Origin: Methanococcoides sp. LMO-2
Lineage (GTDB): Archaea; Halobacteriota; Methanosarcinia; Methanosarcinales; Methanosarcinaceae
Reading direction: 5' to 3'
Length of the DNA: 64,000 bases
Assembly: GCF_038432375.1 (NCBI RefSeq)
Contig: NZ_JBCAUS010000002.1
Coordinates: 496,001-560,000, forward strand
Below are positions 1 through 64,000 of the stretch, piece by piece. The notes beneath the pieces were generated by a model. It saw only the letters and a program-made list of their open reading frames with translations. It was not told the DNA's origin and did no database searches. The position numbers were made by a program, and so were the translations under genes. Positions within the stretch are counted from its first letter, which is position 1. Each line of letters starts with the position of its first letter.

Positions 1-663
1 ACCGTCGAACCAGTTGATGGCACCACAAAGTGAGATCCTGTCTGGTGTTATTACACAAACATTGGATGGTGCAAATGACTGACAGAGACTGCATCCGTAG
101 AATGTGTCAACATCTTCCTCATGCAGGTCACGGGTCCTGTCGTCCCTTGACTGGTAGACTGCCTTTACAGCGTCCATCTCTTTCTCGATCTCAGCGAGGT
201 CTGTTACATAGACAGCTTCGACCTTCTCAATGAATGGAAGCTCGTTCTTGAAGAGCATCATAACAGCTTTTGCGATCGGTTCAAAGGATGTTAAGCCCTT
301 GGACACAGCATCCTTGCTGACACGAACCCAGACATCATAGCGCTGGTTCAGGTGCATCATACCCTGGATGTAGTTCTGGAAATCGTGGTTCCTACGTTCG
401 ACAATGGACTCGAGGTCTTCTTCCACAAGTTCTCCTGCGATCTTGTAGATCATTGCGAATGGGTGTCTTGAACCTTCTTCCATCTCTGAAAGGTCAGGGC
501 CGATAAGTGTAAACCTACCGTCCTCTACCTCATCCATAGGTGTAGCTCTTACAAGCTCATATCCTTTTGATTTCGGTCCTGAGAGTTCGACGTGCATGCC
601 ATCCTTTCTAATCCTTTCCCCTTCGAACATAGGGGAAATCTCAAAGGGGAATTCTTCTGCCAT
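1..663 (-). CDS. cdhC: Acetyl-CoA decarbonylase/synthase beta subunit (ACS), C-terminus cut by window edge
   Basis: This is the acetyl-CoA synthase subunit of the CODH/ACS complex. It makes or breaks acetyl-CoA from a methyl group, CO and CoA at the nickel A-cluster. Only the first 221 residues are present because the gene runs off the left edge. The start is the ATG at 663-661, preceded by a GGAGG site (complement of cctcc at 671-675). Near residues 192-215 the Cys-rich stretch reading GCSLCQSF, followed by a further Cys and then LCGAINWFDG, matches the A-cluster region of archaeal CdhC. It is the third gene of the cdhA-cdhB-cdhC operon, 62 bases after cdhB. The identification is firm, but the end cannot be judged. 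Confidence 0.95.
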   Translation of the reverse strand, partial: MAEEFPFEISPMFEGERIRKDGMHVELSGPKSKGYELVRATPMDEVEDGRFTLIGPDLSEMEEGSRHPFAMIYKIAGELVEEDLESIVERRNHDFQNYIQGMMHLNQRYDVWVRVSKDAVSKGLTSFEPIAKAVMMLFKNELPFIEKVEAVYVTDLAEIEKEMDAVKAVYQSRDDRTRDLHEEDVDTFYGCSLCQSFAPSNVCVITPDRISLCGAINWFDG

Positions 664-725
664 ATTTTATCCTCCGTTTATGGTCATCTAATTGTTGTAA
701 TGTGATTTATGTAATTTTGTTGGTC

Positions 726-1241
726 TTAGAGATTCTCGATCAATTCATCCAGTGCTTCGATGTGAACCTCAGGGCTGATGTTCCCGAAGGACATGGTAGC
801 GTTCTGGACGTAATGCCTTTCAATTGAAATGGTCTTGAGGCTGGAAAAGCTCTTGAGACCGGAAAGTACCTGGTTGAGATAGTATTTCATATGTCCCAGC
901 ATGATTACGGTATCATACTGCCCTTCGCCGTCAAGTCCATTCCAGTTCGGATCACAAAGGTAGGTTGCCAGTAAATGCACGTTAATGTATTTTGCATTGA
1001 CACCAGAATCCACCATTCCACTGATAGAGTGGCCGGTAGCTGCTACCGGCAAATCTGCTTTCTTTGCAATCTCGATGGTACGCTTCAACAGCTCTTCATC
1101 CTTAAGGATCTGTGATCCTACGATGAAAAGAGGGCGTTTTGCCTTTGAGATCATCTTTCCAGCAACATTTGGCTGTACTGCCTTTGAGGTCTTGCAACCG
1201 TATGTGCAGTGTATCTGAGTGTTCTTAATAACGTCGACCAT
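726..1241 (-). CDS. cdhB: Acetyl-CoA decarbonylase/synthase epsilon subunit
   Basis: This is the small epsilon subunit that binds CdhA in the alpha2-epsilon2 CO dehydrogenase component. It has a DHS-like NAD/FAD-binding fold, although no flavin role can be read from the sequence. The protein is 171 aa, normal for the family. The start is set at the ATG beginning [10 protein letters not shown], because AGGAGG lies 7 bases upstream. An upstream in-frame ATG would give six extra residues and overlap the end of cdhA. It lies 2 bases after the cdhA stop, so the two are surely cotranscribed and probably translationally coupled. Confidence 0.93.
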
Positions 1242-1243
1242 GA

Positions 1244-3652
1244 TTAAGCCTCCTTGCAAAGTCTCTTAAGGTTAGTCGGCTGTGCTGAAACATCGGATTT
1301 CATTGCTGGTCCGGAAAGGATCTTCTTTCTCTTCCAGTCGATCTCCCATCCATGTTCTGCTTCCAGGATCTTCAGCAACTCTTCACGCTTTGCGAGCGGA
1401 AGATCTGTCTCGGTCCTGACAAACTTGTGCCAGTCGTCGGGCATGACACCGAGATATTTCTGGGTAAGCTCAATGTAATGTGTCAGCTTGATCATTCTTC
1501 CCATGTTGTTATCACTTGGGCGGATGCAGCTCTTTGCGAGCATTGGCATCATTTCCTCAACGGTCTCAGCAGTGGTAAGCAGATAGTCCGGAGCTGCCGG
1601 GATTGGCATCTCGCTTCCATCCCTTGCGTCAAAGACCTTCCATTTCTCTTCCTCATATGGCTTTGCGATAAGTGCCCTGCGGTACTTTGAACCATGAGGA
1701 CCGAGGATTACAGGGACACCAAGTCTGTTGCAGCCTGTTCCGATGGAAGCTGCCTTCTGGGAGTATGCACCCCATGCAACACCAACAGCACCAACACGAT
1801 TGAGTGTGTAATCTGCGATCTCCTCGTAGTTACCGGAGATGTTCTTCTGTGCGAAGATAGCTGCGACCTTGATAACAGCACCTGAGATGTGTGAGTTGGA
1901 AACACATGAACCTGTGTTCATCAGGCCACCGCTCCTGAACCTTGATGGATACTGCTCGTAAAGTGTCAGGCCATCCTCGTTCTTGTACATACCGAGGTCC
2001 ATTGCGGAACAACCAGAAACAACAACGATGTAGTTCCTTCTGAGCATCTCATCTGCGATCCTGTAGAGATCCTTTGTTCCGTCAGGATAATTGGAACATC
2101 CGACAAGTGCAACGATACCTGGTGTTGTACCAAGGACAAGGTTGACACCTTCTTCCCTGATCTCAGGATCACTGATAGGTCCTCTTCCTGCACGAACCTT
2201 TCCGACCTCCTCACTGATGAGGCGCTGTGAGCACTTCTCAATGACGTCAACGATGGTGATATCTTTAGGACATGCGAATTCGCAGCGGCCACATGCAATA
2301 CATTTGTCATGAATCCACTCGAACTTTGTCAGGTCACCTTCGCTAAGGTGCGTAAATGCCTCACTGAGAGGGAGGCTGTCAGGACATGCAATTTCACAGG
2401 CACCACAGTGAACACAGGTATCTGCAATTGCCTTAAGGTCCTCTTCTGCAGGAAGTGCTTTGATTCCTTTCTGCTTCCTGATCTCGGACATCATCATCGT
2501 AAGACGTGGTGCAAGTTCTCCAAGCTTCTCATAATCGAACATAAGTGCACCCTTTTCCTTGCCAGTCGTAAGATCTTCAATGATGTCTTCGATATCATCA
2601 TTGGAACGGTCCTTAAGGCCGTACATGACCTTGTCGTTGGTTGTAATGACAGGGATCATGAGCTTGCTTGCCTCTTCAAGGACATCAGCACGGATACACT
2701 GTTCATCGACAACGATAACATCAGGAATACCGGACCTGATGGTCTTAAGCTCCTTTGCAAGGGTACCGACGATCTTTGCCTGTGGAGCTGTCCTGTCCTC
2801 TGCCTTGTAACGGGTCATGTCAAGTGCAGTACAACACAGACCTCCAAGCTCCATTGTATCATTGAGGCCGTTATCTTCCATGTAGTCAATGATATCGGTG
2901 ATCGCTGCGACGTTGTGGCCAATAACGATCAGTGTAGGCTTGGAAGAATCAATGCATCCCATTCCAATATCGGAAAGTGGTGGTTCCTCATCTGCCTTAG
3001 GGAACTCAAGACAGGATATCTGTGCAATATCTGAGATCTCCATACCAACGTGGTCAAGCATACCACCATGAAGTGCCTTTGACTCGAAATCGATCGCTGC
3101 CCCTTCCTGACCCATGTGGACAGCTGCAAGCAACTGAGTAAGCTGCTCCTCAACATAGCTGAGGACATTATCAAGGTCACCGAGTGTCTTTGGCTGGACA
3201 CCTGTGACAAGCTGGACGTTCGGAGCTATGATATTAGTAGCGCCAACATCAAGCGGGTGATCCTTGCCATAAAGACCGATCAGGTGATGAAGAAGGTGTC
3301 TTCCGTGTCCGGAGTGTGCTGCTGCACCTGTGATGACACGAAGCATGAACTCACGTGCATTGTGGCCTGCAAGGTCGATACCACATGCTCCTTCTTTGTT
3401 ACCACTAAGGTCACAAGGTCCGAAAGTACAGTAACAACACTGGTCACACATTGGAGTATAGACAGCATTGTACCTGTCAAGAATATTATGATCCCAATCT
3501 CTTAGTGTTGAGACATTGGGCTTAACAGTAGGCCCAAGCTCAACATCACTGCTTTCTGCTTCTTTTTCAATAGCACCTACAATGTTGTTGATGGTGATCT
3601 GAACATTTTCGAGGTCGTCGATAGAAAAACTACCTGTAGTTAGCTCACTCAT
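1244..3652 (-). CDS. cdhA: Acetyl-CoA decarbonylase/synthase alpha subunit (Ni-CO dehydrogenase)
   Basis: This 802-aa subunit is the Ni-Fe CO dehydrogenase that oxidises CO or reduces CO2 at the C-cluster. The N-terminal motif with [12 protein letters not shown] and a later Cys (about residues 69-90) holds the B/D-type clusters. Two ferredoxin-like motifs, [12 protein letters not shown] (about 413) and [12 protein letters not shown] (about 450), are typical of the archaeal alpha subunit and absent from simple bacterial CODHs. Later Cys residues ([19 protein letters not shown]) fit the C-cluster. The start is MSELTTG, with GGAGGAGAG 8 bases upstream; the longer in-frame ATG upstream lacks a site. 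It is the first gene of the operon, with a long AT-rich leader region. Confidence 0.96.
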
Positions 3653-4038
3653 ATGTTTTCTCTCCTCCTGGATTGAACATTTCATAGTTTAAATGATTAT
3701 ATAGACTATTTCCCACGGGTGTTACGAATTAAATAAAACGTAATAACTGACGTACAGTCTTTGCAATGTTGGATGTAGTATGTATATCACGTATATAAGC
3801 GTTTCGACTATTTATCATGATTATACTAGATAATTCTTTTGTGAGTTTACACCGTTACAGAATATAAAAACACAATGCTAAGGCGACATAATATACAAAA
3901 TCATGACACACTGTAACATAAGTAACGATGTTAACAATCTAACCATTAACAAAATGATAGATTTCGCCAAATATAACACATTGAAGACAAAGTACCAGAC
4001 AATTCTCTATAAATTCATTTTTTAAAAGCTATTTGCCA
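3653..4038. promoter_or_regulatory. Divergent intergenic region: cdh leader/promoter and rhomboid promoter
   Basis: This 386-base AT-rich gap separates cdhA (minus) from the rhomboid gene (plus). On the minus strand the best TATA box is CTTATATACG at about 3792-3802, which would put the transcript start near 3770 and give a leader of roughly 120 nt. A longer leader, as known for cdh operons of Methanosarcina, cannot be excluded. On the plus strand CTATAAAT at about 4007-4014 would start transcription near 4035. No other gene is visible. Confidence 0.55.
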
Positions 4039-5025
4039 ATGAGCAGTTTGTCAAAAATCATATATCAGAAATCATTTTATTTGATAGCAGATATTGACAT
4101 AATGGATCGAAATAATGTTATTTCCGATCGGGAGGATACATTGGACAATAAATGCTGGATATGTGGCAAGCAGGAACCCATGATGTTCACCTGCCGTCAT
4201 TGTGGCAAAACGTTCTGCTCAGATCACCGACTTCCTGAGAGACACGCCTGCGAGGGCCTTGAACGAGGTGCAGGATATTCTTCAGGGACCTCAGGAACTT
4301 CAGGTAACTACAACAGGACATACACTGGCGGCCAGTCATACGGTCCGGAAGTGGATGAGGCCATTAAGAACATGATGAAAGATGCAGCAAAGACTGCTGC
4401 AAAAGGAGCTGCCACAGGTGCGGTTTACCGAACAAGGTCATCGATATCGACAAGTCCTTCAATGGCAATAATATTCATCTGCATAATATCATTCTTCCTG
4501 GAACTTATACCGGGTTACGTGGAACTATTCCAACTGGTCCCGAGCATGATCTTCGCAAGACCATGGACAATGATCACACATATGTTCCTGCATGGTGGCT
4601 TTGGACACATCTTTTTTAACATGCTTGTCTTGTTCTTCTTCGGAAGGGAACTTGAAAGACGCATAGGAAAGGACATGTTCCTCTATGTTTACTTCATATC
4701 AGGCATAGTAGCAGCTCTTGGATATGCACTTACCAGCAATACCGGATTACCTATGATCGGAGCCAGTGGTGCCATCATGGGAGTTTTCGCAACGCTCACA
4801 GTGTTGGCACCTGAAATGCAGGTCTATGTATATTTCATACCAATGCGGATCAAGTATGCGCTCCTGCTCTTTGCACTACTCGATTTTGCGCTGATAGGAG
4901 CAAACGACATGGTCGCCCATACTGCACACCTAAGTGGAGTTCTTGTGGGCCTTTACATGGGATTCAGGATCAAAAGCTCTGGTAAACAGCGCAGGAGAAC
5001 AGGGTACGATACGCGAAGGTGGTGA
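4039..5025 (+). CDS. Rhomboid-family intramembrane serine protease with N-terminal AN1-type zinc finger
   Basis: This is a predicted membrane protease of about 328 aa. Residues about 37-70 hold a zinc finger of AN1 type (CWICGK, CRHCGKTFC, DHRLPERHAC). A Gly/Ser/Thr-rich linker follows, then about six hydrophobic segments with the rhomboid motifs: HMFLHGGFGHIFFNM, the catalytic serine in GASGAIMG and the partner histidine in HTAHLSG. The TATA box at about 4007-4014 puts the transcript start next to the ATG at 4039 and no ribosome site is visible, so leaderless translation from 4039 is likely. ATG 4102 is an alternative that keeps the zinc finger. The stop overlaps the start of the next gene. 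The substrate is unknown. Confidence 0.85.
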   Translation: MSSLSKIIYQKSFYLIADIDIMDRNNVISDREDTLDNKCWICGKQEPMMFTCRHCGKTFCSDHRLPERHACEGLERGAGYSSGTSGTSGNYNRTYTGGQSYGPEVDEAIKNMMKDAAKTAAKGAATGAVYRTRSSISTSPSMAIIFICIISFFLELIPGYVELFQLVPSMIFARPWTMITHMFLHGGFGHIFFNMLVLFFFGRELERRIGKDMFLYVYFISGIVAALGYALTSNTGLPMIGASGAIMGVFATLTVLAPEMQVYVYFIPMRIKYALLLFALLDFALIGANDMVAHTAHLSGVLVGLYMGFRIKSSGKQRRRTGYDTRRW

Positions 5026-5441
5026 AACTGAAAGTTAACAACTCCCACCTTGCAAGATATCGCCCAAGACCAGAAGAAGGGGAAGAGATCCCCATACAGT
5101 TCATTGAAATGGAAGAGAGGGTCGCAGGATGGTCACCTGAACTTAAAAAGACCATCTACCTTACAGCGCCATGCAATTATGATCCCGACAAGCTCAAGCG
5201 TGTGCGCGAGGTCTTCCTCCTCAAAGTATACAACTGGTTTCTGGATGGGATCAGCATAATAGAACTGTCACACACAGAGCGGATCCAGTTCGAAGACGTT
5301 CTGAACGACTTCCTCCTGTACGGAGGAGAATTGCGTTACACAAGAATAAAAAAGGGGAAAAGAAACATAAATCACTTCAGGCTTGAAGACAAAAATATTG
5401 AAGTGCGTGCGAAAAAAAGTACCCTGAAAGAGATATTATGA
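5019..5441 (+). CDS. Conserved hypothetical protein, 140 aa, coupled to the rhomboid gene
   Basis: I do not recognise this family. It is a soluble, charged protein with no membrane segment, no Cys cluster and no obvious catalytic motif; aromatic and basic residues are frequent. It starts with GTG (5019, or GTG 5022), overlapping the rhomboid stop by 7 bases, with a weak GAAGG upstream. The overlap argues for translational coupling and cotranscription with the rhomboid protease. The reading frame is long and its codon use resembles its neighbours, so I consider it a real gene. The function is unknown. Confidence 0.7.
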   Translation: MVKLKVNNSHLARYRPRPEEGEEIPIQFIEMEERVAGWSPELKKTIYLTAPCNYDPDKLKRVREVFLLKVYNWFLDGISIIELSHTERIQFEDVLNDFLLYGGELRYTRIKKGKRNINHFRLEDKNIEVRAKKSTLKEIL

Positions 5442-5694
5442 GACTCTGCTTTTCATAAATTTAGCATATCGTAAAGTACGTATTGTGCCTTTCAACAGAA
5501 CACATCAGGAATAAATGGGTAACAGAATCAAGCGGAGATACTAAATAATATATGCTCATTTCTTAAAAGGAAGGGTTAGAGGGGAGCCACAACATAGATA
5601 ATTCACTTGTGATCAGTTCATGAACGCTTCATATAAGAAACATAATAATTATAATTCATAAGGATATATTATAATAATAAAATTTGAGGGAAGC

Positions 5695-6240
5695 ATGCAG
5701 AACGTTAAAACTGGATTCAATTCCATTGTCAAGTATCTTAGTACAAAAAAGGAAACCGACAGGAGACGCATAGGGCTTCTTGTTGATGGCCCTAACGTAC
5801 TGCGAAAAGAGTTTAATGTAAACCTTGAAGAGATACGTGATGTATTAAAGGAATATGGCAATGTAAAGATAGGAAGGGTTTTCCTGAACCAGTATGCATC
5901 AGATAAACTGGTAGAAGCAATAGAGAACAATGGTTTTGAGCCTATAATTTGCTCCAGTGATGTTGATGTTCGTCTTGCAGTGGAAGGAATGGAACTGGTA
6001 TACAACCCAACCATTGATACAATAGCACTGGTTACAAGAGATGCTGATTTTAAGCCACTTCTAACCAAGGCCAACGAACATGGCAAAGAGACCATAATCT
6101 TTGGTGTTGAACCCGGATTCTCAACCGCCCTCCGTAATTCTTCTGACTATGTTGTAATACTTGACAACAATCAGATGAACTATTATGAAGAGGAAGAGAA
6201 CGATAGGTCACATGTTCTCAGGACATCCACAACAATTTGA
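5695..6240 (+). CDS. NYN-domain protein (TIGR00288/LabA-like, PIN-fold predicted nuclease)
   Basis: This 181-aa protein has the NYN fold, a PIN-like nuclease domain. The conserved acidic positions are visible in LLVDGPNVLRKEF (residue about 30), SSDVDVRLAVEG (about 97) and VTRDADFKPLL (about 120). Such proteins are predicted to cut RNA, but members of this archaeal subfamily are untested to my knowledge. The start ATG has GAGGGA 3 bases upstream. An AT-rich promoter region precedes it and a strong hairpin/oligo-T terminator follows, so it is monocistronic. Confidence 0.85.
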   Translation: MQNVKTGFNSIVKYLSTKKETDRRRIGLLVDGPNVLRKEFNVNLEEIRDVLKEYGNVKIGRVFLNQYASDKLVEAIENNGFEPIICSSDVDVRLAVEGMELVYNPTIDTIALVTRDADFKPLLTKANEHGKETIIFGVEPGFSTALRNSSDYVVILDNNQMNYYEEEENDRSHVLRTSTTI

Positions 6241-6266
6241 ATTCTAAAAACATATAAAACTATTTT

Positions 6267-6329
6267 CTGCATGCAAATGATATGCATGCAGTCACAGAAC
6301 AATACCTTACATTAGTTCTGTTTTTTTTT
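6267..6329 (+). terminator. Terminator after the NYN gene, with a second upstream hairpin
   Basis: A 9-bp inverted repeat CTGCATGCA/TGCATGCAG (6267-6291) is followed by ACAGAAC (6294-6300) pairing with GTTCTGT (6315-6321) and nine T residues (6321-6329). It stands between convergent genes and ends the plus-strand transcript. Confidence 0.75.
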
Positions 6330-6352
6330 GATTGGAACTTGTTCCTGAAAAA

Positions 6353-7531
6353 TTATTCCTGATGCGACTGTACCATCTGTATAAGAGACTCAAGCCTATC
6401 ACGAGATAAGCCTTTTTTGACTTCCGTACAGTTCTTTACTTTTCCAATGAGAGTACAAAGCTCATCGTGATCCAGATGATAGCCGAGGTCCTCCACAATA
6501 CCCCTGAGGGCCTTCTTTCCAGTATGCTTGCCTACTATCAGGTTACGCTTCCCACCAACCATCTCAGGACTAAAAAGCTCATAGGTACGTGGCTCTTCGA
6601 GGATCGCCATTACATGAATACCGGACTCATGAGTGAAAGCATGCTTGCCAACTACTGACTTGTTCACAGCAATAGGCAATCCGGAATATTCCTGAAGCTT
6701 ACCTGAAATTGCAGTAAGTTTTGTGGTATCATACCTGTCAATGCCATGCTGTACCCTTAAGGCAACCAGAAGCTCTTCAAGAGAGGCATTACCTGCCCTT
6801 TCACCAATTCCATTGACCGTGGTATGCAGTTGCTTTGCTCCGGCCTCTGCAGCTACAAGGGTATTTGCGGTTGCCATCCCCAGGTCATCGTGGCAGTGGA
6901 TACAGATCGGAGTATTAACGACCTTCTTGATCTCAGATACCAGATAATGAGTAGTGGCAGGACTTAAGATACCAATTGTGTCTGCAATGCTTACGTAATC
7001 AACTTTATATTCCTCTGCTGCGAGGAATGCTTTTTTGAGAGTTTCCACGTCAGTCCGGGTACCATCCTCTGCTGCGAACCTTACCTTAAGGCCATGGTCC
7101 TTTGCATGTTCGATAGCACCCATTGCACAACTGAAAACATCTGCACAGCTCTTATGGTACTTGAACTTCAAATGAAGGTCTGACATTGCAATAAAGATGC
7201 TGACAATATCAACATCACAATCTATTGCTGCATCAACATCACTTATGACAGAGCGTGCAAGACAACAGATGTTCGAGTCCAGTCCCATATTGCTGATCTC
7301 TTTAACGATCTCTTTCTCAGAACTGGAGACAACAGGAAATCCGGCTTCGATGACCTCAACACCTATAGCATCCAGCTCACGTGCAAGATCGAATTTTTCC
7401 TCCATTGTGAAAGCTACACCAGGTGTCTGCTCACCATCCCTTAATGTCACATCACATATCTCGATGTCAAGGGGTTTCATATCGAGGAAGCTCATAAGTT
7501 CATTTCTGGAATAATCATCAGTATTAGACAT
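6353..7531 (-). CDS. aksA: Homocitrate synthase-family protein (AksA, coenzyme B pathway)
   Basis: This enzyme condenses acetyl-CoA with 2-oxoglutarate to homocitrate. In methanogens that is the first step toward the 2-oxosuberate chain of coenzyme B. The 392-aa protein has the IPMS/homocitrate synthase motifs: DVTLRDGEQTPGVAF near the N-terminus, the metal-binding HCHDD, the GIGERAGNA motif, and VGKHAFTHESGIH in the linker. Leucine feedback domains of true isopropylmalate synthases are absent, which favours AksA, though citramalate or isopropylmalate activity cannot be excluded. The start is the ATG at 7531 (GGGA upstream). A GTG 15 bases earlier would lie right at the transcript start predicted from the TATA box at about 7563-7575. 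Confidence 0.85.
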   Translation of the reverse strand: MSNTDDYSRNELMSFLDMKPLDIEICDVTLRDGEQTPGVAFTMEEKFDLARELDAIGVEVIEAGFPVVSSSEKEIVKEISNMGLDSNICCLARSVISDVDAAIDCDVDIVSIFIAMSDLHLKFKYHKSCADVFSCAMGAIEHAKDHGLKVRFAAEDGTRTDVETLKKAFLAAEEYKVDYVSIADTIGILSPATTHYLVSEIKKVVNTPICIHCHDDLGMATANTLVAAEAGAKQLHTTVNGIGERAGNASLEELLVALRVQHGIDRYDTTKLTAISGKLQEYSGLPIAVNKSVVGKHAFTHESGIHVMAILEEPRTYELFSPEMVGGKRNLIVGKHTGKKALRGIVEDLGYHLDHDELCTLIGKVKNCTEVKKGLSRDRLESLIQMVQSHQE

Positions 7532-7600
7532 AGTATTGATTCCCACTGGTTGTTCGAGAAAGCAATATATAAATATGTAGGTTTTGAACCTGATATTCGG

Positions 7601-8437
7601 TTACCTGAGCTTGCTCTGCACCCTCTCATAGAAACCGCTTGCAGAGGTTTCCACAAATCTTGCAGGGAAATTGGACCTTGTCAATGTGACAACATCATTT
7701 TCCTGTATCGTATGGGTATACTGACCATCGACAACAAGCGCCGCTTCCTTTTCCGGAATGATCATCTCTACCTTGATGAGACTTTCTGCAGGCACCACCC
7801 ACGGCCTTGAGGACAACTTGAACGGTGCCAGAGGCACGATCAGAGTAGCATTGACGTTCGGGTCAATGATCGGCCCTCCTGCGCTCATTGCATAAGCAGT
7901 TGAGCCGGTAGGGGTTGCGATAACAACACCATCAGCACGGACATCCTCCACTTCGCGGTCATCGATGGTTATCCTGAAGGTCAGTATCTTTGCAGGCCTT
8001 GCAGTTGTAAGCACGACCTCATTGGTTGCCGGAGGTATCCTTTCCCCGTTAAGTTTAACGTTAAGCCGGGAACGTTCTGTATACTTGAAGCCCTGCAGCG
8101 CTTCCCCGATGGCCTTAATAGCATCCGCTGGATTCACATCAACAAGGAATCCAAGAGTTCCCATGTTTATTCCCAATATCGGAAGCGGATCATCCATACG
8201 GGCAATAGTGCGAAGTACAGTACCATCGCCGCCCACCGAGATAAGAAGTTCAACGCCTTTGTCCCTCATCTCTTCTATAGCGATGACCTCCACATCCTGC
8301 AGGTCCAGGGGGTCAGCTGTGTTAGAAGTAACAGCAATATCGACCTGAGACTTGAAATGTTCAACGATATCCCGGACCATATCAAGTGCATCCTCATGGT
8401 CACATCTTGATACGATCCCGATCTTTTTGATGGTCAT
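7601..8437 (-). CDS. nadK: NAD kinase
   Basis: This enzyme phosphorylates NAD+ to NADP+ using ATP or polyphosphate. The 278-aa protein carries the family motifs GGDGTVLRT (residue about 69) and ATPTGSTAYAMSAGGPI (about 175-190), including the conserved Asp of GGDG. The start ATG 8437 has AGGAGGT 4 bases upstream. This site lies within the last codons and stop of the preceding phosphatase gene, so the two are translationally coupled. The same pairing is common in Methanosarcinales. Confidence 0.95.
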   Translation of the reverse strand: MTIKKIGIVSRCDHEDALDMVRDIVEHFKSQVDIAVTSNTADPLDLQDVEVIAIEEMRDKGVELLISVGGDGTVLRTIARMDDPLPILGINMGTLGFLVDVNPADAIKAIGEALQGFKYTERSRLNVKLNGERIPPATNEVVLTTARPAKILTFRITIDDREVEDVRADGVVIATPTGSTAYAMSAGGPIIDPNVNATLIVPLAPFKLSSRPWVVPAESLIKVEMIIPEKEAALVVDGQYTHTIQENDVVTLTRSNFPARFVETSASGFYERVQSKLR

Positions 8438-8439
8438 AA

Positions 8440-9240
8440 TTACCTCCTAATAAGCTTCAATATATCAGAATGCGCATGTCCGTTCGAAGCTACCATATAA
8501 AATGGATTTATCACACTGCCCTTTAATTTAAGCGGCCCACCCTCACCATCAGTAACTTTACCTCCGGCTTCTTCTATGATCAATTTACCGGCGGCAACAT
8601 CCACAAGACGCAGGGAGCCGCGTACATCAACGAATGCATCGGTCCGGCCTGCTGCCACATAACATAGTTCAAGGGCCACACTTCCAAATATCCGGATCCT
8701 TCTAACAGCCTTGCAAAGGCTCACTGTCCGTTCCACATGCCTGCGATATCCATACAGGCTCACACAGAAACTATGCAGCACAGAATTTCCGGAAGGAGTG
8801 ATCTTTTTACCATTGAAATATGCACCATTCCCCAGCCCTGCATGGAATGTATCACCATTTGCAAGGTTTCTCACATATCCAAAATAAAAAGAGGATACGT
8901 CCGGTTCGCCAATTGCAATGGAAATACTGTAAACAGGAATACCGTTGGCCACATTATAGGTACCATCAAGCGGATCCAGAACGATGGAAAATTCAGGATC
9001 CTCGCCCAGTTTGACCTCTCCGAACTCCTCAGTGAGGATCCTCATGGAGCGGCCATCTTCACGAAGGACATCAAGAATCGCCTGTTCAGAAACATCATCA
9101 ATAAGCTTGGTGTCCGTACCATCGGCACCCACATAGACCGTTTCGAAGGCCTCAGAAGTATCTACAAGCTCAGAGATCGCTTTTGAAGCTGCATCTGCGA
9201 GACGGTCGCAGAATTCCAGTGCCTCCGGGAAGGATATCAT
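8440..9240 (-). CDS. Inositol monophosphatase/fructose-1,6-bisphosphatase family protein
   Basis: This is a lithium-sensitive-type phosphatase of 266 aa, of the archaeal bifunctional IMPase/class IV FBPase type. It is expected to hydrolyse inositol-1-phosphate and/or fructose-1,6-bisphosphate (gluconeogenesis, lipid inositol supply). The metal-site motifs are TEEFGE (about residue 69), LDPLDGTYN (about 87) and VDVAAGKLIIEEAGG (about 210). No clear ribosome site precedes the ATG. It is followed at once by nadK and preceded, 26 bases away, by the GAPDH gene, so a gap-IMPase-nadK operon is likely. Which substrate dominates cannot be read from the sequence. Confidence 0.88.
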   Translation of the reverse strand: MISFPEALEFCDRLADAASKAISELVDTSEAFETVYVGADGTDTKLIDDVSEQAILDVLREDGRSMRILTEEFGEVKLGEDPEFSIVLDPLDGTYNVANGIPVYSISIAIGEPDVSSFYFGYVRNLANGDTFHAGLGNGAYFNGKKITPSGNSVLHSFCVSLYGYRRHVERTVSLCKAVRRIRIFGSVALELCYVAAGRTDAFVDVRGSLRLVDVAAGKLIIEEAGGKVTDGEGGPLKLKGSVINPFYMVASNGHAHSDILKLIRR

Positions 9241-9266
9241 ATTCAGATGGAAAAATAATGGGCAGA

Positions 9267-10274
9267 TCAGATGCCCATCTTAGCGTTCGTTTCAGCAATG
9301 GACTTCTGTCCGTCGCTCTCAAGCTCCATCATTGCACGAATGGCATCCACATTCTCAGGTATGACATCTGATTCCTGGTGAATGGCCTGGAAGAAGTAAA
9401 GTTCTCCTTCATACATTGTGATGGATTCGTTCCACACGCAGTTCTCCCACATATCGCCCCTTGGCCTTCCAAGGTCCTTTGCGAGCTCCATGATCTCAGC
9501 GGTGGATGTTATGCCCTGTCCGACGAACCTTACTCGGCTCTGCTCTGCAAGAATGCTCTCTACATCTTCCGCAGTGCATTCCTTCTCAAGCTCAAGGTTG
9601 ATGGTGTGCAGGTGCATCAATGTTGTAGGGAGTTTGACGGCTGTTGTTGCAACGTCAATGCCAGGTATGACGGTCTTCACATCAGGACCGTGGTGTGATG
9701 GCAACTTGATGGGGTTCGGGACGATCGCATTGATAGGACCGTGCTTGATGTCATTTGGGTCAGCAGATCTTCTCATAAGGGTTATGCGTGCCTTCTTCAC
9801 TCCAAACTCATTGTTAAGTGGTGAAAGGACACGGCAAAGTCCGGTTGTGTTACAGGAAACTACCCTGACGAAGTCCTTTCCAAGGGCCTCTTCATAGTTG
9901 GTCTCAGCGTTGAAGGAGCAACCTGCAAGCTCGTGTGCCTCACCGCCCTGCCAGATGGCCTTGACACCTGCCTTTTCATAAAGTTCCTTGTTGGTAACAC
10001 CGACTTTACCTGGCGTACAGTCAACCACAACATCGGCTGCTTCGACCATTTCCTCAACAGTACCTGCAACTTCAATGCCAGCTTCCTCCATGGAGCCGAC
10101 CCTGTCAGCAAGAGTATAGACAGGATATCCCTTATCCTGTGCCATTACGGTCTCGAAGTTAGGGCGGGTCTTTGCAATACCTATGATCTCCATGTCGTCC
10201 TGAAGCATCACAGCATCTGCAACTCTTTTACCAATGGTTCCGTATCCGTTTATTGCAACTTTAGCTTTAGTCAT
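9267..10274 (-). CDS. gap: Archaeal type II glyceraldehyde-3-phosphate dehydrogenase
   Basis: This is the phosphorylating, NAD(P)-using GAPDH of archaeal type, working mainly in gluconeogenesis here. The 335-aa protein has the Rossmann motif INGYGTIGKRV at residues 8-18 and the catalytic cysteine in SCNTTGLCR (about residue 140). The ATG at 10274 has GGAAGGT 6 bases upstream. It is the likely first gene of an operon with the IMPase/FBPase and nadK, grouping two gluconeogenic steps. Confidence 0.95.
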   Translation of the reverse strand: MTKAKVAINGYGTIGKRVADAVMLQDDMEIIGIAKTRPNFETVMAQDKGYPVYTLADRVGSMEEAGIEVAGTVEEMVEAADVVVDCTPGKVGVTNKELYEKAGVKAIWQGGEAHELAGCSFNAETNYEEALGKDFVRVVSCNTTGLCRVLSPLNNEFGVKKARITLMRRSADPNDIKHGPINAIVPNPIKLPSHHGPDVKTVIPGIDVATTAVKLPTTLMHLHTINLELEKECTAEDVESILAEQSRVRFVGQGITSTAEIMELAKDLGRPRGDMWENCVWNESITMYEGELYFFQAIHQESDVIPENVDAIRAMMELESDGQKSIAETNAKMGI

Positions 10275-10329
10275 TTAATGTACCTTCCATTACGAATTTG
10301 ACACATTTCAGTATAAGTATATCAGTATG

Positions 10330-10410
10330 AATGATAATCCGGCGTCGGAGCTTACATGCCCGCAGGAACGATATGGCTCCTGCAGCCATCCAAATGGCTC
10401 CTGTTGCCCC
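10330..10410 (-). terminator. Hairpin-rich segment between the CooT-like gene and gap
   Basis: Just after the CooT-like gene stop (minus strand) lie GCAGGAGCCATATCGTTCCTGC, written here as an imperfect palindrome around 10361-10382, and a repeated GGCTCCTG element. It can fold into stem-loops and probably ends the upstream transcript or protects its 3' end. It has no good oligo-U tract, so the terminator call is tentative. Confidence 0.35.
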
Positions 10411-10416
10411 TTTAAT

Positions 10417-10605
10417 TTAATTTCCAATAATTATAGTTTCCCCTTTTGAAAAATCGACCTCTTTTATTGTACCGAAGATGATCGTCTTTTCCCCAAATAT
10501 CCCCGTAAGCTCTATGGAATCACCATCAACCAACATCTTTGTGACGGATTCCATCACCAATTCCCTTTCATCGCCTTTGACAACTATTGCATTCAGTTCG
10601 CACAT
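10417..10605 (-). CDS. CooT-family small nickel-binding protein
   Basis: This 62-aa protein starts MCELNAIVV, the N-terminal Met-Cys pattern of the CooT family. CooT of Rhodospirillum rubrum binds Ni through this region and serves CODH maturation. The rest is a small beta-rich domain (alternating hydrophobics, GIFGEKTIIFG). The start is the ATG at 10605 with GAAGGTG 6 bases upstream; an earlier in-frame start would hide the Cys2 and has no site. Its closeness to the cdh operon (about 7 kb) fits a role in Ni supply, but that is inference. Confidence 0.75.
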   Translation of the reverse strand: MCELNAIVVKGDERELVMESVTKMLVDGDSIELTGIFGEKTIIFGTIKEVDFSKGETIIIGN

Positions 10606-10732
10606 ATTTGCACCTTCTAATATTATGATGGTCACAACCACCGGTGAAACTACATGAACTAAGTATATGCTTTAGATCACGCATTAATATGTTCTAATAA
10701 TAGATAACTACTTTCACACGAAATTACAGATC

Positions 10733-11608
10733 TCACCTGACAAGTTTTGCCACGGAACATCCCATCTCAAGACCCATATCCTCTGCTACGGCTTCACATT
10801 TTGTACGAAGCAGATATGCAATAGACCCAAAGTTCTCCTCGGACATCGTTTCATAATTGGCCATGCCTTTGCTTATGATGAGGCTTGCATTTTCAAGGGC
10901 CTCTATGAACTCAGCAGGAGCTTCATCAAAGCAGACACCTACTGCATTTGATCCTGTGGTCAGCACCCGATCCACCTTTTTATCAAGCTCAAGCTCATGA
11001 ACGTTCTCCATAGTAACATCAGTAAGCATGGGAGCACCACGCACAACAAGTGTGATCTTGCCGCCGACCTTCCTGATTATATCAAAGACGAGAGTATCAA
11101 GGATTATCTCGCCACAGTTATCGACCACATAGACAACATCATCGAGCATTCCGAACATCTCGGAGGTATCGTCCACATCAAGATCTTTCCTGAATATTTC
11201 CGCAAATGTCCTGTCAAAGACATCTTCACCAACATCAAATCCCATGATGCCAAAGTCAAAGAAGTTCCCGATAACAGAAGCAAGTACGGCCCGCCTGAAC
11301 ATCTCCTCATCGGAAGGGGAGCCCTCATACACGAGAGAGTGAGCATAAGGATACACTTTTTCTGCGATCCTGTTGCTTAATTTCCTTAGCTCAACATAGG
11401 GATCATCATCACCAAGCATTTCATAAGCTTTCCTATGGATCGCAGTAGATACAACGCCTGCCGCCACTCCGGGCTTATAGGTCTCTTTAAGCACATCAAG
11501 ACCTGCCTGCATCGTCCTATATATTAGATCATCATCATCTGTTGAAAGTTTTGCTTCATAGTGTACCCTTGAGAGAAGGCAGTATGTACATCTTGGATCC
11601 ATTTTCAT
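10733..11608 (-). CDS. DUF89/ARMT1-like domain protein (putative metal-dependent phosphatase)
   Basis: This 291-aa protein belongs to the DUF89 family, whose studied members are metal-dependent damage-control phosphatases acting on phosphometabolites. Visible family features are the N-terminal DPRCTYCLLSRV with a Cys-x-x-Cys, the metal/active-site motif VVDNCGEIILDTL (about residue 160), and ISKGMANYETMSE near 245. The CxxC is typical of the archaeal subgroup and may bind metal. Start ATG 11608 has AAAGGGC 7 bases upstream. It is apparently monocistronic and its substrate is unknown. Confidence 0.82.
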   Translation of the reverse strand: MKMDPRCTYCLLSRVHYEAKLSTDDDDLIYRTMQAGLDVLKETYKPGVAAGVVSTAIHRKAYEMLGDDDPYVELRKLSNRIAEKVYPYAHSLVYEGSPSDEEMFRRAVLASVIGNFFDFGIMGFDVGEDVFDRTFAEIFRKDLDVDDTSEMFGMLDDVVYVVDNCGEIILDTLVFDIIRKVGGKITLVVRGAPMLTDVTMENVHELELDKKVDRVLTTGSNAVGVCFDEAPAEFIEALENASLIISKGMANYETMSEENFGSIAYLLRTKCEAVAEDMGLEMGCSVAKLVR

Positions 11609-11945
11609 TATTTTAGCCCTTTAGATTGTGATAATAATTTAGTGTCACTAACAGATGGATGTATCAAATAGACGCCATACACATAAGTTTAACTCTGAAT
11701 ACTGGTTTTGGCCAGTCACGGCACCAGCATAAGCGGAAAGGCATTTCCGGCATAAATCGAACATAATAGAAAAGACTAAAAATAGTAAATAAATAACCTT
11801 AAAAAGAAAGATTTGAGATAATAAAATATACTATTATCCTAGTTTGACATATTTTATATAAATATATGTATTGCTCATAATTAGGTTCGACTAAAAACGC
11901 ATATGAAAAGAAAAAAGGAAAAAAGAAACAAAACAAAGTAACCTT
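11609..11945. other. Intergenic region with small hairpins
   Basis: This 337-base AT-rich gap holds two short inverted repeats: ACTGG/CCAGT (11701-11716) and CGGAAA/TTTCCG (11734-11749). A TATA-like run lies at about 11849-11862. I see no coding region and no remainder of a transposase catalytic domain downstream of the helix-turn-helix gene. The hairpins might form a small RNA, but support is thin. Confidence 0.3.
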
Positions 11946-12356
11946 TTAATCCAGTGATTTTAGAATAATCCTTACTTGTTTTAGGGAGTATTCCACCCCA
12001 AATTTCTCCTTGATCAGGGCTGCAATCTGAGAAGTTTTAACGACCTTATGCAACCTCAGATACAGCCTGAGATCATCCCTCTGTTCCTCACTGAGTTTGG
12101 AGGGACGGCCACCTCCATGCCGAGGTAGCAAACCAGCATAACCATCCTTATTCCACCGTTTTTGCCATACATAAGCAACCTTTTTTGTAACACCGACTTT
12201 TTTTGCAGCCTCCTCCACAGAATCACCCATGTACCTATAACGAATAAAGTATAGACGGTCAAGAACCTTGATCAGAGTTTCAATGTACCGGATCCTTTTA
12301 TTCAATTCCTTATGAGTCAATTTTTTTTGAATAGGAATCATTTCTGTTTTTACCAT
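11946..12356 (-). CDS. Orphan helix-turn-helix protein resembling the N-terminus of IS630-type transposases
   Basis: This 136-aa basic protein has two helix-turn-helix segments: residues about 45-75 (VEEAAKKVGVTKKVAYVWQ) and about 90-130 (SKLSEEQRDDLRLYL, then a winged-helix region ending QVRIILKSLD). The GGGRPSKLS linker is typical of IS630/Tc1-like transposases. The DDE nuclease domain is missing and no remnant follows, so this is either a transposase relic or a domesticated DNA-binding protein. It is divergent from mtmC1. The AT-rich box at 12380-12387 could serve as its TATA and would give a nearly leaderless mRNA. Whether it controls the methylamine operon is unknown. Confidence 0.65.
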   Translation of the reverse strand: MVKTEMIPIQKKLTHKELNKRIRYIETLIKVLDRLYFIRYRYMGDSVEEAAKKVGVTKKVAYVWQKRWNKDGYAGLLPRHGGGRPSKLSEEQRDDLRLYLRLHKVVKTSQIAALIKEKFGVEYSLKQVRIILKSLD

Positions 12357-12377
12357 GTCTTTTGATATTGTTTTAAA

Positions 12378-12440
12378 AGTATAAATACATTAGTTTCTAG
12401 TAAGAAAACTTTAAATACGAGTATTGGCAAGGAATAATTG
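12378..12440. promoter_or_regulatory. Divergent promoter region of the HTH gene and mtmC1B1
   Basis: TATAAATA (12380-12387) and CTTTAAATA (12409-12417) are the two candidate TATA boxes. The second would start the mtm transcript near 12439, leaving a leader of about 86 nt before mtmC1. The first, read on the other strand, places the HTH transcript start at its own ATG. The two promoters are only about 30 bases apart. Confidence 0.5.
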
Positions 12441-12524
12441 CAGTTGAACAGGACAAACGACCTTTCAGGGAAAAAAAAACATTCCGGAAGGGCTGGGAAA
12501 CTGCGTTACAAAAAGGTGATGAAA

Positions 12525-13181
12525 ATGGGAAATCAGGAACTTTTTGACAAACTTAAAAATGCAATAGTAAACCAGGATATCAACGGTTGCCCAGTAGCAA
12601 CACAGGAAGCACTCGATGCAGGAATTACTGCTTTCGACATAATCAACGAAGGATTAGCACCAGGCATGAAGATCGTCGGTGACAACTTCGAAGCAGCAAC
12701 AATCTACCTTCCACAGATCATGATGTCTGCAAAGGCAATGAACGCTGCAATGGAGATCCTTGAGCCAATCCTCGCAGAAGAGAAGGGCGACGACGAAGGT
12801 GTCGGAACAGCTGTAACATTCGTACAGGAAGGAGATATTCACGATATCGGCCACCGCCTTGTTACAACAATGCTCGGTGCAAACGGATTTGATATCATCG
12901 ACCTCGGAACAGATATTCCAAACGAGGACGTTGTCGAAGCAATTGCAAAGAACAAGGGTAAGAAGATGATCCTTGTAGGTTCCGCACTTATGACAACCTC
13001 AATGCTCGGCCAGAAGGACGTAGTAAGGTTACTTGAAGAAGAGAACCTCAGAGGCGAAGTCAAGATCATGTTCGGTGGCGCACCAGTCACAGATGAATGG
13101 ATCGAAGAATGTGGCGCAGATGGCACAGCCGAAAACGCAGCAGATGCAGCAAGAGTAGCACTTAAGCTCATGAGCGCATAA
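12525..13181 (+). CDS. mtmC1: Monomethylamine corrinoid protein MtmC (copy 1)
   Basis: This is the 218-aa corrinoid protein that receives the methyl group from monomethylamine via MtmB and passes it to a methylcobamide:CoM methyltransferase. The N-terminal helical domain (residues 1-90) is followed by the B12-binding Rossmann domain with EGDIHDIGHRLV (His is the lower cobalt ligand), GSALMTTSM and FGGAPV. The start is set at MGNQELF because AAAGGTGA lies just upstream and because the second copy starts at the same residue; the in-frame extension upstream is not conserved. It is in an operon with mtmB1, 16 bases downstream. Confidence 0.95.
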   Translation: MGNQELFDKLKNAIVNQDINGCPVATQEALDAGITAFDIINEGLAPGMKIVGDNFEAATIYLPQIMMSAKAMNAAMEILEPILAEEKGDDEGVGTAVTFVQEGDIHDIGHRLVTTMLGANGFDIIDLGTDIPNEDVVEAIAKNKGKKMILVGSALMTTSMLGQKDVVRLLEEENLRGEVKIMFGGAPVTDEWIEECGADGTAENAADAARVALKLMSA

Positions 13182-13197
13182 ATTGGGGGAAAATAAA

Positions 13198-14574
13198 ATG
13201 ACATTCACTAAATCAGTAACTTGCTTTGATTTCTATGACCGTGCACAGACCGGTGAGAAGACAACCCAGGATGACTGGGACTTGATGACCATTCCAATGA
13301 AGGCAATGGAACTCAAACAGAAATACAACCTTGACTTTGGCACCGAGTTCGTTCCAACCGACAAGGACCAGATGGAGAGACTCTTCAAGGCAGGTTTCGA
13401 GATGCTCCTTGAGTGTGGTATCTACTGTACCGACACAAAGAGGATCGTCAAGTACACAGAAGACGAACTCTGGGATGCAATCAACAACCCTATGCCAGCA
13501 TTCCAGCTCGGTACCGGCAGAGATGCAGTACAGATGAAGAAGAGAGAAGTAGGCGACAAGAGAAAGCCAATCGTACAGGGCGGTCCAACCGGTTCCCCAA
13601 TCTCAGAAGAGATGTTCTCTGCAGTTCACATGAGCTATGCACTCGAGAAAGAAGTTGACACAATTGTAAATGGTGTCATGATGACAGTCCGTGGTAAGCC
13701 ACCTATACCAGGCAGCCCATACGAAGTTCTCGCAGCAAAGTCCGAAACAAGGATCATCAAGAACGCAGCAGCAATGGCTGGTAGGCCAGGTATGGCTGTT
13801 TAGGGACCAGAGACTTCCCTGTCTGCTCAGGGTAACATCGCTTCCGACTGTGTCGGCGGCCAGGTATGCAGTGACAGCCACGAAGTATCACAGCTCAACG
13901 AGCTTAAGATCGACCTCGATGCAATTGCAGTCATGGCTCACTACAAGGGCAACAGTGACATAATCATGGACGAGCAGATGCCAATCTTCGGTGGATACGC
14001 TGGCGGTATTGAAGAAACAACAATCGTAGATGTTGCAACCAGCCTTAACTCCATGATCATGAGCAGTGCAAGCTGGCACCTTGATGGTCCTGTCCACATC
14101 AGATGGGGATCCACCAACACCAGGGAAACCCTCCAGATCGCAGGATGGGCATGTGCAACAATCAGTGAGTTCACAGACCTTATGACCGGTAACCAGTACT
14201 ACCCATGCGCAGGACCATGCACAGAGATGTGCCTCCTCGAAGCAGCAGCACAGTCAGTAACTGACACAGCATCCGGCCGTGAGATCCTCTCAGGTGTCGC
14301 AGCAGCAAAGGGTGTCATCACCGACAAGACAACCGGTATGGAAGCAAGGATGATGGGAGAAGTCGCACGTGCAACAGCAGGTATGGACATCGACTCCGTC
14401 AACGCTGTACTCGACAAACTTGTTGCATCATACGAAGGTAACTACGCAGATGCACCACAGGGTAAGACCTTCCAGGAATGCTACGACGTTGCAACCGTCA
14501 CACCTACCGACGAGTACGTCAAGGTATACGAGGGTGCAAGGAAGAAACTCGAAGAGTTCGGTCTTTCATTCTAA
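13198..14574 (+). CDS. mtmB1: Monomethylamine methyltransferase MtmB (copy 1), with in-frame UAG read as pyrrolysine
   Basis: This enzyme transfers the methyl group of monomethylamine to the cobalt of MtmC. The frame has an amber TAG at 13801-13803 (codon 202) and continues in the same frame to TAA at 14572-14574, giving 458 residues, the usual MtmB length. Residue 202 is exactly where known MtmB proteins carry pyrrolysine, in the context RPGMAV-Pyl-GPETSLSAQGN. The ribosome site is an unusual run GGGGG at 13185-13189, ending 8 bases before the ATG. A hairpin/oligo-T terminator follows. No pyl genes lie in this window, so they must be elsewhere. Confidence 0.97.
13801..13803 (+). other. In-frame amber codon decoded as pyrrolysine (mtmB1)
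   Basis: TAG at codon 202 of mtmB1. Flanking codons and at least 40 following bases are nearly identical in the second copy, including the region where a PYLIS-type stem-loop is described in Methanosarcina mtmB. Confidence 0.95.
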
Positions 14575-14600
14575 ATCTAAGATCTTTACAAAATCCTTTC

Positions 14601-14631
14601 TGCCAGCAGACTATGCTGGCACTCTTTTTTA
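14601..14631 (+). terminator. Terminator of mtmC1B1
   Basis: TGCCAGCA (14601-14608) pairs with TGCTGGCA (14614-14621) around a 5-base loop and is followed by CTCTTTTTT. It stands 26 bases after the mtmB1 stop. Confidence 0.85.
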
Positions 14632-15417
14632 TTTTAAAGCAGTACTTTTTATTTCGTATCCAAATATGATACGATGATGGGGAGATCCATACAACCTAAT
14701 TCTAAAAGCAGTTCTTTTTTGCTTATAGCTGTGACCTAGAGAGGCAGGAATAAACTTTCCAGACAATATTACATCTCTTGCAAAGCAATACAAGTATATT
14801 TCCATAATAATGCATTAAAATTTCATCTGAATATAACAGCAGAAAGACAGATGATCAGAGCAATACCAGGTCAAATGCGTCAGGAAATACGAGAGAATAA
14901 TCCTGAAATATTAGACAATCTAAATAATCACACAGATATTTAGATCTGCCCTATATGCCCATTCGAGTATTTTCAAGGATAAAATGGGTTTTTAATTAGT
15001 TGTAATATAAAGCTTCAAACATCATTGATGAAGTTCTGATAAATAATACAATACTCTAAAAAGATAATAAACATCATGTTGGCGTGCGGCACCATCATAC
15101 ACCATTGAATAAATGTTTTTGAGAATGTTACATAAAATATATATATTGCATATTCTCACCGTGCTAAGTAACGCGATTACAAATAAAATATAAATTTTTT
15201 TTGTATATACATTAACTAACATATGTCGCAAAATATACAAAACTGATATATAGAACCCTATAAGAATGACAATTCCGGTTACCGATAAAGCAAAAAATAT
15301 ATAAGTAATAATGAGATGTGTGACAGAAATTTAGTAAATACGATATAATCTGTCCTTAAAGGGATTGTGTAATCGATTATATGGTTTACTTACTAGAAAG
15401 AACAAAGGTGTAGAAAA
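14632..15417. other. Long AT-rich intergenic region upstream of transporter cassette 1
   Basis: These 786 bases hold no supported gene. A hairpin CGTATC/GATACG sits near 14655-14673. A 30-codon frame at 14851 (ending in TAG) has no ribosome site. A TATA box AATATATAAG at about 15296-15305 probably drives the cassette, with a transcript start near 15330 and a leader of about 90 nt. The second cassette copy has only about 75 bases in this position, so this gap is copy-specific. Confidence 0.5.
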
Positions 15418-15513
15418 ATGGATATATGGACTATTATTAATGGGATCATCTATCTGACCTGTTTTGCTCTTATCGGTTGGATGTTATTTGATGCCAGTAA
15501 AGTCTCAAAATAA
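15418..15513 (+). CDS. 31-aa single-span membrane microprotein of the methylamine permease cassette (copy 1)
   Basis: This short frame encodes 31 residues: a short polar start with Trp4, one hydrophobic segment (about residues 5-24), then a DASK tail. AAAGGTG lies 7 bases before the ATG. It ends 23 bases before the permease gene. A homologous frame stands in the same place before the second permease (24484-24582); the two proteins share about 26 of 31 positions while the DNA differs at many silent sites, which argues for selection on protein. I do not know a name for this family. By analogy with the very small accessory proteins encoded next to some bacterial symporters, a role as a permease subunit or assembly factor is inferred. 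Confidence 0.8.
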   Translation: MDIWTIINGIIYLTCFALIGWMLFDASKVSK

Positions 15514-15536
15514 TTATAGTTTTTAAGGAGAGTTAA

Positions 15537-16913
15537 ATGTCTGGAAATACAAATTCAGGACATGCCGATGTCGTAAAGACGCTCCGCCCCTATCACGTAT
15601 GGGCGCTTGGAGTAGGTATTGTTCTGGTAGGCGAATACATGGGATGGAACTTCACAGTTGCAAAAGGTGGAATACTTGGTTCACTCTTTGCAATGCTGGT
15701 TGCAGGCACCATGTTTGTAATGGTTTCTTTATGCGCTAGTGAATTAGGATCATCCACAAAACTTGCAGGCGGACCTTATGATTGGGCGAGATTATTTGTA
15801 GGACCTGGTGCAGCTGCACTTGTGGGTCTTGCAGTATATATGGAGTTCATTGCCCTGGAAGCTGCTGACGCTATTGTCGTTGCATCCATCACAAATTCGA
15901 TCTTCCCGGAAATAGAAACGTTCCCGGTTACATTGTTAATTATCTCATTCTTAACATTTATGAACTATCGTGGAGTCGTAGCTGCTCTTAATCTTAACTT
16001 TGCACTCACATTCACAGCATTGTTAGCTATCATAGTATTCTTCTTTATGAACATTACCGGATTTGCCGGTACATGGCATCCGGAATACCTCATCTCAGGA
16101 GCTATACCTAATGGATTTATAGGTATTTTCGCAGCTCTCCAATTTGGACCCTGGTTCTACCTTGGTATCGAAGGAGCGGCAATGTGTGCAGAAGAGTGCA
16201 AACATCCAACAAGAGCAGTTCCTCTCGGACAGCAAGCAGGTATGATAACCCTTCTTCTCGGTTCAGGTATGACACTTTACTTATGTTCAGGTCTTATTCC
16301 AGCCGCAGAACTCGGTTCTTCAGTATACCCACTCTTTGAAGCAGCAACAGCAACAGGTTCAACGTTCCTCATTGCAGCTCTGGGTATCGGTACACTTTTC
16401 ACCTGCCTTGCAAGCGCAAACGGTACAGTTTGTGACGCATCACGGTCATGGTTTGCCCTTTCAAGGGATAAATTTCTGACAAACTGGTTTGCTGACGTGC
16501 ATCCACGTTACAGCACCCCCTACAGGGCAGTCATTTTCACAATGCCTATTGCAATCGCATTTGCATTTAGTGGTTTCCTCGATCAGGTCATCACCTTTTC
16601 AATTACATCAGGCTTAATCTGTTATGTAATGATCCCATTTTCCCTGATCCGCTTTAGGAAGTTATTCCCAGAGCACAGCAACAAGGTCCGCCCGTTTGTG
16701 GGCCCTTTGCAGCCAACAATTGCATATATTACGATTTTCCTTGCCATTGTGATCATGTCTACCCTTAACTGGGGTTACAATTACAACCTGATCTTCGGAC
16801 TCTTGTTCTACGTAATAGCATACTTCTACTTCTCGTGGAGGTACAAGAGTATTGAGATAAATCACGATTGGGGCGAAGACCTCGGATGGCCTGAACCTGT
16901 ACACAGGAGATAA
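15537..16913 (+). CDS. mtmP1: Methylamine permease MtmP, APC superfamily (copy 1)
   Basis: This 458-aa integral membrane protein of the amino acid/polyamine/organocation superfamily has about 12 hydrophobic segments. It is presumed to import monomethylamine or methylammonium, judged from its place next to mtmCB and from the name given to the same gene in Methanosarcina; transport itself is inferred. Near the N-terminus it has the repeated-helix signature GVGIVLVGEYMGWNF (unwound TM1), and later GIEGAAMCAEECKHP (TM6 region). The C-terminus is hydrophilic (HDWGEDLGWPEP). AAGGAG lies 6 bases before the ATG. Three small membrane-protein genes surround it in an operon. Confidence 0.85.
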   Translation: MSGNTNSGHADVVKTLRPYHVWALGVGIVLVGEYMGWNFTVAKGGILGSLFAMLVAGTMFVMVSLCASELGSSTKLAGGPYDWARLFVGPGAAALVGLAVYMEFIALEAADAIVVASITNSIFPEIETFPVTLLIISFLTFMNYRGVVAALNLNFALTFTALLAIIVFFFMNITGFAGTWHPEYLISGAIPNGFIGIFAALQFGPWFYLGIEGAAMCAEECKHPTRAVPLGQQAGMITLLLGSGMTLYLCSGLIPAAELGSSVYPLFEAATATGSTFLIAALGIGTLFTCLASANGTVCDASRSWFALSRDKFLTNWFADVHPRYSTPYRAVIFTMPIAIAFAFSGFLDQVITFSITSGLICYVMIPFSLIRFRKLFPEHSNKVRPFVGPLQPTIAYITIFLAIVIMSTLNWGYNYNLIFGLLFYVIAYFYFSWRYKSIEINHDWGEDLGWPEPVHRR

Positions 16914-16926
16914 TGGAGGAAGATAA

Positions 16927-17190
16927 ATGGTAAACAAGATTAAATATCACAACGACCTCAAAAAAGACGCAGGCATTATTATTGTTGTATTGGGACTCAT
17001 GTTCTTCTCAGAGATATTTGTCTTTTACAAAATAATTTCAACTCTATGGGATGCAGTGCCTGAAGTTCAGACCATATTTCCGGTCTACCTGCTGTTCCTG
17101 ATACTCCTGCTCAGCATCGAGACCATCGGTTGCATCACTGTGTACAAATCGATCAAGGAACACATGTACGACTTTAACTATTACGATTAA
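16927..17190 (+). CDS. 87-aa two-span membrane protein of the permease cassette (copy 1)
   Basis: This small protein has two hydrophobic segments (residues about 16-37 and 50-72) joined by a short loop (TLWDAVPE), and a C-terminal tail SIKEHMYDFNYYD. Its homolog after the second permease (25998-26261) has the same length and is about 57% identical, with LK-DAGII, IETIGC and SIKEHM preserved. GGAGG is placed 6 bases before the ATG. I do not recognise the family. Its fixed place after mtmP suggests it is a partner subunit of the transporter. Confidence 0.85.
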   Translation: MVNKIKYHNDLKKDAGIIIVVLGLMFFSEIFVFYKIISTLWDAVPEVQTIFPVYLLFLILLLSIETIGCITVYKSIKEHMYDFNYYD

Positions 17191-17202
17191 GGAGCTGGAA
17201 AT

Positions 17203-17430
17203 ATGGCAAAATCTGAAGAAAAAGGTAGCATGATCATGCAGATCGCAGATATCCTGTTCATCTTCGTTGTCGCAGGTATTTGTGTAATTGCTCCCGTACT
17301 TATACTTGGAGCTGATACCGGACCTGTAGTGTTCGACTGGAATCCTTTCGAATATTTTGGCCTGGTGGCAGTGATCCTTGTATTCTTTGCGGTGATCCTG
17401 CACCACTCTATCAAGAACTATATATACTAA
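17203..17430 (+). CDS. 75-aa two-span membrane protein of the permease cassette (copy 1)
   Basis: This small membrane protein has two hydrophobic segments (residues about 13-35 and 49-68) and ends HHSIKNYIY. The homolog at 26274-26519 is 81 aa and keeps DILFIF, AG-CV, YFGL-AVI-VFF and HS-KNY; the loop between the spans is longer there. It follows the 87-aa gene by 12 bases (GGAGCTG upstream) and is the last gene before a strong terminator. The family is not recognised. It probably assembles with MtmP, but this is inference from synteny only. Confidence 0.85.
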   Translation: MAKSEEKGSMIMQIADILFIFVVAGICVIAPVLILGADTGPVVFDWNPFEYFGLVAVILVFFAVILHHSIKNYIY

Positions 17431-17444
17431 ATTGACTCCAAATT

Positions 17445-17477
17445 GTTGTGGCTTAACTGCCACAACTACTCTTTTTT
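17445..17477 (+). terminator. Terminator of transporter cassette 1
   Basis: GTTGTGGC (17445-17452) pairs with GCCACAAC (17459-17466) around TTAACT, followed by TACTCTTTTTTAT. Confidence 0.85.
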
Positions 17478-17644
17478 ATATTTTTACTGCGCTGACATTT
17501 AGATTCGATAAGATAATTCTAAATGAAATTCAGTTGAATTCATTATTATAAATAGAAACCTTCTTATCTAACAAACAATCATTATGCTGTTATAAATAAA
17601 AGCTGAAATATACCATCAGCAGTATTTCGAGATAAAGGGGGATA

Positions 17645-18451
17645 ATGACGTCATCACTGACAGACCATGTCTGGCTTTCTGAAAAAAGGACAAACTTGCT
17701 TTTGTTACTTATGGAAGGACCAAGGGATATCGAGCAGATTAAGGTATCCCTTAATGTGACATCAAGGGGAATGATGCCACAAATAAAGAAGCTCAAGGAG
17801 AAACATCTGATCGTCGAAGAGGATGACCGCTATAGGTTATCCAACATTGGAGAGCTCATAGTAAAGAACATGCTTCCACTTATCAACACACTGAGTATGA
17901 TAAACGAGAACAAAGACTACTGGGAACAGCATGACATAAACATCCTGCCACCACATCTTTTCAAGCGTCTCCATGAACTCGGCAATTACCTGCTTCTTGA
18001 ACCGGATCTACATTATACTTTTGAAATACCTAAGGAGTTTACAGAAAACCTCCTTAAGTCCAGAGAAATAAGATCAATCATCTCATTTTACCGCCCTGAA
18101 TACCCGAAGTTCTATTCAGAGCTTGCAGAAAAGGCAGAAAGCCTTACACTGATACTTTCAAAAGCTGCATTTAACAGAATGAAAAGCAATCGTATGAAAG
18201 AACTGGATTTTCTTTTATCGGCAGAGAACACACAGGTACTACTATATGAAGGCGAAGCAAGACCTCCGGCGATTGATGTTTCTGAATGGTTCATGTATAT
18301 CAGTTTTTTTAATGAGAACGGAAGCTATGACCACAATGACATAATGAGCTTTGATGAAAGTGCATTGAAATGGTGCTCCGAACTGTTCGATCATTACCTG
18401 GAACAATCCGTAGAAATAAAGAATATTGATGAGATCAGGGAGGCACAATGA
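17645..18451 (+). CDS. FilR1/Msr-type transcriptional regulator (HTH + DUF1724)
   Basis: This 268-aa protein has an N-terminal winged helix-turn-helix (residues about 10-80: DIEQIKVSLNVTSRGMMPQIKKL) and the C-terminal DUF1724/FilR1 domain found in methanogen regulators. Msr proteins of Methanosarcina acetivorans with this architecture control methanol and methylsulfide methyltransferase genes. The position between the two mtm operons suggests control of methylamine genes, but no target can be proven here. The ribosome site is AAAGGGGG at 17634-17641, 3 bases before the ATG. Its stop overlaps the next gene's start by 4 bases (ATGA). Confidence 0.85.
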   Translation: MTSSLTDHVWLSEKRTNLLLLLMEGPRDIEQIKVSLNVTSRGMMPQIKKLKEKHLIVEEDDRYRLSNIGELIVKNMLPLINTLSMINENKDYWEQHDINILPPHLFKRLHELGNYLLLEPDLHYTFEIPKEFTENLLKSREIRSIISFYRPEYPKFYSELAEKAESLTLILSKAAFNRMKSNRMKELDFLLSAENTQVLLYEGEARPPAIDVSEWFMYISFFNENGSYDHNDIMSFDESALKWCSELFDHYLEQSVEIKNIDEIREAQ

Positions 18452-19233
18452 GCGAAGAACTTATCGAAACCCTCTTCCTCTCTGAGAAAAGGGAAAATTT
18501 ATTGATACTTCTCCTTGATGGTCCTTCAGATATAAAGAACATAAACTCAACATTGGATGTGACATCTTCTTCCATACTTCCACAGATAAAGAAGCTCAGG
18601 GAAGCAGGACTTGTCCACAAGGATGATAATGGGATCTATGAACTGACAACCATCGGAAAGCTTATCGTCGAGAACATGAAACCACTTTCAGGAATGCTGA
18701 AGGTCTTTGACAAATCCGATACCTACTGGGATGAGCGTGAACTGAACACCATTCCTGAAAAGCTTCGCGATAATATAGGAGATCTGGGAAATATAGAACT
18801 GGTCACACCTGATCTGGACCACATGTATGAGATCCCGGAACAATTGATAAGCAACACCCGGGAATCACAGGAAATGAGATCATTGGTATCATTCTTCCAT
18901 CCGGATTTCCCACGGTTCTATGAAGAACTGGCCAACAGGGGAGTTGCCCTCGACCTGATAGTCACAGATTCTGTGTTCGAAAGGATGAAAAATGACTATG
19001 AAAATGAAATGAATTCCATCATGAATGCGGAAAATACGACCTTTCTCGTCTGCAATGATGAACTTAAACCTCCAACATTCAATATCACCGAAAAATGTGC
19101 ATATATAACCTTCTTTAACATCCAGGGAAGATATGACCATCAGGACATTATCACCCATGAAAACAGTGCAATTGGATGGTGCAGGGAACTCTTCTCGCAC
19201 TACACAGGGTTTTCTCAACCCGTCAACAAATAA
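18448..19233 (+). CDS. FilR1/Msr-type transcriptional regulator, second paralog
   Basis: This 261-aa protein has the same architecture as the preceding gene: HTH at about residues 10-80 (DIKNINSTLDVTSSSILPQIKKL) and a DUF1724 domain. The two are clear paralogs (shared LSEKR-NLL-LL--GP-DI, PQIKKL, WCRELF/WCSELF). The 4-base overlap means translational coupling. Methanosarcina Msr regulators are known to act in pairs, so a heteromeric regulator is plausible. Which inducer the C-terminal domain senses is unknown. Confidence 0.85.
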   Translation: MSEELIETLFLSEKRENLLILLLDGPSDIKNINSTLDVTSSSILPQIKKLREAGLVHKDDNGIYELTTIGKLIVENMKPLSGMLKVFDKSDTYWDERELNTIPEKLRDNIGDLGNIELVTPDLDHMYEIPEQLISNTRESQEMRSLVSFFHPDFPRFYEELANRGVALDLIVTDSVFERMKNDYENEMNSIMNAENTTFLVCNDELKPPTFNITEKCAYITFFNIQGRYDHQDIITHENSAIGWCRELFSHYTGFSQPVNK

Positions 19234-19263
19234 GACCCATTATAAATATCGCATGGCTCAAGC

Positions 19264-21444
19264 ATGGAATGGAAAGACCTGTCATTGAAATTTAAACTGG
19301 TACTCTACATAGTAGTAGGAATCTCGTTCATACTTTCAGCTTCATCGATCGTTATCATTTCCACTGTTACAGAACAGGAAGAACAGCTTGCATACCATGA
19401 CTCCATCCAGAATGCAAAAAGTTTTGCCCACCAATACAATGCAGACATGAAGGCCAATATGGCAATTGCAAGTTCACTAGCAGCACTGATGGTACAGTAT
19501 GAGTCAGCTGATCGTACTGAAACAAATGAGATGCTAAAAGAACTATTGATAGAGAATCCACACTTGATTGGAGCATATGTCGGATTCGAACCGAATGCCT
19601 TTGATGGAAGGGACGAAGATTTCATAGGAACTGAAGGTCACGACGATACCGGAAGGTTCGTACCATGGTGGAACACAATAAATGGCCAGATAAGTGTTGA
19701 GCCACTGGTAGATTATGAGACCTCAGAATATTATCAGGGACCTAAGACCCTTAAACAGAATGTAGTTACTGAACCATACCTCTATCAGGGAGCACTGATG
19801 GTAAGCTATGATGCCCCTATTATAAGGGACGGAGAGTTTGTCGGTATTGGTGGTGTTGATGTGTCCCTTAACTACGTAGATGAAGCAGTTAGCAGTGTAA
19901 AAGCCTTTGATACCGGATATCTTTTCATGGTAAGCAAAGAAGGAACTCTTGTATCACATCCGGTTAACAAAGAATGGATAGGAACTGCATCACTCTATGA
20001 TTTTGAAGTTCCCCATATAGATATTGCTGCCGAAGATATAAGAAATGGAATTGGTGGCCATATTGAAACCATAGATCCAGTAACCTCAAAAGATGTTGTC
20101 ATGTTCTATGAACCGATCGAGACCGGGAATTATGCTATTGTACTTGTGGTACCTACTGAAGAAATGCTTGCCGGGGTCAATTCCATAAGATCTGATCTGG
20201 TCTCTATTTACCTGTTCTCCATAGTTTTCATGGGATTAATGGCCTTTTTCATAGCCTCTTCCTTCACAAACAGAATCAATGAGATCGTAGCAGATTTCAA
20301 GAACATCTCAGGAGCAGCCATCCGAGGTGATTTCGATGCAAGGGCAAATACTGATGTAGAGGTTGATCTGAATCTGATACCTAAAGGTTTGAATGAGATC
20401 CTCGATGCTCTTACAAGTTATTCTAAAGAACTCCAGAATTCATATGAGCTCATCAGTAAAATGGAAGCGGCTGTTAACAGTAGCAGAGTTGTTGTTTTCT
20501 GGTGGAAGAATGATGAAGATTATCCTGTAGAATTCGTTTCAGATAATATTATACAATTTGGATATTCAACAGAAGAATTCAATTCCGGAAAAGTGCTCTA
20601 CGGTAACATAATACATCCTGAAGACAGGAAGATCGTCTGGGAAGAACTGCAGACCTGCGCAAAAGAAGGAAAAACAAATTTCAACAAGGATTACAGGATA
20701 ATAACAAAAAACGAGAATATTCTCTGGGTACATGAAGACACATACATCCAGCGTGATGAAAAAGGAAATATTACACACTTCCAGGGAACGATCCTTGACA
20801 TTACTGAACGTGTTGAGGCTGAAGAAAGCCTCAAGGCTATGGAAGATGTAAGGACAAAAGAAATCCACCACCGTATAAAGAACAACCTTCAGGTCGTTTC
20901 AGGTATGCTTTACCTTGAATCCCTGAAGTTCAAGTACCAGGAAGTGATCGATTCATTCCGCGACAGTGAAAACCGCGTACGCTCCATTGCACTGATACAT
21001 GAGAAACTATATCAGTCAAAGGATCTTGTGAGCCTGGATTTTGCTGACTACATAAAAAACCTAACAGACCACCTATTCCATTCATATAATGTCGAAGAGG
21101 AAAATGTTAAGCTGGTATTGAATGTAGAGGATGTTTTCCTTGGAATGGATTCAGCAGTACCTCTTGGAATAATCATCAATGAACTGACATCGAATGCATT
21201 GCAACATGCCTTTGGAAATAACGAAAAGGGGGAAATAAGGATCGATTTCCATAAAGAGAACGATGTGTTCGAACTTGTGATCAGCAACACGGGAGAACCA
21301 TTCCCTGAAGATATAGACTTTAAGAATACAGAATCACTCGGACTACAGCTCGTAACAAACCTGACAGCACAGATAGATGGTGAGATCGAGCTTGATAAGA
21401 CCAATGGAACCAAATTCAAATTAACTTTCCGTGAGAACAAATAA
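19264..21444 (+). CDS. Membrane sensor histidine kinase (Cache-HAMP-like-PAS-HisKA_2-HATPase)
   Basis: This 726-aa sensor kinase has a first membrane span at residues about 10-32. A large extracellular double-Cache domain (about 35-305) follows, with GVDVSLNYVDEAV and SHPVNKEWIG typical of dCache. A second span lies at about 310-330, then a HAMP-like linker, one PAS domain (about 400-520), and a HisKA_2 dimerisation domain with the phosphoacceptor in IHHRIKNNLQ (about 535). The HATPase domain has NELTSNALQHAF and LGLQLV. No clear ribosome site precedes the ATG. It is followed after 9 bases by a response regulator. dCache domains often bind small amines or organic acids, so sensing an extracellular substrate of the methylamine island is conceivable but untested. 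Confidence 0.9.
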   Translation: MEWKDLSLKFKLVLYIVVGISFILSASSIVIISTVTEQEEQLAYHDSIQNAKSFAHQYNADMKANMAIASSLAALMVQYESADRTETNEMLKELLIENPHLIGAYVGFEPNAFDGRDEDFIGTEGHDDTGRFVPWWNTINGQISVEPLVDYETSEYYQGPKTLKQNVVTEPYLYQGALMVSYDAPIIRDGEFVGIGGVDVSLNYVDEAVSSVKAFDTGYLFMVSKEGTLVSHPVNKEWIGTASLYDFEVPHIDIAAEDIRNGIGGHIETIDPVTSKDVVMFYEPIETGNYAIVLVVPTEEMLAGVNSIRSDLVSIYLFSIVFMGLMAFFIASSFTNRINEIVADFKNISGAAIRGDFDARANTDVEVDLNLIPKGLNEILDALTSYSKELQNSYELISKMEAAVNSSRVVVFWWKNDEDYPVEFVSDNIIQFGYSTEEFNSGKVLYGNIIHPEDRKIVWEELQTCAKEGKTNFNKDYRIITKNENILWVHEDTYIQRDEKGNITHFQGTILDITERVEAEESLKAMEDVRTKEIHHRIKNNLQVVSGMLYLESLKFKYQEVIDSFRDSENRVRSIALIHEKLYQSKDLVSLDFADYIKNLTDHLFHSYNVEEENVKLVLNVEDVFLGMDSAVPLGIIINELTSNALQHAFGNNEKGEIRIDFHKENDVFELVISNTGEPFPEDIDFKNTESLGLQLVTNLTAQIDGEIELDKTNGTKFKLTFRENK

Positions 21445-21453
21445 GGTGTAAAC

Positions 21454-21864
21454 ATGAAAGCTGCCAGGATACTCGTAGTTGAAGATGAAGCTATCGTAGC
21501 AATGGTGATCAAAAAGAGACTTATGAACCTTGGTTATAGCGTTTCAGGCGTTGCCGCTACTGGAAAGGATGCAATTACAAAAGTAGAAGGAACATTTCCC
21601 GACCTTGTACTTATGGATATAATGCTGAAAGGTGATATGGATGGAATCGAAGCGGCCGAAGAGATCAGAAAGCGCTTCTCTATACCGGTAGTCTATCTAA
21701 CAGCACATTCCGACGAAAATACCCTTGAAAGAGCCAAACAAACAGAGCCATACGGATACATACTCAAACCATTTACAGAAAGAGACCTGAGTAGTAATAT
21801 AGAGATAGCGATACACAAGCATCTCAGGGAAAAAGAAAAAGAGAACGCTGACAAAGATATTTGA
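21454..21864 (+). CDS. Single-domain response regulator
   Basis: This 136-aa receiver domain has no output domain. The phosphorylation site is the Asp in LVLMDIML (about residue 54), with acidic pocket VVEDEA, Thr in YLTAHS and Lys in LKPFTE. A charged C-terminal tail follows. AAGGTG stands 7 bases before the ATG. It is the likely partner of the histidine kinase directly upstream. As it cannot bind DNA, the signal must pass by protein contact, perhaps to the nearby FilR1 regulators (inference). Confidence 0.9.
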   Translation: MKAARILVVEDEAIVAMVIKKRLMNLGYSVSGVAATGKDAITKVEGTFPDLVLMDIMLKGDMDGIEAAEEIRKRFSIPVVYLTAHSDENTLERAKQTEPYGYILKPFTERDLSSNIEIAIHKHLREKEKENADKDI

Positions 21865-22305
21865 TTTTTTAGGCTCTGAACTTGTTTTTTATATTTACTT
21901 TTTAGTCTACACTTTTCTTTTTTGATCATTAAATGATCACCAATAATAGAAATTTTAGTCAAACATATCTTGAAAGGAAAGCTTAAGTCAACAATTCTGT
22001 TTTTAAAATAAATATCAAGCTTTCAACTGTTATCGTTCCTTTGTCTATTTTAAAGCCGTTGTCTTTTTTCAAACCTTTGTCAATTAAGGTTAAAACGTAC
22101 ATTTGATTGATCGTGTAAAAATGAACATGTTTTGCCCAATTGTGTCTGGATTGTCAGTTCAGAAGCAGTGGTCAAATTTTAATGCAGTTTCCAAAAACGC
22201 TATCGGCTAGGTTATATAATTTTGAGCACGAGTAGTAAATAGTAATGCCTGAGATTATCCGGCATTGACTATCACTAAAGTGAGTAACATAAAAAGGTGA
22301 AACAA
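21865..22305. promoter_or_regulatory. Intergenic region and promoter/leader of mtmC2B2
   Basis: These 441 bases begin with T-rich tracts (21870-21902) that probably end the kinase/regulator transcript, and a palindrome TGATCATT-AAATGATCA near 21922. The TATA box GTTATATAATTT at about 22212-22223 would start transcription near 22243. The leader of about 60 nt can form AATGCC/GGCATT (about 22244-22266) and TCACT/AGTGA hairpins. Apart from AAAAAGGTGA it is unlike the mtmC1 leader. No gene is visible. Confidence 0.5.
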
Positions 22306-22959
22306 ATGGGAAATCAGGAACTTTTTGACAAACTTAAAAATGCGATCGTAAACCAGGATATCAACGGATGCCCGGCAGCAACCCAGGAAGCACTCGATGC
22401 AGGAATCACTGCTTTCGACATTATCAACCAGGGATTGGCACCAGGTATGAAGATCGTCGGTGACAAATTCGAAGCAGCAGAGATCTACCTCCCACAGATC
22501 ATGATGTCTGCAAAAGCAATGAACGGTGCAATGGAGATCCTTGAACCTATCCTCGCTGAAGAGAAGACCGGAGAAGGTGTTGGAATGGCTGTAACCTTCG
22601 TACAGGAAGGAGACATTCACGATATCGGCCACCGTCTTGTCACAACTATGCTCGGTGCAAACGGATTTGACATCCTGGACCTCGGAACAGATATTCCAAA
22701 TGAGGATGTTGTCGAGGCAATTGCAAAGAACAAGGGTAAGAAGATGATCCTTGTAGGTTCCGCACTTATGACAACCTCAATGCTCGGCCAGAAGGACGTA
22801 GTAAGGTTACTTGAAGAAGAAAACCTCAGGGATGCGGTCAAGATCATGTTCGGTGGCGCACCAGTCACAGACGAATGGATCGCAGAGATCGGAGCAGACG
22901 GCACAGCCGAAAATGCAGCAGAGGCAGCCAGAGTAGCACTTGAACTTATGAGCGCATAA
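22306..22959 (+). CDS. mtmC2: Monomethylamine corrinoid protein MtmC (copy 2)
   Basis: This 217-aa paralog of mtmC1 has the same B12-binding motifs (EGDIHDIGHRLV, GSALMTTSM, FGGAPV). It is one residue shorter, in the linker before the B12 domain. The start is MGNQELF with AAAGGTGAAACAA upstream. A block of about 100 bases (around 22717-22818) is identical to copy 1, while other parts differ at silent sites, which suggests recent gene conversion. mtmB2 follows after 15 bases. Confidence 0.95.
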   Translation: MGNQELFDKLKNAIVNQDINGCPAATQEALDAGITAFDIINQGLAPGMKIVGDKFEAAEIYLPQIMMSAKAMNGAMEILEPILAEEKTGEGVGMAVTFVQEGDIHDIGHRLVTTMLGANGFDILDLGTDIPNEDVVEAIAKNKGKKMILVGSALMTTSMLGQKDVVRLLEEENLRDAVKIMFGGAPVTDEWIAEIGADGTAENAAEAARVALELMSA

Positions 22960-22974
22960 TCGGGGGAATCAAAA

Positions 22975-24351
22975 ATGACATTCACAAAATCAGTAACTTG
23001 CTTTGATTTCTACGACCGTGCACAGACCGGAGAAAAGACAACTCAGGATGACTGGGACTTGATGACCATCCCAATGAAGGCGATGGAACTCAAGCAGAAA
23101 TACAACCTTGACTTTGGTAACGAGTTCGTTCCAACCGACAAGGACCAGATGGAGAGACTCTTCAAAGCAGGTTTCGACATGCTCCTTGAGTGTGGTATCT
23201 ACTGTACCGACACAAAGAGGATCGTCAAATACACAGAAGAAGAACTCTGGGATGCAATCAACAACCCAATGCCAGCATTCCAGCTCGGTACCGGCAGAGA
23301 TGCAGTACAGATGAAGAAGAGAGAAATAGGCGACAAGAGAAAGCCTATAGTACAGGGTGGTCCAACCGGTTCCCCAATCTCAGAAGAGGTGTTCTCTGCA
23401 GTTCACATGAGCTATGCACTCGAGAAAGAAGTTGACACAATTGTAAATGGTGTCATGATGACGGTTCGTGGTAGGCCACCTATACCAGGCAGCCCATACG
23501 AAGTTCTCGCATCAAAGTCCGAAACAAGGATAATCAAGAACGCAGCAGCAATGGCTGGTAGGCCAGGTATGGCTGTTTAGGGACCAGAGACCTCCCTGTC
23601 CGCTCAGGGTAACATCGCTTCCGACTGTGTCGGCGGCCAGGTCACAAGTGACAGCCACGAAGTATCACAGCTCAACGAGCTTAAGATCGACCTCGATGCA
23701 ATTGCAGTCATGGCTCACTACAAGGGCAACAGTGACATAATCATGGACGAGCAGATGCCAATCTTCGGTGGATACGCTGGTGGTGTTGAAGAAACAACAA
23801 TCGTAGATGTTGCAACTAGCATTAACTCCATGATCATGAGCAGTGCAAGCTGGCACCTTGATGGTCCTGTCCACATCAGATGGGGATCCACCAACACCAG
23901 GGAAACCCTCCAGATCGCAGGATGGGCATGTGCAACAATCAGTGAGTTCACAGACCTTATGACCGGTAACCAGTACTACCCATGTGCAGGACCATGCACA
24001 GAGATGTGCCTCCTCGAAGCAGCAGCACAGTCAGTAACTGACACAGCATCAGGCCGTGAGATCCTCTCAGGTGTCGCATCTGCAAAGGGTGTCATCACTG
24101 ACAAGACAACCGGTATGGAAGCAAGGATGATGGGAGAAGTCGCACGTGCAACAGCAGGTATGGACATCGACTCCGTAAACGCTGTACTCGACAAGCTTGT
24201 CGCATCATACGAGGGCGACTACGCAAATGCACCACAGGGTAAGACATTCCAGGAATGCTACGACGTTGCAACCGTCACACCAACCGATGAGTACGTCAAG
24301 GTATACGAGGGTGCAAGGAAGAAACTCGAAGAGTTCGGTCTTACATTCTAA
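22975..24351 (+). CDS. mtmB2: Monomethylamine methyltransferase MtmB (copy 2), with in-frame UAG read as pyrrolysine
   Basis: This is the second copy of the pyrrolysine-containing methyltransferase. The amber codon is at 23578-23580 (codon 202) and the frame continues to TAA at 24349-24351, again 458 residues. Protein differences from copy 1 are few and conservative (for example T/N near residue 48 and V-T-S-D for V-C-S-D after the amber codon). The ribosome site is GGGGG at 22962-22966, 8 bases before the ATG, as in copy 1. Retaining the frame after the amber codon in both copies rules out a pseudogene. Confidence 0.97.
23578..23580 (+). other. In-frame amber codon decoded as pyrrolysine (mtmB2)
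   Basis: TAG at codon 202 of mtmB2. The upstream 20 bases and downstream GGACCAGAGAC are the same as in copy 1. Confidence 0.95.
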
Positions 24352-24377
24352 GACTAATTTACGTACACCGATGGTTT

Positions 24378-24408
24378 TGTCAGCGAGAGATCGCTGACAT
24401 TTTTTTTA
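24378..24408 (+). terminator. Terminator of mtmC2B2
   Basis: TGTCAGCGA (24378-24386) pairs with TCGCTGACA (24391-24399) around GAGA, followed by eight or more T residues. It lies 26 bases after the stop, at the same distance as in copy 1. Confidence 0.88.
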
Positions 24409-24483
24409 TTCAGCATTTGTCACTATTTTAAAGGACAAATCGGTGTCCATCAGCATAAAACAATGCCAAAGGGGGCTTTAGAT

Positions 24484-24582
24484 ATGGATATGTGGACTAT
24501 AATAAACGGGGTTATTTACCTGATATGCTTTGCCTTGATAGGTTGGATGTTGCTAGACGCTAGTAGAGTATCCAGTAAATAA
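24484..24582 (+). CDS. 32-aa single-span membrane microprotein of the methylamine permease cassette (copy 2)
   Basis: This is the second copy of the microprotein at 15418-15513. It keeps WTIING-IYL-CFALIGWML-DAS and adds one Ser near the end. The ribosome site is AAAGGGGG at 24468-24475, 8 bases before the ATG; the second ATG (24490) is a possible alternative. It lies between the mtmB2 terminator and mtmP2, with only about 75 bases upstream and no clear TATA box. Expression may therefore depend on read-through or on a weak promoter. Confidence 0.8.
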   Translation: MDMWTIINGVIYLICFALIGWMLLDASRVSSK

Positions 24583-24605
24583 ATTGATAAGATGGAGGAG
24601 GATCA

Positions 24606-25982
24606 ATGTCTGAAAATTCGAATGAACCGATCGAACTGGTAAAGACGCTACGTCCATACCATGTGTGGGCACTTGGTGTCGGTATCGTGTTGGTCGGTGA
24701 ATACATGGGTTGGAACTTTACAGTTGCAAAAGGTGGTATTATGGGATCACTCTTTGCACTCCTGGTTGCCGGTACCATGTATGTAATGGTTTCATTGTGT
24801 GCTAGTGAACTGGGTTCATCCACTAAACTTGCAGGAGGACCTTATGATTGGGCGAGATTATTCGTAGGGCCGGGTGCGGCTGCTATTGTAGGTCTTGCCG
24901 TATATATGGAGTATATTGCTCTGGAAGCTGCTGATGCTATTGTCGTAGCATGGATAGCGCAATCGATATTCCCGGAGATACAAACGTTCCCGGTCACATT
25001 GCTTGTTATCGCAGCATTGACATTTATGAACTACCGCGGAGTTGTAGCGGCATTAAATCTTAACTTTGCTTTAACATTTACAGCATTATTGGCAATTATT
25101 GTGTTCTTCTTTATGAACATTGCAGGAGCAGCTGGTGGAGCATGGAACCCTGCAAACCTGATATCAGGTGCTATGCCAAACGGATTTGTAGGAATATTCG
25201 CAGCATTGCAGTTCGGTCCTTGGTTCTACCTTGGTATCGAAGGAGCAGCAATGTGTGCAGAAGAATGTAAGCACCCTACCAGAGCTATCCCACTGGGACA
25301 GCAGGCCGGTATGATCACACTGTTGCTTGCAGCAGGTATGACACTTTACACCTGTGCAGGATTTATTCCAACAGAGATGCTTGGTGTTTCTGCTTACCCA
25401 CTCTATGAAGCAGCAACACAAAGCGGAGTAAAGTTCCTTATAGCATTCCTTGCAGTAGGTACACTCTTTACCTGTCTGGCAAGTGCTAATGGTACTGTCT
25501 GTGACTCATCAAGATCATGGTTCGCCCTTTCAAGGGACCACTTCCTTACACCATGGTTCTCAGCAGTACACCCAAGGTACAGCACCCCATACAGGGCAGT
25601 TATCTTTACAATGCCAATTGCAATTGCATTTGCATTCAGTGGTTTCCTTGACCAGGTCATTACGTTCTCGATCACATCAGGACTGGTATGTTATGTGATG
25701 ATCCCATTCTCCCTGATACGCTTCAGGAAGATGTTCCCGGAACACACACAAAAGGTACGTCCATTTGTCGGACCACTACAGCCTTACCTTGCATACTTCA
25801 CAATCTTCCTTGCGATCGTGATCATGTCAACACTGAACTGGGGTTACAGCTACAACCTCGTCTTCGGACTGGTATTCTATGTAGTAGCATACTTCTACTT
25901 CAGCTGGAGATACAGAAGTATAGAATCAAAGCACGACTGGGGAGAAGACCTTGGATGGCCTGAACCTGCACACAGGAGATGA
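24606..25982 (+). CDS. mtmP2: Methylamine permease MtmP, APC superfamily (copy 2)
   Basis: This 458-aa permease has the same length as copy 1 and shares the TM1 signature GVGIVLVGEYMGWNF, GIEGAAMCAEECKHP and the tail HDWGEDLGWPEP. At the DNA level it has diverged much more from mtmP1 than the mtmCB genes have from each other. GGAGGAGG is placed 4 bases before the ATG. The substrate, presumably methylamine, is inferred from context. Differences in the periplasmic loops (for example around residues 180 and 270) might reflect different affinity. Confidence 0.85.
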   Translation: MSENSNEPIELVKTLRPYHVWALGVGIVLVGEYMGWNFTVAKGGIMGSLFALLVAGTMYVMVSLCASELGSSTKLAGGPYDWARLFVGPGAAAIVGLAVYMEYIALEAADAIVVAWIAQSIFPEIQTFPVTLLVIAALTFMNYRGVVAALNLNFALTFTALLAIIVFFFMNIAGAAGGAWNPANLISGAMPNGFVGIFAALQFGPWFYLGIEGAAMCAEECKHPTRAIPLGQQAGMITLLLAAGMTLYTCAGFIPTEMLGVSAYPLYEAATQSGVKFLIAFLAVGTLFTCLASANGTVCDSSRSWFALSRDHFLTPWFSAVHPRYSTPYRAVIFTMPIAIAFAFSGFLDQVITFSITSGLVCYVMIPFSLIRFRKMFPEHTQKVRPFVGPLQPYLAYFTIFLAIVIMSTLNWGYSYNLVFGLVFYVVAYFYFSWRYRSIESKHDWGEDLGWPEPAHRR

Positions 25983-25997
25983 ACAGGAGGAGATAAA

Positions 25998-26261
25998 ATG
26001 GCAGATGAAGCATTATATCATAACAAATTGAAACAGGATGCAGGAATTATCCTGGTTGTATTGGGACTGCTGTATTTCTCTGAGACGTACATTGTCTACA
26101 ATATCCTGTCAACACTCTGGGGTGAAGTTCCTGAACTTGGTATGATCTGGCCAATATACATCGTATTCTACCTGCTGTTGCTGGGTATAGAAACGATCGG
26201 ATGTGTAAGGGTCTACAACTCCATCAAGGAACACATGTTCGACTTTGAATATTATGACTGA
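25998..26261 (+). CDS. 87-aa two-span membrane protein of the permease cassette (copy 2)
   Basis: This is a homolog of 16927-17190 with identical length and two membrane segments. Conserved parts are YHN-LK-DAGII, LSTLW--VPE, LLL-IETIGC and SIKEHM-DF-YYD. AGGAGGAG stands just upstream of the ATG, 15 bases after the permease stop. The family is unknown. Its invariant tail suggests a cytoplasmic contact site. Confidence 0.85.
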   Translation: MADEALYHNKLKQDAGIILVVLGLLYFSETYIVYNILSTLWGEVPELGMIWPIYIVFYLLLLGIETIGCVRVYNSIKEHMFDFEYYD

Positions 26262-26273
26262 GGAGGAAATAAC

Positions 26274-26519
26274 ATGGCTGAAGAAGTAAAAGAAAGAGGC
26301 ATGTTGGGACAGATCGTGGATATCCTGTTCATTTTCATATTAGCAGGTGTTTGCGTTGTAACTCCGGTAATCCTTCAGGGAACAGTCCTTGTGGGATGGG
26401 AAGGAACAGGCGGAATGCAGTTTGTATGGGATCCGGTTTCATATTTCGGCCTCCTGGCTGTAATAATTGTGTTCTTCACTGTAATCCTGTATCACTCGGT
26501 GAAGAATTACAAGTTCTGA
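26274..26519 (+). CDS. 81-aa two-span membrane protein of the permease cassette (copy 2)
   Basis: This is a homolog of 17203-17430. It is six residues longer because of a Gly-rich insertion in the loop between the two spans (GWEGTGG). The conserved ends are QI-DILFIF and HS-KNY. GAGGAGGAA stands 6 bases before the ATG and overlaps the stop region of the 87-aa gene. It is the last gene of the cassette, before a terminator. The function is unknown. Confidence 0.85.
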   Translation: MAEEVKERGMLGQIVDILFIFILAGVCVVTPVILQGTVLVGWEGTGGMQFVWDPVSYFGLLAVIIVFFTVILYHSVKNYKF

Positions 26520-26530
26520 ACATGTGAAAA

Positions 26531-26562
26531 GTTGTCAGCAAACTGCTGGCAACTATATTTTA
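26531..26562 (+). terminator. Terminator of transporter cassette 2
   Basis: GTTGTCAGC (26531-26539) pairs with GCTGGCAAC (26545-26553) with one G-T wobble, followed by TATATTTT. Confidence 0.7.
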
Positions 26563-26598
26563 AATCGTAAATAAAATACTAAATTAAGGAGTGATCAT

Positions 26599-27072
26599 AT
26601 GACCGAACAGGTAATTAACCGTCTGAAAGATCCGGAGAATATCACAGAAACAGAACAAAAGCACGTTCCTGTAATTGAATCTGATGATGTCATGACAGCA
26701 GAAGGTAAATTTAAAGTCACTGTGACATTGGGAGAAGTTCCGCATGTTATGCAGGATGACCACTACATAGAGTGGATCGAACTGCATCTGGGAAACATTA
26801 AGATCGGAAGAGTGGAGCTTTCACCCTCAGATGAGAAGGCAGAAGCAATATTTACTGTAGAACCTACGGAAGAGATCGTTGGAATCCGTGCATATGAGAT
26901 ATGCCACATCCGCGGTGTTAATGTTTGCGGGGACTGCGGAACAAAAGCTGTTATCATGAAGCTTAAAGCACTGGCAAGCTGCAATGTACATGGCCTTTGG
27001 GAATCTTCAAAACAAGTCGAGATCATGTCAAAGAAAGTTGGCGAAGGTAAAGAATGCCGCTGGCATGCATGA
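26599..27072 (+). CDS. Superoxide reductase (neelaredoxin/desulfoferrodoxin type, methanoferrodoxin-like)
   Basis: This 157-aa protein reduces superoxide to peroxide at a mononuclear iron site without making oxygen. The iron ligands can be seen: KHVP (about residue 21), HVMQDDHYIEWIEL (two His, about 50-56), and the Cys/His pair SCNVHGLW (about 132-135). Extra cysteines (EICHIRG, VCGDCG and the C-terminal ECRWHA) suggest an added Fe-S cluster, as described for methanoferrodoxin of Methanosarcina mazei. AAGGAG lies 7 bases before the ATG. It probably protects oxygen-sensitive metalloenzymes and is monocistronic. Confidence 0.88.
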   Translation: MTEQVINRLKDPENITETEQKHVPVIESDDVMTAEGKFKVTVTLGEVPHVMQDDHYIEWIELHLGNIKIGRVELSPSDEKAEAIFTVEPTEEIVGIRAYEICHIRGVNVCGDCGTKAVIMKLKALASCNVHGLWESSKQVEIMSKKVGEGKECRWHA

Positions 27073-27176
27073 TTGAACAATTTTTGAATTGATGTATGGG
27101 GTATACATCTTGAGTGCCGGGGCCTCCCGGCATTTCTAATTTTGAAAAGTGGTATTCAATTTCAAGAGAGGGAGCT

Positions 27177-27590
27177 ATGAAAGAAATGAATATCCTCATA
27201 GTAGAAGATGAGATGATCGTTGCAATGATGATCAAACTTAAACTTCTGGATATGGGATACGGATTTGCAGGGCATGCCACAACCGGGGAAGATGCGATCA
27301 AAATGGTAAAAGAAGTTAAGCCAGACCTCATTATCATGGACATATTCCTTAAAGGGAAGATGGATGGTATAGATGCTGCAAGTGAAATACTCAAATCATA
27401 TGTTGTTCCGATTATCTTTCTTACAGGCGACTCATCAAAAGAGACAAGAACAAAAGCATCCATTGCGAATCCTGTCGGGTACCTGCAAAAGCCATTCATG
27501 GATGAGGAACTGGAATATGTTATTGAGTCAGCCTTCTGCAAAGCCAAAAGTCCGGCGTTTAAGCAGATGGCCCAGGATATATCTGCTTAA
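27177..27590 (+). CDS. Single-domain response regulator (orphan)
   Basis: This 137-aa receiver domain has VVED-type acidic residues (ILIVEDEM), the phospho-Asp in LIIMDIFLKG (about residue 54), Thr in FLTGDS and Lys in LQKPFMDE. The start is the ATG at 27177, because GAGAGGGAG is directly upstream; a longer in-frame start would add a poorly conserved tail. It resembles the regulator at 21454-21864 and has no output domain and no kinase beside it. It could share the kinase encoded 6 kb upstream. Confidence 0.85.
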   Translation: MKEMNILIVEDEMIVAMMIKLKLLDMGYGFAGHATTGEDAIKMVKEVKPDLIIMDIFLKGKMDGIDAASEILKSYVVPIIFLTGDSSKETRTKASIANPVGYLQKPFMDEELEYVIESAFCKAKSPAFKQMAQDISA

Positions 27591-27637
27591 CATCATTCCT
27601 GTTGATTATAAGATATAAAATACTGCTTATCGTGTAA

Positions 27638-27745
27638 TACGTGGAGCTTAGGTCACGAGCAGAGGTTTGTAAGGAATAATTCATTGACCTTGCTACTCGA
27701 AACGATCTCTGCATCAATGACCTCAGCTCCACAACAACCTCTATT
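27638..27745 (+). ncRNA. Candidate structured RNA 1: 15-bp closing stem
   Basis: The 15 bases at 27641-27655 (GTGGAGCTTAGGTCA) are complementary to 27718-27732 with one mismatch. Inside, GCAGAG (27659-27664) pairs with CTCTGC (27707-27712). A TATA box GATATAAAA (27612-27620) sits about 25 bases before the start of the stem, where transcription would begin, and a T-rich stretch follows at 27741-27748. No gene supports this region. A canonical tRNA is excluded (no T-arm). The class is unknown, and a regulatory palindrome is the alternative. Confidence 0.5.
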
Positions 27746-27954
27746 TTTCAGAATAATACATCCAAATGTCATTACATACCTGGGATAATAACAACCAGGA
27801 TGTTGCGACATGCCACAAAGAGTTTGAATTGATCCTACCAAACTTAAATACACCATTTTCAACTAATTAGATCTACAATATCTTAAGAGAAATTCATTAA
27901 AATTTCAGGTTAAATTATTTTACTCGAAAGTTTTATATAATATTGAGTAGAGGG

Positions 27955-28095
27955 AGGGCTATATTCCCGGGTGGGAGAAATCCGTGGAACTTCCACGGTG
28001 ACCCAGAGTCACCAAATCTTTTCTCCCCAGAAGAACCACCTTATGTTACCCCCCAATTGACTCCCCATCTTCTCCCACCCCACACCCCCCTTTAG
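27955..28095 (+). ncRNA. Candidate structured, C-rich small RNA 2
   Basis: A TATA box TTTTATATAA (27931-27940) predicts a start near 27957. GGGTGGGAGAA (27969-27979) is perfectly complementary to TTCTCCCACCC (28070-28080), an 11-bp closing stem. Within it are hairpins CCGTGG/CCACGG (27982-27998) and GTGAC/GTCAC (27998-28012; the two share one base). Between them and the closing stem are unpaired C-rich segments (28023-28028, 28049-28054, 28062-28066), and a C6-T3 end lies at 28085-28093. The sequence is unlike coding DNA. The next gene has its own TATA box at about 28149, so this looks like a separate transcript. Confidence 0.6.
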
Positions 28096-28242
28096 ATCTT
28101 TTAATTCCTACACAGATATCCGGATAGCTCTCTGGTAAAGTCTATGTACTTATAAATACAATATGAATATCGGGTGAGGGTGTAGATGCCTTTCTCTTCT
28201 GATCGCTTATGAAAGTTCAAAGACACTAAAGGAACTTTGAGT

Positions 28243-28767
28243 ATGAAATTCAATAAGGAACAGGGCAGGTACATTATTCTCGGTAGTATAGATGGTCTTC
28301 TGGCCGTGCTTGGTGTAGTGATCGCAACATCCCATGTTGTTGATGATCCATCAATTATCATTAATGCTGCTCTTGGAGGTGCTATTGCACTGGCCATGAC
28401 CAACGGCATCGGATCGTACCTTGCAGAAAGCGCGGTCGAATACGGTCATCTCGCTGAGCTTGAAAAACCATTGCTAAGAAGTCTGGAATCTACAAAACTG
28501 GAAGCTCAGACAAAGAAGAAGATATGGAACGATTCCATAGCTCATGGAGGATCAAGCTTCATCGGGTCCCTTGTCCCGATCTCACCATTCATACTCCTCG
28601 ATGAAATGGCCCTTGAGGCATCGGTCGTATTGAGCATTTCAGTACTTGCAGTACTTGGGGTCTACTCAGGGAAGATTGCTAAGCAAAGTGCGATCAAACA
28701 TGCTGTGCGAATGGTAGGACTTGGTATACTGATCGTTGCTGCTGTTACACTGCTCGGACTTGAATAA
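28243..28767 (+). CDS. VIT/CCC1-family predicted Fe2+/Mn2+ transporter
   Basis: This 174-aa membrane protein is of the vacuolar iron transporter family. It starts with YIILGSIDGLLAVLGVVIA (TM1) and a second span rich in Gly/Ala with SYLAESAVEYGHLAELEK, where acidic residues at the membrane surface are typical of the family. Three further spans follow. The start is the ATG at 28243; a TTG six bases earlier sits too close to the GGAA site. The TATA box TATAAATA at about 28149-28156 gives a leader of about 65 nt. It probably exports or stores iron or manganese; the direction is not determinable. Confidence 0.8.
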   Translation: MKFNKEQGRYIILGSIDGLLAVLGVVIATSHVVDDPSIIINAALGGAIALAMTNGIGSYLAESAVEYGHLAELEKPLLRSLESTKLEAQTKKKIWNDSIAHGGSSFIGSLVPISPFILLDEMALEASVVLSISVLAVLGVYSGKIAKQSAIKHAVRMVGLGILIVAAVTLLGLE

Positions 28768-28820
28768 ACGGCGAATCCTGTAAATAGGTAGAAAACGAAT
28801 TAGCTAATGGAGAAATTACT

Positions 28821-29261
28821 ATGGGGGATATATCATACAGGAACATCCTCGTTCCGATAGATGAAAGACAAATGTCGAAAAGGGTTGTTGAACATGCACT
28901 TCATGTTGCAGAAATCGAAGGTGGCAACCTGATAGTGGTCTATGTGGAAGAAAAGAAGGGAATTGGATCCATCTATCCAAAAGAGCTCTCTGAGAAAATG
29001 CTGGCGGTTGTCAGGGAGAACATCGAAGCTAATATGGGATATGCAATGGATGAAGCTGAAAAAGCAGGTATTACAGCTGAAAAGATAATTCTCAACAGCA
29101 ATGACATAGGTGGTGACCTGATAAGGGTCGCAGAAGAAAAAAATGTTGACCTTACAGTAATGGGTTCCGAATCCCTCAGGAGAGATCCTCTTGGCAGCCT
29201 CACACGCTGGATAATTGCAGCGGATGTAGGTCCCGTTCTTGTTATCACCAGCGAGGATTAA
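28821..29261 (+). CDS. Universal stress protein (UspA family)
   Basis: This 146-aa protein has the Usp fold: NILVPIDERQMSKRVVEHAL at the N-terminus and the nucleotide-binding pattern G-2x-G-9x-G in the form MGSESLRRDPLGSLTRW-IA, followed by VLVI. The Gly pattern suggests an ATP-binding member, though this is not certain. GGAG stands 8 bases before the ATG. The antiporter gene follows after 41 bases, so a small operon with ion transport is likely. Confidence 0.88.
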   Translation: MGDISYRNILVPIDERQMSKRVVEHALHVAEIEGGNLIVVYVEEKKGIGSIYPKELSEKMLAVVRENIEANMGYAMDEAEKAGITAEKIILNSNDIGGDLIRVAEEKNVDLTVMGSESLRRDPLGSLTRWIIAADVGPVLVITSED

Positions 29262-29302
29262 GACATTCAATTTAAATGTGATGGAAAGCTATAGAGGAGA
29301 CC

Positions 29303-30250
29303 ATGGTGATCTCGACTTTATTGCTTTTCCTTTTAGGCCTTATTCTCATTACCAAAGGAGCAGACTGGTTCATCGAGTCCGCAGTATCGATCTCAACCAA
29401 GAGCGGACTCCCAAAGATCATCATCGGCGCCACTATCGTGAGCTTTGCCACAACAGCTCCCGAATTCACCGTTTCTGCGATTGCCGCATACATAGGCCAC
29501 ACCGACCTGACCATTGGAAATGCAGTAGGTTCAGCTATCTGTAACATCGGCCTGGCACTTGGGGTCGTCATATCTATCAAGGCAATTCGTATCGAAGAAG
29601 AATCCTTCCTGCATAAAGGTGCCATTATGCTCTTTTCAGGATTTGCGCTCATAGCCTTAACACTGGATGGCAGCCTCACAGCAATCGATGGCCTGTTCCT
29701 GCTTCTGATCTTCCTCGGTTTCCTTTACTACAACTACCGCCTCCAGTCCGCAATATTCAACGGATCGGAAAAGAAAAGGGAAAAGCTATCCCTGAAAGAA
29801 ATGAAGACCGACATATTCTATTTTGTGATCGGTTCAGCCTGTGTGGTTATCGGCAGTCGCTTACTTGTGGATAGCGGAACAGAGATCGCATACTGGCTGG
29901 GAATCCCTGAAATGATCATCGGCCTGACACTGGTAGCCCTTGGAACATCCCTTCCAGAGTTGATTACTGCCATTTCTGCAACATTGAAAGGACATCAGGA
30001 CCTTTCGATCGGCAATATCCTGGGAGCAAACACAATGGATATTGCAATGATACTTGGATTTTCTTCACAGATACGCACACTCCCTATTCTGGACCAGTCC
30101 CTTAGCTATGACTTCCCGGTCATGATCCTTATCATGCTGATGCTCGTAATATTCGGAATTACAGGGAAGAAGCTTGAAAGATGGGAAGGCGGGGTCATCA
30201 TGATCACATATTTTGCCTATATTGCAGGCCTTTTCATGTTCTATAACTAA
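29303..30250 (+). CDS. Sodium/calcium exchanger family antiporter (YrbG-like)
   Basis: This 315-aa inner-membrane cation antiporter of the CaCA family has about ten hydrophobic segments in two inverted halves. Each half carries an alpha-repeat: GATIVSFATTAPEFTVS (about residues 42-58) and GLTLVALGTSLPELITA (about 214-230), whose Glu residues bind the cation. GAGGAG lies directly upstream of the ATG. It follows the universal stress protein gene. Ca2+/Na+ specificity is the family default and is not proven by sequence. Confidence 0.9.
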   Translation: MVISTLLLFLLGLILITKGADWFIESAVSISTKSGLPKIIIGATIVSFATTAPEFTVSAIAAYIGHTDLTIGNAVGSAICNIGLALGVVISIKAIRIEEESFLHKGAIMLFSGFALIALTLDGSLTAIDGLFLLLIFLGFLYYNYRLQSAIFNGSEKKREKLSLKEMKTDIFYFVIGSACVVIGSRLLVDSGTEIAYWLGIPEMIIGLTLVALGTSLPELITAISATLKGHQDLSIGNILGANTMDIAMILGFSSQIRTLPILDQSLSYDFPVMILIMLMLVIFGITGKKLERWEGGVIMITYFAYIAGLFMFYN

Positions 30251-30358
30251 AAAATAGAATGTACATATTACCCTATATTTTCATACATTGAGAATCTACA
30301 TTTGAAACCCCATAATGCTTAAATCATAACAAGCACCATTTTTTTGTGAGGAATTATT

Positions 30359-30802
30359 ATGAGGAAAATATTGTTGATATTATTGATAGCTATCACCATG
30401 ATAGCCGCCGGATGTTCAGGAGATGACTCAGAGACAACTACCTATACAGACGATGAATATGAAGTAACTGTAACAACACCTACAGATGCTGAAAATGAGT
30501 GGTGTCCTGTAGGAACGGTGGTGACCATGCAAGACCCAGAAGGTCAAACCATGGAAATGGAAGTTGTAGGAACTGAGGTTGTTAATGGAGTAACACTATG
30601 CAAAGCAATCGTCGAGATCGATAATTCTGATGAAGACATTGCAAAAGTAGAATACCTGTGGTCAGAAGAAGCTGAGATGATGATCTGGACTAGCTACAAT
30701 GATGCAGGTGATGTTGTATCAAAAATGACAATGATTGATGGAGTTATGACTGTTACCGATGAGACAGGACAAGTTATGACTTTTGGAATGCCGGAAGAAT
30801 AA
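30359..30802 (+). CDS. Predicted lipoprotein, 147 aa, unknown function
   Basis: A signal peptide with a lipobox IAAGC (Cys19) predicts export and lipid anchoring. The mature part starts with an acidic Thr/Asp-rich linker and has two more cysteines (WCPVG and LCKAI) that may pair outside the cell. Beta-rich repeats (MEMEVVGTEVVNGVT, KVEYLWSEEAEMMIW) look like a small barrel such as those seen in DUF4412- or LolA-like proteins, but I cannot assign a family. GAGGAA is placed upstream of the ATG. It is monocistronic, with its own terminator. Confidence 0.8.
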   Translation: MRKILLILLIAITMIAAGCSGDDSETTTYTDDEYEVTVTTPTDAENEWCPVGTVVTMQDPEGQTMEMEVVGTEVVNGVTLCKAIVEIDNSDEDIAKVEYLWSEEAEMMIWTSYNDAGDVVSKMTMIDGVMTVTDETGQVMTFGMPEE

Positions 30803-30808
30803 TATTTT

Positions 30809-30846
30809 ATGAATATGCGGTCTTTCCGCAATATTCATCTTTTTTA
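30809..30846 (+). terminator. Terminator after the lipoprotein gene
   Basis: ATGAATATGCGG pairs with CCGCAATATTCAT around TCTTT (30809-30838) with one bulge, followed by CTTTTTT. Confidence 0.85.
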
Positions 30847-30983
30847 ATTTCCATTTAATTTTATCCATTGAATAAAAAAGATATTACCTCGACATATTCT
30901 TCGCAAAAGGTAAAGAACTATAATCAATCACATAGTATAGTCCTCAGAATCACATTCAACCATTTTACGAGAAGGATAGAGAA

Positions 30984-31262
30984 ATGACCTCAACCCGCTT
31001 CATAATCACTGTTATCGGTATAGACAAGATAGGCATTGTTGCTAATATCACAAAGGTAATGGCAGATTTCAATGTGAACATCGTTGATATCAGCCAGACC
31101 CTTATGGAAGACCTGTTCACCATGATAATGCTGGCAGGCGCAAAGGATGAGAACTTCGACCTCACTGCGTTCCAGAAGGCTATGTCAGAAGAGGGAGAAA
31201 AACTTGGAGTGGAAGTACGTGTGCAGCATGAGGATGCATTCCGCTTCATGCACAGGATCTAA
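30984..31262 (+). CDS. ACT-domain protein (UPF0237)
   Basis: This 92-aa single ACT domain begins ITVIGIDKIGIVANITKVMAD, the ligand-binding glycine loop of the fold. It is a small regulator-type protein that usually stands in front of a PFL-family (UPF0210) gene, as here (13 bases downstream). The ligand is unknown and may be an amino acid. AAGGA lies 9 bases before the ATG. Confidence 0.9.
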   Translation: MTSTRFIITVIGIDKIGIVANITKVMADFNVNIVDISQTLMEDLFTMIMLAGAKDENFDLTAFQKAMSEEGEKLGVEVRVQHEDAFRFMHRI

Positions 31263-31275
31263 GGGAGGTTGAGAC

Positions 31276-32637
31276 ATGCTTGTCCATCCGGAAGAGATAC
31301 TTGAGACCATCCATATGATCAAAGCGGAGAACCTCGATATCAGGACCGTTACAATGGGGATCAATCTCCTTGGTTGCTCCCACAATGAAATTGATGTGCT
31401 CAACGAGAGGATCTATGAGAAGATCACCGGCTATGCTAAGGATCTTGTAAAGACCACAGAGGAGATCCAGAACCTTTACGGAATACCCATTATAAATAAG
31501 CGCATAGCTGTCACCCCCATAGCCATTGTTGCAGAAAGCTGTGATACGGATGACTATGTATCCATCGCAAAGACACTTGACCGTGCAGCAGAAGATCTGG
31601 GTATCGATTTTATTGGAGGGTTCAGCGCCCTTGTGCATAAGGGAGCAACACCCGGGGACATAAAGCTTATCAATTCCCTTCCTCAGGCACTTGCAACCAC
31701 AAATAAGGTCTGCTCATCTATCAACGTGGCTACAACAAAGGCAGGCATCAACATGGATGCTGTGGCAATGATGGGAGAGATTATCAAAAAGACCGCTGAT
31801 GCAACAAAAAATGATGATGGTATCGGCTGTGCCAAACTTGTGGTATTCGCAAATGCGCCGGAGGATAATCCGTTCATGGCTGGTGCATTCCACGGAGTGG
31901 GTGAACCGGACTGTGTGATCAATGTCGGAGTAAGCGGTCCTGGAGTAGTTAACTCCACCATAAGGGAACTCAAAGATCCTGATCTGGGGGAAATATCAGA
32001 AGCCATCAAGAAGACAGCCTTTAAGATCACAAGGATGGGAGAGATGGTTGGAAGGGAAGTTTCCCGTCGTCTAAATGTGGAATTTGGAGTTGTGGACCTG
32101 TCCCTGGCACCTACACCGGAGATAGGTGACAGTGTAGCCGCGATCCTTGAAGCAATGGGACTCCAGAACTGCGGGACCCACGGGACAACAGCAGCTCTTG
32201 CTCTTCTCAACGACGCCGTGAAAAAGGGCGGATCTATGGCATCATCGTACGTGGGTGGCCTGAGTGGTGCATTCATACCGGTAAGTGAGGACGCAGGCAT
32301 GATACATGCTGTGGAGATCGGTGCATTAAGTCTTGAAAAACTGGAAGCTATGACAAGTGTCTGCTCTGTGGGACTTGACATGATAGCAATTCCCGGAGAT
32401 ACAAGCGCATCCACGATATCAGCGATAATTGCCGACGAGATGGCAATCGGTATGATCAACAAAAAGACAACCGCTGTGCGTCTTATACCTGCACCCGGAA
32501 AGAAAGTTGGTGACAATGTTGAATACGGCGGACTTCTGGGACGTGCACCTGTAATGTCCGTTTCCAAATTCAGTTCAGATGAGTTCATCGGAAGAGGCGG
32601 AAGGATACCTGCGCCTATACAGGCACTCACAAACTGA
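31276..32637 (+). CDS. PFL-family protein (UPF0210/DUF711)
   Basis: This 453-aa protein of the UPF0210 family is structurally related to pyruvate formate-lyase/ribonucleotide reductase-like barrels but has no known reaction. Conserved parts are [12 protein letters not shown] at the N-terminus, the [12 protein letters not shown] motif (about residue 115) and [15 protein letters not shown] near 335. GGGAGG stands 7 bases before the ATG. The ACT gene upstream is its standard partner, suggesting that the ACT protein regulates it. No glycyl-radical motif is visible, so radical chemistry is unlikely. Confidence 0.88.
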
Positions 32638-32725
32638 TATTGAGAACCAAAGGATCGGTTTCGAAAGGAACTATACAAATCAAAAAGCAGGAAGAAGCAG
32701 AACAACTACAGGAAAAAGGGGAAGC

Positions 32726-33235
32726 TCAACTATCATTTTTCTTAAAACACAGATCAATGATCCTGTTTACAATAGCAGCTTTTCCTTCATTTTTCTTTAT
32801 TTTGATATGAACATCCATATACTTTTCATAAAGCATCCTGCGTTCCCGATACAGCTCTTCCAGTGTCTTCTCCTTAAAGCCCACAACTCCTCTCTTAGAT
32901 GGATCGATCCTGCGAGCTATACGTCCAAAAGGAGCATCCAAATACACTATTGTTGAAATGGAACCCAAGTGATCCATAGCATCTTCCGAGTAGACCACAC
33001 TTCCACCAGTTGCAATGATGCAACTTCCCGAGGGAGTAAGATCAAGGACAGCCTTCTTCTCCATATCGAGAAATGCCTCCTCTCCGGCAGAGTCAATGAA
33101 TGACTGGAGATCGGTATCGATCCTTGCTTTGATCAGGTCATCTACATCAACTAAGCCATAACCCAGTTTCTTTGAGAGCAACTTCCCAATCGTTGTCTTG
33201 CCTGCACCTGACATTCCGATAAGCGTGATGTTCAT
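32726..33235 (-). CDS. Shikimate kinase-like P-loop kinase with altered substrate site
   Basis: This 169-aa kinase of the bacterial AroK fold has Walker A GMSGAGKTT (residues 7-15), DVDD at about 31-34 (the shikimate-binding Asp) and a lid region ERRMLYEKYMDV near the C-terminus. In AroK proteins an FR-x-x-E motif and a GGG motif bind shikimate; here these read FLDME and GGS, so the key Arg is missing. Methanogens normally use an unrelated GHMP-type shikimate kinase. This protein may phosphorylate another small molecule. No good ribosome site is visible before the ATG. Confidence 0.75.
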   Translation of the reverse strand: MNITLIGMSGAGKTTIGKLLSKKLGYGLVDVDDLIKARIDTDLQSFIDSAGEEAFLDMEKKAVLDLTPSGSCIIATGGSVVYSEDAMDHLGSISTIVYLDAPFGRIARRIDPSKRGVVGFKEKTLEELYRERRMLYEKYMDVHIKIKKNEGKAAIVNRIIDLCFKKNDS

Positions 33236-33378
33236 GTTTCAACTCGTACGTGATTTCCTGAAAGATTATCTGGATAGGATAAATAATTTCACAAACATAG
33301 AATATATTAATAAATATATTTATAGAATATGGGTACCTTTATATTTGGAAACTTCTCATTATATATAGGAGGATTCAG

Positions 33379-33603
33379 ATGGATCAGTTCAAGGAAAGTC
33401 TGGAGGGTAACCTCTCTGCCGCCAGGCAGAAATTAAAGGCACCTATTGGCCATGCACTACGCATGGAAACTGATTTTAGCGTAAGGACTCCAGTGGGAAT
33501 TTTAAAAGGAAAGGCCGGCGATTATATAATTAAACACAAGAGCGGCATGGTTTCCATAATCGAATCATATGTATTCAACAAGAAATACGAGATATTACGC
33601 TAA
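33379..33603 (+). CDS. Hypothetical protein, 74 aa
   Basis: I do not recognise this family with confidence. It is a small soluble protein; the second half (GKAGDYIIKHKSGMVSIIES) resembles the short PGDYI-type beta domain found in several small proteins, but this is weak. It has a strong ribosome site AGGAGG 8 bases before the ATG and a TATA box TTTATATTT at about 33336-33344, so it is very probably expressed. It stands alone between divergent genes. Confidence 0.75.
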   Translation: MDQFKESLEGNLSAARQKLKAPIGHALRMETDFSVRTPVGILKGKAGDYIIKHKSGMVSIIESYVFNKKYEILR

Positions 33604-33766
33604 AAAGAATTCAAATGGCACTCCATTAAAAGATGAAATGCTATACACCCTTAGTGTATACTTTATACTGGAAAGAGCCTGATTCTAAAAATAGCTACAG
33701 CTTTTTTACAATTTGCAAAAAGATGTAAAAACTTATCTAGCTTCCATGCAAATAACAGGCAATATC

Positions 33767-34891
33767 ATGGATCATGAAAGGTTCTTACTCTATTCTTCCG
33801 TTTTTGTCATAATGGGGCTTTCAAATGCAGTTATACCCGTACTGCCTGAGCTCGCAGCTACCGGCCAGACAACAGCTGTTACCTCAACCAGCCTTTTGTA
33901 TTCAGCTTTCTTCCTGGGCGCACTTTTCACCATGCTACCTTTCGGGATCCTCAGTGACAGGTTCTGCAGCATGAAATTTGTTATATTTGGACTGATACTG
34001 TCATTCATCTCAGGCATCTTTATTTCATTCACGGATAATTTCACTATACTTGTGCTGGCACGCTTTATTGAAGGTGCATCATGCGGTGCGTTCTTCCCTG
34101 CTGCATTTTCAAGGCTGGCACTGTTCACAAAAAAGATGCGATATATAGGAGAGTTTAATTTCCTTCTCAACGGGGGACTTGCTGCAGGTGTCGCGATCAC
34201 AGGGTATCTTGCAGAGACAGGTATCAAATACGGGATCTATCTATTCGTTATACTGACGGCTTTCACTCTTGCTTTCGCATTCTACTACATGATCTGCCCT
34301 ACCAGAAAACAGGATCAGGAAGACATACCCGGAAAAGAGATGTTATCAGCAAGAGCCTATCTTTCATTCATTACCAGCAGAAGTTCCCTCAGTATATGGA
34401 TCATCTCTTTCCTGCTTGCGGGATCAAGCGGTGTCCTGGTCTCCCTCTATCCGGAGTATAGCATTGGAACCCTTACAAAAACAGAACTGGGGATAGCTAT
34501 ATCGCTATTATATATTTCAACGATGTTCTCATCGCTCACAATAGCACGCTTTAACTATGGCTATGATGAGCTGATCAAAAAAGGGATAATTATAGCGACG
34601 ATCGGGATACTCTTAACCATCTATTACCCGATGGCGGGATTCACTGTGATCGGTCTTGGGTCAGGGATAATGCTCCTTGGACTTCCACTGGCGATTACTG
34701 ACATGAAGATAGAACATGGGATAGCAATGGGGATCTATAACACCTGCATCTACGCCGGCCTGGCATTGATGCCGCTTATAGCAGGAGTATTTACAGGGGT
34801 TTTTGATACCGTAACGATATTCATAGCTACCGGGCTGCTGTTTGGTACAACTCTGTTCTTCGATCGTTTCCCGGGACAAAATGCGAATTAA
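33767..34891 (+). CDS. Major facilitator superfamily transporter
   Basis: This membrane protein of about 374 aa has 11-12 hydrophobic segments and the MFS loop 2-3 motif GILSDRFCSMKFV (about residues 60-72 of the chosen start). A second Arg-rich signature ARFIEGASCGAFFPAAFSR is typical of drug-efflux-like MFS proteins. The start is uncertain: ATG 33767 has only AGGC upstream, and in-frame ATG 33746 or TTG 33713 would extend it. The TATA box near 33661 permits any of them. The substrate is unknown. Confidence 0.75.
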   Translation: MDHERFLLYSSVFVIMGLSNAVIPVLPELAATGQTTAVTSTSLLYSAFFLGALFTMLPFGILSDRFCSMKFVIFGLILSFISGIFISFTDNFTILVLARFIEGASCGAFFPAAFSRLALFTKKMRYIGEFNFLLNGGLAAGVAITGYLAETGIKYGIYLFVILTAFTLAFAFYYMICPTRKQDQEDIPGKEMLSARAYLSFITSRSSLSIWIISFLLAGSSGVLVSLYPEYSIGTLTKTELGIAISLLYISTMFSSLTIARFNYGYDELIKKGIIIATIGILLTIYYPMAGFTVIGLGSGIMLLGLPLAITDMKIEHGIAMGIYNTCIYAGLALMPLIAGVFTGVFDTVTIFIATGLLFGTTLFFDRFPGQNAN

Positions 34892-35034
34892 CAACGCCTT
34901 TCGTATAACAGCTCCTTTAGCTGAAATTAATATCAAAAGCTATAATAACAAGTAATATCGAACATATAAAGGGAGAACGTATCATTTTTGGATCGGATGA
35001 CACGTTCCTGAAAAAGAAAAGAGGAGCTACTAAA

Positions 35035-36198
35035 ATGCTAACACTTGTAGTTGGCGGTTTTCTCGGAAGCGGAAAGACCACCACGATAATCAATACTGGG
35101 AAGTATCTCGTCGACAAAGGGCACAAGGTTGCCATTATTGTTAACGAGATAGGAGAGATCGGGATCGATGGTGATATCATCAATAAATTCGGTTTCGATA
35201 CAAAAGAGATCACAAACGGATGTATCTGTTGTTCACTCAAGATGGGGCTTCGATCGACAGTAATAACGCTTTTCAATTCCTACAATCCGGACGTCCTCAT
35301 AATTGAACCTACCGGAATTGCATTCCCCAACGTTATCAAAAGAGAGATCGAACTGATGGACCTGGGAGAGGGAGCGGAGATCGCACCACTTGTGACACTG
35401 ATCGATGGAAGCAGGTTCAAACACCTTCTAAAAGAGATGAAGCATTTCTCAACACGTCAGATCGAAGATGCAGAGATCCTTGCCATCAACAAGGTCGACC
35501 TTATGGATAATCTGCAAATACCTATCATAGAAGAATCCGTTCAACAGCTCAACAGGAAAGCAAAAGTGATACGCATCTCCGGAAATGACAGAGATGAGAA
35601 ATTCTATGATTTTATGGATATGGTATTTCCGGAAGAAATACGGGATGGTTCCCCGGGCGCCGAACTTCAACAAACTAAAGCTACTGAAGCGGCTAAATTA
35701 TCTATTGCTCCTGCAAATGGCATCTCACTTGTCAGCAAGGAACATATGGAGATCATACAGGACGAACAGGAAACAGAGAGTTCCATCGATGCATCTGGTG
35801 TTGCAACCTATGCTGCCGAATATAAGATCAAAGATGGCACAGATATCGAAAGATCAAAGATGATAGCCAGGGATATCATGACCAAAATAAAGGCAGAGGT
35901 TATGAAGCATAGTCCTGAGTTCATAGGCCACATCAAGATGTTCCTTGATTCTGATGCGGATACAGTTAAAATGAACGTTACCGCATACTTTGAAGAACCA
36001 CAATTAGAACTGATAGAGACAGGCGAGAATGAGACATTCAAGTTGAAGATACTTTCAGCGATCTCAAACATGGATAAAGATGATCTTGTGAAGATAGTGG
36101 ACAACTTCGCAACAGATGTATTCAACAGCTATGGAATTGCCATTGAGAAGCTTGACCCACATCACCATCATGAACACGGACATACACACCATCATTAA
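35035..36198 (+). CDS. CobW/P47K-family GTPase (metallochaperone) with His-rich C-terminus
   Basis: This 387-aa G3E-class GTPase has Walker A GGFLGSGKTT (residues 7-16), the metal-binding GCICCSL (about 63-69), and the NKVD guanine-specificity motif (about 146). The C-terminal tail is HHHHEHGHTHHH, a likely metal-binding or storage stretch. Members of this family insert or deliver Zn, Co or Ni. In a corrinoid-rich methanogen, cobalt or zinc are natural guesses but the metal is not determined. GAGGAG stands 9 bases before the ATG. It is convergent with a hydantoinase-like gene. Confidence 0.88.
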   Translation: MLTLVVGGFLGSGKTTTIINTGKYLVDKGHKVAIIVNEIGEIGIDGDIINKFGFDTKEITNGCICCSLKMGLRSTVITLFNSYNPDVLIIEPTGIAFPNVIKREIELMDLGEGAEIAPLVTLIDGSRFKHLLKEMKHFSTRQIEDAEILAINKVDLMDNLQIPIIEESVQQLNRKAKVIRISGNDRDEKFYDFMDMVFPEEIRDGSPGAELQQTKATEAAKLSIAPANGISLVSKEHMEIIQDEQETESSIDASGVATYAAEYKIKDGTDIERSKMIARDIMTKIKAEVMKHSPEFIGHIKMFLDSDADTVKMNVTAYFEEPQLELIETGENETFKLKILSAISNMDKDDLVKIVDNFATDVFNSYGIAIEKLDPHHHHEHGHTHHH

Positions 36199-36220
36199 AG
36201 ATGATTACCTTCATTTATTC

Positions 36221-36268
36221 GGAGCTCCTAAAAAATGAATATCAGGAGTTATTTTATTTTATTTTATT
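36221..36268 (+). terminator. Probable terminator after the CobW gene
   Basis: CTCCT and AGGAG can pair across 36226-36249, followed by a TTATTTTATTTTATTTT stretch. Confidence 0.5.
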
Positions 36269-36350
36269 TCAATACGGGATTAAACTAATTCTGTGAACTA
36301 AAATGAAAGGTACGGAGAATAAATCCAATTTTAAAATACAACATTCGCTT

Positions 36351-38267
36351 TCAGATTATACCTACACCAACAAAGGTTAGTTTCGATTCCATCGGAGGAT
36401 GCCTCCAGCCTTCAGGTGAAACATGCTTTTCTGTCACCGTCACGTTAACGTTACTTTCCCTGATACCACATTCACTCATGTAACTATAGGTAAGCGATCT
36501 GCCATGGTCATTGGCAAACGATAATGCCTGTACATATGTATCAAATTTAAGCCTTCCATCGGGAGAGAAGACAAAGAAGTCCCTGTCAGGATTATTCACA
36601 GATTCTGGCTTTATCATTATCTCTATCCTCTTGATGCCTTTTCCGAATAGTGCTCCTGCTGCATTGCCAACCTCAGCATGATCCGGAACAATTACCTCAG
36701 CATTTATGAAGGACCTGACATCGTCCTTGTAAGCAATTACAGGACCACCCAAGAGAACCACCGGAACTTCCACATCGAACTTTGCCCTGAATTTCCCATC
36801 CACTATCATTTCAATACCTGATCCATCCACCCCTGGCAGGAGATAGGACATCAGTCCAAAAGCCATATTCCTGGCAAACCTTTTTTTCAGGGAAGCTGAA
36901 AGCTCATATTTACCTGTGTTATTGAGCTTTGCAATGACATCCGCACCCAGCTTGGAGGCCTCGGAGTTCCACTCGTCGTACTCGCCCAAAACATGCAATA
37001 CATCTGTTGGGGTAAATCCGATCGCCTGGATAAGCCTTTTCTTTATCAGGGAACTCAACACAAAGGATGATGGAGGTTTTTTCAATACTGTGGACATCTC
37101 ATCGAAGGAAACGGGATCTGAACCTATTACGGACAAGACCATCTCCTCATTCTCCGTCAGATCAACGATCTCATGTTCTGTCCTCACAAAAAACTTTGTA
37201 GGCTGGATGTTCTCATCAAAAAGCCTGCGTGAAGGAACAACTGTCCTCTTTAGCTTTTCAAGAAATCCTTTGTATTTAACAGCAGCAAGACATAATGGCT
37301 CTACCCTTCTCGGCCCTATGTAGACTTTTTTATCCTTTGTCCAGATATGGCTGTCTCCACCCATTGCAGAGGTTTCCATGTGAATAGCCTTGACCTTTGT
37401 CTGCCATCCACCGACAACTGCTCCTGCCTCACTAAGGTCCGGGACATTTTCGTAAAGCATGGAAACATCAGTACTTGTTCCACCAACGTCTACCACAGCA
37501 CAGGTGCCTATTTCAGCAAGATAGGACGCCCCTATCAGGCTTGCAGCCGGTCCGGAGAAGATCGTCTCAATGGGTCTTTCAAGTGCATCCCCGATACCAA
37601 CAACCGAACCATCACATTTGAGCATGATAAGCCGGGCATGCATTCGCCTTCTTTTCATTTCGGCTATGATCGCGTTTATGAAATGTTTCCCTACAGGAAG
37701 CAACTGTGCATTCAGGTAAGCCGTCACTGATCTCTCATAGGCACCAATGTCCTGGGAAAGTTCATGGCCGCATACCACCGGCTTACCTGTAAGTTTCGTG
37801 ATAAGTTCTTTTACGCGCAGTTCATGCTCAGGATTGCGTATGCTAAAATGTGAAGAAACGGCAAATGCGGATACATTATCATGTACTCCTTTCACAAAAT
37901 GTTTCACCGCTTCTATGTCCAGGGGAGCCATCTCTTCGCCCATATGGTCATGGCCACCTGAAACGAAAATGATGTCATTTGTGGGAAAATCCTTTTCAAC
38001 ATTATGATCACCTGCAAGAATAAGACCTACGGGATAACCAGTATCTTCCAGAACAGTATTTGTAGCAAGTGTTGTAGAAAGCGATACAAGTTTTACTTTT
38101 TCCAGATAACTCTCATCGATACCATCTATGGCATTTTTAATTCCCTCGATCAGATCAGGATATGTGGTCAAGGCCTTATTGGAAGTTACAACCGACCTGT
38201 CCGAATCCCTCACAAGGATTGCATCCGTATACGTTCCACCTGCATCTATACCTAAACTATATTGCAT
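36351..38267 (-). CDS. Hydantoinase/oxoprolinase-family ASKHA protein with a winged-helix-like insertion
   Basis: This 638-aa protein resembles the HyuA/5-oxoprolinase N-terminal subunit. The ATPase motifs are GIDAGGTYTDAIL (residues 5-17), STTLATNTVLE (about 64-74), GPAASLIGASYL and VVDVGGTSTDVSML (about 258-271). Residues about 372-420 look like an inserted winged-helix unit (EEMVLSVIG, SFDEMSTVLKKPPSSFVLSSLIKKRLI). No hydantoinase B-type partner gene is adjacent, so an amidohydrolase role is doubtful. Methanogen homologs are often linked to one-carbon genes but their function is unknown. Start ATG 38267 has GGTGAT upstream. Confidence 0.8.
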   Translation of the reverse strand: MQYSLGIDAGGTYTDAILVRDSDRSVVTSNKALTTYPDLIEGIKNAIDGIDESYLEKVKLVSLSTTLATNTVLEDTGYPVGLILAGDHNVEKDFPTNDIIFVSGGHDHMGEEMAPLDIEAVKHFVKGVHDNVSAFAVSSHFSIRNPEHELRVKELITKLTGKPVVCGHELSQDIGAYERSVTAYLNAQLLPVGKHFINAIIAEMKRRRMHARLIMLKCDGSVVGIGDALERPIETIFSGPAASLIGASYLAEIGTCAVVDVGGTSTDVSMLYENVPDLSEAGAVVGGWQTKVKAIHMETSAMGGDSHIWTKDKKVYIGPRRVEPLCLAAVKYKGFLEKLKRTVVPSRRLFDENIQPTKFFVRTEHEIVDLTENEEMVLSVIGSDPVSFDEMSTVLKKPPSSFVLSSLIKKRLIQAIGFTPTDVLHVLGEYDEWNSEASKLGADVIAKLNNTGKYELSASLKKRFARNMAFGLMSYLLPGVDGSGIEMIVDGKFRAKFDVEVPVVLLGGPVIAYKDDVRSFINAEVIVPDHAEVGNAAGALFGKGIKRIEIMIKPESVNNPDRDFFVFSPDGRLKFDTYVQALSFANDHGRSLTYSYMSECGIRESNVNVTVTEKHVSPEGWRHPPMESKLTFVGVGII

Positions 38268-38350
38268 TATTAATCACCGTTCTTTCTATCGGTAACGATC
38301 GGATAGTACCAGGTCCGATCGGAATCGATTATTCATGCCAAATAGGAACA

Positions 38351-39196
38351 TTATAGGGGTTCAATGTGGACAAATACGTCCGATACTCCCCTATACGTTC
38401 TTTTTAGATCATTTTCAATGCGTGCAATCAAACGTTGTGTATCCCTGATATGCATATCAGACAATACCTTTACACGAAGATCAACAAAGAGACTTTGCGA
38501 AGCTCCATGTGCACGCACCATATAGCACTCCTCCACGCCATCTATAGAATTCACTATACTGCATACTGCGGATTCATCAAGTATGCGTGCATCACATAAT
38601 GTATTACTGGATTCCACAATAATGGATGCACATTCCTTGAAAAGAAATGCAACGATCAGAAATACGACCAGAATTTCTGCCAATGGATAAATAGTACCAG
38701 ATAACAGAACCCCTACAACTACAATTGACAATAAAAGATTTGTTTCTATCAGAGAGGGGATAAAAATGTCTTTTATTCCTAAGGTTGGATCCTCTTTTTT
38801 GGTTCTCAGTATTAAAATATCCAGAATTATTGAAATAACTAATATTGCAATCACAAATGAATAGAATTTATAATAATTATCTACTGATATAGCTAAGATC
38901 ATCGTTTTTAGAATGTATATGCCAAACAGAACAAACATCAAAGCAACAGAAAGAGACATCAATGAACCATATTTTTTGTATCCATATGGATGATCTTTGT
39001 CAGTAAACTGCGAAACTAGATGTGGAACAAATATTCTGGCAAATACGATTATACAGACAAAAAGTGAATAATATCCAATTGATTCAATTGCAGAAAGTCC
39101 AGCAAAGATTCCTATCGTTAGCTCCAGTACTGAAATTGCCAGATAAACTAAGAAGATCGCAAATGATATTCCCTTTACTGAATATATTGTCCACAT
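38351..39196 (-). CDS. Cation diffusion facilitator-like protein with degenerate metal sites
   Basis: This 281-aa protein has six membrane segments and the family layout, including KDHPYGYKKYGSL after TM2 and a C-terminal ferredoxin-like domain (VEECYMVRAHGASQSLFVDLRV). The residues that bind zinc in transporting CDFs are not in place: the TM2 D-x-x-H-S-x-x-D motif reads AIESIGYYSLF and the TM5 motif reads FIPSLIETN. It may be a non-transporting or regulatory paralog, or it may move something else. GAAGGGATC lies 4 bases before the ATG. Its C-terminal domain still resembles the metal-sensing domain. Confidence 0.78.
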   Translation of the reverse strand: MWTIYSVKGISFAIFLVYLAISVLELTIGIFAGLSAIESIGYYSLFVCIIVFARIFVPHLVSQFTDKDHPYGYKKYGSLMSLSVALMFVLFGIYILKTMILAISVDNYYKFYSFVIAILVISIILDILILRTKKEDPTLGIKDIFIPSLIETNLLLSIVVVGVLLSGTIYPLAEILVVFLIVAFLFKECASIIVESSNTLCDARILDESAVCSIVNSIDGVEECYMVRAHGASQSLFVDLRVKVLSDMHIRDTQRLIARIENDLKRTYRGVSDVFVHIEPL

Positions 39197-39283
39197 ATTG
39201 ATCCCTTCATTTTTCAGTCATCAGGTTTCAGCCGGCCAGAAGACCGGCCTAAAACCTGGAAATACGTACCTTATACCTTAATT

Positions 39284-39901
39284 TCACAGAGGTGCAATGG
39301 TCTTACCAAAGACGGAATTTGCCACAAGTGCAAGTGAAGTGTACAATGCAGAAATTCCAAGTATCAAAGTTACGTAACCTGCAAGTGATCCAACACCTAT
39401 TCCAAGGTTTGCTGCTGCATTCAGGAAGAATGTCAGTGTAAGTGCAATAAACACCACAATTATTGCCTTGATGCCGATCTTAAATGTAACAAGCAACAAC
39501 ACAAGGGAAACGATGCCCCATATCAAAAGGTAGAATCCAACGGATGCTGCACTGGCTGCACCGAGAACTCCACTTGCAAGTCCTGTAGACATCAGTATAA
39601 ACGCAAAGGAGAACCAGAACAGGCCAAAAGCTGAGAATGCTGTTGCTCCGAACACATCTCCTTTCTTCCAACCTTCAATTCCTGCAAATACCTGTGCAAA
39701 TCCACCAAGGAAAATGGACATTGATACTACCATTGTAGCATCTGCAAAGAATCCTGACCCCATCAGGCCAAGCATTGTAGCAGCAAGACCAAGTCCCATG
39801 AATCCGAGTGGTGCATGATCTGATGTTTTATCAATTATATGAAATTCATTCTCAGGCTTACATAAAACACAGTTTTCTGGAGCCTCTTCATTGTTTGTCA
39901 A
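39284..39901 (-). CDS. Acetate uptake transporter (AceTr/GPR1-FUN34-YaaH family)
   Basis: This 205-aa protein has six membrane spans and the family motif APLGFMGLGL near residue 30, followed by the SAFGLFWFSFA segment (about 90-100) that lines the acetate path. In Methanosarcina the homologous protein AceP is linked to acetate uptake. The N-terminus has an extra CVLCKPE motif. The start is TTG at 39901 with GGAAGTGAT upstream; no ATG fits before the first helix. Acetate would feed the CODH/ACS route encoded at the window start, but no acetate kinase or phosphotransacetylase lies here, so transport direction is open. Confidence 0.82.
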   Translation of the reverse strand: MTNNEEAPENCVLCKPENEFHIIDKTSDHAPLGFMGLGLAATMLGLMGSGFFADATMVVSMSIFLGGFAQVFAGIEGWKKGDVFGATAFSAFGLFWFSFAFILMSTGLASGVLGAASAASVGFYLLIWGIVSLVLLLVTFKIGIKAIIVVFIALTLTFFLNAAANLGIGVGSLAGYVTLILGISALYTSLALVANSVFGKTIAPL

Positions 39902-40170
39902 ATATAATCACTTCCTGTTTTATTGTAATAATGGATGTTGTAAACTACGAATTAATCATAAATATTCAAAAGATTATAAATTGTAATATATAATAGAGTA
40001 AACACATACTCAGTGAAAATAAAAACTGATTATTCAAAGGAGATAAAGGAGTTTGTAAATTCCTGGATATCGCCTCCTATATATTCGTTTGTTTTAGTAA
40101 GAGTTTTCTTAGTTAGTGAAAAGGTTCATGAAAATGTCTGTAACACAAGGGTAATTTTCTAGGTGATGAT
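39902..40170. other. Intergenic region upstream of the acetate transporter
   Basis: This is an AT-rich sequence. A TATA-type stretch (ATTATAAATTG complement region, about 39970-39995) serves the minus-strand transporter gene. I see no gene or RNA here. Confidence 0.4.
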
Positions 40171-40197
40171 AGTAGCCCCAAGGGGAATGGGGCTACT
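40171..40197 (-). terminator. Stem-loop after mtaB1
   Basis: AGTAGCCCC (40171-40179) pairs perfectly with GGGGCTACT (40189-40197). It begins 34 bases after the mtaB1 stop on the minus strand. There is no long U tract, so it may act as a 3'-end stabilising hairpin rather than a classic terminator. Confidence 0.55.
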
Positions 40198-40230
40198 GTC
40201 CACGTTTGGAAAAACTCTTCGTCAAACTGC

Positions 40231-41616
40231 TTAGAGACCGTAGTTCTCAGGCAGGAATACCTTGACTTCTTCCTTGTACTTGGCCATGCAGTCGCTCATG
40301 AAGGTGTCCTTGTCATCTGTAAGTCCGGACAGTGCTTCCTTTGCATCTGCGAGTGCACCCTTCTCGAATCTTGTGAGCTCGAGCTTGCCAGCTACTCCTT
40401 CTTCCATGATCTCGATGGATTTGAGTGCAGCGTTCTTTGCACGGAGGTAGATGTCATTACCGTCTTTGACAATTGCCTCACCAACGCGGTATGCGTTGTC
40501 ATATGCAAGCACATAGCCCTGTGGGTCCCTGTACTTGTCGGAAAGTACCATAAGATCCCTGAGGGTCTTCTCCTGACCTGTTGCAGTTGCTGTGTTCATA
40601 AGAGCACAGTCATATGCAAGTGATTCTGACCAGCACTGTACAGAAGTACCACCAAACTCTGCGTGGTATTCAACAGACTCGTTGGACCAGAGATCACAGC
40701 ACTGCATGACAAGGTTACCCATGACATCAGAGTGTGCGCAGGTTGAGCTCTTACCTTCCTGTGCAATTGGGACACCAGCAATTGATTTTACGATGGTGTT
40801 CTCATATCCACAGTCCTTACCTGGACCTACAGCTCCTGCCTCGTATGCTGCGAGTGATCTTGGTGCTGAGATTGCCCTTGCAATGATTGCAAGTGTGTGA
40901 GCAAGGTTCTTGTCAAGAAGACCACCTGCAATGAACATTGCAGTGTTTGCTTCGGAACAGTCAGTGTCACCGGCTGCAAGAACGTTGTTCTTCTTAGCAA
41001 CGCTGGCGATCTCCTGCCAGATGAAGTCCATGTCAATGGTACCAAGGCATCCAATTGCGTAGAGCATACCTGGTACATCGTTCCTCAGGATAGCATAGTC
41101 GAATACTTCCTTACCACCCATTGTCTCAATGGAAAGCAGGTCAGCACCGTTTGATGCTACTTCCTCAAAGGACTCCATAAGGGTGTTGAACTTGTCGCCT
41201 CTGAGCTCAAGGAAATCACGGTCTTCACGAATGTCACCAGGGGTGTGTCTTAATGCACATTTGATACCGTATTCATCGTGGAATTCTTCCATGATCTCTT
41301 TCTGTGCATGTGCGACCGCTCCTCCCCAGGTTGGGTTGTTGGTCATCTGTTCAACGTGTTCTGTCTCAAGTACTACAGATGGGAAACCTACCTGAACCAT
41401 ACGGTTCATGATATCTGTGGTGATCCTCTGGTATTCCTTGACCAGCTTCTCCTTTGATGCACCTGCTTCAGGTCTTGGAGCATAGTTTACTTCAGGAGTA
41501 GCGTAACCGGCACCGATCTCAAGACCGAGTCCTGCTTTTACAGGGAACTTGGATTTACCGAAGACCATTTCATCTGCACTGCCATATGCCATCTTTGTGT
41601 ATCTGTTTATTGCCAT
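40231..41616 (-). CDS. mtaB1: Methanol:corrinoid methyltransferase MtaB (copy 1)
   Basis: This 461-aa zinc enzyme activates methanol and methylates the cobalt of MtaC. Recognised family stretches are INRYTKMAYGSADEMVFGKS at the N-terminus, ETEHVEQMTNNP, the Zn-site region with GDTDCSEANTAMF and GPGKDCGYEN, and AHSDVMGNLVMQCCDLWSNE. The start is MAINRYTK, with GGGGTGAG 6 bases upstream; the GTG three codons earlier overlaps this site. It lies 14 bases after mtaC1, in the order mtaC-mtaB. It is closely similar to the copy at 43204-44589. Confidence 0.96.
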   Translation of the reverse strand: MAINRYTKMAYGSADEMVFGKSKFPVKAGLGLEIGAGYATPEVNYAPRPEAGASKEKLVKEYQRITTDIMNRMVQVGFPSVVLETEHVEQMTNNPTWGGAVAHAQKEIMEEFHDEYGIKCALRHTPGDIREDRDFLELRGDKFNTLMESFEEVASNGADLLSIETMGGKEVFDYAILRNDVPGMLYAIGCLGTIDMDFIWQEIASVAKKNNVLAAGDTDCSEANTAMFIAGGLLDKNLAHTLAIIARAISAPRSLAAYEAGAVGPGKDCGYENTIVKSIAGVPIAQEGKSSTCAHSDVMGNLVMQCCDLWSNESVEYHAEFGGTSVQCWSESLAYDCALMNTATATGQEKTLRDLMVLSDKYRDPQGYVLAYDNAYRVGEAIVKDGNDIYLRAKNAALKSIEIMEEGVAGKLELTRFEKGALADAKEALSGLTDDKDTFMSDCMAKYKEEVKVFLPENYGL

Positions 41617-41630
41617 ATTTCTCACCCCAT

Positions 41631-42401
41631 TCAGTGTTTGTGGAATTCCTCTTTCAGTGCATCAAGAGCTGCACCAGCAACGATCTGATCTGCGATCTTT
41701 GGTGCGTCAGCTGCTTCCTCACCATAGACACCAAGCTCGTAGGTAGTTACGAAGTCCTGGTTAACTGCTCCACCGCCACATGCGAATGGGACCTTAATAC
41801 CTGCTTCAAGAAGCCTGTCGTTGACAGCCTTGAAAGCATACATTGTTGTTGTCATCAGTGCAGTACCTGTAAGCATGATTGGGTTCTCAGCTTTGACAGC
41901 TTCAATAACTTCATCTACAGGAACATCACGGCCAAGGTCAACTACCTCATATCCGTTTGCTCTGAGAAGTGCTGCTACAATGGTCTTACCAATGTCGTGT
42001 ACATCTCCTTCTGCTACGTGGCAGACAACTTTACCCTTTGAAACAGGTGCTTCATCGGACTGATCCTTACAGAACTCAATACCATCAAGCATTGCATCTG
42101 CAGACATCATGACGTTTGGCAGGAAAATTACACCCTGGTCGTACAGATCTGTAACAACCTTCATACCTACCATAAGTGCATCGTCGATCAATGCAATTGG
42201 GTTCTTACCTGCATCGATTGCAGCTTCAAGCCCTTCAATAACGTCGTCTTCCTCACCTTCAAAGATAGCTTCTGCAATTGGCCTGTATAACTCATCGGTT
42301 GGATAAAGTTCAGCCGCTGCATCTTCAGGAGACATTGCCTTTTCCATTTGTACATTGTACCTTACCAGAATCTCACTGGGGTCTATGTCAAGACTGGTCA
42401 T
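41631..42401 (-). CDS. mtaC1: Methanol corrinoid protein MtaC (copy 1)
   Basis: This 256-aa corrinoid protein accepts the methyl group from methanol on Co(I) and hands it to MtaA. The N-terminal helical cap is followed by the B12 domain with EGDVHDIGKTIV (His ligand), GTALMTTTM and CGGGAVNQDF. AAGGAAG lies 6 bases before the ATG. The gene is acidic, with codon use like other highly expressed genes here. It is first in the mtaC1B1 operon. A TATA-type element at 42681-42696 or a nearer one at about 42520-42530 may drive it. Confidence 0.96.
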   Translation of the reverse strand: MTSLDIDPSEILVRYNVQMEKAMSPEDAAAELYPTDELYRPIAEAIFEGEEDDVIEGLEAAIDAGKNPIALIDDALMVGMKVVTDLYDQGVIFLPNVMMSADAMLDGIEFCKDQSDEAPVSKGKVVCHVAEGDVHDIGKTIVAALLRANGYEVVDLGRDVPVDEVIEAVKAENPIMLTGTALMTTTMYAFKAVNDRLLEAGIKVPFACGGGAVNQDFVTTYELGVYGEEAADAPKIADQIVAGAALDALKEEFHKH

Positions 42402-43203
42402 GTTTTACTTCCTTTATTTTTTTACTGATGTTTGAGACGACCATTCTAAAACTAGAAGATCGTCATCGATCCAATCCATAGGATTTCATTCTGAAACCCT
42501 GATAAGACGTCTAGTATGCTAGTATATAAACTTTTGCATTTAATAGTTTTACTATATAAACTAACTGGTAAAAATAATATATTTTTAAGAGTAATTTTTA
42601 AAATAAAAAGACGCCTATTGATATTGAAATTATAAGGGACCAGAGAGATAAAATCGAAATAACATATAATATATAGCAAGTATACTTATATATAATTAAA
42701 AATAATCTGTTGATTTAATATAATATATAAAGATATTGAATGAAGTAAGAATAAATAAAACGATTATAAATAAGATAAAAATGCCGATAGACACTGAATA
42801 ATCAAATAATTCTTTAATAACTAAAGCGAAGTATATGCGTAATAGTCAATATCCTTATATATTACGTAACTGCACTATTTTTTCTTAGAAGACAAAGAAA
42901 ACAGAATCTACAGGTACAATGATCAAAAAGCATAAAAAAATTAGAGATTTCATTTTGAATAAAATAGTACAAATATGAAGATCATGTGATTTATTGAGAC
43001 AGTAGTATAATAATTTAATATTATGATCAGCATTCTTTTTTTACAAAACACTTAAATAGATCTTTTTTGCGCAAGCTTGTCTTAACAAAAAAATAACCAT
43101 CATATCAGAGCTGATAACAGTGTGCCACACCTGAAAGAAGAAAAATAATGTCTGGAATGAAGATAAAAAATGAAAAAATGAAAAAAAATGAGAAGAGACC
43201 TTC
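42402..43203. promoter_or_regulatory. AT-rich region between mtaC1 and mtaB2, holding the mtaC1 promoter
   Basis: These 802 bases contain no gene. On the minus strand there are two TATA candidates for mtaC1: GTTTATATAC at about 42521-42530, and the 16-mer TATACTTATATATAAT (42681-42696, plus strand), which is shared with the mtaA upstream region. Use of the second would give a leader of about 260 nt, in line with the long mta leaders described in Methanosarcina. T-rich tracts on the minus strand at 43160-43200 end the mtaB2 transcript. Confidence 0.5.
42681..42696 (-). promoter_or_regulatory. 16-bp element shared by the mtaC1 and mtaA upstream regions
   Basis: TATACTTATATATAAT (plus strand) is identical at 52521-52536. 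Read on the minus strand it contains a consensus TATA box (TTATATATAAG). It lies 280 bases from the mtaC1 start; the other copy lies 266 bases from the mtaA start. Confidence 0.5.
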
Positions 43204-44589
43204 TCAGTAACCATAATTTTCGGGCCTGAATTCAGGCATTGAGACCTTGAATTTTTCCATCTGCTCATCAATGAAAACATCCTTTTCATCGGTCATAGAG
43301 TAAAGCGCCTTGATAGCTTTTGTCAGAGATGCTTTCTCGAACCGGGAAAGCTCCAGCTGGTCCCTTGAACCTCTCTCAACAAGCTCGCAGGCTTTAATTG
43401 CAGCGTTCTTTGAACGGAGGTAGATGTCGTCACCATCCTCTACAATGGCCTCTCCGATTCTGTACGCATTATCAAATGCAAGTATGAAGGACTGAGGATC
43501 ACGATATCTGTCCGAGGCCATTAGCACATCCCTGAAGACCTTTGTATAACCGGCTTCAATAGCCGTGTTCAGCATAGAGCAATCATAGGATAATGTTTCA
43601 CCCCAGCACTGGACACTCGTTCCACCAAATTCGCCGTGATACTCCACGGACTCATTGGACCAGAGATCACAGCACTGCATGACAAGGTTACCCATGACAT
43701 CAGAGTGTGCACATGTTGAAGCTTTTCCCTCCTGCGAAATAGGTACACCAGCAATTGCTTTTATGATCGTGTTCTCATATCCGCAATCCTTACCCGGGCC
43801 AACAGCTCCTGCCTCGTATGCTGCAAGTGATCTTGGTGCAGAGATTGCCCTTGCCACTATAGCCATCGTATGTGCGAGTTTCCTGTCAAGGAGACCTCCT
43901 GCGATGAACATTGCAGTATTGGCCTGGGAACAATCAGTATCTCCTGCGGCGATCACATTGTGCTTCTTTGCAATACTGCTGATCTCAGACCAGATATATT
44001 CAACATCAAGAGTTCCAAGAATTCCTATAGAGAACATAATTCCCGGAATGTCATTATGGAGAATTGCATTATCAAAAACACCCTTCCCACCAAGCGATTC
44101 AATGGAAAGCATATCGGAACCGCTGGATGCTACCTGCTCAAACGATTCCATAAGAATATCATAATGATCACCACGCAGATCAAGGGTCTCACGACCTCCA
44201 CGGATGTCAGCAAGAGTGGTACGTAATGCACATTTGATACCGTATTCATCATAATATTCTTCCATGATCGTCTTCTGTGCATGTGATATATCGGCTCCCC
44301 ACTCAGGATTCATTGTCATTGGAAGAACATGTTCGGTCTCAAGCACCACAGAAGGAAAACCCACCTGAACCATCCTTTGAAGGACATCAGTTGTTATCTT
44401 CTCATATTCTGCAACAAGCGTTTCTTTAGACTTTCCTGATGAAGGTCTGGGTGCATAATTTACCTCTGCAGAAGTGTAACCAGCTCCGATCTCCAGATCA
44501 AAACCAGTAGTGAGAGGATTAGGACAATGTCCAAAAACCATGTCCTCAAAATCATCATATGCCATTTTTGTGTAGCGTTTTATATCCAT
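43204..44589 (-). CDS. mtaB2: Methanol:corrinoid methyltransferase MtaB (copy 2)
   Basis: This second MtaB has the same 461-residue length as copy 1, with the Zn-site region GDTDCSQANTAMF and GPGKDCGYEN and the AHSDVMGNLVMQCC stretch preserved. The start is MDIKRYTKM with GGTGG 7 bases upstream; a longer in-frame start would overlap the end of mtaC2. It is 13 bases after mtaC2. More differences from copy 1 are present than between the two mtmB copies, so the mta duplication is older or not homogenised. Confidence 0.95.
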   Translation of the reverse strand: MDIKRYTKMAYDDFEDMVFGHCPNPLTTGFDLEIGAGYTSAEVNYAPRPSSGKSKETLVAEYEKITTDVLQRMVQVGFPSVVLETEHVLPMTMNPEWGADISHAQKTIMEEYYDEYGIKCALRTTLADIRGGRETLDLRGDHYDILMESFEQVASSGSDMLSIESLGGKGVFDNAILHNDIPGIMFSIGILGTLDVEYIWSEISSIAKKHNVIAAGDTDCSQANTAMFIAGGLLDRKLAHTMAIVARAISAPRSLAAYEAGAVGPGKDCGYENTIIKAIAGVPISQEGKASTCAHSDVMGNLVMQCCDLWSNESVEYHGEFGGTSVQCWGETLSYDCSMLNTAIEAGYTKVFRDVLMASDRYRDPQSFILAFDNAYRIGEAIVEDGDDIYLRSKNAAIKACELVERGSRDQLELSRFEKASLTKAIKALYSMTDEKDVFIDEQMEKFKVSMPEFRPENYGY

Positions 44590-44602
44590 AAATAAACCAC
44601 CA

Positions 44603-45367
44603 TCAATGTTTGTGGAACTCCTTCCTGAGGCTTTCAATATCAAATCCTTTCAGAATAGCATCTGCGATCTTCGGAACATCTGCTGCTTCTTCACAATAGA
44701 GACCAAGAGCGTACTGGGAAATGAAATCCTGGTTAACTGCGCCCCCGCCACATACCACAGGAACATTAATATCACTATCAAGAAGACGTGAATTTACATC
44801 ACTGAATGCAGACATCGTAGTTGTCATAAGAGCTGTTCCGGTAACCATTAGAGGTTTCTCTCTTTTCACAGCAGATATGACCTCTTCGACAGGAACATCC
44901 TTTCCAAGATCAATAACCTCATACCCTTTTGCCCTGAGAAGCACTGTTACGATCTTCTTGCCGATGTCATGAATGTCACCCTCCACAACATATGAAATTA
45001 CCTTACCCTTGTATTCGTGTTCCTCTCCTGACTGCTCCTTACAGAACTCAATTCCTTCGATCATCGCCTGGGCTGAGATAATAACATCAGGAAGGTAAAG
45101 CATATTATCATCATAAAGTGTTGAAACGACCTCCATCCCTACCATAAGTGCATTATTTATCAGGGACAGAGGGTCCTTACCTTTTTCAATGGCATTCTTA
45201 AGACTCTCCACAACTTCATCTTCATCGCCATCAAAAACCGCCCTTGCAACCTCACGTATAGCTTCATCTACAGGGAACAGACCCTCTGCAACCTCTTCAG
45301 GCGTCATTTCCTGCTCTATCCTTACATTGTACCGTACCAGGGTACGTTGAGGATTTATGTCAATCAA
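44603..45367 (-). CDS. mtaC2: Methanol corrinoid protein MtaC (copy 2), TTG start
   Basis: This 254-aa paralog of MtaC1 has the B12 motifs EGDIHDIGKKIV, GTALMTTTM and CGGGAVNQDF. The start is TTG (45367), giving MIDINPQRTLVRYNV, aligned with copy 1; GGAGGAG lies 7 bases upstream. A TTG start is rarer and often weaker than ATG, which may mean lower expression than copy 1. Only 138 bases separate it from the PAS/GAF gene upstream, on the same strand, and its promoter lacks the 16-mer found before mtaC1 and mtaA. Confidence 0.95.
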   Translation of the reverse strand: MIDINPQRTLVRYNVRIEQEMTPEEVAEGLFPVDEAIREVARAVFDGDEDEVVESLKNAIEKGKDPLSLINNALMVGMEVVSTLYDDNMLYLPDVIISAQAMIEGIEFCKEQSGEEHEYKGKVISYVVEGDIHDIGKKIVTVLLRAKGYEVIDLGKDVPVEEVISAVKREKPLMVTGTALMTTTMSAFSDVNSRLLDSDINVPVVCGGGAVNQDFISQYALGLYCEEAADVPKIADAILKGFDIESLRKEFHKH

Positions 45368-45505
45368 AAATTACTCCTCCATAAATATCAATGGCCTATG
45401 ATCCATCCAATAATAATTAATGAATTCAGATTAATAAATCATGATGTCAGATACAATAAATACTTTATTGAACTATTTAAAGTGATAACTTCCGGAATAT
45501 GAATA

Positions 45506-48500
45506 TCAGGTTCTGTTCAACTCACGGCAGGTAGCGACCAATGCATCCTGTTTGTTCCAGCTACCTTTTGCCAACCGTGTCTCAACAGAAACCACCATCC
45601 CGTTACTGGTTAGCAAAGGAAGTGAGAAAAGTGCTCCCTTACCTGAAACAGCATCACTAAAATGGTTTGCAACATCCAGCACTTTATTATGGGGATGCAT
45701 TTTTATGAAATTCATACCGGTAATCTCCTCTTTCGAATAACCAAGTCTTTTTGTCACGCTTTCATTTGTATATAGGACACAGCCCTCATTATCAAGAACA
45801 AATATCAGGTCTTCGATGCTGTCAAGAAGCAATTTCAGGTCGTTCTGGTTCTTCTGCAGATCAACTTCAGTCTCAACACGGCCTATTATGGATCCGATCT
45901 GTCCGGCAATTGTCTCCACTGATGTATGAACATCATAGGGCATATCATACTCAAGATGGGATCCAAGAAATAGAACTGCCACGGTCTCTTCCCTGTACTT
46001 CACAGGGACAATTGCAGTAGCAAGAAGCCCTTCATCCACACGATCATCATGACGGGTCAATGGGAAAATTTCATAATAAAGCTTATAGACCGGATAGCCC
46101 GCCAGGAAGAACCTGCTTTGTATGGAATCGGAACCAAAGTGGGAGTTAGCCTTAACAAAATCGTCAGACAAACCATTATGTGATACAAGATTCAGATCGC
46201 CACTGTTCTTGTCTACGATATAAAGAGCACCACAATCAAGACCTTCTGTATGTAAAGAGAACTCCAGAAGCTGGTCAAAAGTTTCCTGAAGATCACCAGA
46301 TGGAGTAAAGAAATTACCCACCTCGGACTCAATATTAAGGAACTGGTTGATCCTTTTACGTTCGGTTATGTCAAGGATTATACCCTGCAAATTTGTAAGT
46401 TCACCTTCCTCATTATATTTTGGAGTCGTTCTTTCTTCCACCCAACGAATATCTCCGGACTTTGTAATTATACGGTACTCTACACGATACTCAGAAGCGC
46501 CTTCAGCATTCTTCCGGGCAAAGTATGCATGCACCCTTTCAGAATCAGAAGGGTGAATTATGTCACTGTAGTTCAACTCTCCTGAAAGGAAATCATCTGG
46601 AGAATAACCAAACTTTTCGATGTTTTCAGAAACAAACTCTACAGGCCATTCCGAATCAGAACCCCAGAAGAAAACAACAGCAGGACTTGTTTTTATTACT
46701 TCCTGAAGGACCTTTTGGACCTCCAGTGATTCCAGCAGTTTCTGTTCTTTTTCTTTCTGCTCGGTAATATCATGAATAATGGCCATTACCGAAGGTATCC
46801 CTTTGTGTTCAATGTGGGAGATCGTAATCTCAACAGGAACAGACTTTCCACCTTTTCCCAGAAGGAGAACTTCAGACCTGCGATTGATACTCTTTTTCCT
46901 TTCAAGTACCTTTGAGAATAGCTTTTCGATCATTCTTCTGTATTCAGGTGCCAGGTAATCTGAAAATTTTGTACCTTCCACCTTATCGCGGGATATCCCC
47001 ACGATCTCAGAGAACATTGTATTTACAAATTGGAGCATACCTCCCTGAACTATAGCCACACCATCATTTCCTTTTTCGATGAGCGTGGAATATTTCTCCT
47101 CGGATGCCCTGAGCGCTTCATCCGCTTCCTTGTTAACAACAAGTTCCCACATGGCCTGAAGAAGCAGCTTAATATTATACGTGTCAAAATAATTGTATGC
47201 TTTATTGTTGTTACCAACACCAAGAACAAACCTGATGGAACCACCCTCATAGAATGGCATTTCCAGCAGTTTGACATCTTTCCCCAGACCATCGGGGTAA
47301 TCGTATTCTTCCATAACGTTAGAATACAAAGGCACATTTTTAGAAATGCGCTTCAAAAAGTCCTTTTTCAGCTCAGAAGAACAATCATGGAGATCTTCAG
47401 TAAATGAATACTGACCTTGCTCGTCTTTTGAAAGGCAGAGGATCTTACTGGGTATTTCATTATCCCCTACTCTCACAAGATAACCACTATTACTCTTTGT
47501 GAGATCCAGAGCCGAACGAAGAGCAAATCGGGAAATACTGGATACATCCTGACCTCCCATCTTGCTTAGTTCAAGAAGCTTTTTCAGACGGGACTCGTTC
47601 TGCTGAAGAGATTCCTCACCCACCTTATGCAGGGTTATATCGTCAAAGAGAGCCATACCACCATGAGGAAAACCATCTACTATCAATGAACTTACATTTA
47701 AACGAAGCAACAGAGAGCCATTTCTTTTTGGAAGCTGGGTCTCAGCTTCAAATGTGTTTGATCTTCCTTTAAGGATCTTATTAATGCCTTCACTGACCTC
47801 GTGATCTTTAAGGAAATCAAAAAGGCTCTTTCCAATAGCATTTTCATAAGAGACTTCAAATAATTCACCAAATGCTTCGTTTGAGTTGATGATGATACCT
47901 TGCTGATCAAAACGTACAATCCCCATAGGCGATTTCTCAAAGAGAAGCCTGAAGTTCTTCTCAGTGTCCACAAGAGCTTCTTTTGCCTTCCTTTTTTCCC
48001 GAATATCATTAATACTAAGAATAAGACCAGGTTTCCCCTCATAGTCATCAACTGACCCGGTTATTTCCACAGGGATGATCTCATTATCTTTTGAAAAAAG
48101 GCTCACTTCATAACTTTTAGTGTCCTTCTTACCGGAAAGCCATTTTTTGACCCTTCTTGAGACCATACGTTGATATTCATTAGGAAGGTGTGATAGCAGG
48201 TCCGAACCTATGACATCTTCCCTTGACAGGCCTCTGAGTTCACAGAACTTTGAATTAGTATATTTAATAAGATCATCCTGAACAACAATGATACCTTCAA
48301 TTCCTTTTTCAACGAGGGTAGAATATTTCTCTTCAGATGATAGCAATTCCTCTGCTTTTTTAAGTTCAGTGATGTCTTCAAATGCTAAAAGCACCAGACA
48401 TTCATCATCTCCCATTAAAGATATACGACTTGCATTCAGCGAAATGGAACGTGTACCAACACTGCCGAATGTATATGTGAATTCAAAATCTCTGAGAACT

Positions 48501-49165
48501 TTGCCTTGCGAACAAACTTCTTTGAATCTGAAAACTAAATCAGGAGAATTCTCCCAGAACTCAGCAAGTTTTTCCGCCTCTTTACCAATTATGTCTTCCG
48601 ACCTGACTTTGAACATTTCATAGAATGAATCATTCGCATAGGTCGCTTCAAGATCATTGTTCACTACCAAAAGAGACTCCTTTAGAGAACTTACGATCGG
48701 CTCAAAACGACAGTTTGCATGACCGAAACCAGACAGATCAAGCATTTCGATCATAAAACCACAGGCAGATCCGATAGAACCATCAGCATCAACTACAAGA
48801 CTGGTAAGAACCCTTACCTGCACTATAGAGCCATCCTTTGCCAGTATCCTGTAACTCTGGACAAACGATGAGATTCCTTCAGTTTCCCGATAACCATCTA
48901 TTTCGGAAACTATACGCTTCAGGTCATGAGGGTGAACAAGATCTGAATACGAAATATCCTCCGCCACACATTCTTCAGCACTATAGCCGAAAAGTGATAC
49001 ATTTTCAGAAACATCCAGGATCTTCCAGCCATTCTCAAGATCCCATAAGAAAAAGACAGAGCCTTCGCTATTGAATTCGGGCATACTGCCCAACGCTGCT
49101 AAGATTGACTCCTTTTCAGCAGGCTTAAAGCCCGCATTAACTCTGGAATTGTATATAGTATACAT
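45506..49165 (-). CDS. Multi-PAS/GAF sensor protein without a kinase domain
   Basis: This 1219-aa soluble protein has PAS-like domains at about 45-155, 160-275, 285-395, 400-515, 690-800, 830-935 and 1095-1210, and GAF-like domains at about 530-690 and 945-1090. PAS features include VEFVSENIEKFGYSPDDF and LILSINDIREKRKA. It ends with a PAS domain (TCRELNRT); no HisKA or HATPase part follows, and only 138 bases separate it from mtaC2. Its output is therefore by protein contact. It stands directly upstream of mtaC2B2. GAF domains of some methanogen sensors bind haem, which cannot be judged here. The ribosome site is poor. Confidence 0.85.
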   Translation of the reverse strand: MYTIYNSRVNAGFKPAEKESILAALGSMPEFNSEGSVFFLWDLENGWKILDVSENVSLFGYSAEECVAEDISYSDLVHPHDLKRIVSEIDGYRETEGISSFVQSYRILAKDGSIVQVRVLTSLVVDADGSIGSACGFMIEMLDLSGFGHANCRFEPIVSSLKESLLVVNNDLEATYANDSFYEMFKVRSEDIIGKEAEKLAEFWENSPDLVFRFKEVCSQGKVLRDFEFTYTFGSVGTRSISLNASRISLMGDDECLVLLAFEDITELKKAEELLSSEEKYSTLVEKGIEGIIVVQDDLIKYTNSKFCELRGLSREDVIGSDLLSHLPNEYQRMVSRRVKKWLSGKKDTKSYEVSLFSKDNEIIPVEITGSVDDYEGKPGLILSINDIREKRKAKEALVDTEKNFRLLFEKSPMGIVRFDQQGIIINSNEAFGELFEVSYENAIGKSLFDFLKDHEVSEGINKILKGRSNTFEAETQLPKRNGSLLLRLNVSSLIVDGFPHGGMALFDDITLHKVGEESLQQNESRLKKLLELSKMGGQDVSSISRFALRSALDLTKSNSGYLVRVGDNEIPSKILCLSKDEQGQYSFTEDLHDCSSELKKDFLKRISKNVPLYSNVMEEYDYPDGLGKDVKLLEMPFYEGGSIRFVLGVGNNNKAYNYFDTYNIKLLLQAMWELVVNKEADEALRASEEKYSTLIEKGNDGVAIVQGGMLQFVNTMFSEIVGISRDKVEGTKFSDYLAPEYRRMIEKLFSKVLERKKSINRRSEVLLLGKGGKSVPVEITISHIEHKGIPSVMAIIHDITEQKEKEQKLLESLEVQKVLQEVIKTSPAVVFFWGSDSEWPVEFVSENIEKFGYSPDDFLSGELNYSDIIHPSDSERVHAYFARKNAEGASEYRVEYRIITKSGDIRWVEERTTPKYNEEGELTNLQGIILDITERKRINQFLNIESEVGNFFTPSGDLQETFDQLLEFSLHTEGLDCGALYIVDKNSGDLNLVSHNGLSDDFVKANSHFGSDSIQSRFFLAGYPVYKLYYEIFPLTRHDDRVDEGLLATAIVPVKYREETVAVLFLGSHLEYDMPYDVHTSVETIAGQIGSIIGRVETEVDLQKNQNDLKLLLDSIEDLIFVLDNEGCVLYTNESVTKRLGYSKEEITGMNFIKMHPHNKVLDVANHFSDAVSGKGALFSLPLLTSNGMVVSVETRLAKGSWNKQDALVATCRELNRT

Positions 49166-49509
49166 CTCCCGTTTTGCACGTTTTTGTGATGTTTTCCTGC
49201 TTCACAGACTTTTAGTTGTTAATGAGAAGACTAACGTATTTATTGCTTTGGATTTTTCAATATATCCTGAATAGCAATTTTAAAATAACTCCAATCTGAT
49301 GTGCCTTCTTTTCATTTATATACGAGGAATGAACGAAAAGGTTATCTAAACGAAAGTATTATCTTAAATTAACGAATAAATTAAATTGCTCACATCTAAT
49401 GATCTATAGTAGCTTCCTTCGATCCAATCCTTTACTTTTAGATCAATATCCAGTACAGAGTACCTTATAGGTGTGAGCTTATAATCAAATCTATTAGTTT
49501 TACTTAGGT
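49166..49509. other. Intergenic region between the ramA-like gene and the PAS/GAF gene
   Basis: These 344 bases have no gene. A TATA box, GTATATAAATG on the minus strand at about 49312-49323, would start the PAS/GAF transcript near 49290, with a leader of about 125 nt. No clear stem-loop terminator is seen after the ramA-like gene. Confidence 0.4.
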
Positions 49510-51120
49510 TTAGCCTATCACATTGAGCTTGTTCCAGTCAAGAACATCCTCAGGACATGCATGGATACATTTCTGGCAATGTGCTCCATCACAAAGATCA
49601 GTTCGTATGCTGACATTGCAATCCTCTTCTTCAAGGGCATCGTTTGGACAGACTTCCATACACTTGTGACAATCGATACATCCCTCTACTTCCATCCTGA
49701 GATAGGTGCCAACCTGTTCAAGAACATGCAGACCCTCATCACCAAGGTCAGGAATATCTTTCACAACACGCTTTTCGACCTCAGGAGCAGCCTTTACAAC
49801 ATCAAGTGTAGGGAGTCCCTTTTTCTTCAGGAACTTTTTCAGGGCCTTGAAAGGCATTCCTTCGTTCCAGTAAGAAAGCTCAAGGATGTAAGCTTCTTTA
49901 AATGCCTCATCTGTTGCGAACATCACATGAGTACCAACGATCTCCCTTGCTATATTCTGGAGTTCCCATAATCTGTCTTCCGACATCAGGATCTCCTTTG
50001 CAACGATAAGGGAAGTGTTACCGATCTGGCACACATTTGCAACGTTGTATGGAATCATGCCGATACGATGCGCTTTCAATGCATCCATATATGTGCCCGC
50101 TGCACCGGACATGTAAGCTACCTGCACATCTTCCATGGATATACCTGCAGCATTACAGAGAGTCACATGACCTGCACGTATGGCACCAATAGCCCTTCCT
50201 GCTTCTACAAGGTCTTTTTCCGTGAATTTGACTCCATCCTGAAGATATAGCATCTTATCGCTTGTTTTAACGCTAGGAAGCTGGATGATGCCGTTGTTCA
50301 TAGCCTCATCGATGAGTGCAATAACTCCTGTACCTGTAATCCCGGTTGCTTTAATGGCACCTTCCTCCACCACAGCACCGTTCTTGTAGCTCACAAGAGA
50401 TCCTGATACAGTGTTCATCTCCTCATCGAGGACAAAGTTTCGCAGGTTTCCATCATTAAACTCGATATCTGAGATAACGAAAGGACGGGCAATACTGCCA
50501 TCTCCGATCTCCTGCCCTTCAAGTGCAGGACCTGCAGCTGCAGATCCTGTATAGATCACGTTTCCAACCTTAAGGGCCATCTCCGCATTGGTTCCGTAAT
50601 CGGTTGCTATAGAAATATCATCGGAGTCAAGCATGCCAGATTTTACGATCAGTGCGAGAGCATCAGCACCGACCTCATGTTTGATAGCAGGAGGGATAAC
50701 AACCTTGCAGTCAAGATCCTCGAGACCTTTTATATCAGTGCTGTCAACAATTGCAGCATCACGCTCCTGCTCCTGAATATTCATCAGTTGCTTCTTTCTT
50801 TCACCTGCATATGCAAGATCATCAATAGGAATTCCCTGGAAAAGTGACAGTTGTATCGGGTTCCCGCAAATGGCTATCCTTTCAACTTTGCCACCCTCAG
50901 GTTCAAGTTCATCAACAATGTGCCTGAACGCATTGATTACAAGCCCATGTGCCTTATCCTGTCCATATGTCATCGCAAAATCCAAATGGTCCATTACATT
51001 AGCACCCGGAAGAGGATTCCTCATTGTAATGACGGTCCTCTTGATCTCACCACTATCCAAATCCACTTTTTGCGCCCTGAAACCGCTTGTTCCAAGGTCT
51101 ATTGCAATTCCTGTTCGCAT
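49510..51120 (-). CDS. ramA: RamA-type corrinoid-protein reductive activase
   Basis: This 536-aa protein re-reduces Co(II) corrinoid to the active Co(I) state using ATP, working on methyltransferase corrinoid proteins. It has an ASKHA ATPase-like N-terminus (GIAIDLGTSGFRAQKVD), a central region with ATDYGTNAEMAL and GSAAAGPALEGQEI, and two C-terminal [4Fe-4S] motifs (CIDCHKCMEVCP at about residue 490 and CDGAHCQKCIHACP at about 515). Paralogs serve methylamines or methanol. Here it lies 115 bases after mtaA on the same strand, close to the mta genes, so a methanol-linked role is likely, though methylamine use cannot be excluded. Confidence 0.88.
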   Translation of the reverse strand: MRTGIAIDLGTSGFRAQKVDLDSGEIKRTVITMRNPLPGANVMDHLDFAMTYGQDKAHGLVINAFRHIVDELEPEGGKVERIAICGNPIQLSLFQGIPIDDLAYAGERKKQLMNIQEQERDAAIVDSTDIKGLEDLDCKVVIPPAIKHEVGADALALIVKSGMLDSDDISIATDYGTNAEMALKVGNVIYTGSAAAGPALEGQEIGDGSIARPFVISDIEFNDGNLRNFVLDEEMNTVSGSLVSYKNGAVVEEGAIKATGITGTGVIALIDEAMNNGIIQLPSVKTSDKMLYLQDGVKFTEKDLVEAGRAIGAIRAGHVTLCNAAGISMEDVQVAYMSGAAGTYMDALKAHRIGMIPYNVANVCQIGNTSLIVAKEILMSEDRLWELQNIAREIVGTHVMFATDEAFKEAYILELSYWNEGMPFKALKKFLKKKGLPTLDVVKAAPEVEKRVVKDIPDLGDEGLHVLEQVGTYLRMEVEGCIDCHKCMEVCPNDALEEEDCNVSIRTDLCDGAHCQKCIHACPEDVLDWNKLNVIG

Positions 51121-51235
51121 GATCCTGACTCCTTACTCGCTGGCCAAACCAGATAATGTGGTTTGAAATAAAAATCTATAAAAATAAAATAAATTAAGGT
51201 CCTGATCTACAGGACCCTTAGCTTATGCAATTTGC

Positions 51236-52255
51236 TCAGGCAAAGTATTCGTCTCTTGTCTCGACCATTGCCTTAATGTTCTCCACAGGTGTCTTTGGTG
51301 CAATACCACAGCCTGGAGCCAGTACAGCAACGCCATCATCGAGAGCTTTCTTTGAGTCTTCCTTGACCTTTGCAACATCGCCTGCAAGCAATGTGAAAGG
51401 ACTGGAGACATTACCCACGATAACCGCTCGGTCACCTGCTTTTGAGATAGCACCTTTAAGGTCTTCGACCTTCTCTTCAATGCTAAGTCCCTCGAACTTG
51501 CAGTCTGCCATCATGTCAAGGATAGGGGTTACATTACCACATACGTGGAGTACCATTGGACATTTGACGCCCTCTGCAAACCTTATTAGTCTTGGTTTGA
51601 GCATAGTATCGAATGTGGATGGGTTCATTAGGTCGGGGGATGCTACAGGGTCAGGTACACAGATCACATCTGCGCCTGCATCTGCCAGTGCATTTGCGTA
51701 TTCGATACATGCTTCTGTTGCAAAGTCTAGGATTGTCTCAAAGTCATCTGGTTTCTTGATTGACCATTTCATGAACTTCTTGACACTTGCAAGATCGGAT
51801 GCAAGAGTTACAGGGCCTTCCATTCCGGCTATCAGAGGGATGTCGTCTCCGACCTTTTCCCTTATCATCTTTGAGGCTTCTAGTACAGCAGGGATCCTTC
51901 CCTGGCTAAGCAGATCTGCAGGCATCTCAAGGTTGTCAACACCTTTTGGATATGGGTGATCTGTTACGGATGGTTGCCTGTCCTGTGTTCCCATGTTAAC
52001 CTCACAGCCCATTGCTTCTGCAAGGACGGTAAGACAATATGGATACCTGACAGCTTCCAGACCAGCAATCTCATGTGATGCGATGGAAAGTGCTGCCATT
52101 TTCTCTGGATCACTGTGTGCTTCCGGCCATGCAGCACCGGTCTGTTCCATAAGATCTACAGTAGCAGTCTGGGTTACGGACACTACAGGGGTTTTGTCAA
52201 CTTCCTCTTGATTTAATGCTTTCATCAATCTTTCTTTTGGTGTTAGATCGGTCAT
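51236..52255 (-). CDS. mtaA: Methylcobamide:coenzyme M methyltransferase (MtaA type)
   Basis: This 339-aa uroporphyrinogen-decarboxylase-fold enzyme transfers the methyl group from methyl-MtaC to coenzyme M. The zinc ligands can be seen as LHVCGNVTP (His and Cys, about residue 240) and the later Cys in APGCGIAPKTP (about 317). VSVTQTATVDLMEQTGA and RQPSVTDHPYP look more like the methanol-type MtaA than MtbA, but sequence reading alone cannot settle this; MtbA would serve the methylamine island. GGAGTGAG stands 6 bases before the ATG. It is followed by the ramA-like gene. Confidence 0.82.
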   Translation of the reverse strand: MTDLTPKERLMKALNQEEVDKTPVVSVTQTATVDLMEQTGAAWPEAHSDPEKMAALSIASHEIAGLEAVRYPYCLTVLAEAMGCEVNMGTQDRQPSVTDHPYPKGVDNLEMPADLLSQGRIPAVLEASKMIREKVGDDIPLIAGMEGPVTLASDLASVKKFMKWSIKKPDDFETILDFATEACIEYANALADAGADVICVPDPVASPDLMNPSTFDTMLKPRLIRFAEGVKCPMVLHVCGNVTPILDMMADCKFEGLSIEEKVEDLKGAISKAGDRAVIVGNVSSPFTLLAGDVAKVKEDSKKALDDGVAVLAPGCGIAPKTPVENIKAMVETRDEYFA

Positions 52256-52832
52256 TTTTTCTCACTCCATTTATTTTAGGATAGGATCGTGCCTGATACA
52301 GCACATATTAGTTTTTACGCTCACAATATGGGTGGTTTTACCCAAAATGAAGTCTAGAATTATAATATTTAAACATTTGTTTTGCTAAAAACAAATATAT
52401 AAACAAAGCGATTTAGTAAAGAAAATTAAATATGTAATGTTGAAAATAAAATATGTATATTGATAATGTTTTTTTTAGAATAATTCGTTTTGTTAAAAAA
52501 AATAGATTTTATTAAACAAATATACTTATATATAATAAACAAACAAGTTAGTAGATATTATAATATAAAAAGAAATCTTCATTTTAATGAGTATATTAAT
52601 AACAAAAGATGAAACTAATACAAAAATAAGTATCAATAAACGTGTTAATATCTTAGATGTAAATAATCTATTAAAAGTATATAATTAATAACAAATTACT
52701 ATAAATAATAGGTATTAAAAAAACAATTTGATTTTGTTGTAAAAAGGAGAAATAACCTATACTAATTAAAAAAAGGAAAAAAGAAATTAAAAAACATTAC
52801 CTATTTTATTTAGAACAATAATTTCCCAAAGG
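52256..52832. promoter_or_regulatory. AT-rich region upstream of mtaA, with the mtaA promoter
   Basis: These 577 bases separate mtaA (minus) from a plus-strand gene. On the minus strand, GTTTATATATTTG (about 52388-52400) and the 16-mer at 52521-52536 are TATA candidates for mtaA, giving leaders of about 110 or 240 nt. Repeated TAAACAAA-type motifs occur (52380-52400, 52505-52545). No gene or stable hairpin is apparent. Confidence 0.5.
52521..52536 (-). promoter_or_regulatory. 16-bp element shared by the mtaA and mtaC1 upstream regions
   Basis: Identical to 42681-42696 (TATACTTATATATAAT on the plus strand). It stands 266 bases upstream of the mtaA start and includes a strong TATA box read on the minus strand. 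Flanking bases also match partly (a TTG follows on the minus strand in both copies). Confidence 0.5.
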
Positions 52833-54296
52833 ATGAAAAACGGACCTACATCAATCAATATTTTAGTAAGGACCCTTATATTTCTATTTATTTGTAACAT
52901 TATTTTCCTTACTGCGCCCCCGGCCAGCGCACTCACCCACATAGATGTAAATCCTACAAATACGCCAGGCGGTGCAGTCATTCTCATAATTGACGGACTT
53001 GGTTCATCCTACGTATATCCTGAAATAACGCCTTATGCTATAGACGGGAAAACTACTGAAAAACCACTTGTTAATAACATAAACATTGTATCTGACAATG
53101 GTCTCAGAGCACTAAATATGCTAACACCCTCTTCAGAAGGTGAGACAGGCCATCTGGTAATAGTAACAGGAAATTCAGGTGCAACCCCTGCAATGATCTC
53201 CCAAACAGATGCTACAATCTATGATATAGCACACAGGAATAATTATCTTGCAATTGGAATACTTCAAAAAGGAGACATTCCGGAATTACTTACAGAACAG
53301 GACATAGTAGTGCATGATATCACTACATCCATCAATGACCCTCAAATGGAAGTACTAACACATTCCCTGTATAAGAGCGAATACGAGAACCTGCAAACAT
53401 CCCTGACAGAGATGATGGAAACAAATGCAGATCTGGCACCAAGTTACATAGATCAATACAAGGAAGGAAGCATTGAACGCTATTATGCATACAACCGCTG
53501 GGCCATGGACACTGCTATTGAGATCCTTGGTCTCATGCACGAGAATTACCCTGAGCAGAAATTTATCCTGACCATCAACGTCGGTGCAGTAGATACGGCA
53601 GGACTCTATCGCAGGAGTGAAGGTTATGCAGATACCATCGAAGACCTTGACATAATGATTGGTGAACTTTATGAAGTAGCAGAAGAGAATGGCCTGGCAT
53701 TGATAATAACATCGGACCATGGCATGGCATTCCAGTCCGCAGACGGGAGGGGAGGAAGCAAATCGGATAAATATGCCAGCCAGCCGGAAGTTCTCAGGAT
53801 ACCTTTTATTGTAGCGTCGAAGAACCTGAAGAGTGAAATTCTCGAAGGCGAATTCAACCAACAGGACATTGCACCCACCATACTCAACGTGCTTGACGTT
53901 CCTGATGAGATGCGCTTTAGCAACGGCAGGTCGCTCGCCTCGAAGGACTACGTTAATTTTAAGGTCATACTGCCTGAAGCAGGTGCTGTCACAATATACA
54001 GAGCAAACGAAACGGTCTCCAGAGCAAGCGGAGATGATTCATACGTGTTCTACGGGCTCAACCGGAATGAGCACTATATTATCGTCGTTGAAACAACAGG
54101 AGAGACCGGAAACATTATTGAGAGGAATGTGTTCTCCGACACAGATCAGGTCATCAGATTCAGCCCGTCACCGGATATTTCAAAACCCGTCGATAGCCCT
54201 GAGCAAAAAAACACACTACGCACTTTCGGGTCTGTTCTCATAGTACTCATAAACCTGGCAGGACTTGGCATCATCTTCAGGATCATAAAGAAATGA
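52833..54296 (+). CDS. Membrane-anchored alkaline phosphatase/sulfatase-superfamily protein
   Basis: This 487-aa protein has an N-terminal signal segment (residues about 10-30, ending ASALTH) and a C-terminal membrane span (about 462-482). The enzyme domain faces outside. Metal-site motifs of the superfamily can be seen: LIIDGLGSSYVYP (about 51, nucleophile region) and TSDHGMAF (about 295). Specific activity (phosphatase, sulfatase or phosphodiesterase) cannot be told; no Cys for formylglycine is seen, which argues against a classical sulfatase. A C-terminal beta domain follows the catalytic part. The AAAGG site sits directly against the ATG. Confidence 0.78.
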   Translation: MKNGPTSINILVRTLIFLFICNIIFLTAPPASALTHIDVNPTNTPGGAVILIIDGLGSSYVYPEITPYAIDGKTTEKPLVNNINIVSDNGLRALNMLTPSSEGETGHLVIVTGNSGATPAMISQTDATIYDIAHRNNYLAIGILQKGDIPELLTEQDIVVHDITTSINDPQMEVLTHSLYKSEYENLQTSLTEMMETNADLAPSYIDQYKEGSIERYYAYNRWAMDTAIEILGLMHENYPEQKFILTINVGAVDTAGLYRRSEGYADTIEDLDIMIGELYEVAEENGLALIITSDHGMAFQSADGRGGSKSDKYASQPEVLRIPFIVASKNLKSEILEGEFNQQDIAPTILNVLDVPDEMRFSNGRSLASKDYVNFKVILPEAGAVTIYRANETVSRASGDDSYVFYGLNRNEHYIIVVETTGETGNIIERNVFSDTDQVIRFSPSPDISKPVDSPEQKNTLRTFGSVLIVLINLAGLGIIFRIIKK

Positions 54297-54315
54297 GATC
54301 CCGCTAACACAAACT

Positions 54316-54344
54316 ATTTTTATAAAGCAACCCCATTCTTACCG
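54316..54344 (+). promoter_or_regulatory. TATA box and leaderless start of the prephenate dehydratase gene
   Basis: TTTTTATAAA at 54316-54325 places transcription start about at the ATG 54345. No ribosome site precedes the ATG, which fits a leaderless mRNA. Confidence 0.6.
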
Positions 54345-55199
54345 ATGATCGTTGGCGTACTCGGACCGGCAGGATCCTACTCGGATAAAGCTGCAAAAGG
54401 CTGGATGGAAAAACAGGGGATATCAGATAGTTCATCCCTTTTGTACTATGATGATATCAGCGACACTTTTTCCGCGGTCATCGAAGGAAAAACGGAGATC
54501 GGAATCATCCCCATCGAAAACTCCATTGAAGGCTCAGTCGGTATAACACTTGACCTTTTGCTCGATAGTGATGTTACTATTATAGGAGAGGTCGTGGTAC
54601 CCATTGAACACTGTCTGTTATCCAAAGGGAAGATGGACGACATCCGAGTCATACTTTCACATCCGCAGGCACTTGCACAGTGCAGGCAGTTCATAAGGAC
54701 ACATTTCAGGAATGTTGAGATACGCACAACAGGAAGTACGTCGCATGCTGCCAAGCTTGCCAACGAGTTCGAGGAAATGGCAGCCATTGCATCGAAGGAA
54801 TCAGCAGAAGCATACGGTCTTAATATACTGATGCCGAACATCCAGGACCGGAAACAGAACCACACCCGTTTTATCGCGATCCGAAGGACAGACAGTGAGA
54901 CCGGCGAGACAAACACTGAAGATGCCTGTACCCACAAGACATCCATAATAGCATACATAGGGAATGACAAAGCAGGTTCACTGTATGAGCTTCTCGGGGA
55001 ATTTGCAAAAAGGGACATCAATCTTACAAGGATCGAATCCAGGCCATCCAAGAGGTCGCTAGGTGACTATCTTTTCTACATCGACCTGGAAGGCAGCACA
55101 TCCGATGCAATTATAAAAGATGCTCTATATCATATTGAATCCAGAGTGTCCATGCTGAAGGTCCTTGGTTCATATAATGGCTACCAGCTGGATAGCTAA
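54345..55199 (+). CDS. pheA: Prephenate dehydratase
   Basis: This enzyme converts prephenate to phenylpyruvate in phenylalanine synthesis. The 284-aa protein has the catalytic domain with GVLGPAGSYSDKAA (residues 4-17), PIENSIEGSVG (about 52-62) and the threonine-containing TRFIAI (about 178). The C-terminal ACT domain (about 200-280) carries LTRIESRPSK, the Phe-binding feedback site. No fused chorismate mutase is present, as usual for archaea. Probably leaderless (see the preceding promoter entry). Confidence 0.94.
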   Translation: MIVGVLGPAGSYSDKAAKGWMEKQGISDSSSLLYYDDISDTFSAVIEGKTEIGIIPIENSIEGSVGITLDLLLDSDVTIIGEVVVPIEHCLLSKGKMDDIRVILSHPQALAQCRQFIRTHFRNVEIRTTGSTSHAAKLANEFEEMAAIASKESAEAYGLNILMPNIQDRKQNHTRFIAIRRTDSETGETNTEDACTHKTSIIAYIGNDKAGSLYELLGEFAKRDINLTRIESRPSKRSLGDYLFYIDLEGSTSDAIIKDALYHIESRVSMLKVLGSYNGYQLDS

Positions 55200-55273
55200 A
55201 AACACATTTTTATAATAAGGGATGAATAGTGTTCTAGCAATCTTGGTAATTTATAAGATAGGGATCTGTGGTC

Positions 55274-56164
55274 ATGGATATTGATGGATTTATTAAAAAA
55301 CAGGAATCTGCGGTCAATAAATATCACCGTATCTACAAGATACTGGACTTTTCCATTATCGCATTGATATCTTTTAGCCTGCTGAAGATACTGAACATCG
55401 ACCTTTTGCTTTTCACATACAGGACCTTTGAACTCTATGCGGATTCAACATATGGCCCCGGTGATGCCATCCCTGCAGGAAGCCTTTTACTTGCAGCAAT
55501 ATCCATCATCGTTGCCCTCGTTCTGACCATTGCCATACATATCAGGGATAAAAAAGTACAGATAGTATCACTTATCGAGAAAAAGTTCCCGCCTCTGAAC
55601 GAGAGGCTTCGTACAGCGAAAGACAACAAGAACATTCACAACATCATTGTTGATGAACTCATGGGCAACGTCCTTGACATTGCCTCAAAGGTCAACACAT
55701 CAGAGCTTCTCGAGAAAAAGAGATTCAAGGCCAGCATGGCCCTGCTTGTTGCATCCCTTGTGATCTTCGCTTTCGTGAACGTTAGCGACTATCGTTCGGA
55801 TGTTGACCCAGATGATCTTGCAGAGATTATAGGGGATCTTCCATTCATACCCGATAAAGAGAATGCTACATCTCCTGATGAGTCATTTACACTTGACAGT
55901 GACACGGGGAACGGCGGGGAGGAAGATCTCATGGGTGAACCGGCTATAATAGTGGTCGAGGGAGAGGAAGTAGACCTGTCGCTACCACCAGGAGCAGGAA
56001 CCGGATTTTCCGCAGGAGAGGAAGGTGAGGAACAGCCGCCTGAATTTGAGAGCTCTTCAGCCTACGAGGTAGGACTGATCTCATCCCCTGCCTATTATGA
56101 ACAACTCCCTGAAGGTTATGAGAATCTCATAAAGGAATACTTCGAGGAGATGACTAAGAACTAA
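55274..56164 (+). CDS. Archaeal membrane protein of the MoxR/DUF58/VWA operon, unknown function
   Basis: This 296-aa protein has three hydrophobic segments (about 23-45, 72-92 and 155-172) and a long acidic, Gly/Pro-rich exterior or cytoplasmic tail (about 180-280). The central part (RDKKVQIVSLIEKKFPPLNERLRTAKDN) is helical. I recognise it as the archaeal protein that commonly precedes MoxR in such operons, but it has no assigned function. The start is set at the ATG at 55274, with GGGATC 7 bases upstream; a GTG two codons earlier is also possible. Confidence 0.8.
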   Translation: MDIDGFIKKQESAVNKYHRIYKILDFSIIALISFSLLKILNIDLLLFTYRTFELYADSTYGPGDAIPAGSLLLAAISIIVALVLTIAIHIRDKKVQIVSLIEKKFPPLNERLRTAKDNKNIHNIIVDELMGNVLDIASKVNTSELLEKKRFKASMALLVASLVIFAFVNVSDYRSDVDPDDLAEIIGDLPFIPDKENATSPDESFTLDSDTGNGGEEDLMGEPAIIVVEGEEVDLSLPPGAGTGFSAGEEGEEQPPEFESSSAYEVGLISSPAYYEQLPEGYENLIKEYFEEMTKN

Positions 56165-56260
56165 GGTCATCACATTGACTATCACACATAATGTCACATC
56201 ACTATCAAATCAATATTAAATTAACAAATTCGATCTATCGCAATACAAGGAGAACATTAA

Positions 56261-57235
56261 ATGAATTCCAATGACGCCGGATCCGGTGAACTTGAACGGG
56301 TCTACAGGGGTGCTGGAGATGCCTTTGCAGCACTTTTCAATGAGATATCAAAGGTCATAGTCGGACAGAAGGACACGGTAGAACAGATCGTTATTGCGAT
56401 CCTGTGTAACGGCCATGCACTGATGGAAAGTAATCCCGGACTTGGAAAGACGCTTACGGTATCCACCATATCCAGAACAATGGACCTCGATTTCAGCAGG
56501 ATACAGTGTACCCCGGACCTGATGCCTGCAGATATCACAGGTACGCACATCATCGAGGAGAGAGGCGGAAGCAAGGAATTCAAGTTCGAGCCGGGACCGG
56601 TATTCTCCAACATCGTCCTTGCAGATGAGATCAACCGTGCTTCACCAAAGACCCAATCTGCATTGCTCGAAGCCATGCAGGAAAAGCAGGTCACCGTTGG
56701 TAATGATACTTTCCTGCTTGACAAACCGTTCTTCTTACTTGCAACCCAGAACCCTATCGAGATGGAGGGAACTTTCCCGCTACCGGAAGCACAGCTTGAC
56801 AGGTTCCTTTTGAAGATCCTGCTGGACTACCCATCCCTTGAAGAGGAAAAAGAGATCGTAAGACGCTACACACAGTACGAGGAACCACAGGTCAGGAAGG
56901 TGCTTGACAAGAGAATGGTATTACAGTTGCAGCGCCTTACAAGAGACATGCCAATTGCTGATGACATCAAGGACAGGGCCATCAGGATCGTAATGGCAAC
57001 ACGTAAGTGGACCGACTTCATCGAATACGGTGCATCCCCAAGGGCATCCATCGGACTTATACTTGCAGCAAAGGCACGTGCACTTGTCAACAGCAGGAAC
57101 TTTGTCAGCAACGAGGACATCGAAGCCATGGCATACCCGATCCTGAGACACAGGATCATGCTAACCTTTGAGTCAGAAAGGCGTGGCATCACACAGGATC
57201 AGGTCATCAAGGAAATCCTTGGAAAGGTCAAGTGA
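56261..57235 (+). CDS. MoxR-family AAA+ ATPase
   Basis: This 324-aa ATPase has Walker A ESNPGLGKT (about residue 55), Walker B VLADEINRASPKTQSALLEAMQE (about 120), sensor 1 ATQNPIE and the C-terminal lid (ASPRASIGLILAAKA). MoxR proteins act as chaperones for assembling or activating metal-dependent complexes together with VWA proteins; the three downstream genes encode such partners. AAGGAG is 9 bases before the ATG. The next gene follows after 74 bases. Confidence 0.93.
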   Translation: MNSNDAGSGELERVYRGAGDAFAALFNEISKVIVGQKDTVEQIVIAILCNGHALMESNPGLGKTLTVSTISRTMDLDFSRIQCTPDLMPADITGTHIIEERGGSKEFKFEPGPVFSNIVLADEINRASPKTQSALLEAMQEKQVTVGNDTFLLDKPFFLLATQNPIEMEGTFPLPEAQLDRFLLKILLDYPSLEEEKEIVRRYTQYEEPQVRKVLDKRMVLQLQRLTRDMPIADDIKDRAIRIVMATRKWTDFIEYGASPRASIGLILAAKARALVNSRNFVSNEDIEAMAYPILRHRIMLTFESERRGITQDQVIKEILGKVK

Positions 57236-57309
57236 TCTCCTGACAAATGTAAGCAATGTAATAAATTCAGCCAGGTTAAGCCGAAAATAACGATAACAGA
57301 TATTAAACC

Positions 57310-58191
57310 ATGAGTGACAGGAAACACAGGATCGAGGTGGATTTCTTCCGCCAGCTGGACCGCTTTACCTTCATGGTAAGAAAGCGGGTATCCAGTGCCT
57401 ATGCCGGAAGCAGACGTTCAACCCATAGCGGTCGCGGTCTTGATACCCTCGGATATGTTGAATATCATCCGGGAGACGATATCAAATCCATTGACTGGAA
57501 CGTATATGCAAGGTCCGAGAAACTCTATGTGAGGGAGTTCGAAGAGGACAAATCCGTAACCACACACATACTGCTGGACGCCAGTAACAGCATGGACTAT
57601 ACTACCGGAGAGTTCACAAAATACGAGTATGGAGCCATGCTTGCAGCCGGTTTTGCATATCTTGTCACCAAGGACAACGACAAGTTCGGCATATCAACTT
57701 ACGCCGAGGACATCGAAATATCGCAGACACACAGGGGCAGGCGCTACCTTCTCAGGGATATCGACAGGATGGCAGAGGTCGAGCTTGAAGGTAAGACCGC
57801 ACTGAACAAATGTGTGGAGCAGTACGAGAAAGTAATCCATTCACGTTCCCTTGTCGTCATTATCTCAGATTTCATGGAAGACATCAGCTCCATTGAATCC
57901 GCCATTTACCGATTATCACATCACGACCTAATGCTCATACAGGTGTTGGACCCATCCGAGAGCGATCTTTCCATGCACGGTCATGTGAAGCTCTTTGACC
58001 TTGAGACGGATGATGAACTGAAGACCTACCTGAGCAATAATTTCAAGGACAAATACCAGGAAGAACTTCAGGCACACATCGATGGCATCCGAAACATCTG
58101 CGACCATGTCGGCGCCGATTTCTTTACGTTCACAACCGATACTCCGGTATTTGATGCATTCTTCCACACAATTAACGGGAGGAAGGTCTGA
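57310..58191 (+). CDS. DUF58-domain protein (VWA-like)
   Basis: This 293-aa soluble protein has the DUF58 signature YHPGDDIKSIDWNVYARSEKLYVREFEEDK (shown in two parts in the protein: YHPGDDIKSIDWNVYAR at about 55-71, then the KLYVREFEEDK part) and a VWA-like fold with LLDASNSM (about 92). It is the usual second partner of MoxR. The stop overlaps the ATG of the next gene by one base, meaning translational coupling. There is no clear ribosome site before its own ATG. Confidence 0.9.
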   Translation: MSDRKHRIEVDFFRQLDRFTFMVRKRVSSAYAGSRRSTHSGRGLDTLGYVEYHPGDDIKSIDWNVYARSEKLYVREFEEDKSVTTHILLDASNSMDYTTGEFTKYEYGAMLAAGFAYLVTKDNDKFGISTYAEDIEISQTHRGRRYLLRDIDRMAEVELEGKTALNKCVEQYEKVIHSRSLVVIISDFMEDISSIESAIYRLSHHDLMLIQVLDPSESDLSMHGHVKLFDLETDDELKTYLSNNFKDKYQEELQAHIDGIRNICDHVGADFFTFTTDTPVFDAFFHTINGRKV

Positions 58192-60062
58192 TGCCTTTTG
58201 ACAATACCATGGGACTTGCAGCCCTTGCGAGCGTGATCCCTCTCATTATACTGTACCTGTTACGCCCAAAGCCCCTTCAGATCAAAATTCCTTCACTGAT
58301 GTTCCTGATGCGGGCAGAACAGAAGAAAAAGCGATTCGCTACGCTTAGAAGACTTATCAGAGACCCTATATTCCTTGCACAATTACTGGTGCTTATACTA
58401 TTGTCCGTTGCAGTGGCAGGCCCGTTCTACACATCCGAGGAAAGCCTGAGCGGTGAGCATACTGTCTTTGTGATCGATGCTTCTGCGAGCATGAACACCG
58501 ACGGAAGGTTTGACAGTGCCACAGAGATCGCAAAGACATATGTCAGCAAGAAGAACAGCATTATCCTTGCTCAGAACATTCCGGTAACCGTCCTTGAAGC
58601 TGCCGGATCATCGGCCACAAAAGATGCGCTTGACGGAATGTCAGGAAAGGGTACCGTAGCAGACCTTTCGACTTCCATAACGAACGCCATGAGAATGCTG
58701 TCCAACGAAGGTGGCAGAATCATTGTGATTTCGGATTTCACCAACTGGGAAGGAGAAGACCCTGTAGCTGCAAAGAGGCTTGCTGAATCCTACGGAATGA
58801 AGGTTAGTTTCGTCAGGGTAGGAACAACCACTGATAATGTGGGAATAATCCAGGGCTGGCTCGAGGCTGAGGAGAACAGCTACACTTACAACTGTGTTGT
58901 GAAGAACTACATGGAGACCACACAGAAAGTGAACATTGAGATCGAGACGTCCGGAAGTGAAACAAAGAAACGCCTCACACTTGACGTAGGTCCGTTCTCG
59001 ACAAGTCAGTTCAAGGTGGAAAATCTAGGACCAGGAGTTACAGAGCTCAGGATAACCAGGGATGACAGTCTTATGACCGACAATACGGCTTACATATCCA
59101 TCCCTTCGAACATTCAGAACGAACTGCTCCTTGTGACCGATGTGAAGAACTCACCGGCTGCAGTCTCACTTTCATTACTTCCGAACATAAGGGCAACCCA
59201 GTCCAATAATGTACCTGCAGACCTCAGTGACTACAAGGTCATCGTGATCGATACACATCAAAGGGCACTGACAACCGAAGAGGTTGCCACACTTGACACA
59301 TTCATAAATAATGGCGGAGAAGCTTTATTCCTCGCATCCTCAGCCCTTGACCCGGCAGCTGCGAACTTTGATCTGCTCAAGATCCTTCCTGTAAAACCAA
59401 TTGCCACCATGGAAAGCAACAACGGTGAAACGCTGAAGGTTGCACAGGAAACAAGACTTACAGATGATGTGAAATTCGAGGATATCGCGGTCTACACTTA
59501 TCTTAATGCCACCCTCAGGGCAGATGCGGTCTCACTTGTGAACACCGATTCAGATATCCCGATGCTTGCCTACTGGAGCGTGGGTGGCGGAACAGTGATG
59601 TATCTTGGCCTGAGCGATGAGCTAGGTGAAGATGCATGGAACAATTTCCACAACCTGCCTGAGTATCCAGTCCTCTGGGCAAAGCTGATCGCATGGCTTG
59701 GCGGAGCGGGAGATATAGGTGACTACAACCTCCAGACCGGTGCTATTTCCGCACTTCCGAACGAAATGGATGTTTCCACACCTTCCGGAACCGTAACAAC
59801 AAGCAGGTTGCTCTATGATGAAGCAGGCATCTACGAGGTCTCAGGAAAGGATATCGCTGTAAATCTCTATGATGATATGGAATCAGACACGACCATCGAT
59901 TCATCCGGCGTTCTGGAACGTGCCACAGCACAGGATGGTTCCCAGATCGTCAGGGAAAGCACCTACACTGCCAAGAATTACATTGACATCTATCTCATCA
60001 TACTTGCCATGCTGCTGGTGATAATTGAGATACTTATAATCAGAAGCCGGGGTGAGCTATAA
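58191..60062 (+). CDS. BatA-like membrane protein with a VWA domain
   Basis: This 623-aa protein has an N-terminal membrane anchor of two spans (residues about 5-25 and 63-82) with the motif PLQIKIPSLMFLM between them, then a VWA domain starting FVIDASASM (about 93; the MIDAS D-x-S-x-S motif) and a large beta-rich part. A C-terminal span (about 598-618) follows. It is typical of Bat-like partners of MoxR and DUF58 in archaeal operons. The stop overlaps the next start by one base. Confidence 0.88.
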   Translation: MPFDNTMGLAALASVIPLIILYLLRPKPLQIKIPSLMFLMRAEQKKKRFATLRRLIRDPIFLAQLLVLILLSVAVAGPFYTSEESLSGEHTVFVIDASASMNTDGRFDSATEIAKTYVSKKNSIILAQNIPVTVLEAAGSSATKDALDGMSGKGTVADLSTSITNAMRMLSNEGGRIIVISDFTNWEGEDPVAAKRLAESYGMKVSFVRVGTTTDNVGIIQGWLEAEENSYTYNCVVKNYMETTQKVNIEIETSGSETKKRLTLDVGPFSTSQFKVENLGPGVTELRITRDDSLMTDNTAYISIPSNIQNELLLVTDVKNSPAAVSLSLLPNIRATQSNNVPADLSDYKVIVIDTHQRALTTEEVATLDTFINNGGEALFLASSALDPAAANFDLLKILPVKPIATMESNNGETLKVAQETRLTDDVKFEDIAVYTYLNATLRADAVSLVNTDSDIPMLAYWSVGGGTVMYLGLSDELGEDAWNNFHNLPEYPVLWAKLIAWLGGAGDIGDYNLQTGAISALPNEMDVSTPSGTVTTSRLLYDEAGIYEVSGKDIAVNLYDDMESDTTIDSSGVLERATAQDGSQIVRESTYTAKNYIDIYLIILAMLLVIIEILIIRSRGEL

Positions 60063-62506
60063 TGTATACTTTCGAAGAACCACTGGTACTGCTACTTATC
60101 CTGCCGATCATCGTCGGCGGGCTATATCTCATCAAAAAAGGTGCAAGAAAGACACTGATACTTTCACGCATCATAGTCCTTTCACTGCTCGTAGTGGCAC
60201 TGGCATCCCCATTCTCACTTGTCAGCGAGGTCACCAGTGACGATACGCCCCAGATAGTGATCATCTCCGATGAGACCAGCAGTATGCAGCTGTTCAAGGA
60301 AGGAGTAGGTGATAATGTCTATGAGTCACTTACAGCAAATACCCCGACAACAATGATAAGGCTCACAGGGGAAAGCACTTCCCTGGGGGATGCCGTTGAG
60401 CAATATTCCAGCGGCGATAATCAGATCGTGCTGGTAACAGACGGTAACAGCAATTTTGGAAAAGACCTTGAAGAAGCTCTCCAGTTCGCTGAGGAAGTCG
60501 GAACCACTGTTTATTCAGTTGAACCTGAACTCGAAGAGAACGACATCAGTGTGCAGATTCTTGGCGATAAGACGGTTGTCATTGGAAACGAGAACCAGTT
60601 CGATGTACTTGTCTCACAGGCAGGAGAGGAAGAGATACGATACAGTTTCGAGGTTTATGCTGGCGATACTCTTGTCAGGAGTGGTACATTCACACAGAGC
60701 GCACGCACAAGGACCATACGTGTGCCTTATACCTTCAAAAAGCTCGGCGCACAGGAGCTGAGTGTCACACTTACACCACTTACATCCGATAAGGACAGCA
60801 TTAATAACAAGTTCTACAAAGCTGTGTATGTCGTACCCAAGCCAAATATCAAAGTGCTGACCAGCGATAGTTCGGCACCTCTTGGAAATGTATTGTACAA
60901 CCTATACTCAGTATCAAACACAGACGATTTTACAAACATTGATGGTAAAAAAGCAATTGTACTCGACAACCAGAACATCAGGACACTTTCAGAAACTGAT
61001 GTAGAGCTCCTCAAGGAATTCGTAGCTAATGGTAACGGTCTTGTTGTTGTGGGAGGAGAGACATCCTTTGACCAGGGCAATTACCTGAACTCCTCATTCG
61101 AGGATCTGCTGCCGGTGCTATCAAAACCAACCGACTGGAAAGGTGGACGAAGCATTGTCCTTGTACTGGATGTATCCCAGAGTACGTTCCACCACGAGTC
61201 ACTTTCCGACATCCTCGGAAATGCGATCTTCGTGCTTGAGGATGAGAACCTCAGGGATGCCTACGCAGGTGTCATCGCCTTTGGTAGCGAAGGTATCGAT
61301 GTCTCAGGAGGCCTTGTTTACCTTGGTAACCAGGCCAATGTCCTGAAACTGGAAGAGGACATATCCGCACTTACACCCGGATCCACCAGCGAAACATCTC
61401 TTGACCAGGGACTTCTCATTGCACAGGACTGGCTTGAGAACGAGGTAGGAGAGCTCGATATAATCATCATCTCAGATGGTGGTATAGAGCAGTCCTATGA
61501 AGATTCTCTTGTTGTCGCAGATGAGATCAGCGATGGCGAGATACAGTTCTACTATGTCCATGTAAAGTCATCAGCACCATCTCAGAGAGACCAGTTCGGC
61601 AATATCTATGCAGAAGACCTCATGGAAAGTGTGGATGGAATCTACTTCCCGGTTCAGAAAGGCGAACGTGCAAACCTTGAGTTCGAGGACCTTGACATCT
61701 CTGACGAACCTGAGGACGATGAACCGTTCATGACATCATTCCCGCTTATCGAATACAACCCGAACCACTTCATCACACGTAACCTGGAAGTTGACGGCAA
61801 CATCACCGGTTACAATGATGTCACACCAAAAGCAGGTGCTGACAGGATCATTGTGACCGCCACAGGCAAGCCGGTAATCACCACATGGAGATACGGACTT
61901 GGCAGGGTTGCAGCCATTACCACTGATAACGGTAAAGGCGGGCAGGCAACATGGAGCTCACAGATGTACTTCGGCAATAATTCAAAGCTGATATCCTCTA
62001 CCATGAACTGGGCGATAGGTAACCCGCAGGTCGAGGAAGGGACTGTTGTCGAAGGAGATGACACATGGTTTGGAAGCTCTGCAACACTCTACATCACCCG
62101 CTACGATGAAGGTGTCCCGAAACTGAAGTACAAGGGCGAGACCCTTGAGCTTGCGGTTACAGGTAAGAACACCTATGAGACCACCATCGAACCTAAGAAC
62201 ATCGGTATGCATGATGTCTCAGGCTATCCGATCGCTGTGAACTACGCCATCGAATACCGTGATGTCGGCCTGAACGAGGACCTTCCTGTGCTCATCAAGG
62301 CAAACGGTGGTAAGACCTACAGCGAGAACGAAGCACTTGCATTGCTGCTTACAGATGCCAAAGCTAACTCACTTAAGAGCGTTCAGCAACCTGTCAGCCA
62401 GAAACTGCTCTTCCTTATTGCAGCATTACTGCTCTTCCTCACAGAGATAGCAGTAAGAAGAATAAGGGAAATAAGGGCAGCCAACAGGGAAAGGGCAGAG
62501 CAATAA
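60062..62506 (+). CDS. Large VWA-domain membrane protein
   Basis: This 814-aa protein has two N-terminal spans (about 8-25 and 35-55), a first divergent VWA-like segment with ISDETSSM (about 75), a middle glutamine-amidotransferase-like part (VVVGGETSFDQGNYLNSSFEDLLP about 340) and a canonical VWA with LDVSQSTFH (about 370). A C-terminal span (about 775-795) follows. It is the last gene of the MoxR operon. The two VWA parts may bind partner subunits through a metal ion. An oligo-T run follows at 62515-62524, likely the terminator. Confidence 0.87.
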   Translation: MYTFEEPLVLLLILPIIVGGLYLIKKGARKTLILSRIIVLSLLVVALASPFSLVSEVTSDDTPQIVIISDETSSMQLFKEGVGDNVYESLTANTPTTMIRLTGESTSLGDAVEQYSSGDNQIVLVTDGNSNFGKDLEEALQFAEEVGTTVYSVEPELEENDISVQILGDKTVVIGNENQFDVLVSQAGEEEIRYSFEVYAGDTLVRSGTFTQSARTRTIRVPYTFKKLGAQELSVTLTPLTSDKDSINNKFYKAVYVVPKPNIKVLTSDSSAPLGNVLYNLYSVSNTDDFTNIDGKKAIVLDNQNIRTLSETDVELLKEFVANGNGLVVVGGETSFDQGNYLNSSFEDLLPVLSKPTDWKGGRSIVLVLDVSQSTFHHESLSDILGNAIFVLEDENLRDAYAGVIAFGSEGIDVSGGLVYLGNQANVLKLEEDISALTPGSTSETSLDQGLLIAQDWLENEVGELDIIIISDGGIEQSYEDSLVVADEISDGEIQFYYVHVKSSAPSQRDQFGNIYAEDLMESVDGIYFPVQKGERANLEFEDLDISDEPEDDEPFMTSFPLIEYNPNHFITRNLEVDGNITGYNDVTPKAGADRIIVTATGKPVITTWRYGLGRVAAITTDNGKGGQATWSSQMYFGNNSKLISSTMNWAIGNPQVEEGTVVEGDDTWFGSSATLYITRYDEGVPKLKYKGETLELAVTGKNTYETTIEPKNIGMHDVSGYPIAVNYAIEYRDVGLNEDLPVLIKANGGKTYSENEALALLLTDAKANSLKSVQQPVSQKLLFLIAALLLFLTEIAVRRIREIRAANRERAEQ

Positions 62507-62634
62507 TTCTGCCTTCTTTTTTTTCAAAAACGCATGCAGAAGACTACGGATTTATTCGTAGTTAAAGTAATGAATATATAAGATTCATTCGTACTGTGAC
62601 CTGATGACAAACAACAAAGTCATCAGGTGATATT

Positions 62635-63396
62635 ATGAACACAAAAAATGTTTCACTTCCATTAATAATACTGATCATACTTTCCACGATAGCCTTAGGT
62701 GCTATCATCCTGAGTTCTGGCGACAACACCAATGAAGAGATTTTGATCGACAACGGTGGTCTGGATGCAGAGAATGCACCGGATGACAATAACAATGCTG
62801 ATGATAGCAACGTACTACAGCCAATAGAGACAATCGCAACAATTGTAGGTATCGACTCATGGGACGGAACTAAGGTCCTGCTTCTTGATCAGGATGAGAG
62901 CGTAATCGGAGAAGGATACCCATGCGACCTGTATCTGATGATCGGAGAGGAAACAACAATCACAGACAGCAACGGTAACGAGCTTGTTTTCGAGGACCTT
63001 TCCGAGGGAACAAGGATCGAAGCACACTACGGACCAATGACAACAAGAAGCCTGCCACCACAGAGCAGTGCTGTGAGCATTGTCGTGCTTGATGAAAATG
63101 TTCCGACCGGTCCACAGCCTGTCAAGACTACCGGAACTATACTCGGAACAGAAGTATGGAGTGAGAACACAGTCCTGCTTTTGGACCAGGATGAAAGCGA
63201 TATCGGAGAAGGATATCCATGTGACATCTTTCTGGTAACTGCTGAGGAAACGGTCATCATGGACAACGACGGGAACGAGCTTACCATTGAAGACCTTACC
63301 GAAGGAACAAGGGTAGAGGCTTACTACGGACCAATGGTAACTGCAAGCCTGCCACCACAAAGTGGGACTCTGAAGATCGTGGTTCTGGAAGAATGA
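62635..63396 (+). CDS. Secreted or anchored protein with a duplicated domain
   Basis: This 253-aa protein has an N-terminal signal anchor (about residues 7-27) and an acidic Asn/Asp-rich linker, followed by two copies of one domain of about 85 residues. Both copies contain the pattern VLLLDQDES-IGEGYPCD, then EETTI or ETVI, DLTEGTR or DLSEGTR, and YGPM-T-SLPPQS. One Cys per repeat (YPCD) could pair. I do not recognise the domain with certainty; it resembles the DUF3221 type seen in bacterial surface proteins. AGGTGAT lies 4 bases before the ATG. Confidence 0.82.
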   Translation: MNTKNVSLPLIILIILSTIALGAIILSSGDNTNEEILIDNGGLDAENAPDDNNNADDSNVLQPIETIATIVGIDSWDGTKVLLLDQDESVIGEGYPCDLYLMIGEETTITDSNGNELVFEDLSEGTRIEAHYGPMTTRSLPPQSSAVSIVVLDENVPTGPQPVKTTGTILGTEVWSENTVLLLDQDESDIGEGYPCDIFLVTAEETVIMDNDGNELTIEDLTEGTRVEAYYGPMVTASLPPQSGTLKIVVLEE

Positions 63397-63597
63397 AATA
63401 AGAAAACTATTGCATGGCTACAAAAGATAATCAGTTTTTGTACCATGACCCCCTCTTTTTTCTGACAATTCTAAATTTCTGACCATCCATCATCAACTCC
63501 ACCAACTATCCCCCTTTCTCCCAAAAGTCTAATACTCTTAAATTTCAATCTTACTTACAGTTAAAAGAATAATTCATTCTAATAACGGGGGTCAATC

Positions 63598-64000
63598 ATG
63601 GGAGATAGCAAATACATTCGATGGTTCGAAGAGATCAGTATAGAAGACATTCCTCTGGTAGGAGGTAAGAATGCCTCGCTCGGTGAGATGTACCGGGAGC
63701 TCACAGAGAAGGATATCAGTATACCCAATGGTTTCGCGGTCACAGCAGAAGCATACTGGCATGTCCTGGAATCTGCAGGCGTCCTCCAGGATCTTAAAGA
63801 TACACTTGAAGGACTGGATACATCCGATGTCAGTGATCTTGCCGAGAGAGGGAAAAAGGCAAGGAGTATCGTCCTCGATGCAGGGATACCGGATGACCTA
63901 TGGGAAGAGATAAAGGAAGCCTACGACAAATTGAGCGAGGAATACGGTTCAGAGACCGATGTTGCGGTTCGCAGTTCTGCAACAGCAGAGGATCTTCCTG
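63598..64000 (+). CDS. ppsA: Phosphoenolpyruvate synthase, N-terminal part cut by window edge
   Basis: The first 134 residues of PEP synthase (pyruvate, water dikinase) are present. This enzyme makes PEP from pyruvate and ATP in gluconeogenesis. The N-terminal ATP-grasp region is recognised by VGGKNASLGEM (about residue 22), IPNGFAVTAEAYW (about 43) and AVRSSATAEDLP at the right edge. The start ATG has a GGGGG ribosome site (63587-63591) 6 bases upstream. The rest lies outside the window. Confidence 0.93.
   Translation, partial: MGDSKYIRWFEEISIEDIPLVGGKNASLGEMYRELTEKDISIPNGFAVTAEAYWHVLESAGVLQDLKDTLEGLDTSDVSDLAERGKKARSIVLDAGIPDDLWEEIKEAYDKLSEEYGSETDVAVRSSATAEDLP

Follow-up and report, generated by a model that had tools for sequence, protein, structure and literature searches.

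The analysed stretch of 64,000 nucleotides (the window) is part of contig 2 of a Methanococcoides genome (G000). Within it, a response regulator gene (27180–27590) and a VIT-family gene (28243–28767) flank a locus where an earlier note had proposed a trans-acting sRNA that tunes methylamine genes. We find a putative RNA gene here that is carried by four Methanococcoides genomes: this one, G019, M. vulcani (G025) and G024. Its features are the following:

27925–27939, plus strand: putative BRE/TATA promoter, CGAAAG-TTTTATATA, a sequence motif of canonical archaeal form
27963–28094, plus strand: structured sRNA gene body, putative transcript of ~130 nt with approximate ends, based on the fold z score, the identity to G019 and the covariance-model homologues
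27969–27979, plus strand: closing stem P1, 5' strand, GGGUGGGAGAA, with GGGUGGGAGA invariant in four genomes
27984–27993, plus strand: P2, 5' strand, GUGG-AA-CUUC, retained in four genomes, one pair being C-G in two and U-A in two
27997–28013, plus strand: hairpin P3, GGUGAC-CCAGA-GUCACC, closing pair C-G or U-A
28030–28039, plus strand: P2, 3' strand, GAAG-AA-CCAC, from the four-sequence alignment
28040–28069, plus strand: C-rich linker between P2 and P1 with two C tracts, predicted single-stranded, proposed anti-ribosome-site region
28070–28080, plus strand: P1, 3' strand, UUCUCCCACCC, with a single G-C to G-U change, in G024
28081–28094, plus strand: C-rich 3' tail, CACACCCCCCUUUA, unpaired in the fold, of differing length among species

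The TATA box that had been noticed ahead of the RNA is part of a canonical BRE/TATA element ending at 27939, and we predict that this promoter is used. The TATA-to-TSS spacing is 19–22 nt in Methanolobus (PMC5378194); transcription is thus expected to start at about 27959–27963, shortly ahead of the stem. The homologue in G019 retains the promoter as CGAAA..TTTATATA, and the copies in M. vulcani and G024 are likewise preceded by a TATA box. We rejected a coding reading, as the 50-codon open reading frame at 27943–28095 is disrupted by one-base indels between the 98% identical copies of this genome and G019.

Two further elements were observed next to this gene. Ahead of the VIT-family gene, a block of 48 bp (28135–28182) contains a TATA box and is 90–92% identical in M. 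vulcani, G018 and G020; the intergenic DNA near it is not conserved likewise, and the block is probably the promoter plus operator of that gene. Between the response regulator gene and the sRNA gene lies a second, stronger hairpin (27641–27732, z −6.25, either strand) with the sequence GUGGAGCU-AGGUCA...UGACCU-AGCUCCAC, which has no Rfam match. A related, differently filled hairpin is found at the same place in M. vulcani (L032:1261–1372). Pairing of the sRNA with this hairpin was discarded: in M. vulcani, GGGGGG is opposite CCCCC, which is not the case here, and the pairing is equalled by 13% of the shuffles here and by 4% in M. vulcani.

Fold and conserved helices

The 11-bp stem described in the earlier note, GGGTGGGAGAA (27969–27979) with TTCTCCCACCC (28070–28080), is perfect and lies exactly at these coordinates. 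Taken alone, this stem is within chance, since 1.3 inverted repeats of 11 bp at such spacing are expected in Markov-1 sequences of window length and two are seen in the window. The whole fold is beyond chance. The segment reported earlier has a minimum free energy of −41.0 compared to −28.0 ± 3.1 for its shuffles (z −4.14, 0/200 as good), and for 27963–28094 z is −4.54, again with no shuffle as good. The structured RNA that had been proposed is thus borne out (z −4.1 to −4.5). The fold is far more stable than shuffles in three of the four homologues, the exception being the G024 copy, which does no better than its shuffles (z −0.18). Rfam 15 covariance models gave no match over the RNA at the gathering score, and nothing relevant at permissive thresholds (E≤5 or 10).

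Comparison of the four homologous sequences shows that the helices P1, P2 and P3 are kept. Together they are paired in 97.9% of the cells of the alignment compared to at most 61% with partners slid; the model used to fit the alignment contains P1–P3, which favours these helices too. P1 (11 bp) is the most invariant part and includes 10 bases that are identical across the four genomes. We detected one compensatory exchange from C-G to U-A in P2 and one in P3; with four sequences and two such pairs, a number reached in 129 of 500 shuffle controls, the covariation is weak. The earlier note had made its proposal depend on compensatory changes in the 11-bp stem; P1 has none, just one change from G-C to G-U, and the outcome is neutral.

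The 'two internal hairpins' of the note do appear in the minimum-energy fold of this genome, which prefers two local hairpins and gives P2 a probability of 0.0, but the comparison backs the long-range P2 together with hairpin P3. We rejected the local-hairpin fold as the conserved structure, as its pairs drop to 2–3 of 5–6 in G024, where P2 is retained.

A linker of 30–40 nt is predicted to be single-stranded. Its mean unpaired probability is 0.79 (28040–28069), and the C tracts reach 0.91–0.99, in agreement with the unpaired C-rich tracts noticed before. The linker motif ACU(C/U)CCCCAU is common to the four genomes, and the remaining linker sequence differs between species. This pattern could also be explained by an RNA that binds a protein, in which the C tracts and the invariant strand GGGUGGGAGA of the stem would serve as protein sites and the RNA would titrate or scaffold the protein. 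The invariance of P1, with 10 identical bases in four genomes, goes beyond the needs of pairing alone, and the differing linker sequences point in the same direction. However, RNAs that act against ribosome sites likewise need conserved C tracts, and neither a candidate protein nor a known binding motif was found. We consider protein binding possible, though rather unlikely. A guide RNA of the H/ACA or C/D type was rejected, as a box C/D motif is lacking and the ACA that follows P1 is not retained.

Homologues and genomic context

With blastn, we found a 98% identical copy in G019 and a 73% identical copy in M. vulcani. A covariance model whose sole sources were this genome and G019 (R1) recovers the M. 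vulcani copy at an E value of 3.8e-11 and the G024 copy at 1.5e-4, neither of which was used in building it. Weak R1 matches in four further genomes (G030, G035, G096 and G107) were gone with a model of all four copies (R2). Searching R2 over 186 Methanosarcinales genomes yielded no further clear copy beyond the four carriers, save for a weak second match in M. vulcani, and each carrier genome has one good copy. In M. alaskense, M. seepicolus, G018 and G020, the syntenic region is present without the RNA. Plasmid records gave no match to the RNA, and none of the 70 pattern matches in viral contigs was convincing under R2. In M. seepicolus LLY, copies of the locus on two scaffolds (L034 and L035) match the window genes at identical coordinates and identities, which reflects either a recent duplication or an assembly artefact.

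The RNA comes after the response regulator gene in this genome, G019 and M. vulcani. In M. vulcani, the next gene after the RNA is bioY-like (named from its translation). The locus of the G024 copy is unrelated: its neighbours are an AIG2-like gene on one side and, on the other, a geranylgeranyl-reductase-like gene facing the RNA. The alignment between the M. vulcani and G024 loci begins at the TATA box and does not extend past the 3' end of the RNA (205 columns, 71%, E 3e-15). As the similarity stops there, promoter and RNA form a conserved, self-contained unit by sequence comparison. The RNA shares 97.8% identity between this genome and G019, compared to 78–84% for the 20–30 bases flanking it on each side; some neighbouring genes are as conserved as the RNA, and this contrast is thus mild support. 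An independent promoter and a conserved non-coding unit that is not tied to any one cis gene are what one expects of a trans-acting intergenic sRNA, and we find both here.

If the RNA were a cis-acting leader of the VIT-family gene that follows it, or the 3' UTR of the response regulator gene ahead of it, this would account for its position between these genes and on their strand in three genomes. However, the RNA has its own promoter, and the VIT-family gene is fronted by a second conserved promoter block (28135–28182). Furthermore, the RNA and the VIT-family gene are separated in M. vulcani by about 1.4 kb including the bioY-like gene, and in G024 the RNA adjoins neither the VIT-family gene nor the response regulator gene and has no same-strand gene downstream, the next gene being convergent. 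We thus regard a leader or 3' UTR as highly improbable.

The occurrence at two different loci, the patchy presence and the perfect 11-bp terminal inverted repeats could instead mark a small mobile DNA element, or the relic of one, rather than an RNA gene. Against this stand the single good copy per genome, with no target duplication seen, the conserved promoter that lies outside the repeats and travels along, and the internal helices that are conserved with compensatory changes. Overall, a mobile element seems unlikely.

The weak second match in M. vulcani (L163:5124–5246 = G025:C12:162123–162245, R2 E value 0.0024) has recognisable inner helices and has lost the closing stem. It lies within an island that holds a PLD helicase and two BrxC/D-like ATPases. 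One could imagine an autonomous RNA gene that relocates with its own promoter among chromosomal sites of Methanococcoides, with a diverged copy in the BREX/PLD-helicase defence island of M. vulcani, and that would act as a general anti-Shine-Dalgarno RNA instead of serving a single regulon; we judge this very unlikely.

Complementarity to methylamine genes

The earlier note had linked the RNA to methylamine genes by short complementary words, and we found these words as quoted: CCCCCAATT (28050–28058) and CCCCCTTT (28086–28093) in the RNA, AATTGGGGG (13181–13189) at the mtmB1 ribosome site and AAAGGGGG (17634 and 24468) ahead of FilR1 and a microprotein gene. In this genome, the perfect 9-nt and 8-nt matches at these sites would fit an sRNA that tunes all three genes. 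The mtmB1 match is, however, kept in none of the three other carriers. The mtmB1 ribosome site is AATAGGGGG in G019, the nearest relative, where the sRNA segment stays identical, and AATTAGGGG in M. vulcani and G024, neither of whose sRNAs has CCCCCAATT; in its place are CCCCCATAC in M. vulcani and CCTCCATGA in G024. Similar sites also occur in non-carriers, as G018 and G020 hold AATTGGGG at the mtmB1 ribosome site.

The words themselves are common. AATTGGGGG occurs 10 times in the genome, one occurrence being the sRNA gene itself, compared to 5 times for the reversed control; among these occurrences, only the mtmB1 site lies at ribosome-site distance from a clear start. AAAGGGGG occurs three times on the plus strand of the window alone. 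A check of pairing against 5' regions, which the note had suggested, covered the 56 genes of the window: the real linker and tail reach a mean of −12.4 kcal/mol compared to −13.5 kcal/mol for shuffled segments, mtmB1 ranks 7th of 56, and no mRNA pairing over background was found within the 64 kb. The complementary 8–9-mers are as expected from C-runs facing G-runs. Since the mtmB1 match is not conserved, ranks 7th of 56 and is equalled by shuffles, methylamine regulation by this RNA is unsupported, and tuning of mtmB1, FilR1 and the microprotein gene is scarcely to be expected. Of the original proposal, the independent, conserved and structured non-coding gene holds up whereas its role in methylamine regulation does not. 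Once relatives are compared, the 9-nt match to a methylamine gene, however striking, is thus background. The two mtmB genes of the window each contain a pyrrolysine insertion element (PYLIS_1; 13801–13900 and 23578–23677).

A candidate sRNA masking ribosome binding sites

We favour, with a probability of roughly 0.55, the reading that some Methanococcoides carry a stand-alone gene whose product is a trans-acting intergenic sRNA of ~130 nt, with a C-rich linker that would mask ribosome binding sites. The promoter at 27925–27939 would drive the gene, as its motif suggests, and P1, P2 and P3 would hold the linker, 30–40 nt by prediction, single-stranded. Most likely, the C tracts of the linker would then pair with G-rich ribosome binding sites on one mRNA or on a small set of mRNAs, and translation initiation would be blocked, as the Methanosarcina mazei RNAs sRNA162, sRNA154 and sRNA41 suggest by analogy.

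The best analogue appears to be sRNA162, which has conserved stem loops and a single-stranded linker of 39 nt, its most variable part, through which a ribosome binding site is masked; it is 191 nt long, has homologues in near relatives only and has a related second copy, sRNA171 (PMC3510493). The linker of this family covers the ribosome site of an ArsR-type regulator. The present RNA is likewise an intergenic archaeal sRNA with stem loops around a linker of ~30–40 nt that is predicted to be single-stranded, so that the architecture of sRNA162 and sRNA171 (stem loops and ~39 nt of single-stranded linker) is matched by prediction and as an analogy. Its homologues are also limited to close relatives, its linker also varies most, and the weak second match in M. 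vulcani parallels sRNA171. In contrast to sRNA162, it is only ~130 nt long and has a long closing stem that encloses everything. With R2 at E≤0.1 and Infernal's stricter filters, no match was found in Methanosarcinaceae outside Methanococcoides, and hence no detectable homology to sRNA162 or sRNA171. The present RNA thus seems to have the parts for ribosome-site masking, with a separate origin from sRNA162 as far as homology searches reach.

Both sRNA41 and sRNA154 of M. mazei mask ribosome binding sites (PMC5867862). The action proposed here is shared with sRNA41, whose targets are the ACDS (CODH/ACS) genes; R2 had no match in any Methanosarcina genome searched, which speaks indirectly, without a comparison to the sRNA41 sequence, against homology. 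Similarly, sRNA154 is stably structured and has a loop able to cover a ribosome binding site; it is under NrpR control through a GGTA-N6-TACC operator (PMC5867862, PMC3177094). On reading the promoter of the present RNA, no such operator was seen, and R2, being without a match in Methanosarcina, indicates no homology to sRNA154.

Masking of ribosome sites by the linker is what these analogues suggest for the present RNA. To our knowledge, work on archaeal sRNAs has so far covered very few of them, almost exclusively from M. mazei and haloarchaea. The RNA described here adds an unlisted, testable sRNA family in Methanococcoides, with a defined structure, a putative promoter and a linker that is predicted to be accessible.
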